Positions 1 to 35,955 of a DNA stretch of 35,955 nucleotides are shown here, piece after piece; within the stretch, counting starts at the first letter, position 1, and every line of letters begins with the position of its first letter. The stretch covers positions 1 to 35,955 of the forward strand of contig JASHOZ010000041.1 of assembly GCA_030038395.1 (NCBI GenBank). Reading direction: 5' to 3'. This stretch comes from Nitrososphaerales archaeon (GTDB taxonomy: Archaea > Thermoproteota > Nitrososphaeria > Nitrososphaerales > Gagatemarchaeaceae). Under the pieces are notes generated by a model. It saw nothing but the letters and a program-made list of their open reading frames with translations. It was not told the DNA's origin and did not search any database. The translations under genes were made by a program, and so were the position numbers.

Positions 1-146
1 GCATAGTTTATCGTGACGATTTCAGAGGCGACCCCCGACGTGTTGAATGCCGTCTGGTACAGCCACGCTGCGCCGAAGAGTGTGACGATGGCACCTACCA
101 AACGGATGAGCGCGTCAACCCTCGACTGCTCTGCCTCGACCGTCAA
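1..146 (-). CDS. N-terminal part of a membrane protein, cut by the window edge
   Basis: On the minus strand a TTG at 146-144 opens a frame with no stop to the window edge (48 codons visible). The predicted start reads MTVEAEQSRVDALIRLVGAI. It is a short charged N-terminus followed by a hydrophobic stretch at about residues 13-34 that looks like one membrane helix. A TATA-like box at 176-183 lies about 34 bases before the TTG, the spacing seen at other leaderless starts in this window, and supports this start. It lies 90 bases downstream of top6A on the same strand, with its own promoter. The visible part is too short to assign a family. I infer a small membrane protein only from the hydrophobicity. 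Confidence 0.5.
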   Translation of the reverse strand, partial: MTVEAEQSRVDALIRLVGAIVTLFGAAWLYQTAFNTSGVASEIVTINY

Positions 147-175
147 TGTCGTCTGTTCCGGCCAAAGCCTCGAGG

Positions 176-183
176 GTATTTAG
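176..183 (-). promoter_or_regulatory. TATA-like box for the membrane protein at the left edge
   Basis: Minus strand CTAAATAC. It is centred about 34 bases upstream of the TTG at 146, in a GC-rich background. Short-leader or leaderless transcription is inferred. Confidence 0.4.
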
Positions 184-236
184 AAGTTCCCGGCGCGTCG
201 AGCCCTCACTTCCGCGGCAGGAGTTGATGCGACAGT

Positions 237-2909
237 TTAGCGGCCCTTCAGCAGCTCCAACTTCTCTGGAAGGTACTTGTCCACGATGTAGCTCAGGCCG
301 TAGCGGGCGAATGCCTCCTGCTCGCTCTTCTTCTTAATCTTCAGGAACGTGTCGAGCTCGTTGTGCCACATCACATCAGTGTAGCGCGGGTCTGACTTCA
401 GCTCGTAGAGCCTCTTGATGTCGATCTCGGTGAGCTTGTCAGAGGGGAGCTTGTACTTGACGATGTCCGACGCCCAGACCCCCAGCCAGACGGCGTCTGG
501 TGTAGTCAGCTCCCGCAAATGCGCGGCGTTCGCTGAGTTGTGAAGGAGAATCCCTGACCTGCCTCCTACGAATCTCTCGACTCCGGGGACGGACAGGTCG
601 TAGACATAGTCGTCGACTTCCGGGGTATTCCTTATGTCGACTATCGGGTCGAAGGCGATGTCAGACTCGACCAGGTTCAGCACGGCCCGCGCCGCTATCT
701 TGTCCTCGTGCTCTCCCGAGCCGCATTCAAGTATGTGCTTCATCACATAGCGGACGCTTTCTCTGTTGATACCGCCTTCCTTTCTCAACCGTTTGACTTC
801 ACAGAGCCGCTCGAAGGTGTATCTGCATCTCAGGTCGTGTCGCTGGTGCCTGCCGATTTGGTTCCTAAGCGCCATCACTCCGCTAGCGACGACCGGGAAC
901 GCCTTCGGCATGAGATACGAACTCTGTGACGTAGAGCTTAGATATTGGAGTATGAAGCGCCTGTCGTCCTTGTGCAGGACCACGGAGGCCACCTTCCCGA
1001 CATCCGACTTGCCTGTGACCATGACGACGTCCTGCTGATTTCCGACCGAAGCTACCACCCCCACCCTGTTCAGGAGGAGGCAGAGTTGGTACACAAGGGC
1101 CGCGTTCTTGAACTTCCAGCAGACGCCCCCCGAATTGGTGACGTACCCGTCTCCGAAGCAGCCTTTCATGTACTCGAGCACCTGGGATCTCCGAGCTGAT
1201 ACAATCACGTCTGGGACACGCTTCGAAGCATGGCCCGAGCCGCACGTCTTCAGGAAGAGCGCGGCGACTGCAACTCCGCCGAAGCTTAAGGTCACTGAAT
1301 GTCTGTCCTCTCGGACGGTGCGGCAAACGTGCACGTCCGGGAAGACTGTGGCTATGCAATCGATGGCGTCCTCGATGACCTCAGGTTCGTGCGTCCCGAA
1401 GCAGAGTGACACGTTTGCCGGCGTCTTTCCTCTCATCGTCACCCACCCCTCCGCCGTGTAATAGCCGAGCAAACGCGCCAACTTGCCTGACAGCCAAAGC
1501 CTCGCGGGGCATCTGACTCCGCGCCTCCCGACACCCGCTTCGATGTAGGCACTGGTCGAAAGACTCAGGTGGGGCCTTTTGGGCGACTCCGACAGACCTG
1601 CCAGAACCCTGCGCCTGTGGTACTCGGAACCTACGTCGGTCCTCACAAGCCGCAGACCTCGAGCGACGACGCCCTCCGGGAGGTCTTCGAGTTCTCTGAC
1701 TACGTCCAACTCGGCGGGCTGCCGCCGTTCGATGGGAAGCTCCCGCGAGATGACGAGCAGGTCTCCCTCGGTCAGACTGTCCGTCCTGACGGCGGAGACT
1801 CTCCCGTTTCGCAGGACGAAAACGCTGTGGTTCGGGGTCACGTCTACCCTGCGTCCGGACGATGTCGTCAGGGCCATGAGCACGCCTTGGTACCTGTGTC
1901 TTATCGCGGAGGTGGCCGGCCTGAATCCTACTTCATTGTTTGGGCCAACGGTGAGGGTCTCGAAGGGAATCGAGGAACAGACCTCGTTGCCGAAGTCGTC
2001 CCTGGCGGATCCGAAACGTCCGATGCAGTCGTCGACGAACTCCCCTATGCTCAGCATCTTGACTCTCCCCGAGCGGTCTCTGACTACGATCGGTTCGCTC
2101 CGTTCGACGGATCCTGACTTGCAAACCATCGCAATGTGTGCCCCCCACGGGTCGGCATCACACAGAATCCCCACCGGGAGGCCGAGCTCCTGGTTAAGCC
2201 GCCTGAGGAGGAAGCGAGTCGACCGCGGCGGCTGTCCCGCCGTATTGATCAGCAGTGCCTTGTACTTGCTGTGCACCCTCTCCTCGACGAACCTGGTGAA
2301 CAGGCCGCCCTTCTCTATGGCCAGCACCATCTCGGCGTCCGTGTCGGCGAACTCCGCCGTGGTAAGCGCCGGGCCGATCATCACGCCGTCTGGGTTGGCG
2401 GACAAGTCGGCCTTCTTCCCTTCGTACCCCGGGACTGTGTACTCTATGGTCAGGTTCCCGAATATCGCGCTCCTCTCCTCAGGGTAGATGTTCATCCCCT
2501 CCCTCGCCATCTGCATCACGACCTCGAGGTCGGTGATCAACTCGTCAGACTCGGCCTGGTCCACGAACTCGACGTCGAACGCCTGTGCGGAGTAGAAGAC
2601 GTCCCTGAGGGTGGACGTCCTCTTCTCGTCGACGAGCTTCTTCGCAAAGTACGCGAGCCAGATGAGCTGGGTGAAGGGGCGTATGTGCTTGATGTTCCCA
2701 GACGAGCGCTTCACCGTCGTGGGACCTAGGACGAACTGCTGCAGCTTCCTGTCGTAGACTATGTTGCGGACTGACCTGCTGGCGAACGTGAGGCTGGGGA
2801 ACCTCCCTTCGTCCAGGTCGGAGTAGACACTCAGGCCCAGGTTCTTCAGGAGGGCCTGGGCGCTTGTCTTCCTAGCTTCCGCCGAACTCGTCGATTTTCT
2901 TTTGCTCAA
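237..2909 (-). CDS. top6A: DNA topoisomerase VI subunit A, precursor with an intein
   Basis: Catalytic subunit of topoisomerase VI, the archaeal type IIB enzyme that makes the double-strand break by a tyrosine link to DNA. The precursor has 890 residues. Removing an intein at residues 267-791 leaves 365 residues, a normal length for the family. The N-extein carries the winged-helix motif TLRDVFY with Y106 as catalytic tyrosine, the same number as in the Sulfolobus enzyme by my recollection. The TOPRIM domain has E199 (AIEKGG) and the DxD pair D251/D253 (CDADPWG). The C-extein starts SANAAHL and ends at the C-terminus. The splice junctions rebuild KSGSANAAHL, which matches the family's K-x-G-S block after the DPWG motif. 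The ATG overlaps the end of top6B by 38 bases, so the two subunits are probably translationally coupled. Confidence 0.95.
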   Translation of the reverse strand: MSKRKSTSSAEARKTSAQALLKNLGLSVYSDLDEGRFPSLTFASRSVRNIVYDRKLQQFVLGPTTVKRSSGNIKHIRPFTQLIWLAYFAKKLVDEKRTSTLRDVFYSAQAFDVEFVDQAESDELITDLEVVMQMAREGMNIYPEERSAIFGNLTIEYTVPGYEGKKADLSANPDGVMIGPALTTAEFADTDAEMVLAIEKGGLFTRFVEERVHSKYKALLINTAGQPPRSTRFLLRRLNQELGLPVGILCDADPWGAHIAMVCKSGSVERSEPIVVRDRSGRVKMLSIGEFVDDCIGRFGSARDDFGNEVCSSIPFETLTVGPNNEVGFRPATSAIRHRYQGVLMALTTSSGRRVDVTPNHSVFVLRNGRVSAVRTDSLTEGDLLVISRELPIERRQPAELDVVRELEDLPEGVVARGLRLVRTDVGSEYHRRRVLAGLSESPKRPHLSLSTSAYIEAGVGRRGVRCPARLWLSGKLARLLGYYTAEGWVTMRGKTPANVSLCFGTHEPEVIEDAIDCIATVFPDVHVCRTVREDRHSVTLSFGGVAVAALFLKTCGSGHASKRVPDVIVSARRSQVLEYMKGCFGDGYVTNSGGVCWKFKNAALVYQLCLLLNRVGVVASVGNQQDVVMVTGKSDVGKVASVVLHKDDRRFILQYLSSTSQSSYLMPKAFPVVASGVMALRNQIGRHQRHDLRCRYTFERLCEVKRLRKEGGINRESVRYVMKHILECGSGEHEDKIAARAVLNLVESDIAFDPIVDIRNTPEVDDYVYDLSVPGVERFVGGRSGILLHNSANAAHLRELTTPDAVWLGVWASDIVKYKLPSDKLTEIDIKRLYELKSDPRYTDVMWHNELDTFLKIKKKSEQEAFARYGLSYIVDKYLPEKLELLKGR
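537..2111 (-). other. Intein with LAGLIDADG-type homing endonuclease domain, inside top6A
   Basis: In-frame protein splicing element of 525 residues (precursor 267-791). Block A starts at Ser267 (SVERSEPIVV), so nucleophile 1 is serine rather than the commoner cysteine. Block B is TPNH with T358 and H361. Block F is VYDLSVPGVERFV. The C-terminal splice block is LLHN791 followed by Ser as the +1 nucleophile. Between them are two degenerate dodecapeptide motifs: LARLLGYYTAEGWV at about 477-490 with acidic E487, and LEYMKGCFGDGYV at about 578-590 with acidic D587. Both acids of a LAGLIDADG endonuclease thus seem present, so the element may still be mobile. It sits directly after the metal-binding DxD of the TOPRIM domain, a typical conserved-site insertion. 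Confidence 0.92.
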
Positions 2910-4518
2910 TCTCCGCCGCTTCCTGCTCGCGTCCTTGGTCTGGGCCGTCTTCCCCAGTCAGCACCCCGCCCCCTTCTTGCTCCCCGCCCGGCGACGCTTC
3001 TGTGACCGTGTCGCCCTCGCCTATCAGCTTCCTGTACGGTGGGAGCTTCTTCTCCCCTGCGAGTTCCTTCGAGAACCTGGCTATCAGCGGAAGGTATTTC
3101 CCATAGATGTTAATCTTCCTTTGGACCGCCTCCATGTTCCCCTTCCTGGACAGGAAGATCCCCAGCCTGCGGAGGGCCTCCCTCGACGCGTTCTTGATTT
3201 CCCTCTCGATCTCGGGTCTGTCGGCGATGTACTCCTTCCCGACGGTCTTGTACGGAATCCGCGTGCTGCAGATGTGGGTGATCACTCCGACGGGCGCTTC
3301 TGGGGGGACGTGGTACCTGCGCCAGTCAACCCCCTCGGTCAGGACCTCGAAGCTGACGTCGCTGCTCTCGTCATACAGGAGCGGGATCCTATTGGCGAAC
3401 CTGAACAGCCGCATCCCGGGCTGCAGTACCTTCCCTCCATAGGCCACTGCGACCTCCACGAGGAAGGGGAAGCCCGAGTAAGATGAAGGCGGCCTCGTGA
3501 CAACGGTGGCGAATTCCGGCTGAAGCTCCTTGTTGACGCCCGCGAGCAGTATCTCCTCCCCGACAGGCGAGAGCACCGCCGCGTCCGGCTGGAGGAAGTC
3601 AGGGAAGCGCTGGAGCGCATCAACTATCGAGACGATCTGGACGTTGTTCAGTCGCTTCGGGGGGAGCCGCGGGCTCACACCCGCGAACTCAAGGAACTTC
3701 GTGGCTATCTTCTCCCCCACTCTGTGGAAGTGGGTGACCATAAACGACTTCATGTCGTGCTCCTCAGAAGACTTCACTATGCGCTTGAATGCCTCAACGT
3801 CGATTCCGTAGGGGTGCGGGAGAGTCTCCTTCGGTGCCGCTGGCATCGAGGTGGTCGCGCGCTCGTAGAAAGTGACCTGCCCGGTCGGGTCGACGAATGT
3901 GAGGTTCGCGTAGCTTGCAACGAGCGCCGTTTGTTTGAAGTAGTCCGCTATTTTCTGCGAGGATCTAAGGTAGTCGCCTTCGAGTGTCAGATCGACCCTG
4001 GTTCCAGTGGTCCCGTCGGCGTCGCTGGCAAAGCGTTTCAGGACCGAGGGCCTGTTCTCGCCGATGTCGATTATCATCTGGAACGAGTACTTTCGCTTTC
4101 CGTCCGGTGAGGTCGTCACGGTCACGGGTTTGTTCGTCGTAATCTGCCCGTAGAGGATCGCCATGGTCCCCCCGAGGCCGAACATCCCGCGCGACTGCCG
4201 GAGGACATACTTCGACCCGTAGAAGACCTTCCCGAACGCGCTCGGGACGTGCTGAGGTGCTACGCCTGGTCCGTTGTCGATGACTGTCAACCTGTAGGGC
4301 TTTGGGTCAGGGAGGTCAGGGTTATCGCCCTCGGGGATGATTCTGACATAGACATCCGGAGGGGTGCCAGCTAGCTCGGCCGCGTCCATCGAGTTCTCTG
4401 CGAGCTCTCGCACCGCCATATACAGGGCCCGCGCCGGGTTGGTGAAACCCGCGAGATCGCGGTTCCTGTAGAAGAACTCTGAAGGGGAAATCTCGGCGAA
4501 GGTTGCCCTGCTGCTCAA
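2872..4518 (-). CDS. top6B: DNA topoisomerase VI subunit B
   Basis: ATP-operated clamp subunit of topoisomerase VI, 548 residues, which works as an A2B2 heterotetramer with Top6A. The GHKL ATPase fold is clear: the N box RELAENSMDAAE with N42 as the Mg ligand, the G1 box DNGPGV at 81-86, and the G2 lid GMFGLGGTM at 111-119. The transducer region follows (RIPLLYDES...WRRY), and the C-terminus is a Glu/Gly-rich tail probably without fixed structure. The start is TTG at 4518, chosen because the family N-terminus (ISPSEFFYRNRDLAGF) lies just inside it. The 3' end overlaps the top6A start by 38 bases. It follows the KH gene on the same strand after a 158-base gap. Confidence 0.95.
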   Translation of the reverse strand: MSSRATFAEISPSEFFYRNRDLAGFTNPARALYMAVRELAENSMDAAELAGTPPDVYVRIIPEGDNPDLPDPKPYRLTVIDNGPGVAPQHVPSAFGKVFYGSKYVLRQSRGMFGLGGTMAILYGQITTNKPVTVTTSPDGKRKYSFQMIIDIGENRPSVLKRFASDADGTTGTRVDLTLEGDYLRSSQKIADYFKQTALVASYANLTFVDPTGQVTFYERATTSMPAAPKETLPHPYGIDVEAFKRIVKSSEEHDMKSFMVTHFHRVGEKIATKFLEFAGVSPRLPPKRLNNVQIVSIVDALQRFPDFLQPDAAVLSPVGEEILLAGVNKELQPEFATVVTRPPSSYSGFPFLVEVAVAYGGKVLQPGMRLFRFANRIPLLYDESSDVSFEVLTEGVDWRRYHVPPEAPVGVITHICSTRIPYKTVGKEYIADRPEIEREIKNASREALRRLGIFLSRKGNMEAVQRKINIYGKYLPLIARFSKELAGEKKLPPYRKLIGEGDTVTEASPGGEQEGGGVLTGEDGPDQGREQEAAEIEQKKIDEFGGS

Positions 4519-4676
4519 CTGAACCCGCCCCCGCCGGCGCTCTCAGGTGGCGGCTGGAAGACCGCTGAGGTGCGCGTCGTCAAGGTCGTTCTGTCGCTCG
4601 CTTTGAGCAGTCGAAAATCGTCAATCCAGACACGGAAGGCTCTCGCGCCGAGGGCTTGCCGAGGTTCGGATATATG
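4519..4676. other. 158-base gap between the KH gene and top6B
   Basis: No gene, tRNA or convincing structure seen. A minus-strand TATA-like GCATATATCC lies at about 4668-4677, right at the stop of the KH gene. It could start a separate top6BA transcript with a leader of roughly 120 bases. No strong Shine-Dalgarno sequence stands in front of the TTG of top6B. Confidence 0.4.
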
Positions 4677-5276
4677 CTACTCCTCCAATGTCCCGACCTT
4701 CTCGGCAACGGCTTCTGGAGATGTCCCTTCCCACAGGATCATCCTGTCCATCTTGCGCCTCGTCCGCGCCTTCTGCAGCTCACTGTAGACGGTCCTGTGC
4801 TGGCTCCCCGATGCGAGTTTCCTTACGGCTCCCGACGCAAGCAGCACTTCCGACGTCTCGCCGATGATCGCGACGGTCCTACCGTAGACGGACAAGTTGC
4901 ACTGCGTGAGCTCTTCGATGACCCGCCTTGATTTGCCCTTCACGCCGATGACTCGGCCGCGTATCCTCTCTAGTGAGTTAGCGCTACGCCCCGCATAGTC
5001 CCGAAGGTCGATCACCTCCAACGTGATGTCGTCTCCCAAGAGACGCTTCGCGCGCTGCGGCGAGAACCCCCTCCCAATAGCCTCGACGACCCTGACCGCG
5101 ATGAAGGGGTTGCCCTTGTCGACAGCTTCCGACTTGATCGTCACTATGCCTTCCCTGCTGTCGACGTCTAGCTTCACGCCGAGCTCAGCTTCAAGGCTCC
5201 TCTTCGTCGCTCCCTCTCTGCCGATTACTGCTCCCACCCTGTCCAGAGGTACCCTGACGGTCTGCTCGAAGTCCAC
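4677..5276 (-). CDS. KH-domain RNA-processing protein, Dim2/Pno1 type
   Basis: RNA-binding protein of 199 residues with two KH folds. KH1 has the GxxG loop IGREG in VGAVIGREGATKRSLE, and KH2 has GVKG in GRVIGVKGKSRRVIEEL. This is the archaeal homologue of eukaryotic Dim2/Pno1 (Krr1-like), which binds near the 3' end of small-subunit rRNA during late 30S/40S assembly. The open frame continues upstream inside rio1, but the true start is most likely GTG at 5276, giving MDFEQTVRVPLDRV. This GTG shares one base with the rio1 stop codon (TAGTG), so the two genes are translationally coupled. Rio1 and Dim2 act in the same maturation step in eukaryotes, so the pairing makes functional sense. Confidence 0.88.
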   Translation of the reverse strand: MDFEQTVRVPLDRVGAVIGREGATKRSLEAELGVKLDVDSREGIVTIKSEAVDKGNPFIAVRVVEAIGRGFSPQRAKRLLGDDITLEVIDLRDYAGRSANSLERIRGRVIGVKGKSRRVIEELTQCNLSVYGRTVAIIGETSEVLLASGAVRKLASGSQHRTVYSELQKARTRRKMDRMILWEGTSPEAVAEKVGTLEE

Positions 5277-6043
5277 TACAAATGCCCCGTCCACCAGTCC
5301 GTATCGTGTTTGAAGATCCCCCGCTTCCCGAAGAACCTCACCATGTTGGCAACGTCCCTTCGAAGGAACTCCTGAGCCCTCGGGTGTGACGTGAGCACCG
5401 CAGACCCCATGTCGAAGAGCACCCTTTCCGCGCCGGACTTGAATATGTTGAACTCCGACATGTCGGCGTGCACAAGGTTCGCCCCGCGACTCAGGCGCGC
5501 AACGGTCTCGAACGTCCAGTCGTAGTCGCCTTCGTCGACCTCGCATTCAGCGAAAGTAGGGGCGTGCCCCTGGGGGGTCCCGATATACTCCATCGTGATG
5601 ATGTTCCGGTAGCACGCGAGCGGCCGGGGGACCCTGACGCCCGCACCGCTCGCTAGAGCGAGGTTCTTGAACTCCTTGCGCGCCCAGAGATAGACCACCG
5701 CGTGTGAGTTTGATGGCACCTTCGCGAACCTTCGATCGCCCGCAATGTAGGGGACCCGCCTTTTGAACTCGGAGGATGTGGTGAGATATATTTTCACGGC
5801 CACGGGGCTCCCATCCTGTCCCTCGCCTAGGTACACGCGCGCTTCCTTGCCCGCGCTCACGACCCCTTTCAGGTCTCTCAGATCCTTCCGCGACACGAGC
5901 TCCTCCACTGCAAGGCGTGTCGCCCGATCGAACACCTCCTCCATCACCTTTCGTTGGTCGGCGTCCCTCCTGACATGCTCCCCCTCGCGGTCGAGCCGCT
6001 GAAGCTTCGTGCGGGCTTTGACCGGGTCTGGGGGCTCCGGCAT
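5276..6043 (-). CDS. rio1: Serine protein kinase/ATPase Rio1
   Basis: RIO-family atypical kinase, 255 residues, involved in final maturation of the small ribosomal subunit. The flexible nucleotide loop GVVSAGKEARVY is followed by VAVKIY with the ATP-anchoring lysine. The hinge region is ITMEYIG. The catalytic loop LVHADMSEFNI carries the catalytic Asp and the metal-binding Asn, and the metal-binding loop is LFDMGSAV, with D-x-G of the RIO type. ATG at 6043 gives a normal family length. The same frame stays open 75 bases further upstream without a canonical start codon. It heads the group rio1, KH gene, top6B, top6A. In many archaea, as I recall, aIF1A stands in front of rio1; it is not here. 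Confidence 0.94.
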   Translation of the reverse strand: MPEPPDPVKARTKLQRLDREGEHVRRDADQRKVMEEVFDRATRLAVEELVSRKDLRDLKGVVSAGKEARVYLGEGQDGSPVAVKIYLTTSSEFKRRVPYIAGDRRFAKVPSNSHAVVYLWARKEFKNLALASGAGVRVPRPLACYRNIITMEYIGTPQGHAPTFAECEVDEGDYDWTFETVARLSRGANLVHADMSEFNIFKSGAERVLFDMGSAVLTSHPRAQEFLRRDVANMVRFFGKRGIFKHDTDWWTGHL

Positions 6044-6132
6044 GTCGAGCTCTGACTGGCTGGCGTCGGAAGATGGCTCGCTCAGTTCGACGCGACCCCA
6101 CTCATGCCGTCTGAATCTCTCCTTTCATCCGC

Positions 6133-6140
6133 GGTATACC
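6133..6140 (-). promoter_or_regulatory. TATA-like box upstream of rio1
   Basis: A perfect palindrome GGTATACC, about 95 bases before the rio1 ATG. This is farther than at the leaderless genes and implies a leader of about 65 bases. Two very short ATG frames lie between the box and rio1 (6102-6128 and 6082-6105). Confidence 0.35.
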
Positions 6141-6244
6141 TCGAGCATCCCGCCGTGGCGCGCGTTCTTTAATGTGAGTTTGGGCGCCGGCCGTGGTCCG
6201 CTGCGACGGACCGGTCTGCGCTTGTCCGGTCCTCGAAGTGGTAG

Positions 6245-6255
6245 AAAATTTATAG
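6245..6255 (+). promoter_or_regulatory. TATA-like box for the grpE-dnaK-dnaJ operon
   Basis: AAAATTTATAG, the most AT-rich stretch in the rio1-grpE divergent gap, about 50 bases before the grpE start. A leader of roughly 25 bases with purine-rich AGGAGA and GGAGG blocks is predicted. I see no clear heat-shock operator. Confidence 0.5.
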
Positions 6256-6300
6256 AACGGAGACGTTCGCTGCAGAAGAAACGCAGGAGAGTGGAGGCGA

Positions 6301-6855
6301 TTGGGCGCGACAGTGGACGGAGAGGAGAGACCAGACGGCGATGCCGCCGCGGGGCTGACGGAGGCATCCGAAGCGGTCGCTGGGTCTAAGGATCGCGAAG
6401 CGGAACTACTGACCAGACTCGAGTACATGCAGGCCGACTTCGAGAACTACAGGAAGAGGGTTGGGAAGGAGATGCGCGAGCTGGAGGAGAACTCTTCGAA
6501 GGCGCTGGTGACGAGGCTGCTGGGTGTGCTTGACGGGCTTGAACTGGCGGTCAGACACGCGAGCGAGGGCGGTGGCCTCGCCGAACTCCAGGAAGGCATT
6601 GCCATGGTGCAGAAGAACCTCTACTCGGCGCTCGAGGCCGAAGGGCTCGAGAAGATCGAGTCGTTGGGGAGGCCCTTCGACCCGAACATGCATGAAGCTG
6701 TAGAGAAGGTCCAGGGAGCGGCCGAGGGCCAGGCCGTCGTCGTGGAGGAACTCAGAACCGGCTACACGTTCAAAGGGCGAGTCATCAGGCCGACCATGGT
6801 AAAGGTTGAATTGGTCATGAAGGAACCCGAACAGGAAGGGAAGGAGACTGAGTAG
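6301..6855 (+). CDS. grpE: Nucleotide exchange factor GrpE
   Basis: Co-chaperone that releases ADP from DnaK, 184 residues. An acidic, disordered N-terminus (about 35 residues) is followed by a long coiled coil beginning [20 protein letters not shown] four-helix region follows, then the C-terminal beta domain with the family block [15 protein letters not shown] and the ending [18 protein letters not shown]. The start is TTG at 6301, just after a GGAGG-type ribosome-binding sequence. It is the first gene of the grpE-dnaK-dnaJ operon, and its last bases overlap the inferred dnaK start. In archaea this system is usually considered acquired from bacteria. Confidence 0.95.
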
Positions 6856-8707
6856 CCCGAGAGAGAAAATAATAGGGATAGACCTCGGAACGACGAACTC
6901 CGCGGCAGCCGTGATCGAGGGAGGGAGGCCGGTCGTGATCCCGAGCGCCGAGGGAGCCACGCCGTCGGGCAAGATGTTCCCTTCAGTGGTGGCGTTCACA
7001 CAGGACGGGCAGCTCCTTGTCGGCGACCCTGCGAAGAGGCAGGTCGTCACCAATCCGGAAGGGACGGTCTTCGAGGTGAAGAGGAAGATGGGCACCGACT
7101 ACAAAGTCAGCGCCTACGGAAAGCAGTATTCGCCGGAGCAGGTAAGCTCGTACATTCTCCAGAAGATCAAGCACGACTCCGAGACGTTCCTGGGTTACCC
7201 TGTCAAGAAGGCCGTGATCACCGTCCCGGCTCACTTCAACGACAACCAGAGACAGTCGACCAAGGACGCCGGCGAGATTGCGGGGCTTGAAGTGGTGAGG
7301 ATTATCAACGAGCCCACCGCCGCCTCGCTGGCCTACGGCCTCGACAAGTCTGAGAAGGAGATGAAGATACTGGTGTTCAGCTTCGGAGGAGGCACCCACG
7401 ACGCGACCATAATGGAGTTCGGGCAAGGCGTCTTCCAGGTGCTCGCTACATCGGGCGACACCCAGACGGGAGGGACCGACGTCGACAACTCCATCATCGA
7501 CCTTCTCGCTCAAGACTTCCGCTCCAAGACAGGGATTGACCTCAGGGGGGACCGCACGGCCATGGCGAGGCTGAAGGAGGCCGCCGAGAGGGCGAAAATC
7601 GAGCTCTCCAATCTGACCTCGACCGACGTCGACCTCCCCTTCATAGCGAGCGACTCCACTGGGCCCAAGAACCTTCACATCACGCTGACCAGGACGAAGC
7701 TTGAGGAGGTCGCGAGACCGATCGTCTCCCGGACTGAGAACACCATCAGGAAGGTCATGAGCGACGCCAAGCTCTCGTCGGCCGAAATCGACAAGGTCAT
7801 ACTGATCGGTGGCATGACGAGGATGCCTCTCGTGCGGAAGTTCGTCGAGGACGTGGCGGGCAAGCCGGCTGAGAGAGGCGTAGACCCCATGGAGGCAGTA
7901 GCAATAGGGGCGGCAATTCAGGGCGCCGTCCTGGCGGGCGAAATCAAGGACATACTCCTTCTAGACGTGACCCCGCTCTCGCTCGGCGTGGAGACACTTG
8001 GCGGGATCACCGAGCACCTAATCGAGAAGAACGCAACGATACCCACCAGGAGGAGCAAGACGTTCACCACTGCAGCCGACTTCCAGACTGCCGTGACCAT
8101 CCACGTCGTTCAGGGGGAGCGGTCCATGGCGGCCGACAACGTCTCGCTCGGCATGTTCAACCTTGCCGGGATACCGCCGTCGCCGAGAGGAGTTCCCCAG
8201 GTGGAGGTGACCTTCGACATCGACGCCAACGGCCTTCTCACCGTCTCCGCCAAGGACATCGGGACAAGCAAGGAGGCCAAGATCACGATAACCGCGTCCA
8301 CGAAGCTCTCGAAGGAGGAGAAGGAGAGACTGATCAAGGACGCGGAGTCCTTCTCGGAGCAGGACAAGAGGAAGAAAGACGAGGCTGAGGCCCGCAACGA
8401 AGCCGACTCGGTACTGTACACGACAGAGAGGACGAAGCGCGACCTTGAGGGCAAGATAGACAAGAGTATGCTCGACAGGCTGGACTCGGCGTCCAAGGAG
8501 CTGAGGACCGCCCTCGACGGGAAAGACGGCGCTTCAATCAGGCAGAAGACTGAGGACCTGAAGCGCGTGCTCCAAGAAGCGGGGGCTGCGGTCTACCAGC
8601 GCGCACAGGGGCAGGCGCAGACCCAGGGGCCTACACAGGAGCAGACCGGCCCGGCCGACGGCGCCAATGTAAGCGACGCAGAGTACAAGGTAGCCGAAGA
8701 CAAGTAG
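6848..8707 (+). CDS. dnaK: Chaperone DnaK (Hsp70), probably with a CTG start
   Basis: ATP-dependent Hsp70 chaperone. The ATPase motif [15 protein letters not shown] is coded upstream of the first GTG (6911), so the true start must lie before it. The frame is closed by TGA at 6818, and the only near-canonical codon in between is CTG at 6848. That codon gives [18 protein letters not shown] and 619 residues, with GGAAGGG at 6834-6840 as ribosome-binding site. It overlaps the grpE stop. Other landmarks are [15 protein letters not shown], the phosphate-2 loop FSFGGGTHD at about 177-185, GGMTRMP, the substrate-binding domain after [13 protein letters not shown], and a Gln-rich tail. In the phosphate-2 loop the usual first Asp (DLGGGTFD) is serine. 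DnaJ follows after 9 bases. Confidence 0.93.
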
Positions 8708-8716
8708 GCCGGGAAG

Positions 8717-9790
8717 ATGTCCGGTAGAGACTACTACCAAGTGCTCGGGGTGCAGAAGGGGGCGACCAAGGATGAGATCAAGAACGCCTACAGGAAGCTC
8801 GCACTTCAGTTCCACCCTGACAGGAACAAGACACCCGAGGCTGAGGAGCGATTCAAGGAAATCTCGGAGGCGTACGCGGTCCTCTCTGACGAGGAGAAGA
8901 GACGCCAGTACGACTCGTACGGGAGGGAGGGCGTCTACCAGAGGTACAGTCAGGAGGACATCTTCCGGGGCACTGACTTCGGCGAATTCTTCCGCGGGTC
9001 GGGGTTCGGCGGCTTCAACGATGTGTTCGCGCAGTTCTTCGGCGGAGGCGCAGCGCAGAGGTCTACGCGCGGGGAAGACCTGGGCTACCGCCTCCAGGTC
9101 AACCTAGGGGACCTCGTGGAGAAGTCGAGCAAGGAAATCGAAGTCTCGAGAGAAGAGGTCTGCACGGATTGCGATGGAACCGGGGCGGAACGCGGGACGA
9201 CTCGCCAGAAGTGCGCGACCTGCGGCGGACTGGGCCAGGTGCAGAGAGTTCAGTCCGCGGGCTTCACCCGGCTGGTCAGGGTTATGGAATGCGACAGGTG
9301 CCACGGGAGAGGATACATCGTGGAATCTCCTTGTCCCCACTGTGGCGGTGAAGGGGTCGCGCAGAGGACGAGGAGAATAACGATAAGCATCCCGGCCGGG
9401 GCGGATGACGGGCTCACCCTAAGACTCAGGGGGGAGGGCAATGTCGGTCAGAACGGGACCCCGCCGGGAGACCTGTACGTTGAACTCAGCGTGGCCCCTC
9501 ATCCCCTCTTCACACGCGAAGGGAGCGACGTAGTCTTCAGAGCCAAAATCACCGCGGTAGACGCCATGCTTGGGACCGACCTGAAGGTCCCCACGCTATA
9601 CGGGGACGTGAAACTGAGCATCCCGCACGGCACCCAGCCCGGGGAGAGGTTCCCGATAAGGAACAAGGGCCTGCCGAAGCCTGGCCACTGGGGAAGGGGA
9701 AACGAGTACGTAGACGTCAGCGTAGAGGTGCCGAAGAACCTTAGCGGGGCGCAGAAGGAGCTTCTCAAGCGGTTCCGTGAAGGTGCCTAG
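8717..9790 (+). CDS. dnaJ: Chaperone DnaJ (Hsp40)
   Basis: Type I J-protein of 357 residues that stimulates DnaK and delivers substrates. The J domain has HPD at residues 33-35. A Gly/Phe-rich linker ([23 protein letters not shown]) follows. The zinc domain carries four CxxCxGxG-type repeats: [24 protein letters not shown] and CPHCGGEG. Two C-terminal beta domains contain [19 protein letters not shown] and the ending block [19 protein letters not shown] at 8717 stands 9 bases after dnaK. Its stop codon directly abuts the stop codon of the convergent DUF424 gene, with no base between. Confidence 0.96.
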
Positions 9791-10012
9791 CTACCCCGAG
9801 AACTTGTATATCATCAGGAACGGAACCTCTTCAATCTCGCGTACCGCCTCTCTTGCACCGAGCTCGTTATCGACGGCCAGCAGGACAGACCTCTCGCCGG
9901 CGAGGTTGACGATCGAACACGTCCTGATCAGCCTGAGCGCTTCGCCCTTGTCTACGACCTCCCCCGAGTAGTACTCTTCTGAGAGGTGCACCTTCAGCCT
10001 CCCTTCAGACAC
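9791..10012 (-). CDS. DUF424 family protein, start unclear
   Basis: Small archaeal protein of unknown function, conserved with translation genes. The region from GTG at 10012 codes 73 residues: LKVHLSEEYYSGEVVDKGEA, then CSIVNLAGERSV and VPFLMIYKFSG at the C-terminus. These blocks match what I recall of DUF424. The same frame continues upstream to about 10099 with family-like sequence (RFAVKTTEYRGSVLVNVCDEELVGRTV), but it contains no ATG, GTG or TTG before an in-frame stop. Either the protein is shorter than its relatives, a rare start codon such as ACG is used, or there is a base error. It lies just downstream of aIF2-beta on the same strand, so the two are probably one transcript. Confidence 0.7.
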   Translation of the reverse strand: MSEGRLKVHLSEEYYSGEVVDKGEALRLIRTCSIVNLAGERSVLLAVDNELGAREAVREIEEVPFLMIYKFSG

Positions 10013-10103
10013 GGTCCTTCCGACGAGCTCCTCGTCGCAGACGTTGACGAGGACGCTCCCCCTATACTCCGTCGTCTTGACGGCGAATCTCCCCTGCCCC
10101 GTT

Positions 10104-10520
10104 CTACGCCACCTTCGCTATCGAGCGCGCCCCGCACGCCTCGCAGACCATGAACCACATCCGCTTGTCCCTGTCGAGGTGCGTGTCAGGGCTCCCGCAG
10201 ACTGGACACAGGACGCCGTCCTTTACGTAGCGCTGGAGGAGCTGCGAGAATGAGTCCCTGTCTTTTCGCCCGATGAATATCGCCCTCTCGCCGTCGATCG
10301 ACGCGGCTGTCGCGAGCTCCTTCGCCAGGTACATGAGCACTCTCGTCGAGTCCCGCCTTATCAGCTTCGGGAACTCCGCGTAGTTGCGGAATATCGTCTT
10401 GTTCCCCACCCAGATTACGTCGGGCTCGGGGAGCTCCAGTCTGAGGGCGCCTGACTTCTTCGCGTCCTTCTCCGTTCCCGACCTCGCCCTCGCGAGCAAA
10501 TCCTCGTACGATAGCGGCAT
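10104..10520 (-). CDS. eif2b: Translation initiation factor aIF2 subunit beta
   Basis: Beta subunit of archaeal initiation factor 2, which delivers initiator Met-tRNA to the small subunit as part of the alpha-beta-gamma complex. It has 138 residues, normal for archaea. The N-terminal helix (YEDLLARARS) binds the gamma subunit. The central alpha-beta domain includes NKTIFRNYAEFPKLIRRD and LMYLAKELAT. The C-terminal zinc ribbon has CPVCGSPDT and CEACGARS. ATG at 10520 has a TATA-like box about 25 bases upstream. DUF424 follows on the same strand. Confidence 0.95.
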   Translation of the reverse strand: MPLSYEDLLARARSGTEKDAKKSGALRLELPEPDVIWVGNKTIFRNYAEFPKLIRRDSTRVLMYLAKELATAASIDGERAIFIGRKDRDSFSQLLQRYVKDGVLCPVCGSPDTHLDRDKRMWFMVCEACGARSIAKVA

Positions 10521-10542
10521 CGTGGCGATTTCGCCGGCCTCG

Positions 10543-10551
10543 GTATTTCAA
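10543..10551 (-). promoter_or_regulatory. TATA-like box for aIF2-beta
   Basis: Minus strand TTGAAATAC, centred about 26 bases before the ATG at 10520. It faces away from the box of the VOC gene about 20 bases further on. Confidence 0.5.
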
Positions 10552-10565
10552 CCCTGTGGGCAAAG

Positions 10566-10574
10566 TGTAAAAAC
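10566..10574 (+). promoter_or_regulatory. TATA-like box for the VOC protein
   Basis: TGTAAAAAC, about 24 bases before the ATG at 10595, with no ribosome-binding site in front of that ATG. This fits a leaderless transcript. Confidence 0.5.
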
Positions 10575-10594
10575 ACGCGCGACAACCGCGGAGC

Positions 10595-10939
10595 ATGGTC
10601 TCCAAGAAATTCTCAGTGGCGGTGACGGTCACAGACGCGGCAAAATCCGCAAAGTGGTTCAAGGAGAAGGCAGGCCTGGAGGTGTCTTCGGAAGGGCACT
10701 GGGTCCTCGTCTGGCCGGAGGGCTCGCTTGCGAAGATCCACCTCTGCGAAGGGAAGCCCGACCCGGGGAACACCGGCATAGCGTTCTACTCGAAGAACGC
10801 CAAGAAGAGGGCAGAAGAGATGAAGGGGAAGGGTGTGAGATTCACCCGCGATGTGAAGAAGACCGAGTGGGGAGAGAACGGCATGTTCGCCGACCCCGAT
10901 GGCAACGAGTACTGGCTGATCGAGGGGACCGGCCCGTAG
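10595..10939 (+). CDS. VOC superfamily (glyoxalase/bleomycin-resistance type) protein
   Basis: Small protein of 114 residues with the paired beta-alpha-beta-beta-beta modules of the vicinal oxygen chelate fold. The N-terminal module has VTVTDAAKSAKWFKEKAGLEV. The C-terminal module ends with the typical GMFADPDGNEYWLIEG. Possible metal ligands are His (KIHLCEG) and Glu (WLIEG). Members include glyoxalases, dioxygenases and resistance proteins, and the substrate cannot be told from sequence. It is monocistronic and lies 40 bases ahead of the MTA phosphorylase gene, which has its own TATA-like box. Confidence 0.8.
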   Translation: MVSKKFSVAVTVTDAAKSAKWFKEKAGLEVSSEGHWVLVWPEGSLAKIHLCEGKPDPGNTGIAFYSKNAKKRAEEMKGKGVRFTRDVKKTEWGENGMFADPDGNEYWLIEGTGP

Positions 10940-10950
10940 CCGCTTCAAAG

Positions 10951-10959
10951 ATTAAATCG
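10951..10959 (+). promoter_or_regulatory. TATA-like box for the MTA phosphorylase/APRT operon
   Basis: ATTAAATCG, about 25 bases before the GTG start at 10980. Leaderless transcription is inferred. Confidence 0.5.
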
Positions 10960-10979
10960 CGAAACAGAGAAGGCGGGTC

Positions 10980-11789
10980 GTGAGAGCCCGCGCCGAAGTC
11001 GGGGTCTTCGGCGGGTCCGGCTTCTACAGGTTCATCGGCAACTCAGGGAAGCAGGTCAGGATTGTGACACCCTACGGGCCCCCCAGCGCGGCGGTGACGC
11101 TCACCAGGGTGGGAGGCAAAAGGGTCGCTTTCCTCCCCAGACACGGCGTGCGCCATGAGTTCCCCCCTCACGCCGTCCCGTACAAGGCCAACGTCTACGC
11201 GTTCAAGAAGCTGGGGGTCGCGAGGGTGGTCGCCCCTAATGCGGTCGGGAGCCTTAAGGGGAACATCGAGCCGGGCGACCTCGTCTTCTGCGACCAGTTC
11301 GTGAACCTCACGGCCGGAAGAGACGCGACGTACTACGACGGCCCGGAGACCACTCATGTAAGCATGGCGGAACCGTACTGCCCGCAGATGCGAGAGGTGG
11401 CGATCCGGTCAGCGAGGAAACTGAAGGTCAGGTTCCACGAAGGCGGCACGGTAGTGGTCGTCCAGGGGCCGAGGTTTTCCACGAAGGCCGAAAGCCGATT
11501 CTTCAGCCGGCAAGGATGGGACGTGATCAACATGACACAGTTCCCCGAAGCGGTGCTGGCGAGGGAGCAAGAGATGTGCTATCTCAACATCTCCGTGGTG
11601 ACGGATTATGACGCCGGCCTCGAAGGGGATCCGAGCGTCAACCCTGTGTCTCACCGCGAGGTGATGAGGGTGTTCGAGAGGAACATGTCGATGCTGAGGA
11701 GCCTGATCGGCGACATCGTGGCCAGCGTTCCGGATGAGAGGAGGTGCGCCTGCGGGAGGGCACTGGAGAGTGCGAGGCTGAGAGCATGA
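10980..11789 (+). CDS. mtnP: S-methyl-5'-thioadenosine phosphorylase (or inosine-type relative)
   Basis: Purine nucleoside phosphorylase family 2 enzyme of 269 residues. It splits methylthioadenosine, the by-product of polyamine synthesis, into adenine and methylthioribose-1-phosphate. Visible motifs are the phosphate-binding FGGSGFYRF near the N-terminus, PRHGVRHEFPPHAVPYKANV, QGPRFSTKAES and the base/ribose site NMTQFPEAVLAREQEMCY followed by VVTDYDAG. The C-terminus has a C-x-C pair (C256 and C258 in RRCACGR), like the stabilising CXC disulfide described in thermophilic archaeal MTA phosphorylases. The start is GTG at 10980. The stop overlaps the ATG of the APRT gene (ATGA), which uses the adenine product, so the pair forms a salvage route. 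A methylthioinosine preference cannot be excluded. Confidence 0.9.
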   Translation: MRARAEVGVFGGSGFYRFIGNSGKQVRIVTPYGPPSAAVTLTRVGGKRVAFLPRHGVRHEFPPHAVPYKANVYAFKKLGVARVVAPNAVGSLKGNIEPGDLVFCDQFVNLTAGRDATYYDGPETTHVSMAEPYCPQMREVAIRSARKLKVRFHEGGTVVVVQGPRFSTKAESRFFSRQGWDVINMTQFPEAVLAREQEMCYLNISVVTDYDAGLEGDPSVNPVSHREVMRVFERNMSMLRSLIGDIVASVPDERRCACGRALESARLRA

Positions 11790-12322
11790 CCACCCTAGAG
11801 CAGGACATCAGACGGAGCGTCCGGACGATCAAAGACTACCCGCGAAAGGGAATTGCGTTCAAGGACCTCACGACGTTGTGGAAGAACGGCCGGCTGAACA
11901 GGCGCGTCACGGCGGCCCTCGTGGCGAGTTGGAGAAGGGGCCGCATCGACAAGATAGTGGGGATAGAAGCGAGAGGCTTCATTGTCGGAGCCCCCCTCGC
12001 AGACAGGCTTGGGCTAGGGTTTGTACCCGCGAGGAAGGTGGGAAAGCTCCCCGGCGACAAGATGAGCGTCAACTACGAACTCGAGTATGGGAGGCAGGGA
12101 CTAGAGATTCACTCTGACGCCATATCGAAGGGAGACCGGGTGCTGGTTGTTGACGACCTCCTGGCCACAGGGGGGACCGCCAAGGCAGCCTGCAGTCTGG
12201 TCGAACGCCTCGGGGGGGAAGTGGTCGGCATCGCCTTTGTGACAGAACTCAGTTACCTCAAAGGGAGGGAGAAGCTGGCGGGGTACGAAGTGCGATCACT
12301 GGCGAAGTTCGACTCAGACTAG
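11786..12322 (+). CDS. apt: Adenine phosphoribosyltransferase
   Basis: Converts adenine and PRPP to AMP. It has 178 residues from the ATG at 11786, which overlaps the stop of the MTA phosphorylase gene (ATGA). A longer frame from GTG 11744 would overlap by 46 bases and has no family-like sequence. Family blocks are DYPRKGIAFKDLTTLW near the N-terminus, GIEARGFIVGAPLADRLGLGFVPARKVGKLP, and the PRPP-binding VLVVDDLLATGGTAKA. It is coupled with the upstream gene, so adenine released from methylthioadenosine can return to the AMP pool. Confidence 0.94.
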   Translation: MTTLEQDIRRSVRTIKDYPRKGIAFKDLTTLWKNGRLNRRVTAALVASWRRGRIDKIVGIEARGFIVGAPLADRLGLGFVPARKVGKLPGDKMSVNYELEYGRQGLEIHSDAISKGDRVLVVDDLLATGGTAKAACSLVERLGGEVVGIAFVTELSYLKGREKLAGYEVRSLAKFDSD

Positions 12323-12422
12323 GCGGGCCCGGGCGCGTCTGTCAGACTTCCAAGCGACGGCCTCGCTCCTCGACTCCGCCCGCCTCGTGCCGCGACATCG
12401 GTTGTAGTCTCCGCCCGGAGGC

Positions 12423-12432
12423 AACAATAAAT
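12423..12432 (+). promoter_or_regulatory. TATA-like box for the SAHH gene
   Basis: AACAATAAAT, about 33 bases before the ATG at 12461. Confidence 0.45.
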
Positions 12433-12460
12433 CGCCTGCCACGCGTGGCGCCTTCTGGAA

Positions 12461-13693
12461 ATGGGAAAGGTAGCGGACGAAAGACTCAGCCCTGTCGGCG
12501 AGAAGAACTTCGCGTGGGCGAAGGCGCACATGAGAGCGTTGACGACACTCGCGCAAAAACACTCCAAGACAAGGCCGCTCGAAGGCGTCGAGCTCGGCGT
12601 GTGCCTCCATGTGACGAAGGAGACTTCGGTCCTAGTAGACGCTCTTCTCAATGCAGGAGCCGTGGTCTACCTCGCCGGCGCCAACCCCCTCTCCACGCAG
12701 GACGACATCGCCGCGTATCTCGCGAGCAGGACAGAGGTGTGGGCCTGGCGGGGTCAGACCCCGAAGGAGCACAAATTGGCAATCGGCGAGGTGCTGAAGA
12801 GAAAGCCGGAGCAACTCATCGACGACGGGGCCGACCTGCATGTCGCCGCCCACGGCAGGGGGACGAAAGGGATCGTGGGGGGCTCTGAGGAGACGACCAC
12901 AGGCGTCGTCAGGCTCAGGGCGCTGGAGTCAGACGGGAAACTCCGCTACCCCGTGATAGCCGTCAACGACACCCCGACAAAGTTCCTCTTCGACAACAGG
13001 TACGGCACAGGTCAGAGCAGCCTCGACGGGATCATGAGGGCGACCGCGCTCCTTCTTGCAGGGATGAAGGTGGTGGTGGTCGGGTACGGATGGGTGGGCA
13101 AGGGAGTGGCCATGAGGGCTAGAGGGATGGGCTCACGCGTAACAGTCGTAGAGGTTGACCCCATCAAGGCCATCGAAGCCCATCTAGAAGGATTCGAGGT
13201 CTCCGACATGACAAAGGCTGCGAGGACAGGGCAGCTCTTTGTCACGGCGACGGGGCAGAAGAACGTCATACCTTACGACGCGATCGAGCGGATGAACGAC
13301 GGAGCGATTCTTGCCAACGCGGGCCACTTCGACGTCGAGATAGACGTCAAGACGCTCCTTTCGAAGGCGAAGGCCCTGAAGGAGGTCAGGCCCAACGTCG
13401 ACGAGGTCACGCTGGCGAGCGGGCGGCGGGTGTACCTGGTCGGGAAAGGCCGAATCGCGAACCTAGTCGCGGCCGAGGGGCACCCGCCTGAAGTGATGCA
13501 GATGTCCTTCGCCAACCAGTTCATGGCTGCCCTCAACATCCACACGAACCACAAGAAGCTCGAGCGCAGGGTGTACGGGGTCTCGCTCGAGATCGAGCGC
13601 CAGGTAGCGAACGCCGCGCTTGAGTCACTCGGAATCTCCATAGGCGCCCAGACCGAGGAGCAGAAGGAGTACGCGAGGAGTTGGCGGACATGA
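12461..13693 (+). CDS. ahcY: S-adenosylhomocysteine hydrolase
   Basis: Hydrolyses S-adenosylhomocysteine to adenosine and homocysteine and so removes the inhibitor formed by all SAM-dependent methyltransferases. It has 410 residues, the short archaeal/bacterial length. Substrate-domain blocks are LGVCLHVTKETSVLVDAL, YLAGANPLSTQDD and AVNDTPTKFLFDNRYGTGQS. The NAD-binding Rossmann motif is VVVVGYGWVGKGVA, followed by VTVVEVDPIKAIEA. Later blocks are VTATGQKNVI and LANAGHFDVEID. The C-terminus is EYARSWRT, where the family usually ends in a Tyr-containing tail. It is a single gene with its own TATA-like box. Its neighbours (MTA phosphorylase, APRT, MetRS) point to methionine-cycle bookkeeping. 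Confidence 0.96.
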   Translation: MGKVADERLSPVGEKNFAWAKAHMRALTTLAQKHSKTRPLEGVELGVCLHVTKETSVLVDALLNAGAVVYLAGANPLSTQDDIAAYLASRTEVWAWRGQTPKEHKLAIGEVLKRKPEQLIDDGADLHVAAHGRGTKGIVGGSEETTTGVVRLRALESDGKLRYPVIAVNDTPTKFLFDNRYGTGQSSLDGIMRATALLLAGMKVVVVGYGWVGKGVAMRARGMGSRVTVVEVDPIKAIEAHLEGFEVSDMTKAARTGQLFVTATGQKNVIPYDAIERMNDGAILANAGHFDVEIDVKTLLSKAKALKEVRPNVDEVTLASGRRVYLVGKGRIANLVAAEGHPPEVMQMSFANQFMAALNIHTNHKKLERRVYGVSLEIERQVANAALESLGISIGAQTEEQKEYARSWRT

Positions 13694-13701
13694 ACCCAGA
13701 A

Positions 13702-13710
13702 AGGTTATAG
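13702..13710 (+). promoter_or_regulatory. TATA-like box for metG
   Basis: AGGTTATAG, about 24 bases before the TTG at 13731. Confidence 0.45.
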
Positions 13711-13730
13711 CGACACGGCGGAATTTCGTC

Positions 13731-15395
13731 TTGGTGGACGAGCTCAGCGAGAGAAACATCATCATCACGGCGGCACTGCCGTACGCGTATGACGATCTGC
13801 ATCTCGGCCACATAGCGAGCACCCACCTCCCCCCAGACATCCTGTACAGGTACCTCAAGCTGAACGGCGCGAGCGCCATCCAAGTGTGCGCCTCGGACGA
13901 CTTCGGGACGCCCATCCTGATAGCGGCCGAGAAGAAGGGTCGGAGACCGTCGGAGTGCGTGTCGGAGTGGAACTCGCGGTTCAAGGCAGACCTGGAGCGC
14001 CTCGGAATCGTGTATGACACCTTTGACAGGACGAGCTCTGCAGAGAACATAGAGATGGCTCAGCGTTTCTTCACCCGGTTGTACGAAGGAGGGTACATCT
14101 TCACGTCGGACGTGAGCCAATTCTTCTGCGAGAACGACCGCAAGTTCCTGCCCGACCGATACGTGAAGGGGAGGTGCCCCCACTGCGGTGCAGAGGACCA
14201 ATACTCTGACGCCTGCGAGAACTGCGGCAGGACACTCCAGCCGGGGGAGGTGCTAGACCCAAAGTGCGCGATATGCGGGAGGCCGCCTGTGATGCGGAGC
14301 AGCGAGCACTACTTCTTCAAGCTGTCAGCCTTCGCGGAGAGGCTCAACGACTGGCTGAAGGGGAACTCTGACCTCCAGCCTGATGCGAAGAACTACGTCC
14401 TCAACTGGATAAAGGACGGACTCCAAGACTGGGATGTCACCCGGGACATCTCGTGGGGAGTCCCCGTCCCGCTGAAGGAGGCCGAAGGGAAGGTGCTGTA
14501 CGGATGGTTCGACAACCATCTCTGCTACATTACGGCCGCGTTGAAGGCCGCGGGGAGGAGCGGAGACGAAGGGAGAAGGTATTGGAACGAGTCGAGAGTG
14601 TACCATTTCATCGGCAAAGACATCGTCTACCACCACTACCTGTTCCTCCCCAGCATGAGGCTGGGAGAAGGAGAGTACAAGCTCCCCGACCTCATCCCGG
14701 CCAGGGGGCACCTTCTCCTTCTCGGAAAGAAAATCTCGCGGAGCAAGCGCTGGATGATAACAGTCAGGGACTTCCTAGACTCCTTCCCTCCTGACTACCT
14801 CAGGTTCTACCTGACCAGGATCGTTCCGTACGACCAGTCTGACGCGAACTTCGACCTCCAAGAGTTCGCTGACAAGATCAACAACGAACTCGTCGCGAAC
14901 ATAGGCAACTTCGTATACAGGACGCTCGTTTTCGTCAAGAGGGAGAACGGCGGCGTGGTGCCCTCGCCAGATGTCCCAGGCGAGGACGAGAAGCACGTCA
15001 TGGACGAACTAGAGGGGGCCACGCTCGAGACCGGCAAACTGATAGAACAGGGGCACTACGACAGGGCTCTCCGGAGGGTGCTAGACTTCGCGACGGAGTG
15101 CAACAGGTACTTTCAGCGGAAGGCTCCGTGGGAGAACGTGAAGGAGCGACCCACCACGCTCTATTACTCGTGCAACCTCGTTGCAGGCTTGGCAACCCTT
15201 CTCGGCCCCTTTCTCCCCTTCTCGTCGGAGGAGATCCGGGAGCAGCTTGGACTCGACGCGCCGACGCGGGAGGAGAAGTGGGCGTCAGCTTCGGAGCTGC
15301 AGGTCGAACCGGGGCGGACGATCGGCGAACCCTCTCCGATCTTCAGGAAGGTAGAGGCGACAGACCTGGGGAAGGTAAGGGTCCTTCTCGGCTAG
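13731..15395 (+). CDS. metG: Methionyl-tRNA synthetase
   Basis: Charges tRNA-Met with methionine, 554 residues, class I. The HIGH-type motif is HLGHIAST near residue 25, preceded by the active-site start IIITAALPYAYDDLHL. The connective peptide holds zinc-binding cysteines CPHC, CENC and CAIC. The KMSKS-type loop is KISRSKRW. An anticodon-binding helical domain follows (FQRKAPWENVKE). The protein ends just after this domain, so no C-terminal EMAPII-like dimerisation domain is fused. The start is TTG at 13731, with GTG at 13734 as a close alternative. The stop codon interlocks with that of the convergent FtsZ-like gene through a shared CTAG. Confidence 0.96.
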   Translation: MVDELSERNIIITAALPYAYDDLHLGHIASTHLPPDILYRYLKLNGASAIQVCASDDFGTPILIAAEKKGRRPSECVSEWNSRFKADLERLGIVYDTFDRTSSAENIEMAQRFFTRLYEGGYIFTSDVSQFFCENDRKFLPDRYVKGRCPHCGAEDQYSDACENCGRTLQPGEVLDPKCAICGRPPVMRSSEHYFFKLSAFAERLNDWLKGNSDLQPDAKNYVLNWIKDGLQDWDVTRDISWGVPVPLKEAEGKVLYGWFDNHLCYITAALKAAGRSGDEGRRYWNESRVYHFIGKDIVYHHYLFLPSMRLGEGEYKLPDLIPARGHLLLLGKKISRSKRWMITVRDFLDSFPPDYLRFYLTRIVPYDQSDANFDLQEFADKINNELVANIGNFVYRTLVFVKRENGGVVPSPDVPGEDEKHVMDELEGATLETGKLIEQGHYDRALRRVLDFATECNRYFQRKAPWENVKERPTTLYYSCNLVAGLATLLGPFLPFSSEEIREQLGLDAPTREEKWASASELQVEPGRTIGEPSPIFRKVEATDLGKVRVLLG

Positions 15396-16414
15396 TCGCA
15401 TGACGGCAGCCGGTCGAGGCAGCCATGGAGTGCGACTTCCATCTCGTCGTCTATCGACCTCCCGGCGAGTATCCTCTCGAGCGGGTCGTATTCGTCGTAC
15501 TTGGTCGAAGTGAACCCAGAGGCGAGCAAGCTCACCTGCAGCTGCGAAGTGCCCGAGTAGTTGACGCCGTATTCGACGTCGACGCTCTCCGCGCTCATCA
15601 TGGGGCCGAGTCTCTTGACTGCGAGCCCTACGTCGCCGGCCGAAATCGAGATGTCCCCTCGGAGCATCACCACCGCCCTGCTCGCATCCTTGGCTTCCGC
15701 CAGTTTGCTGATCGAGAGGACCGCGCCGGCGAGCGCCTCCTCAGCCTTGTCGACTGAGCCGCTGCTGGAGACCCCAAGAATTGAGTATCCTGACTGCAGA
15801 ACCGTCCCCAGCAGCTTGTTCAGGCCCACCGGCACTGAAGTCTGTGAGGACCGAGATAGCAGCGAACTCAGCGAGTTGACAGCCTCGCGGTTCGCCGACG
15901 CGTAGAGGTCGGTGAGGGTGGAGTCCTCGGGTGCCGACCTTAGGAGGGTGTCGTTGTCGATCACTATCACTCCTTTGGACGCTTCGCGCAGCCGCTTCAG
16001 CGATGTTCCCGCGTAGAACTTCATCTTGTTCTCGAACTCGAACGGCATGACAGCGACCCCGACGGTCGTGGCACCCGCGTCCCTGGCCGCAGCCGCGACC
16101 AGCGGCGACAGGCCGCTCCCCGTGGCGCCCCCAAGGCCTGCGACGACGAAGACGGTCGCCGCTCCCCGAACCACATCGCTGATTCTCTCCATCGAGCCCA
16201 GCGCGAGGCCCCTGACCAGGGCGGGCGTGAGCTTCTGGTCGACGCGGGACTCCAGGATTAGCTTCGACCCCTCCCGTGCGCCCGACAGGTCGTCCCTGTC
16301 GCAAGTAACGTATGCGAACCTGTCTACGAGGACCGGCTCCATGCTCAGCAGTGACACTATTCGGCTTCCAGCGCTCCCTACACCGACGACGACTACGTCA
16401 GACGAACCGTCCAC
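15392..16414 (-). CDS. Divergent FtsZ/tubulin-family protein
   Basis: Tubulin/FtsZ-fold GTP-binding protein of about 340 residues. The T1 loop is VVVVGVGSAGSRIV, the tubulin signature (T4) is VAGLGGATGSG in place of GGGTGTG, and the stretch PFEFENKMKFYAGTSLKRLREASKGVIVIDNDTLL is recognisable FtsZ core sequence. In the T7 region (VPVGLNKLLGTVLQSGYSIL) I see no NxDxxD catalytic acids, so normal polymer-stimulated GTP hydrolysis is doubtful. The frame runs up to 16600, but that would overlap the upstream gene by 79 bases and adds no family sequence. GTG at 16414, 38 bases after a TATA-like box, is preferred. Thaumarchaeal FtsZ homologues are known to be divergent, and the role is uncertain. Confidence 0.82.
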   Translation of the reverse strand: MDGSSDVVVVGVGSAGSRIVSLLSMEPVLVDRFAYVTCDRDDLSGAREGSKLILESRVDQKLTPALVRGLALGSMERISDVVRGAATVFVVAGLGGATGSGLSPLVAAAARDAGATTVGVAVMPFEFENKMKFYAGTSLKRLREASKGVIVIDNDTLLRSAPEDSTLTDLYASANREAVNSLSSLLSRSSQTSVPVGLNKLLGTVLQSGYSILGVSSSGSVDKAEEALAGAVLSISKLAEAKDASRAVVMLRGDISISAGDVGLAVKRLGPMMSAESVDVEYGVNYSGTSQLQVSLLASGFTSTKYDEYDPLERILAGRSIDDEMEVALHGCLDRLPSCD

Positions 16415-16447
16415 CCGAGCTGGCCCCGCATGCTCCGAGCGCCCCCG

Positions 16448-16456
16448 ATTTACAAG
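16448..16456 (-). promoter_or_regulatory. TATA-like box for the FtsZ-like gene
   Basis: Minus strand TTGTAAATC, 34-42 bases upstream of the GTG at 16414. It supports the downstream start and argues against the longer frame. Confidence 0.4.
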
Positions 16457-16521
16457 CCCGCGAAACAATTTAGTTGACCATCCGTGAAACTTTGTTTTAC
16501 TCTCCGCGAAGGCCGTCGGCG

Positions 16522-16836
16522 CTACTTGGACTGCCTGGGCTTCAAATCTTCCTGATTGACGAGCCTGTTGACCAGCTCGTCCATCATGTGCCCGCCGCAC
16601 TCCACTCTAACGGTCTTTACCCCTTCGACAGCCAGAGCCGCATCCCTGATGCTCCTACCTGTGTCCACCGCGATTGGGCTGTATGCGGACAGCGGCTGGA
16701 ACCTGACCCTCACCGATCCCGATGAGACCTCGGACACGTCGGTCACTATGTTCAGCTCACCGAACTTCCGCGCCGTCTCCTCGTCTACGAGGTCATCGAG
16801 GCGCTCAGAGACTCTCTTCTTGAGGTCGCCGTCCAA
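16522..16836 (-). CDS. Small DUF59/MIP18-like protein (tentative)
   Basis: Protein of 104 residues starting with TTG at 16836, with a TATA-like box centred 30 bases upstream at 16862-16870. The N-terminus is charged and helical (LKKRVSERLDDLVDEETARKFG). The rest reads VRVRFQPLSAYSPIAVDTGRS, then IRDAALAVEGVKTVRVECGG. A beta strand, a helix and an xxVxGVxxVxVE strand resemble the DUF59/PaaD/SufT fold linked to iron-sulfur cluster assembly. One cysteine (VECGG) lies in the last strand. The match is by eye and weak. It shares a strand with the FtsZ-like gene downstream, which appears to have its own promoter. Confidence 0.6.
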   Translation of the reverse strand: MDGDLKKRVSERLDDLVDEETARKFGELNIVTDVSEVSSGSVRVRFQPLSAYSPIAVDTGRSIRDAALAVEGVKTVRVECGGHMMDELVNRLVNQEDLKPRQSK

Positions 16837-16861
16837 GTCAGCGCGTCGTGGCCGGTAGTGG

Positions 16862-16870
16862 GATATATGA
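16862..16870 (-). promoter_or_regulatory. TATA-like box for the DUF59-like gene
   Basis: Minus strand TCATATATC, centred 30 bases before the TTG at 16836. Confidence 0.5.
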
Positions 16871-16879
16871 CCTTCGCCT

Positions 16880-18358
16880 TCACCAGTGGACCTTCAACGT
16901 CAGCGGACGGGAAGCCTTGACCTCGTCGACCCTTCCGACGCTCGTCTCTACAGGAGGGTCGCCGAGCGTGCCATCCTTCAGCGACATGTAGATCTTGTTC
17001 ATCGCGTCCGCGTATTCGTCGAGCAGCTCCATCGGCTCCGACTCCGTCGGCTCGATCATGAGGGCCTCGGACACTATGAGCGGGAAGTAGACCGTGGGGG
17101 AGTGGACGCCTCGGTCAAGCAGCGCCTTCGCCACCTTCATCGCTCCACCCGGGAGCTCCCCCTTGACCGACACCACAGCTTCGTGTTTCCTTCTCAACCC
17201 CTCGCCGTGCGAGACAGGGAACGCGTTCGGATCTAGTCGCCGCCAGAGGTAGTTCGCGGCTAGGACTGCGAGCGAGGACACGTCCGCGAGCCCCGACGCG
17301 CCAAGCAGACGAATGTATGCGTACGCCCGAAGCAGCACGGCCGAGTTGCCGACGAACCCCTTCAGCTGGCCGATCGACCTCTCCTGGTCGTAGTCGAGCG
17401 AGTACTTGCCGCCGTTGTCAGCGATGAGCGGGACGGGAAGATACGGCGAGAGCTTATCGTTTGCTCCCACGGGGCCGGCGCCCGGCCCTCCTCCGCCGTG
17501 GGGCGTGGCGAATGTCTTGTGGAGATTGAGATGGACCACGTCGAATCCCATGTCGCCCGGTCTCGCCTTCCCCAGCAGGGCGTTCATGTTCGCCCCGTCG
17601 TAGTACATCAGGCCACCCGCTGCGTGCACCGCCTTCGAGACGTCCAAGACTTCGCTTTCGAACAGGCCGAGAGTGTTGGGGACGGTGAACATCATCCCGG
17701 CGGTCTTCTCGGAGACCAACTCCTGAACTGCCCGCGCCCGGACTTGGCCGCTGGAGTCCGACGGTACCTTGACGACCCTGAACCCTGCCATCGCCGCGCT
17801 CGCGGGATTCGTGCCGTGCGCCGAGTCCGGCACGAGTATCTCGTCTCTCTCGCTCCCGCCGTGCTCCATGAGGTACTTCCTGATCATCAGGACACCGGCG
17901 AACTCGCCCTGCGCACCTGCCGCGGTGCAGAGCGCGAAGCGGGACATCCCAGTAATCTCGCTGAGCATTCGCTCGAGTTCGTACAGGATTGAGAGAAGCC
18001 CCTGAACTGTCTCTGGAGGCTGCAAGGGGTGCGCCTGCTTCATCGCGTCGGAAGAGGCGATCATCTCCGAGACCTTCGGGTTGTACTTCATCGTACAGCT
18101 GCCCAGCGGGTACATTCCGAGTTCCACTGAGAAGTTCATCTGCGAGAGGCGGTTGAAGTGCCTCAGGACCTGAAGCTCGGAGAGTTCCGGCAGCTCGACT
18201 GAAGCCCGTCGCATGCGAGCAGGGACAAGCGAACCGGGTTCAGGGAACTCCTTTGCTATCTCCGGGTCAGACGGCGGCAGCATGCCCACTCTGCCGGGCC
18301 TGCTGATTTCGTTGAGTAGGGGCTCCTTCCAGCGAGCCTGCTTGAAGCCCTCAGGCAC
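16880..18358 (-). CDS. gcvPB: Glycine dehydrogenase (decarboxylating) subunit 2
   Basis: PLP-binding half of the split P-protein of the glycine cleavage system, 492 residues. It decarboxylates glycine and passes the aminomethyl group to lipoyl-H protein. The PLP lysine lies in LNLHKTFATPHGGGGPGAGP, the family's invariant block. Other landmarks are MYPLGSCTMKYNP near the N-terminal third, PDSAHGTNPASAAMAG and YYDGANMNALLG. The start is GTG at 18358, overlapping the end of gcvPA by 8 bases. Genes for the T, H and L proteins are not in the window. Both cleavage and reverse synthesis are possible in principle. Confidence 0.96.
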   Translation of the reverse strand: MPEGFKQARWKEPLLNEISRPGRVGMLPPSDPEIAKEFPEPGSLVPARMRRASVELPELSELQVLRHFNRLSQMNFSVELGMYPLGSCTMKYNPKVSEMIASSDAMKQAHPLQPPETVQGLLSILYELERMLSEITGMSRFALCTAAGAQGEFAGVLMIRKYLMEHGGSERDEILVPDSAHGTNPASAAMAGFRVVKVPSDSSGQVRARAVQELVSEKTAGMMFTVPNTLGLFESEVLDVSKAVHAAGGLMYYDGANMNALLGKARPGDMGFDVVHLNLHKTFATPHGGGGPGAGPVGANDKLSPYLPVPLIADNGGKYSLDYDQERSIGQLKGFVGNSAVLLRAYAYIRLLGASGLADVSSLAVLAANYLWRRLDPNAFPVSHGEGLRRKHEAVVSVKGELPGGAMKVAKALLDRGVHSPTVYFPLIVSEALMIEPTESEPMELLDEYADAMNKIYMSLKDGTLGDPPVETSVGRVDEVKASRPLTLKVHW

Positions 18359-19748
18359 CGTCGACCGCCTCCTGCAGTGCGGCCGCGAGACGCTCTATGT
18401 CGGCCCGCGTGTGCACCTCCGTTACGCAGAACGAGGCGCATCGGTCTCCCAGTCCGAAGCGACCGTCGAGAGGATAGCCCCCCAGGACGCCCGAGCGTGC
18501 GAGCCGCTCGAACACAGCCTGGGCGTTCGCCTCATCGTAGGAGACGGTGAACTCCTTGAAGAAGGCCCCGGTGAAGAGCGGATACCGCACGCCTCTGACC
18601 CTGGATAGCCTCCCCGCCGCGTAGTGCGAGTTGGATACCACAGTCTCCCCCAGCCTGCGCATTCCTTCTTTCCCAAGGAGCGACAGGTAGCTCGCAGCGC
18701 CCACGGCCATCAAAGACTGATTCGTGCACACGTTCGATGTCGCGGCCTCTCGCCTGATGTGCTGTTCTCGAGCCTGGAGCACCATGGCGAAGGCCCTGTC
18801 GTTCGGCTCATGGATGGTCGTGGTCATGCCTATGAGTCTCCCGGGCATACTCCGCGCAAGAGCCATGTCCTTGACGGCGAAGACGCCAAGGTGCGGCCCA
18901 CCGTAGTTCATCGGTATCCCCAGGGGCTGCCCCTCGCCGACGGCTATGTCGGCGCCGTAGGCACCGGGCCCTTTGATCAGCGAAAGAGATATCGGGTCCA
19001 CGCCGGCTATCGCCAGCCCCCCAGAAGCGTGGACGGTCGATGCGACTTCGTCTGCGTCGTCCTCGATGATTCCGAAGTAGTTGGGGTTCTCGAAGTAGAG
19101 ACATGCGACATCATCTGACATCCTGGCTCGCAGGTCTGACTCGTCGACCTTTCCGCTCTTGGTGTCGAACCCGACTGTGGCTAGCTCGATGCCCGCGGGC
19201 TCGGCGTATGTCTTGATCACTCTCTGTCTCTGCGGTCCGACGTTTCCTGCGATGAGCGCTCGCTTCCTCCCGGTGACCCTCGCGGCCATCCGGACAGCCT
19301 CTCCGGCCGCCGAAGCCCAGTCGTAGAGCGAGCTGTTGCATGCCTGCATCCCCAGCAGATCGCACATCAGGCTCTGGTACTCGAACAGCGCCTGGAGCAT
19401 CCCCTGGCTGATCTCCGCCTGGTACGGAGTGTAGCTCGTGTAGAACTCCTGCCTGGACATGATCGACTCTACGGCCGCAGGGACGTAGTGCGGCCAGACC
19501 CCGCCCCCGAGAAAGCAGAGAGAGCCGGGGGGCGTGCGATTGGCGGACAGCCTCTCTTGGATGTCTCTCCTTACGGAGTACTCAGTAGCCGCATCCGGCA
19601 CCTTCAACTTCCTCTTCAGCCTGACCTCCTGAGGTATGTCGGAGAATAGCTCGTCCACTGACTTTGCTCCCAACGCCGACAGCATCTCGGCCACAATCGC
19701 TGCGTCGAGGTTTGGGAGAAGAGGGTGATGAGAAGATTCCCCGGACAT
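18351..19748 (-). CDS. gcvPA: Glycine dehydrogenase (decarboxylating) subunit 1
   Basis: The other half of the two-subunit P-protein, about 465 residues, which pairs with GcvPB in an alpha2-beta2 enzyme. Family blocks are FLGGGVWPHYVPAAVESI, FYTSYTPYQAEISQGMLQALFEYQ, NSSLYDWASAAGEAVRMAAR and GEGQPLGIPMNYGGPHLGVFA. ATG at 19748 is preferred over GTG at 19757, because it stands 25 bases after a TATA-like box and fits the family N-terminus. The gene is transcribed divergently from the membrane protein at 19804. Translation of gcvPB is probably coupled through the 8-base overlap. Confidence 0.95.
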   Translation of the reverse strand: MSGESSHHPLLPNLDAAIVAEMLSALGAKSVDELFSDIPQEVRLKRKLKVPDAATEYSVRRDIQERLSANRTPPGSLCFLGGGVWPHYVPAAVESIMSRQEFYTSYTPYQAEISQGMLQALFEYQSLMCDLLGMQACNSSLYDWASAAGEAVRMAARVTGRKRALIAGNVGPQRQRVIKTYAEPAGIELATVGFDTKSGKVDESDLRARMSDDVACLYFENPNYFGIIEDDADEVASTVHASGGLAIAGVDPISLSLIKGPGAYGADIAVGEGQPLGIPMNYGGPHLGVFAVKDMALARSMPGRLIGMTTTIHEPNDRAFAMVLQAREQHIRREAATSNVCTNQSLMAVGAASYLSLLGKEGMRRLGETVVSNSHYAAGRLSRVRGVRYPLFTGAFFKEFTVSYDEANAQAVFERLARSGVLGGYPLDGRFGLGDRCASFCVTEVHTRADIERLAAALQEAVDGA

Positions 19749-19767
19749 TCGAAACACCCGAAAAACG

Positions 19768-19778
19768 CTTAAAATAAG
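19768..19778. promoter_or_regulatory. Shared AT-rich box between gcvPA and the membrane protein gene
   Basis: CTTAAAATAAG, near-palindromic, is the only AT-rich block in the 55-base divergent gap. It sits 25 bases from the gcvPA ATG on the minus strand and about 31 bases from the TTG at 19804 on the plus strand. One box may serve both directions, and both transcripts would be leaderless. Confidence 0.45.
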
Positions 19779-19803
19779 AACGTAGCGCCGTGGCGGTACC
19801 CGA

Positions 19804-21468
19804 TTGAAACGGTTCGTCTATGCCGCGCTTCTCCTCTTGCTCATGGCGTCCGTAGTGACCGTGCAGCCGGCCGTTCACGCTCAGAGCTCGCCTGAAGCGG
19901 TCGCCACGAGTCAGTACATCATCAACAGGTACGGCTACGTAGTCGCCAACGAGAGCGTCACGCTCATCAACCGGAGCAACTCCACGGAGACGACGCCGAG
20001 CCTGGCGATAGGGCTAGGTAACCTGTCGGAGGACGTGGTCTCCTACAACACGACGGGGAGCGGATACGGGTCCGTCGCGCTCTCGGGAGACTCCTTCGCG
20101 ATAGCAGGAGGAGAGCCGATCGCCGCCGTGACCAACGAGACCTTCGAAGTGAGGGCGCTCCTGGACAACGTGGTCTCCACCGCGTCCAACGGCACACTCC
20201 AGGTCCAGGTGCTGATACACCCCTCCGCGAACATGACATTTCTGAACCTCCATGAGGTCGTCGAGATGCCGGAGGTCACCGCCTTCGCGTCAAGCCCCAC
20301 GGGACTTACGGCTTCGACGGTCGGGAACAAGACGACGTACTCGGCGGTCGTCGACAACGTCACGCTGACCGCGGCCACTACGCAGCTGAAGTCGATAAAA
20401 CAGGCGTCGGGGCAGGACTTCCACCCGCTGGTCGTCTACCAGGCCAAACGGACCATCTCCGTGGGCTCGAACATGGAGCCCGAGGTCACGGACCAGATAA
20501 CCTTCGGGAACATGGGGACGACGAGCCTGAGCTGGCTGTTCGTCTCCCCTCTGGTCCCCGATGGGACCAAGGTCACGATAATACCGCCCCCGGTCCCCCA
20601 CCTGCTCAACCCGGCGACGTTCCAACTCGACAACTACGGAATCGACCTGGCCAACACGAAGGCGGTCGCAGCGGCTGTGAACCCCGGCGAGAACTTCACG
20701 ATCGAGTACAGCTACCCTCTGCCTCAGCAGTACTACACCGCGTCAGGGGGAGTCGTGTCAATCGACATCCCATCCGCGCCTCCTATCCAGGCCTTCATCG
20801 ACTCGTATGTCGTCCAGCTATCTCTCCCGACCGGCTACAGGGTCGTCAGCGCGCCGCCCGCCGCGTCGACCGACCTCGCGCCCGACCTCTGGGTCGCCGG
20901 AAGCGTCAAGATGTCGTACAGCTTGAACGCGGGGTGGGGGCTCAGCAGTGGCATCCCGGCAGCCTCCGCGGTCTTTGTGCTGCTCCTCATAGGCCTCTTC
21001 GCGGTCAGGACGAGCACGTCGGAGGAGGAGGAAGCGGAGGAGGAGTCTTCGACGGAGTCCGCGTCGGCGATGATAAAGGCTTTCGAAGACAAGACCGCCC
21101 TCATCAACAGCATATGGCCCGAGGTCGCGGCCGCGGACGTCAGCGACCTGAACAAGGCCTACTTCGATGAAATCAGAGGGCGTCTGGACACGTTCAGAAG
21201 CAGGGCTCTCCAGAGGCTCAACGAGGTCAGGCAGAAGTCGACGACGCAGAAGTTCTTCGAACTCCTCAACCAGATGCACACCACCGAGCGAGAAGTAGAC
21301 AGAGCTTCGAAGGACAAGCTCAACCTCTACGAGCAGTATTACACAAGGAGGATGCGGAAAGAAGTCTTCGAGAGGCTCCTTCCGCAGTATTCCAAGAGGC
21401 TCGAGAAGGCGCTGAACGAGCTCTCGGATGAGCTGCACCAGGTACAGAGAGAGGCTAAGCTGCTCTGA
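19804..21468 (+). CDS. Secreted/membrane-anchored protein with one C-terminal membrane helix
   Basis: Protein of 554 residues with no family I recognise. It begins with a signal peptide (MKRFVYAALLLLLMASVV) ending near VHAQSS. About 360 extracellular residues of beta-rich sequence follow, with many N-x-S/T sites that could be glycosylated. A single membrane helix lies near residues 381-400 (IPAASAVFVLLLIGLFAV). An acidic linker (TSEEEEAEEESS) and about 140 residues of charged, mostly helical, coiled-coil-like cytoplasmic sequence (MIKAFEDK to the end) complete it. The arrangement could link the cell surface to something inside. TTG at 19804 is supported by the TATA-like box. The divergent neighbour gcvPA gives no functional hint. 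Confidence 0.8.
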   Translation: MKRFVYAALLLLLMASVVTVQPAVHAQSSPEAVATSQYIINRYGYVVANESVTLINRSNSTETTPSLAIGLGNLSEDVVSYNTTGSGYGSVALSGDSFAIAGGEPIAAVTNETFEVRALLDNVVSTASNGTLQVQVLIHPSANMTFLNLHEVVEMPEVTAFASSPTGLTASTVGNKTTYSAVVDNVTLTAATTQLKSIKQASGQDFHPLVVYQAKRTISVGSNMEPEVTDQITFGNMGTTSLSWLFVSPLVPDGTKVTIIPPPVPHLLNPATFQLDNYGIDLANTKAVAAAVNPGENFTIEYSYPLPQQYYTASGGVVSIDIPSAPPIQAFIDSYVVQLSLPTGYRVVSAPPAASTDLAPDLWVAGSVKMSYSLNAGWGLSSGIPAASAVFVLLLIGLFAVRTSTSEEEEAEEESSTESASAMIKAFEDKTALINSIWPEVAAADVSDLNKAYFDEIRGRLDTFRSRALQRLNEVRQKSTTQKFFELLNQMHTTEREVDRASKDKLNLYEQYYTRRMRKEVFERLLPQYSKRLEKALNELSDELHQVQREAKLL

Positions 21469-21568
21469 GCGCGAGTGGGCTCGCGGACTCCAGTTCCGCC
21501 ACTCGCGGCTGAAGCGCCCTCATCTGACCCATGCGGCTGAGCGACCTCTCCGAGACTACCTCGGGAGC

Positions 21569-21577
21569 AGATTTATC
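21569..21577 (+). promoter_or_regulatory. TATA-like box for trxB
   Basis: AGATTTATC, about 32 bases before the ATG at 21605. It argues that the frame open from 21428 is not translated upstream of this ATG. Confidence 0.5.
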
Positions 21578-21604
21578 AGCGGCGCCCCGCTCCGCGACCC
21601 AGCC

Positions 21605-22549
21605 ATGCCCAAGGGAGTTGAACGCCTCGTCATCATAGGCTCCGGCCCGGCTGGGCTCACCGCGGCGATTTACGGCTGCAGGGCGGACCTCTCGCCACTA
21701 GTGTTCATGGGGACGCAGTACGGCGGGCAGCTGATGCTGACGAGCGAAGTGGAGAACTTCCCGGGGTTTAGGGACCCGGTGATGGGGCCTGACCTGATGA
21801 TGAGCATGAAGTCCCAGGCCGAGAGGCTCGGGGCGCGGCTCGTCCAAGAAGACGTGGTGAAGGTGAACTTCCGGACCAGACCTTTCGAGATAACCACGGA
21901 AAGCGGACAGGTCAGCGCCCGTGCGGTGATCGTCGCCACAGGCGCAAACCCGAAACGTATTGGGCTTGAGAACGAACTGAGGCTGATGGGCAAGGGCGTC
22001 TCCAACTGCGCGGTCTGCGACGCCTTCTTCTTCAGGGGGAAGAGGGTGGCAGTAGTGGGCGGAGGCGACACAGCGATGGAGGAAGCCAATTTCCTGTCGA
22101 AGTTCGCGAGCTCCGTCCAGATTATCCACAGGCGGGCCGAGCTCAGGGCCAACGCGGCGCTGAGGAGGGAGGCGGAGTCCAACCCGAAGATTAGCTTCGT
22201 ATGGAACACGGTCGTCACAGACGTGCTGGGAGCCGCCAAGGTCGAGGGGGTCAGGGTCAGGAACGTGGAGACCGGAGAGCAGAGCACGATGGGGGTGGAC
22301 GGCTTGTTCGTCGCCATAGGCCACGAACCGAACACTGATGTCTTCAGGGGCCAGATGGAGCTGGACGAGAAAGGCTACGCGAAGGTCAGAAACGGAACAG
22401 AGAGCAGCGTCCCCGGGGTGTTTGTGGCGGGCGACGTCCGAGACTTCAGGTACAGGCAGGCGGTCACGGCGGCGGCCGAAGGGTGCAAGGCGTTGATTGA
22501 TGCGGAGAAGTTCGTGAAAGCAGACCTCGCGGCCGCCGCGGTCAGTTGA
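21605..22549 (+). CDS. trxB: Thioredoxin reductase (NAD(P)H-dependent flavoprotein)
   Basis: FAD-containing disulfide reductase, 314 residues from the ATG at 21605. The FAD-binding motif is VIIGSGPAGLTAAIYG at residues 9-24. The redox-active pair is C135 and C138 in CAVCDA, where many enzymes have CATCDG. The NAD(P)H-binding motif is VAVVGGGDTAMEEA near 148-161, followed by IHRRAELRAN, whose HRR suggests NADPH. The second FAD motif is GVFVAGDVRDFRYRQAVTAAAEG. It keeps thioredoxin-type proteins reduced. The 3' end overlaps the convergent radical SAM gene by 8 bases. Confidence 0.95.
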   Translation: MPKGVERLVIIGSGPAGLTAAIYGCRADLSPLVFMGTQYGGQLMLTSEVENFPGFRDPVMGPDLMMSMKSQAERLGARLVQEDVVKVNFRTRPFEITTESGQVSARAVIVATGANPKRIGLENELRLMGKGVSNCAVCDAFFFRGKRVAVVGGGDTAMEEANFLSKFASSVQIIHRRAELRANAALRREAESNPKISFVWNTVVTDVLGAAKVEGVRVRNVETGEQSTMGVDGLFVAIGHEPNTDVFRGQMELDEKGYAKVRNGTESSVPGVFVAGDVRDFRYRQAVTAAAEGCKALIDAEKFVKADLAAAAVS

Positions 22550-23633
22550 GGAACGACTCGAACCTGTCCTCCTTGTACGACCGACCAAGGGGGCCTATCA
22601 CGGGGGTTGCCTGGCCGCACCGGCGGCATCTGTTCTTGGCGTCGAGGTTGTATTCGAGTATGCGATACCCGTGCCTTCCGACGACTACAGAACCGCACCC
22701 TGTGCAGTAGGTGTTCTCGGCCGGGTGCCCCGGCACGTTCCCGATGTACACGTAGTTCAGCCCCGCCTCCCTCCCGATCCTGTGGTGCCTCTCGAGCACC
22801 TCCACCGGGGTCATGGGAAGGTCCATCATCTTGTAGTCCGGGTGGAACCGAAGGAAGTGGACGGGAGTGTCGGGACCCAGGTTGTCGCAGACCCACCGGC
22901 AGAGCCGCTTCGCTGCGTCCAACGACTCGCCGACCTTGGGAACGATGAGGTCTGTTATCTCGACGTGTACTCTGGTCCGCGCCTTTATCTCAAGAAGGCT
23001 CTGGAAGATGGGGTCGGCGTTCGGGATTGCTATGTAGCGCCGCACGAATCCTGTCTCGCCGCTCCCTTTGAAGTCGACGGTGGCGCAGTCCAGAAACCCG
23101 TCCATGAGACCTACCGTCTCGGGCGTGTCGTAACCGTTTGACACGAATATGTTGAAGAGGCCCCTCGACCTCGCCACTACCCCTACGTCCCTCGCGTACT
23201 CCATGAATATCGTGGGCTGATTGTACGTGTACGCGATCCCTTCGCATCCTCGGGCGACAGCGGCGTCGACGATCTCTTCTGGAGATGCTTCCATTCCCTC
23301 GACCTTGCGCAGCTGGCTGATGTCACTGTTCTGGCAATACGCGCACGCCCAAGAACAGCCGCTCGTCGCTATCGAGAAGATCTTGGACCCCGGCCTGTAG
23401 TGGACCACCGGCTTCTTTTCAATCGGGTCGATGTGGCCGGCGACGACCCGGCCGTACACCAGAAGGTAGAGCTTGCCCCCTACGACTCCCCTTACGCCGC
23501 AGAACCCGACCTGCCCTTCGCCAATCTGGCACGACCGCGCGCACGCCGTGCACTGCACGCGGCCGGTCGGTAGGGGCCTCGCCAGCTCCGCCTCCTTCCC
23601 GGAGGGGGTCGTGAGCCTAACTGAGGCAGACAT
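22542..23633 (-). CDS. amrS: Radical SAM enzyme, AmrS/PflA-like (AmmeMemoRadiSam type)
   Basis: Radical SAM protein of 363 residues related to pyruvate formate-lyase activases. The N-terminal cysteine block is VQCTACARSCQIGEGQVGFCGVR. The iron-sulfur motif is CSWACAYCQ with C93, C97 and C100. The central barrel contains GIAYTYNQPTIFMEYA and VSNGYDTPETV. The C-terminus has zinc-ribbon-like pairs CTGCG and CRRCG. This architecture corresponds to the AmmeMemoRadiSam family, usually found with Memo and AMMECR1 proteins; neither is in the window. The biochemical product is not settled. A TATA-like box at 23658-23666 stands about 29 bases before the ATG. Confidence 0.87.
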   Translation of the reverse strand: MSASVRLTTPSGKEAELARPLPTGRVQCTACARSCQIGEGQVGFCGVRGVVGGKLYLLVYGRVVAGHIDPIEKKPVVHYRPGSKIFSIATSGCSWACAYCQNSDISQLRKVEGMEASPEEIVDAAVARGCEGIAYTYNQPTIFMEYARDVGVVARSRGLFNIFVSNGYDTPETVGLMDGFLDCATVDFKGSGETGFVRRYIAIPNADPIFQSLLEIKARTRVHVEITDLIVPKVGESLDAAKRLCRWVCDNLGPDTPVHFLRFHPDYKMMDLPMTPVEVLERHHRIGREAGLNYVYIGNVPGHPAENTYCTGCGSVVVGRHGYRILEYNLDAKNRCRRCGQATPVIGPLGRSYKEDRFESFLN

Positions 23634-23657
23634 GCAGTGCGATATCGGCCGCGCAGA

Positions 23658-23666
23658 CCATTAAGC
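23658..23666 (-). promoter_or_regulatory. TATA-like box for the radical SAM gene
   Basis: Minus strand GCTTAATGG, centred 29 bases before the ATG at 23633. Confidence 0.45.
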
Positions 23667-23693
23667 GTTCCCGGAGAGCCCGCGACGAGCGGG

Positions 23694-24752
23694 TCACGGC
23701 TTCAGCGTGTTTCCCCCGCTTATAACCGCGACGGTGTCTCCTTTGGGCGCCGTCTTCCTGAATGCGGCGACTGAAGCCACGCCAGCCATCTCGATCTGGA
23801 GGCCATACTCCCTGTAGAAGGCGGTCCTCTCCTCCTCCATCTCCTTGTCAGAGACTTCGACCGCTCCCCCCTGGGTCGCGTGGATTGCGCCGACCGCGTC
23901 GTCGCCATAGGTCGGGAAGCCCACCGCTATTGCGCCTGCGTCCGTGAGCGGCCTTTGGTACTTCACCTTCTGCCGCTTCTTGTACGCCAGCACGACGGGG
24001 TTCGTGCGAGAGGCCTGCACCGCCACGAGTCGGGGCAGCTCGGCGATGAGCCCCATGCTCTTGAGCTCCGTCAGGGCCTTGTAAGTGGCGCTGAACAGCG
24101 TGGCGTTTCCCACCGGGACAAGGATGTTCCTGACGCCTGGGAGCTCCGCCAGTATCTCGTAAGCGAGCGTCTTCTGCCCCTCCTTCCTGTACCCGTAGTC
24201 GCCCCCCAGGAAAGCCTCCCTGCGCTTCGAGTAGGCGATGGCCCTCCGCTGCGCTTCGGTAAAGTCACCATCCACCTTGACTATCTTCGCGTCGTGCGTC
24301 TCGTGGATGTCCCTTATCTTGAGCCAGTTTGCGTTCCTGCTCACGAAGACCGTCGCCCTGACCCCGCCGAGCTTCGCGTAGTATGCCAGGGAATAGGCCA
24401 TGTTTCCCGTGGAGGCGCACACAACCTCGTCGTACCCGTATTCGAGGGCTTTCGCGACTTCGACCACCGAACCTCTGTCCTTGAAGGACTTCGTGGGATT
24501 CTCGTTCTCGAGCTTAAGGAAGAGCCCACTCTCGCGGGCTGGGAGGAGCGTCGTCCCTCCGAGCTTGTAGTGCCTGTACTCCCCATCCGGGAGCGCCGGC
24601 TCGTAGCTCCAGAAGTCTTTCTTCAGGCTCGGCAGCTTCAGGTCTCCCGTTCCAGCGACGTCCAGAATGCCCTCACAGTTGTCGCACAGCTGCCTCGGAA
24701 AGAACATGGAGTACTGCTTCCCGCAGGCGTGGCACTTCAGGAGGTACCGCAT
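23694..24752 (-). CDS. thrC: Threonine synthase
   Basis: PLP enzyme that converts O-phosphohomoserine to threonine, 352 residues. The N-terminal zinc-ribbon-like segment has CHACGK and CDNCEG, as in many archaeal threonine synthases. The PLP lysine is in ENENPTKSFKDRGS, and the ring-nitrogen/phosphate contacts include ASTGNMAYSLAYYAK and VPVGNATLF. The protein ends VISGGNTLKP, a typical C-terminus. It is monocistronic, with a TATA-like box 27 bases before the ATG and no ribosome-binding site, so a leaderless message is likely. A related beta-replacing PLP enzyme is the only alternative; the zinc-ribbon favours threonine synthase. Confidence 0.93.
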   Translation of the reverse strand: MRYLLKCHACGKQYSMFFPRQLCDNCEGILDVAGTGDLKLPSLKKDFWSYEPALPDGEYRHYKLGGTTLLPARESGLFLKLENENPTKSFKDRGSVVEVAKALEYGYDEVVCASTGNMAYSLAYYAKLGGVRATVFVSRNANWLKIRDIHETHDAKIVKVDGDFTEAQRRAIAYSKRREAFLGGDYGYRKEGQKTLAYEILAELPGVRNILVPVGNATLFSATYKALTELKSMGLIAELPRLVAVQASRTNPVVLAYKKRQKVKYQRPLTDAGAIAVGFPTYGDDAVGAIHATQGGAVEVSDKEMEEERTAFYREYGLQIEMAGVASVAAFRKTAPKGDTVAVISGGNTLKP

Positions 24753-24775
24753 ACCTGGTCGCCTTCAGCGGCCCT

Positions 24776-24783
24776 GATTTAAC
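24776..24783 (-). promoter_or_regulatory. TATA-like box for thrC
   Basis: Minus strand CGTTAAAT, centred 27 bases before the ATG at 24752. Confidence 0.5.
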
Positions 24784-24972
24784 GGACCCTCTGCATCGTG
24801 GCGGACGCTTCTCTCCCTTCGGTGGCCGGAATCGGCCGAGACCACGAGTGCCTATCGCTATCGTCGCCTGCGTGCTCGGCGGTCGTTCGTCTCACATTCG
24901 CCCTCTCCTCACCCGGCCATCCGATTTCGGGACGCGGCGACCTTCTCTTAGAGAAGGGAGGGGCCGACGGGC
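24784..24972. other. Gap between thrC and the small cysteine protein
   Basis: Several overlapping frames are open here on both strands, as expected in GC-rich DNA, and none has family-like sequence. I found no tRNA or clear hairpin. Confidence 0.4.
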
Positions 24973-25188
24973 GTGGATACGCCCCATCTTCGGAAGGCGC
25001 CCGACCGGCTCCCGAGCTGTGGGAGCTGCGAGCATTACAACAGAGCTTGGCGCCGCACAAAGTACCAGCGCCCTATGTTCAGGTTCGAGTCGTGCGACGG
25101 CTTCGCTCAGGCATCGAAGACAGCGGTCGCGGAAGGCTCAGGCTCCGATGGTGCGCCGGGCCGCGATGCGAAGGAGATTCGCCGCTGA
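24973..25188 (+). CDS. Small cysteine-containing protein (tentative)
   Basis: Possible gene of 71 residues from GTG at 24973. The core has a CxxC pair and a third cysteine about 25 residues on: SCGSCEHYN, then KYQRPMFRFESCDGF. This cysteine spacing, with aromatic residues around it, resembles small archaeal zinc or redox proteins, but I do not recognise a family. The C-terminal third is low-complexity. No clear TATA-like box or ribosome-binding site was seen. It precedes a small membrane protein gene on the same strand. Confidence 0.4.
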   Translation: MDTPHLRKAPDRLPSCGSCEHYNRAWRRTKYQRPMFRFESCDGFAQASKTAVAEGSGSDGAPGRDAKEIRR

Positions 25189-25201
25189 CGCGGCCACCAA
25201 G

Positions 25202-25211
25202 CTTTTTGTAA
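25202..25211 (+). promoter_or_regulatory. TATA-like box for the small membrane protein
   Basis: CTTTTTGTAA. The spacing is 15 bases to the GTG at 25222 and about 27 bases to the in-frame GTG at 25234, which favours the later start. Confidence 0.4.
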
Positions 25212-25221
25212 GTACGGCGAG

Positions 25222-25410
25222 GTGGTGCTCGCCGTGTACGCCTTCAAGAACCCGGTCTATCTGGTGCTCGGAGTCGTTCTGGTGCTGTTCGGCGTCATAG
25301 CGGTGGCGAAGACGTACGCACTGTTTGGGGGACTGGTGGTGATCCTAGGACTTGCAATGTCGGTCTTCGCCGCCTACCAGATTGGTCAGTCTAGTCCCGC
25401 GAAGGCCTGA
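25222..25410 (+). CDS. Small two-helix membrane protein
   Basis: Protein of 62 residues (58 if translation starts at GTG 25234, which fits the TATA-like box better). Two hydrophobic segments, PVYLVLGVVLVLFGVIAV and FGGLVVILGLAMSVFAAY, are separated by a short loop. The C-terminus is QIGQSSPAKA. No cysteines or recognisable motifs. PPK2 begins 69 bases downstream on the same strand and may share the transcript, but no functional link can be shown. Confidence 0.65.
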   Translation: MVLAVYAFKNPVYLVLGVVLVLFGVIAVAKTYALFGGLVVILGLAMSVFAAYQIGQSSPAKA

Positions 25411-25478
25411 ACGGGCGGCCCTGCAGGACACAGTCGCGGCGTGGGGAGCGGACAGTTGCCGGAAACGAATCAGAGGGA

Positions 25479-26348
25479 ATGAGGCACGGGAAAACGGCTA
25501 AAGGGCGCTCTCTTGCCGATCGGCGCATCGTGAAGGACCCGAAGTTCGAGAAGTACATCCTCCGACGTGGCGCGAAGCTGCGCCTCGATGACTGGGACCC
25601 AGACTCGAAAGCCGGATTCGACCATGGAAAGCGCGAGGGGTTCGAGGAGCTAGGGAGGCTCACGAAGAGACTTGAGGCGCAGCAGGAACTTCTCTATGCC
25701 GAGCGAGAGCACAGCCTGCTGATCGTGCTCCAGGGGATGGACGCTTCGGGCAAGGATGGGACGATAAGGCGCGTCTTCGAGGGAGTCAACCCTCAGGGAG
25801 TAGTAGTAGCCAAGTTCGGCCCGCCGACACAAGCGGAGAGCGGTCATGACTTTCTGTGGCGGGTGCATCAGAGAGCCCCCGGGAAGGGCGAGATTGTCAT
25901 ATTCAACAGAAGCCACTACGAAGGGGTACTCGTCGAAAGGGTCCACAAGCTAGTCCCAAGGACGGTCTGGAAAGCGAGGTTCCAGCAGATTAACGACTTC
26001 GAACGTCTGCTTTGCGAGTCGGGGACGAGCATCCTCAAGTTCTACCTGAACGTGAGCGCAGAGGAGCAGAGGAAGAGACTCGAAGAGCGCCTGCAGGATC
26101 CCTCGAAGAACTGGAAGTTCAGCACCAGGGACATCCCGGAGCGTGGACTGTGGAAGGACTACATGGGGGCGTACGAAGACGCGCTGAGGAACACGACCAC
26201 TGAGTACGCGCCCTGGTACATCGTGCCTTCCAACCACGCCTGGTTCCGCGACCTCGTGGTCTGCACTGTAATCGTCGAGAGGCTGGAGGGGATGCGGATG
26301 CGCTATCCGCGACTGCCGAAGGCTGACGAGTCGGTGACCGTCAAGTAG
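25479..26348 (+). CDS. ppk2: Polyphosphate kinase 2 family protein (polyphosphate:nucleotide phosphotransferase)
   Basis: PPK2 enzymes move phosphate between polyphosphate and nucleotides. The protein has 289 residues and one PPK2 domain. The Walker A loop is QGMDASGKDGT at about residues 85-95. Walker B and its extension are EIVIFNRSHYEGVLVERVH at about 138-156. The lid has DPSKNWKFSTRDIPER with basic residues for polyphosphate. The C-terminal block is YAPWYIVPSNHAWFRDLVV. The domain sequence DIPERGLWKDYMGAYEDAL resembles nucleotide-phosphorylating types, but the direction (AMP, ADP or both) cannot be decided by eye. ATG at 25479 follows AGAGGGA. It is convergent with the phosphate transporter gene, 13 bases apart. 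Confidence 0.93.
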   Translation: MRHGKTAKGRSLADRRIVKDPKFEKYILRRGAKLRLDDWDPDSKAGFDHGKREGFEELGRLTKRLEAQQELLYAEREHSLLIVLQGMDASGKDGTIRRVFEGVNPQGVVVAKFGPPTQAESGHDFLWRVHQRAPGKGEIVIFNRSHYEGVLVERVHKLVPRTVWKARFQQINDFERLLCESGTSILKFYLNVSAEEQRKRLEERLQDPSKNWKFSTRDIPERGLWKDYMGAYEDALRNTTTEYAPWYIVPSNHAWFRDLVVCTVIVERLEGMRMRYPRLPKADESVTVK

Positions 26349-26361
26349 CCGGTCTACTGGC

Positions 26362-27294
26362 CTATATCGACGCCACCAGGTAGCCGAGCAGAAGGGCCAC
26401 CACTGGCGTCACGAGCCAAGTTCCGAACGTGACGGCGGCCACCCTCCTGTTGATGACCGCGGTGCGTTGCGAGTAGGCCGCGCCAATCATCCCGCCCAGA
26501 ACGCTCTGGCCTATCGAGATGGGGACCTGCAGCTGCGTCCCTATCATCGTCGCGATGGCGGCCCCCGCGAAGACTGCGAAAACTCCCTGCGGGCTTAGCG
26601 ACAGCATCTTATCCCCTACCGTGTCGCTCACCCGGTCCCTCCCGAGGAGCGCGGCGCCGAGTCCAGCCAGTATGGCAAGCCCAGCCGCCACCTCTGTCCC
26701 CTCCGCGGCTCCCCCGCCCAACGCAGTCCCAGCTATGAGACCGACGTTGTTTGCGCCTAGGACGAACGCGACCCCCAGCGACGTCACCAGGATGGCGAGC
26801 CTGTTGAACGAGTCGACGCCCACGATGGAGAGGCCACCGACCAGCGAGGAAGTGGTCCTCCGAAGGACTAGAGCGATGAGCCCGGCGACTACAGGGGCGA
26901 TGAACCAAAAGGAGACGATCAGAATCACCTGGGTCACGTTCACGGCGAGGTGGAACGCCTCCGACCCGCCGAGGAACGCCCCGACCATTATTCCGCTGAA
27001 CGTCGCAGGGAGTTTGATCAGAGTGAGGCCGACAGTGAGGGCGATGGTCACCACGAAAGTGACTTCGAGGACGTACGCGGGACAGGAGGGCACCAGTGTT
27101 CCGTCGAAGCTCTTGAGCATCCTGGGTCCCCCCAGCAGGACTCCTGCCAGCAAGCCGGCGACTGACATGGCGACGGCGGCTCTTACTCCGTACGACCCCG
27201 ACGCCCTGATGTTCCCGATCAGCAGCGAGCTGTTGTTCCACCCGAAGATGAAAGCGAGCGCGCCTGCCAGGAATACCAGCAGGAGGTCAATCAT
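26362..27294 (-). CDS. pit: PiT-family inorganic phosphate transporter, variant
   Basis: Membrane protein of 310 residues with about ten hydrophobic segments in two repeated halves, as in PiT/Pho-4 phosphate permeases. The repeat signatures are IFGWNNSSLLIGN near residue 16 and VLGANNVGLIAG near residue 180. The classic GxNDxAN aspartates are asparagine in both. The second half has QVPISIGQSVLGGMIGAA, matching the family's P(I/V)S block. It overlaps the upstream DUF47 gene by 8 bases, the usual partnership in which the PhoU-like protein controls the transporter. The cation coupling of this variant is uncertain. Confidence 0.85.
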   Translation of the reverse strand: MIDLLLVFLAGALAFIFGWNNSSLLIGNIRASGSYGVRAAVAMSVAGLLAGVLLGGPRMLKSFDGTLVPSCPAYVLEVTFVVTIALTVGLTLIKLPATFSGIMVGAFLGGSEAFHLAVNVTQVILIVSFWFIAPVVAGLIALVLRRTTSSLVGGLSIVGVDSFNRLAILVTSLGVAFVLGANNVGLIAGTALGGGAAEGTEVAAGLAILAGLGAALLGRDRVSDTVGDKMLSLSPQGVFAVFAGAAIATMIGTQLQVPISIGQSVLGGMIGAAYSQRTAVINRRVAAVTFGTWLVTPVVALLLGYLVASI

Positions 27295-27964
27295 AGCCCT
27301 TGGCTACCAGCATCAGAACTACATCGCTGGAGTCCTCGGCGTTGTCAGCGATGTCGTCGGCCACGAAGAGGAAGTCCCGCATCTGGATGACCGTCACAGG
27401 GTCAGGCCTCTGGTTCGACTGGAACAGCTGCTTCATGAGTCTGTCCTTTGACGCGTCGGCCTTCTCTTCCCACTCTTCAATCACGGGGATGCGCGATAGC
27501 AGCGCCTTCTTCCCCAGGTCGAACGCTGCGATGAGGTCCCCCAGGGCGCTAACGGCCCCCGTCAGGTCTGAGACGAACAGCGCCATCTCATCCGAAGCGA
27601 GTAGCGTGTGTGCGAAGCTGTCGAGGTCTTCTTCGGACTCGAGAAACCTAGAAGCGTCTTTCGCGCTGTCGGCAATGTTGTCCATCTCTTCGAGGAGGTT
27701 GAGTATGTCCTCTCTTATCCCGCCGAAGAATGCCCCCTCAGCTATCTCCATGCTCAGGGCGCGGTGCGCATCGTCCGCGTTGCTCTCCCCCTCGAGCACA
27801 AGCTGGAAGAGGCGCTTCGCCTCTGCAGACTCCCCCTTCGCGATGGCCTGAACCAGGCTGGAGAAGCTTGCCACCGTCCCCTGCACGATTTGAAAGTAAG
27901 CTCTCAGATCGTGTACCACCTTGCTCTCCTTTCGGCGCATCGTCGAAATCGAACCCAGCTTCAT
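27287..27964 (-). CDS. DUF47 family PhoU-like regulator
   Basis: All-helical protein of 225 residues of the DUF47/PhoU-like family that accompanies PiT transporters. The pattern is a set of amphipathic helices with conserved acidic clusters: LVLEGESNADDAHRALSMEIAEG, DILNLLEEMDNIADSAKDASRFLE and FVADDIADNAEDSSDVVLML. Repeated E/D-xxxD motifs of this kind bind metal clusters in PhoU proteins. ATG at 27964 is preceded by an inverted repeat and a TATA-like box. It is first in a two-gene unit with the transporter and probably gates phosphate uptake in response to cell phosphate. Confidence 0.9.
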   Translation of the reverse strand: MKLGSISTMRRKESKVVHDLRAYFQIVQGTVASFSSLVQAIAKGESAEAKRLFQLVLEGESNADDAHRALSMEIAEGAFFGGIREDILNLLEEMDNIADSAKDASRFLESEEDLDSFAHTLLASDEMALFVSDLTGAVSALGDLIAAFDLGKKALLSRIPVIEEWEEKADASKDRLMKQLFQSNQRPDPVTVIQMRDFLFVADDIADNAEDSSDVVLMLVAKGYD

Positions 27965-27967
27965 GCA

Positions 27968-27986
27968 GCAGGGCGAACGACCCTGC
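27968..27986. repeat. Inverted repeat before the DUF47-PiT unit
   Basis: GCAGGG, seven bases, CCCTGC, a perfect six-base arm. It lies between the TATA-like box and the ATG and starts four bases from the ATG. It could be an operator over the transcription start or a hairpin that covers the start codon. Confidence 0.45.
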
Positions 27987-27991
27987 TTGCC

Positions 27992-28000
27992 TAGATAACG
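27992..28000 (-). promoter_or_regulatory. TATA-like box for the DUF47-PiT unit
   Basis: Minus strand CGTTATCTA, centred about 32 bases before the ATG at 27964. The 200 bases between it and the CHAD stop hold no gene I can support. Confidence 0.45.
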
Positions 28001-28214
28001 CTAGCGCCGCGCTCGTTCAAGGGGCTGCGTGACGCATACCCCATCCGCAACCCACTTTGTCGGCTCTTTGCTCGACCGGAGGGGCGTGGCATGCGGATCC
28101 ACTGGCGGCTCGGCCTCCGGTCATCCCGGGGCGGCAGGTAGAGACCCCTATCCGACCGAGCGAGCTCGACGAGAAGATGCGCGGAGCGCAGGCTGTCCAG
28201 CTTCCTCTGCAATC

Positions 28215-29021
28215 TCACCGGAGTTGCCGCAGGCAAAGGGACAGCCGCTCGCCTCCGGACTCGGCGCCCTTCGCGAAGAATGCCGCGTACTTTCTGCGGC
28301 GCGAGTCCGCGACGGCAGAGGAGAGTTGTGAATTCCCGGCTGCTCTCATTAGCGCGTGCAGAGTCAGGTCGTCGTCCCTTATTGCGCCCAGTTTGCTCCT
28401 TGCCTCTTCAAGTACAGCCTTCGCCTCGTCGACCTCCTCGCTGGGGACAGCGAAGTCGAGCAGGTATCGTATCTCCCTGCACTCCTTCCTGAGGGAGTGC
28501 AGGTCGGACTGTCTCCTCTGGTCGCTCCCGGCGATGTCGTACGACCTCAACGCTTCTACGGCCTTGGCCTCTATGAGCCTGAGGAGCCTCGCTCGGAGCC
28601 GTCTTTTGGTCCCCGGTTCCGGCTTCGGAAGGTCACCGAGGTTAGACCTTCGCGCGCTGCGGAGCATTTCGGACAGCAGCAGGACCCTCCCTTTGTGGAG
28701 TTCGCGCGCGACGCCCTCCGCAGAGCGCAGTCTATCGTCGCTCGCGAGAGTGTGGACTATAGTGTCGATGTCGCGTATGTCGGCGCACGATTTGTAGAAG
28801 AGTTTGACGCGCCGCAGGGCCTTCCGCGTCTCCGCATCGGTCCTGAATCTCTTGGGCGTCAGGGAGACGGCGGTGAGGAGCTTGTGTATGGAGGTCCTGG
28901 CTTCGTGGACCGCCTTCGGAGTGGCGCCCTCCATGCATGACTTTGCGGCCCTTTCGACCCTCCTCTTCGAGTAGCCCAGCGCCTCTCGCACGTCCGAAGG
29001 ATCGACGGCTTCGATCTTCAA
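28215..29021 (-). CDS. CHAD domain protein (polyphosphate-binding)
   Basis: Helical protein of 268 residues made of one CHAD domain, a fold known to bind inorganic polyphosphate through a basic channel. The signature histidine motif near the N-terminus is AVHEARTSIHKLL, with H39, R42, H46 and K47. The second half repeats it as LHSLRKECREIRYLLDF. Basic residues are frequent throughout (RRVKLF, TKRRLRARLLRL). The start is TTG at 29021, overlapping the stop of the upstream kinase gene by four bases (TTGA). It is the last gene of the SixA-Ppx-kinase-kinase-CHAD operon, which makes a polyphosphate role very likely. Confidence 0.9.
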   Translation of the reverse strand: MKIEAVDPSDVREALGYSKRRVERAAKSCMEGATPKAVHEARTSIHKLLTAVSLTPKRFRTDAETRKALRRVKLFYKSCADIRDIDTIVHTLASDDRLRSAEGVARELHKGRVLLLSEMLRSARRSNLGDLPKPEPGTKRRLRARLLRLIEAKAVEALRSYDIAGSDQRRQSDLHSLRKECREIRYLLDFAVPSEEVDEAKAVLEEARSKLGAIRDDDLTLHALMRAAGNSQLSSAVADSRRRKYAAFFAKGAESGGERLSLCLRQLR

Positions 29022-29743
29022 GCTGACTGCGCCGCGAGGAACCGAAGGATCCTCGTTTCAAGCTCCTTCTCGACCGCCAGTGTCTGTCTCTCCCCGTCTA
29101 CCGGAATCATCTCGTAGCGCCTCTCCATCGACCTGAACTGCCTGGCTATGAGGCTCTGATATCTTATGAAAGAGGCGTACATCTCTTCGGAGAAGCCCAT
29201 GTCCATTCCCGCCTCGTAGAAGTCCAACGTGCTCTGTCGCTGGAAGACCCTGTGGACGAGCTCCGCGGGCGAGACCTCGAGCGAGAAGATGAGGTCCGGC
29301 ACGACAGCGAAACCGAACAGGTCGTGGCACCACCTTCTGTCCATCCCCCTGACGACGTCGCGCGCCATCAAAGTGTAGATGTACCTGTCAGCTAGCACGA
29401 CGTACCCTGACTTGAGGGCCGGAATTATCTTGTTCTCCAGCTGGTCGGCGAAGTCGGCGGCGTAGAACAGGCTGAGGGTCCTCTTTCCGGTCCCCAGGCT
29501 CCGTTTCGCGTTGATTATCCCCTGGCTGATTAGCTCCGACCTCTTCAGTCCCGTGTTGATGACGGCGTGCCCTTCGGCTTCCAGCTTCTCCGTCAGCATC
29601 GCTATCTGTGTGGAACGTCCCGACGCGTCGGGCCCCTCGATGACTATCAGCCTTCCTCTTACTTCTGGCTCTCCCAGGTAGGGGAGGCCATGCCCGTAGA
29701 ACCGCATGGGCCTCGCGACGCTGTGCGGACCCTCGGACTTCAA
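29018..29743 (-). CDS. Thymidylate-kinase-like P-loop protein A (variant Walker A)
   Basis: P-loop protein of 241 residues similar to thymidylate kinases. An N-terminal extension (FYGHGLPYLGEPEVRG) precedes the core. The Walker A loop reads EGPDASGRSTQ at about 36-46, with arginine at position 43 where kinases have lysine. The DRY motif at 119-121 (LADRYIYTLMARD) matches the substrate-binding DR(Y/H) of dTMP kinases. The segment FYEAGMDMGFSEEMY lies where the lid and following helix should be. It overlaps both neighbours by four bases with TTGA junctions and follows a paralogue with a normal Walker A. Its place between Ppx/GppA and CHAD suggests a polyphosphate-linked role; a plain dTMP kinase is less likely. 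Confidence 0.8.
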   Translation of the reverse strand: MKSEGPHSVARPMRFYGHGLPYLGEPEVRGRLIVIEGPDASGRSTQIAMLTEKLEAEGHAVINTGLKRSELISQGIINAKRSLGTGKRTLSLFYAADFADQLENKIIPALKSGYVVLADRYIYTLMARDVVRGMDRRWCHDLFGFAVVPDLIFSLEVSPAELVHRVFQRQSTLDFYEAGMDMGFSEEMYASFIRYQSLIARQFRSMERRYEMIPVDGERQTLAVEKELETRILRFLAAQSA

Positions 29744-30441
29744 GCTCTGACTCCCACGGGGAGGCTAATGCTCCGCTCTTTCGGAATCAGTCGCGTCGCT
29801 ATCTCCCTCACCTTATGCTGCTGCTCCTCTATGGGGAGCGTCCCGTCGACTACCACGAGGCCGTCAGACTTCACCATGGAGTCGTACTTCTTGATTATCC
29901 TGCTCTGGAATATCCTGTAGCTTTCGTAGATGTCGTTGCTCAGGTCAAGATCCATCCCGGCTTCATAGTACTTCAGCTTGGGCCGCCCTGAAAGGATGCG
30001 GTCGACAGCGACATCGACAGGTACACGAAAGTAGAACACGATGTCCGGCCTTCGGGCGAAGCTGTAGAGCCTCCGCACCCACCCGGGGTGACATCCGCGC
30101 ACGCCGTCCCGGGCGTATGCCGTGTACACGTAGCGGTCGGCCAGCACCCAGTAGCCTGCATGAAGGAGCGGGAGGATGTTCCGTTCGTACCTGTCCGCGA
30201 AGTCCGTCGCGTGGAGAAGCGAGAAGGTCGTAGGGGTGAGCGTCCCCTTCTTCTTTCCCTTCGAGGTTATCTCCTTGACGACCTCGGACGAGTTCCACTC
30301 TGTCTTGAAGACTCTGAGGTCCGCGTGCCTCAGCCACTGCTCAAGCAGGTGCATCTGGGTGGACTTCCCGGACCCGTCAATCCCTTCGACGGCGATTAGC
30401 CTCCCGAAGTCCGACCGATAGGTGTCCCTGGCGCCCTTCAC
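29740..30441 (-). CDS. Thymidylate-kinase-like P-loop kinase B
   Basis: Paralogue of the next gene, 233 residues. Walker A is intact: EGIDGSGKSTQ at about 19-29 with K26. The DRY motif is at 102-104 (LADRYVYTAYARDGVRG). The region KLKYYEAGMDLDLSNDIYESY is shared with the paralogue (YEAGMD). The YEAGMD block and the ARDxVRG sequence after DRY are not what I recall from housekeeping dTMP kinases, so the pair may form its own family. The start is GTG at 30441, overlapping the Ppx stop (GTGA), and the stop overlaps the next start (TTGA). Annotation as dTMP kinase would be natural, but context favours polyphosphate or nucleotide-polyphosphate phosphotransfer. Confidence 0.82.
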   Translation of the reverse strand: MKGARDTYRSDFGRLIAVEGIDGSGKSTQMHLLEQWLRHADLRVFKTEWNSSEVVKEITSKGKKKGTLTPTTFSLLHATDFADRYERNILPLLHAGYWVLADRYVYTAYARDGVRGCHPGWVRRLYSFARRPDIVFYFRVPVDVAVDRILSGRPKLKYYEAGMDLDLSNDIYESYRIFQSRIIKKYDSMVKSDGLVVVDGTLPIEEQQHKVREIATRLIPKERSISLPVGVRA

Positions 30442-31946
30442 TGCTGCGCCCTCCCCTCCGCGACGATGGCTCCCCTGTCGGCCGGGAAGACAAGGTTCAG
30501 CCGCAGTCCCAGCGCCTCGCTCACTGCCTCTCCCTGGTGGGACAAAAGCGAGACGGGGAGCTTCCCCCTGCCTTCGGTCATTCTGAGCGTCAGGTCGACC
30601 CCCTGCTTGTACGCCTTGAGGCCCGCCGAGGACCGGCTGAGGGTCTCGATGAACGAATACAGGGCTGCCAGGCGCCTCACGTCGTCCTTGTCGCGCCTGC
30701 CGAGTAACCTGCCGTACTGGCTCACCATGAGTTCGGCTATTCGGTCGTTCCTGGCGGTCACTGCTATCGCAGCTATCATCAGCTGGTCGTGCTTGCTCAC
30801 AGGACTCTCCTCTTCCAGAATCGAATAGAACAGCCCTCGCAGGTTTACCGAAGGCTGCGCCCCGGCCACGAGTTTCATCGCCTCCGCGAGCAGGCCGGAC
30901 TCCCTCCTGTCGACGAGCTTGGCTCGCTCAAGGACCAGCGGGTACCCCTCTGCGAGGTGACGCGACTCCGCGGATGCCTCGCGCATGAAGCGCTCCACGT
31001 CGCTCGCTGCGACCGAGCCCCGGTGGAAGGACCTGCCGTCGGCTAGGTACATCAGGAGAGCCCCTTCCCTCACTCCCCTGGCGCTCACGGTCAGCTCATC
31101 TATCCCAAGCGACTTCATCAGCATCTTGACTACGAGGGTCCCAGCGACAATCGTCTCTGCCCGGTTACCTATCTCTCTCTCGCTTCCAAGTTCCTTCCGC
31201 GTCATCTCCAGCAGAGACTTGCTCATGGCGTTCACTGATGAGTATGGCAGGGTGTAGGCCTGGATCTTCGTGAACGGATATGGACTGAACTCCTGGTCGC
31301 GCCTGGCAATGGCTCTCACGGTCCCTCCCACGCCGACCAGCCGCGTCCTGCGCGACACCTGGAGGTCCTCGCCCCTTGGGAGCTCGGTGAGAATCCTCCT
31401 CTTCATCTTCCTCGCCTCGCGCTTCGAGAAGGTACCCTCGCCGTCGCCGTGCAGGAAGGAGAGGCGGAGCGCCCCGAGAGGGAGGGAAAGTACCCTTCGG
31501 ACCTTGGAATCCGACGACCTGACGAGTTCCAGGCTCCCGCCTCCAAGGTCGAAGAACACGACGTCAGATGATGGCGCCAGGCTCATGGCGCCGGCGTAGG
31601 AGTACAGCGCCTCGTCGTTCGCCGACAGGATCCTGAACGCGAGCCTCGTCTCGTCGATCACGTATTTCATGAACTGCGCCCCGTTCGCCGCCTCCCTTAC
31701 CGCGCTGGTCGCTATCGGCACGAGCCGCTCGACCGACTCCATGGCGGCTATTTCGCTGAGCACCTTGAGGTAGTCGACCGTCCGCTGCATCTGAGCGTCC
31801 CCGAGGAAGCCTGTCTCGTCCAGACCTTCCCCCAGCCTGGCCCTGAAGGCGTCCTGCCTGTACGGCCTGAAGCCTCCCCGGTGGTCGATGTTGTAGCACA
31901 CCATCTTCACGGAGTTGAAACCGAGGTCGATCACCGCCGCCTTCAT
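30438..31946 (-). CDS. ppx: Exopolyphosphatase / pppGpp phosphohydrolase family protein (Ppx/GppA)
   Basis: ASKHA-fold phosphatase of about 502 residues that removes terminal phosphate from polyphosphate or acts on pppGpp. Phosphate-1 loop: AAVIDLGFNSVKMV. Phosphate-2 loop: VVFFDLGGGSLELV. The block LVGVGGTVRAIAR is typical of the second domain. The C-terminal third is helical and HD-like, as in long Ppx proteins. ATG at 31946 (MKAAVIDLGFNS) matches the family N-terminus. A frame from 32024 would add 26 residues without family sequence and overlap SixA by 49 bases. It is the second gene in the operon, followed by the kinase pair through a GTGA overlap. Confidence 0.9.
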   Translation of the reverse strand: MKAAVIDLGFNSVKMVCYNIDHRGGFRPYRQDAFRARLGEGLDETGFLGDAQMQRTVDYLKVLSEIAAMESVERLVPIATSAVREAANGAQFMKYVIDETRLAFRILSANDEALYSYAGAMSLAPSSDVVFFDLGGGSLELVRSSDSKVRRVLSLPLGALRLSFLHGDGEGTFSKREARKMKRRILTELPRGEDLQVSRRTRLVGVGGTVRAIARRDQEFSPYPFTKIQAYTLPYSSVNAMSKSLLEMTRKELGSEREIGNRAETIVAGTLVVKMLMKSLGIDELTVSARGVREGALLMYLADGRSFHRGSVAASDVERFMREASAESRHLAEGYPLVLERAKLVDRRESGLLAEAMKLVAGAQPSVNLRGLFYSILEEESPVSKHDQLMIAAIAVTARNDRIAELMVSQYGRLLGRRDKDDVRRLAALYSFIETLSRSSAGLKAYKQGVDLTLRMTEGRGKLPVSLLSHQGEAVSEALGLRLNLVFPADRGAIVAEGRAQQ

Positions 31947-31975
31947 GTGGACCGATCCGTTCCTGCTTGTGATGT

Positions 31976-32476
31976 CTACTCCCTCTGTGAGATGCGTCTG
32001 ATGACTCTGGGACTCAGGAGCCACCTGAGCTCTCCCTTCGCCGCGGGGGAGAACGTTGTGATCTGGAGCCGGATAAGACCACCCTTCTTCAGGACCAGCG
32101 TCCCTGGCGTGCAGCCGATCAATTCCGACACCAACGCCGTCAGGTACGGTTCGTGACCGACAACAAGCACGCTCGAGCCGTGGCCTATCTTGGCAAGCTT
32201 GGCGAGCATCGCATCCTTCTCCCCTTCGGGCATCAGCTCTTCCCAGACCTGCAGCTTCAGTTTCTTCTGGAGGGCGACGGCACGGTCAGCCGTCTCCTTG
32301 GCTCGAGGCAGTGGGCTGGTCGCGACCGCGTCAAACCTCACGCCCAAGCGTTCGAAGAACCCTGCGATGTCTTCAGCCTGTTTCCTCCCTTCTACCGTGA
32401 GCGACCGCTCTACGTCCTTGCGGGCGCTCGACAGAGACTTGCCCGCCTCCCCGTGCCTTGCGATGTAGAGGTCCAC
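31976..32476 (-). CDS. SixA-like histidine phosphatase
   Basis: Branch of the phosphoglycerate mutase-like histidine phosphatases, 166 residues. The RHG motif is at residues 7-9 (YIARHGEAG), with His8 as the phospho-acceptor. The second conserved arginine is in TSPLPRAKETA, and the second histidine in VVGHEPYLT. SixA removes phosphate from histidine in signalling proteins of bacteria. Homologues near ppx and CHAD genes occur in other organisms, as I recall, and their substrate there is unknown. It opens the polyphosphate operon; a TATA-like box lies about 40 bases before the ATG. Confidence 0.9.
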   Translation of the reverse strand: MDLYIARHGEAGKSLSSARKDVERSLTVEGRKQAEDIAGFFERLGVRFDAVATSPLPRAKETADRAVALQKKLKLQVWEELMPEGEKDAMLAKLAKIGHGSSVLVVGHEPYLTALVSELIGCTPGTLVLKKGGLIRLQITTFSPAAKGELRWLLSPRVIRRISQRE

Positions 32477-32511
32477 CTAGCGGCCGGCTCCGAAAGGCGA
32501 GAGCCCGAACC

Positions 32512-32520
32512 CGATTTAAC
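32512..32520 (-). promoter_or_regulatory. TATA-like box for the SixA-Ppx-kinase-CHAD operon
   Basis: Minus strand GTTAAATCG, about 40 bases before the ATG at 32476. It appears to be the only promoter for the five overlapping genes. Confidence 0.45.
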
Positions 32521-32642
32521 TCTACCATATTGAGAGTATGGCGACTCTGGTGCCGAGCCTCCGCCTCGACCGCTGCTTTGGCGCGACCGCCATGCGCGGG
32601 GCGGAAGGCGTCCGCAGGACTCGAAGGGACGCAACCTGAAAC

Positions 32643-32651
32643 GAATTTAAT
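32643..32651 (+). promoter_or_regulatory. TATA-like box for the eL13-like gene
   Basis: GAATTTAAT. With the usual spacing the transcript would begin near 32672, so the GTG at 32655 is too close. ATG 32667 or TTG 32676 is a more likely start. Confidence 0.5.
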
Positions 32652-32666
32652 CGAGTGGATTCAGGG

Positions 32667-33152
32667 ATGGTCTCCTTGAGTGGGACGAAGAGCAAGAAGG
32701 CCGCAGTCAAGAAGGAGAAGAAGAGCGAACGACCAGCCAAGGAGAAGACCATGCGGCCCAGCATCCCGCCACCCTCGGCCAGAATACAGACCAGACATGG
32801 CGGCGGCTTCGTTGAGCGGCCGGGGCGCGGGTATTCGATGCGTGAGGTCACTGACGCTGGACTAGGGGCGAGGACTGCGCGGAGCTGGAAAGTCCCATTG
32901 GACCTAAGAAGGCGAAGCAGACTCGACGAGAATGTCTCTGCGCTGAAGAAGTGGGTCTCTCAGCGAAAGAGGCCCTCGGTCGAATCGCGAGTGGAGGGCG
33001 AGGTCAAGAAGATAGAGAAGACGGTAGGGAAGGAGATTCGCAAGGCGGAGGAAGAAATCGAGAAGGTGGAGAAGGAGGTCGTCGAGAAAATCGAAGCCCC
33101 CGTCAAGAAGCGGACGCGGAAGAAGAGCGACACCGCCTCGGAGAACTCGTAG
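32667..33152 (+). CDS. rpl13e: Ribosomal protein eL13-like
   Basis: Basic protein of about 161 residues. A Lys-rich N-terminal stretch (SKKAAVKKEKKSERPAKEK) leads to the conserved core RPGRGYSMREVTDAGLGARTARSWKVPLDLRRRSRLDENVSALKKW. This core corresponds to the L13e block: G-R-G-(F/Y)-S, a short helix, an A-R-x-x-(G/W) segment, then a D-x-R-R-R-x element and a helix starting N-V-x-x-L. A long, highly charged Lys/Glu coiled-coil tail follows. eL13 is patchily present in TACK archaea. The start is placed at ATG 32667 from the TATA-like box; TTG 32676 is possible, and GTG 32655 less so. Confidence 0.75.
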   Translation: MVSLSGTKSKKAAVKKEKKSERPAKEKTMRPSIPPPSARIQTRHGGGFVERPGRGYSMREVTDAGLGARTARSWKVPLDLRRRSRLDENVSALKKWVSQRKRPSVESRVEGEVKKIEKTVGKEIRKAEEEIEKVEKEVVEKIEAPVKKRTRKKSDTASENS

Positions 33153-33221
33153 TCCCCCCGAGTCCACCAGACCTGATAGGTCGGGCGAGTCTATCGGAGA
33201 CCAAGACGGGGGCGTAGAGTC

Positions 33222-33881
33222 ATGCACGACGGGACGGCAAAGCATACCTATCGCCGGCTTCCTGACCCGAGAGGCATGAGGGTCAGGCAGCTCGTGGTGG
33301 GCCCGATGCAGAACTTCTCGTACCTTCTGACGGGCGCCGGAGACACGGACGGCATCGTGATCGACTCCGGATGGGAGACGTCGCCCATCCTGCGAGCCGC
33401 GCACGAAGGCGGGGTCAAGGTTAGGTATGCGGTCGCTACGCACCATCACTTCGACCACACGGCGAGCCTGAAGGAGCTCGCTGTGGCCACGGGCGCCAAA
33501 GTCGTGGCGCACGAGCGCTCGCCGATTGACCATGACACTTCCGTGGCTGACGGCGATGTGCTGAGGCTCGGGACGGGCCAAGTGCGGATAATCTACACAC
33601 CCGGGCACACCGTCGACAGCGTGTGCCTCTTCGATGGCGAAAACCTGTTCACTGGTGACACGCTGTTCATAGGGAACTGCGGCCGGACCGACCTACCAGG
33701 AGGTTCCCCCGAGGACATGTTCCGGAGCCTGCACGACGTAATCCTGAAGCTCCCTCCTTCCACGGTAGTCTATCCAGGCCACGACTACGGCGATGTTCCC
33801 TCCAGGACGCTAGGCGAGGAGGCCCTGTCCAATCCGACGCTTTCAGCAGCGACATACAGGGAATTTCTGAAGGTTCCGTGA
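33222..33881 (+). CDS. Metallo-beta-lactamase-fold hydrolase (glyoxalase II / ETHE1-like)
   Basis: Protein of 219 residues (201 if ATG 33276 is the start, which fits the family N-terminus MRVRQLVVGPMQNFSYLL and has GAGAGG before it). The metal site is THHHFDHTAS, matching HxHxDH. Further ligands are in TPGHTVDS and FTGDTLF, and the final His is in VVYPGHDYGD. The stretch GNCGRTDLPGGSPEDMFRSL resembles glyoxalase II-type and ETHE1 persulfide dioxygenase enzymes. Substrate is undecided between thioesters such as acylated small thiols and persulfides. It lies 69 bases after the eL13-like gene on the same strand. Confidence 0.87.
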   Translation: MHDGTAKHTYRRLPDPRGMRVRQLVVGPMQNFSYLLTGAGDTDGIVIDSGWETSPILRAAHEGGVKVRYAVATHHHFDHTASLKELAVATGAKVVAHERSPIDHDTSVADGDVLRLGTGQVRIIYTPGHTVDSVCLFDGENLFTGDTLFIGNCGRTDLPGGSPEDMFRSLHDVILKLPPSTVVYPGHDYGDVPSRTLGEEALSNPTLSAATYREFLKVP

Positions 33882-33921
33882 AGCGTGCGGCCGGGACCAA
33901 GCGCCAAGCCCTGGAGGAGAC

Positions 33922-34719
33922 TCATCCTGGGGTGGTGTAGAGACAGATCTTGCCGGCCACCCTCTCGCCTGCGCTCTCGGCGTGACGAGAGGATGCCACG
34001 TTGGACTCCGCAATCTCGTTGACCAGCGTGTGGACCCGACGCGACTTCAGATAGATCAACCTGGCCTGCAGGTTGTCGGTCATCACCCCCATCCTTCTGA
34101 ACCGGGGCTCGACGTAGAGTCCGTGCGATCTCGCCCATCCGCCCACTATCGACATCCACGCCATGCCCACGACCCTGTCCCCCACCCTGACGACAAAGCA
34201 CTTGTCCCCGTTCCTGAGGGCGACGCTGATCCATCGACTGTTCGTCTCAGGCTGAGTCGCGGCCATGAACTTCTCTATCTCCCCTGCGTCGTCGTCCATG
34301 CTGACCTGGTGCCTGAACCTGTGGCCTGGCGCGGCCTTGTCGACGTCGAGTTGCCAGATGTTCCAGACCTCCTTCTGATGCCCTCGTACTTCGAGCTCTG
34401 AGAAGATGTAGCTGGAAGACTTCATCTCGAAGAAACGTTCGAAGGCATCCTCGGACCTGCTGAAGACCGTCCCGGTCGCTTCGTAGGGGTCATAGATGAA
34501 CAGGCCGTTCTTCCCTCCCCCCGGAGCCTGGGAGACGAATGCTTCGCCCCCGGACTCGAGTGCTTCCTTCACCTCATGCCGAATGAATGGGTCGAAGAAC
34601 GACATCTGTGTTGGCATGCCTTCGAGGTCGCTGAGGGCCTCGACCCTTGACACCCGTATAGCGCTAGTCAGAGGGTCCGTCCCCCTGCTTGCCCGACGAG
34701 GTCCACTCCACATTACCAA
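33922..34719 (-). CDS. GNAT-family N-acetyltransferase with extended N-terminus
   Basis: Protein of 265 residues. The C-terminal half is a GNAT fold: CFVVRVGDRVVGMAWMSIV as strands 2-4, then the acetyl-CoA segment GLYVEPRFRRMGVMTDNLQARLIYL, and NVASSRHAESAGERVAGKI as the last helix and strand. The pyrophosphate loop RxxGxG is degenerate (RRMGVM). The N-terminal 130 residues have no recognised domain. The 5' end overlaps the unknown 412-residue gene by 7 bases, so the two are co-translated and may act together. The acceptor substrate is unknown. Confidence 0.8.
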   Translation of the reverse strand: MVMWSGPRRASRGTDPLTSAIRVSRVEALSDLEGMPTQMSFFDPFIRHEVKEALESGGEAFVSQAPGGGKNGLFIYDPYEATGTVFSRSEDAFERFFEMKSSSYIFSELEVRGHQKEVWNIWQLDVDKAAPGHRFRHQVSMDDDAGEIEKFMAATQPETNSRWISVALRNGDKCFVVRVGDRVVGMAWMSIVGGWARSHGLYVEPRFRRMGVMTDNLQARLIYLKSRRVHTLVNEIAESNVASSRHAESAGERVAGKICLYTTPG

Positions 34720-35951
34720 TCCAGAATCGTGAATTTCTTGACGAGGTGTTCCTCTCCGAGGATGTTTCCGATGACCAGTTCCAGGCTGTCCTGGTTGCGA
34801 TGGAGGTCAACTACCTCGTCCTCCTTTAGCGCGTCCGTCAGCAGGTACTCGAACTGGGTCTTGCGGTCTGTCGCATGGCCGAACCTCCTGACCCGTTCCC
34901 GTTCAATCTGTTCGTAGGCGTACATGAATTCGTACAGCGACCTGTATATCTGGTGTTCCATGTTCTCCTCTATGTTGAACTCGAGGTCTGCCCTGTCCTT
35001 CCCAGACACCGTTATTCCCTGGAGCCCCTCCAGGTCCGCCCAGAAAATCGTGCCATCAGGCGCGAGCACCGCGTCCTTGTCGAGCCAGACGTCATAAAAG
35101 TCGAGCCCGCTGTAGGTGCCGTCGCCGTTGTCGCTCATTGACCTGACGAACAGTGTGAGAATGGCGATCCCGCTCCTGACAAAGTTCCTCAGGAAGCCCA
35201 TCGCCTTGTCGTTGTCGTCAATGTGGAAGAAGTCGAAGAGCTCCCCAGTGTCGTCCCCAATCGTCCAGTCCGAGTGGAAGTAAATCCTGATGTTGGAGGG
35301 AATCAACCTCGCCTCCTGCACCATCTCCTGCTTGAACCTCCTGTACCAGTACACCTGCGTCATCTCCTCTTGGAGGGCTTTGGGCAGTCTGACAATTTTG
35401 ACAAGGGGCGCCATGCGGAAGCCGTGGATTGACGTGGCGCTGGAATCAGACATCTCCGCCGCCTTCATAGCTATCGACGCGAACTCTAGGCCCTGAGACC
35501 CGTAGGGGCATCCCCTAGACCAGAGCTCGCCGGTGAGGTACCTTGGGAACTGCATCTCCTTCTCTTTGGCGGCCATTATCCTCTCCCTTGTCCCCCCGCT
35601 CCTGAGGAGGGCGCAGATTTCCTCCTTCCTGAAGAGCTGGCGACTGAACGGGCTTGTGGTCGACCCTATCCCCTTGACGGAGAAGTAGAAGTCGGTGCCG
35701 TCAATCGCGAGGCATGGGTCCCTGCCGACCGCGCTCCTGTTGTCATCGATCAGGAGCTCCTTGGTTCCGATGGGGTCAGCCGTCGAGAAGGGTTTCACGC
35801 TGTCGGGGAGGTATATCCGCTCGAACTCAGGCATCGGAAAGCTTCTGAAGCGTCTGTTGGTTATGGTGCCGGCTCCTTCGTAGGCGTTCAGCGCTATCGG
35901 CACCCCCCTGAGTCTTATCGGGGCTGTCCTGGTCGCGGTCGTTACCTCCAA
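34713..35951 (-). CDS. Unknown 412-residue protein with faint kinase-like (SelO-like) motifs
   Basis: No family recognised with certainty. A TTG at 35951 opens the frame just inside the window, and the true start may lie outside. Near residues 90-104 FSVKGIGSTTSPFSR resembles the nucleotide loop of SelO-type pseudokinases (KGxGxTPYSR). Near 286-309 YDVWLDKDAVLAPDGTIFWADLEG has the rhythm of a kinase catalytic segment, with a D-x-x-x-x-x-x-DGxxxxxDLEG pattern in place of HRD and DFG. Other notable blocks are LTGELWSRGCPYGSQGLEFA and HSDWTIGDDTGELFDFFHIDD. No signal peptide or membrane helix. It overlaps the GNAT gene by 7 bases. A kinase fold is only an inference. Confidence 0.6.
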   Translation of the reverse strand: MEVTTATRTAPIRLRGVPIALNAYEGAGTITNRRFRSFPMPEFERIYLPDSVKPFSTADPIGTKELLIDDNRSAVGRDPCLAIDGTDFYFSVKGIGSTTSPFSRQLFRKEEICALLRSGGTRERIMAAKEKEMQFPRYLTGELWSRGCPYGSQGLEFASIAMKAAEMSDSSATSIHGFRMAPLVKIVRLPKALQEEMTQVYWYRRFKQEMVQEARLIPSNIRIYFHSDWTIGDDTGELFDFFHIDDNDKAMGFLRNFVRSGIAILTLFVRSMSDNGDGTYSGLDFYDVWLDKDAVLAPDGTIFWADLEGLQGITVSGKDRADLEFNIEENMEHQIYRSLYEFMYAYEQIERERVRRFGHATDRKTQFEYLLTDALKEDEVVDLHRNQDSLELVIGNILGEEHLVKKFTILDW

Positions 35952-35955
35952 GCCA

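Follow-up and report, generated by a model that had tools for sequence, protein, structure and literature searches.

A class 1 LAGLIDADG intein in the TOPRIM domain of topoisomerase VI subunit A from a Gagatemarchaeaceae thaumarchaeon

Introduction

The closest described relatives, in both sequence and fold, of the intein reported here, which interrupts subunit A of topoisomerase VI (Top6A, the ancestor of meiotic Spo11), are PI-TkoII (the Tko Pol-2 intein, 2cw7), whose host gene is a DNA polymerase, and related archaeal LAGLIDADG inteins. PI-TkoII and the Top6A element have in common a HINT splicing domain, a two-motif LAGLIDADG endonuclease and a C-terminal HN, but they are only 22% identical in the fold alignment and differ in insertion site and endonuclease target. 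A further likeness is to the inteins of archaeal RNA polymerase A'', an intein-bearing family whose NCBIfam model (NF011491) is matched by the Top6A intein along most of its length (E 1.2e-33), although the host gene differs.

Within topoisomerase VI, Top6B inteins have been described in Halobacteria (PMC4071816); these also reside in a subunit of the enzyme, but in the partner gene, at another site and in a different group of archaea. Several Top6A and Top6B sequences are reported to have had inteins that were taken out of an alignment (PMC9348778); they concern the same gene as here or its partner, and the text consulted mentions them without organism, site or analysis. A count over 18 thaumarchaeal genomes gave one single-intein gene and zero multi-intein genes (PMC10643990, Table 1). 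No paper describing a Top6A intein site was found among the texts of open PMC papers, and as far as that search reached the record of this host site is new. We add a record of the host gene and its insertion site, a full homing-cycle series, four TOPRIM sites and double-intein alleles.

The sequence analysed (the window, 35,955 nucleotides, contig JASHOZ010000041.1) belongs to the metagenome-assembled genome (MAG), 90.7% complete, of an uncultured thaumarchaeon from soil or groundwater.

The interrupted Top6A gene

The Top6A of the window contains TP6A_N and TOPRIM domains (Pfam) with both the Glu (IEKGG) and DxD (DADPWG) metal-site motifs, and its TOPRIM domain is broken into two stretches by the insert (Table 1). 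The reading frame matches the NCBIfam models for Top6A, intein_Nterm and intein_Cterm. Joining of the exteins yields a protein of 365 aa, similar in length to the Top6A of intein-free relatives, that aligns end-to-end with solved Top6A structures such as that of Methanosarcina mazei (2q2e, E 1.4e-63) and, in the numbering of this alignment, places the insertion between residues 269 and 270 of 2q2e. An original prediction made on this DNA had given the same sizes, 365 residues for the spliced product and 525 for the insert, which are borne out by computation from the sequence, as is the family-like block (KSG/SANAAHL) that it saw rebuilt at the junction. It had also put the insertion right after the DxD; the insertion indeed lies in TOPRIM and after this motif, but more precisely 13 residues past the second Asp.

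Table 1. Coordinates of the Top6A intein, its host gene and neighbouring features in the window
Feature	Position	Strand	Remarks
Top6A precursor reading frame	237..2909	(-)	890 aa, TTG start; Pfam TOP6A-Spo11_Toprim 6e-47
N-extein of Top6A	2112-2909	(-)	266 aa
C-extein of Top6A	240-536	(-)	99 aa; stop codon 237-239
TOPRIM DxD metal site, DADPWG	2151..2159	(-)	13 residues upstream of insertion
Class 1 intein, Ser1...HisAsn, LAGLIDADG homing endonuclease	537..2111	(-)	525 aa
Ser1, splice nucleophile 1 (block A)	2109..2111	(-)	invariant in 15 same-site inteins
Block B, TPNH (T92, H95)	1827..1838	(-)	T92 and H95 invariant
Homing endonuclease domain (roughly residues 201-391 of the intein)	939..1511	(-)	Pfam LAGLIDADG_3; absent from G163 mini-intein; fold match PI-TkoII, I-DmoI
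LAGLIDADG motif 1, LLGYYTAEGW	1443..1472	(-)	catalytic acid E221 at 1449-1451
LAGLIDADG motif 2, MKGCFGDGY	1143..1169	(-)	catalytic acid D321 at 1149-1151
Post-endonuclease helical region, residues 392-487	651..938	(-)	conserved; mini-inteins keep part
Block F, YVYDLSV (D505)	588..608	(-)	D505 invariant
Block G, His524-Asn525	537..542	(-)	invariant
Ser+1, second nucleophile of splicing, at the start of the C-extein	534..536	(-)	Ser in all alleles listed
Site b, VWA/SDI, empty in window	468..473	(-)	filled in G020, G326, L069, L080
Top6B, partner gene	2872..4518	(-)	548 aa, uninterrupted

Splicing anatomy and fold

The junctions read MVCKSG/SVERSEPIVV...GILLHN/SANAAHLREL, and the insert has the features of a class 1 intein, namely a Ser1 nucleophile, a TxxH motif, His-Asn followed by Ser+1, a host protein left intact after excision and a HINT fold. 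S1, T92, H95, D505, H524 and N525 are unchanged across all 15 aligned same-site inteins, the other 14 of which are 40-56% identical to that of the window; the +1 residue falls outside this alignment and is Ser in every allele listed. The proposal of serine as both nucleophile 1 and +1 residue is thereby upheld, and the decay of splice residues in relatives, named beforehand as grounds for rejecting the intein, is not seen.

The Pfam Intein_splicing model matches the window reading frame with E 9e-20. An AlphaFold2 model of the intein, built on the same-site alignment (pLDDT 83.7, pTM 0.82), has PI-TkoII as its best Foldseek match (2cw7, E 2.5e-27, TM 0.71), in agreement with the profile search; behind it come endonuclease-bearing VMA inteins and PI-PfuI and, further down, mini-inteins and I-DmoI. 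Matches to 2cw7, 7qss and 5o9i support the HINT fold. Pfam, NCBIfam, the fold match and the empty alleles described below thus agree on the predicted intein in Top6A. An insert at this position is far beyond chance, and the assignment to a genuine class 1 LAGLIDADG intein, presumably ordinary in mechanism, is well supported by sequence and model.

The endonuclease domain

Pfam LAGLIDADG_3 matches the window reading frame in two stretches (2.2e-6), and both motifs keep an acidic residue, as had been predicted. The motif 1 acid is changed from E to G in G261, where SEG has become SGG, and in L077. Only two pairs of inteins gave usable dN/dS values, and the figures are rough because dS is close to saturation in most intein pairs: for the window and G252, dN/dS is 0.21 in the endonuclease vs 0.33 in the N-terminal splicing region, so that nothing points to decay of the copy in the window; for the close pair G199 and G261 the splicing region is under strong constraint (0.04) and the endonuclease under weaker constraint (0.29). 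The DNA flanking the insertion is only about 60-80% identical between alleles, so that the empty top6A site is a candidate homing target for the window endonuclease. Mini-inteins retain part of the conserved helices that lead from the endonuclease to block F, which suggests for this region a role in splicing rather than cutting.

Same-site alleles and the decay series

Top6A matches were present in 285 of 300 genomes of the class and are nearly all uninterrupted. Intein-free alleles, which the original prediction had proposed looking for in close relatives, were found at up to 93% extein identity, with exactly the insert missing at the same position, and many sister species in the genus of the window are without the same-site intein. 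The intein itself occurs in 7 of the 16 sampled genomes of the family, and its start is present before a contig end in one genome of another family (G029). A scan of GTDB-species contigs with the intein alignment as query yielded 17 loci (L065-L081) with an intein in Top6A and one C-terminal remnant (L094), all from archaeal MAGs titled mostly Thaumarchaeota or Nitrososphaerota; the same contig scan with the single window intein as query gave no match. One intein-bearing MAG, SubAcS15-15, stands in a published Gagatemarchaeaceae genome table (PMC10640624), and by its kinship the window is assigned to the same family. The site had been judged not to be a common one, which is fair, but it is not peculiar to this genome, being filled in several members of the family, and PMC9348778 mentions inteins of Top6A without giving detail.

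The alleles include full inteins (window, G252, G199), an intein with the E-to-G endonuclease change (G261), mini-inteins (G163, L080) and empty sites, so that among relatives alleles that are empty, full, endonuclease-dead or reduced to a mini-intein are found side by side. Long Top6A frames in G067 proved to be N-terminal low-complexity extensions, and two Top6A matches in G039 to be two intact copies; neither is read as an intein.

All 15 intein-bearing alleles encode the +1 Ser by a TCN codon, but 3 of 11 empty ones (G146, G169, G221) use AGC, which might be a mark of homing resistance.

Horizontal movement

The disagreement between extein and intein trees is strongly supported. Clade L068/L070/L071/L074/L077 of the extein tree is rejected by the intein data (AU p 0.00057), and the extein data reject two intein clades (AU p 0.0011 and 0.00017) as well as the grouping of all intein bearers of the genus into one clade (p 1.6e-5), these p-values being somewhat optimistic because the clades were picked after the trees had been seen. 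At least 7 changes are needed to place intein presence and absence on the extein tree, and inteins outdiverge their host genes at synonymous sites (for G199/G201, dS is 0.42 in the extein and at least 1.0 in every region of the intein). The conflict between intein and host-gene trees indicates that the element has moved, and horizontal movement of the same-site intein is the simplest reading of these sequences. Among the viral contigs scanned, the only inteins found were 24-27% identical, and hence no viral carrier was found.

Further Top6A sites and double-intein alleles

Besides the site occupied in the window (site a, KSG/SAN), inteins are found at three other positions in Top6A. Site b (VYA/SDI) holds an intein in G020 and also in G326, a genome of another class; site c (TD/S...HN/SDPYG) lies inside the DxD of Top6A in G309 (L108/L110); and site c' (TDCD/S...HN/SYGFYI) directly follows the DxD in G486 (L111/L106). 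G309 and G486 belong to other Thermoproteota families than the window, and their insertions, two residues apart, are separate sites. Complete inteins at both site a and site b, with 22 extein residues between them, are present in L069:3001-6195 and L080:3001-5541, the first intein of L080 being a mini-intein. L066 and L067 have site a filled and the start of an intein at site b, the former with a frameshift in that MAG and the latter stopping at the contig end.

The MAG of L066 also carries a Top6B intein (L066:1-1950, VITHI/C...HN/CSTKVPYKT), whose insertion point is empty in the Top6B of the window.

Inteins have probably targeted the catalytic TOPRIM core of Top6A repeatedly across Thermoproteota: at least 4 insertion sites fall in a stretch of about 40 residues, and some alleles, from a lineage (Thaumarchaeota) earlier counted almost intein-free, hold two inteins with 22 residues between them. 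If true, this would give haloarchaeal MCM a natural counterpart, a second system in which interference between neighbouring inteins could be tested, here mapped to an essential enzyme's active site.

Maintenance of the intein and host dependence

We consider it very probable that the element is a selfish class 1 LAGLIDADG intein that homes into empty top6A alleles, its cost hidden by predicted splicing. The complete precursor would first be made; in it, an N-to-O acyl shift at Ser1 and transesterification to Ser+1 would be followed by Asn525 cyclisation and an O-to-N shift, releasing Top6A of 365 residues and an intein of 525. The free intein would be expected to cut the empty KSG/SAN site (the candidate target), with repair copying the intein in. 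This account adds splicing, endonuclease activity and a dependence of Top6 on splicing, which we infer, to what is observed here: the anatomy and conservation of the element, its fold, alleles that lack it, the stages of decay and the conflict between trees.

A tentative, less likely reading is that the intein of the window lineage still splices but has an already inactive endonuclease, and is kept by vertical inheritance with precise loss being rare. Same-site relatives have lost the catalytic acid (G261) or the whole endonuclease (G163, L080), and intein sequences diverge far faster than exteins, as this would have it; the window copy, however, keeps both acidic residues and the endonuclease fold, its endonuclease dN/dS against G252 is about 0.2, and within the family the intein tree is at odds with that of the exteins. 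That the top6A gene is simply broken, through an intein that no longer splices or a chimeric contig, is extremely improbable: the reading frame is intact, the splice residues are invariant, same-site inteins occur at 17 loci from other assemblies and no second Top6A is seen in the genome, even though this is a metagenome assembly and a relative (L066) has a frameshift in top6A.

Topoisomerase VI is the only type II topoisomerase detected in the MAG, with one Top6A seen; no GyrA/ParC relative was found there, an absence that is no proof at 90.7% completeness. If Top6 is the sole type II topoisomerase, splicing would be expected to be essential to the host. An insertion in the catalytic TOPRIM domain of such an enzyme could also suit a host-retained switch, in which conditional splicing gates topoisomerase VI activity; this is very unlikely, as the many sister species of the same genus without the intein argue against a needed function, and no tested feature indicates conditionality.

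Other inteins of the genome

The genome of the window contains at least 9 inteins besides that of Top6A, in CDC48 (two), V-type ATP synthase A, aIF2-gamma (in the P-loop), RtcB, uS12, the 2-oxoacid:ferredoxin oxidoreductase beta subunit, SufB and the NADH dehydrogenase 20 kDa subunit (L058, L059, L060, L061, L062, L063, L112 and L113 for those outside uS12). The CDC48 gene, with its two intein sites, is split over two contigs whose overlap sequence is slightly different. Inteins are present in 17 of the 18 genomes of the genus.

The uS12 intein (509 residues; contig C23:26356-27882, + strand; locus L064:2357-3883) has the junctions PNSAIRK/CVSSDTRVL...LLTSN/CVRVQIVKNGK, and its reading frame matches Pfam Intein_splicing and a split Ribosom_S12_S23. 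The gene is split in G518 as well and uninterrupted in most other sampled genomes of the genus. No paper on a uS12 intein was found in the open PMC literature; inteins in ribosomal proteins look unusual, and this one may be a more surprising lead than that of Top6A.

Implications

Intein-bearing top6A genes may be split or misnamed by annotation pipelines. The double-intein alleles offer a new test case for interference between neighbouring inteins, and Gagatemarchaeaceae-like thaumarchaea are intein-rich, in contrast to the published table (PMC10643990). Topoisomerase VI subunit A emerges as a repeatedly invaded intein host, with all stages of the homing cycle represented in one archaeal family.
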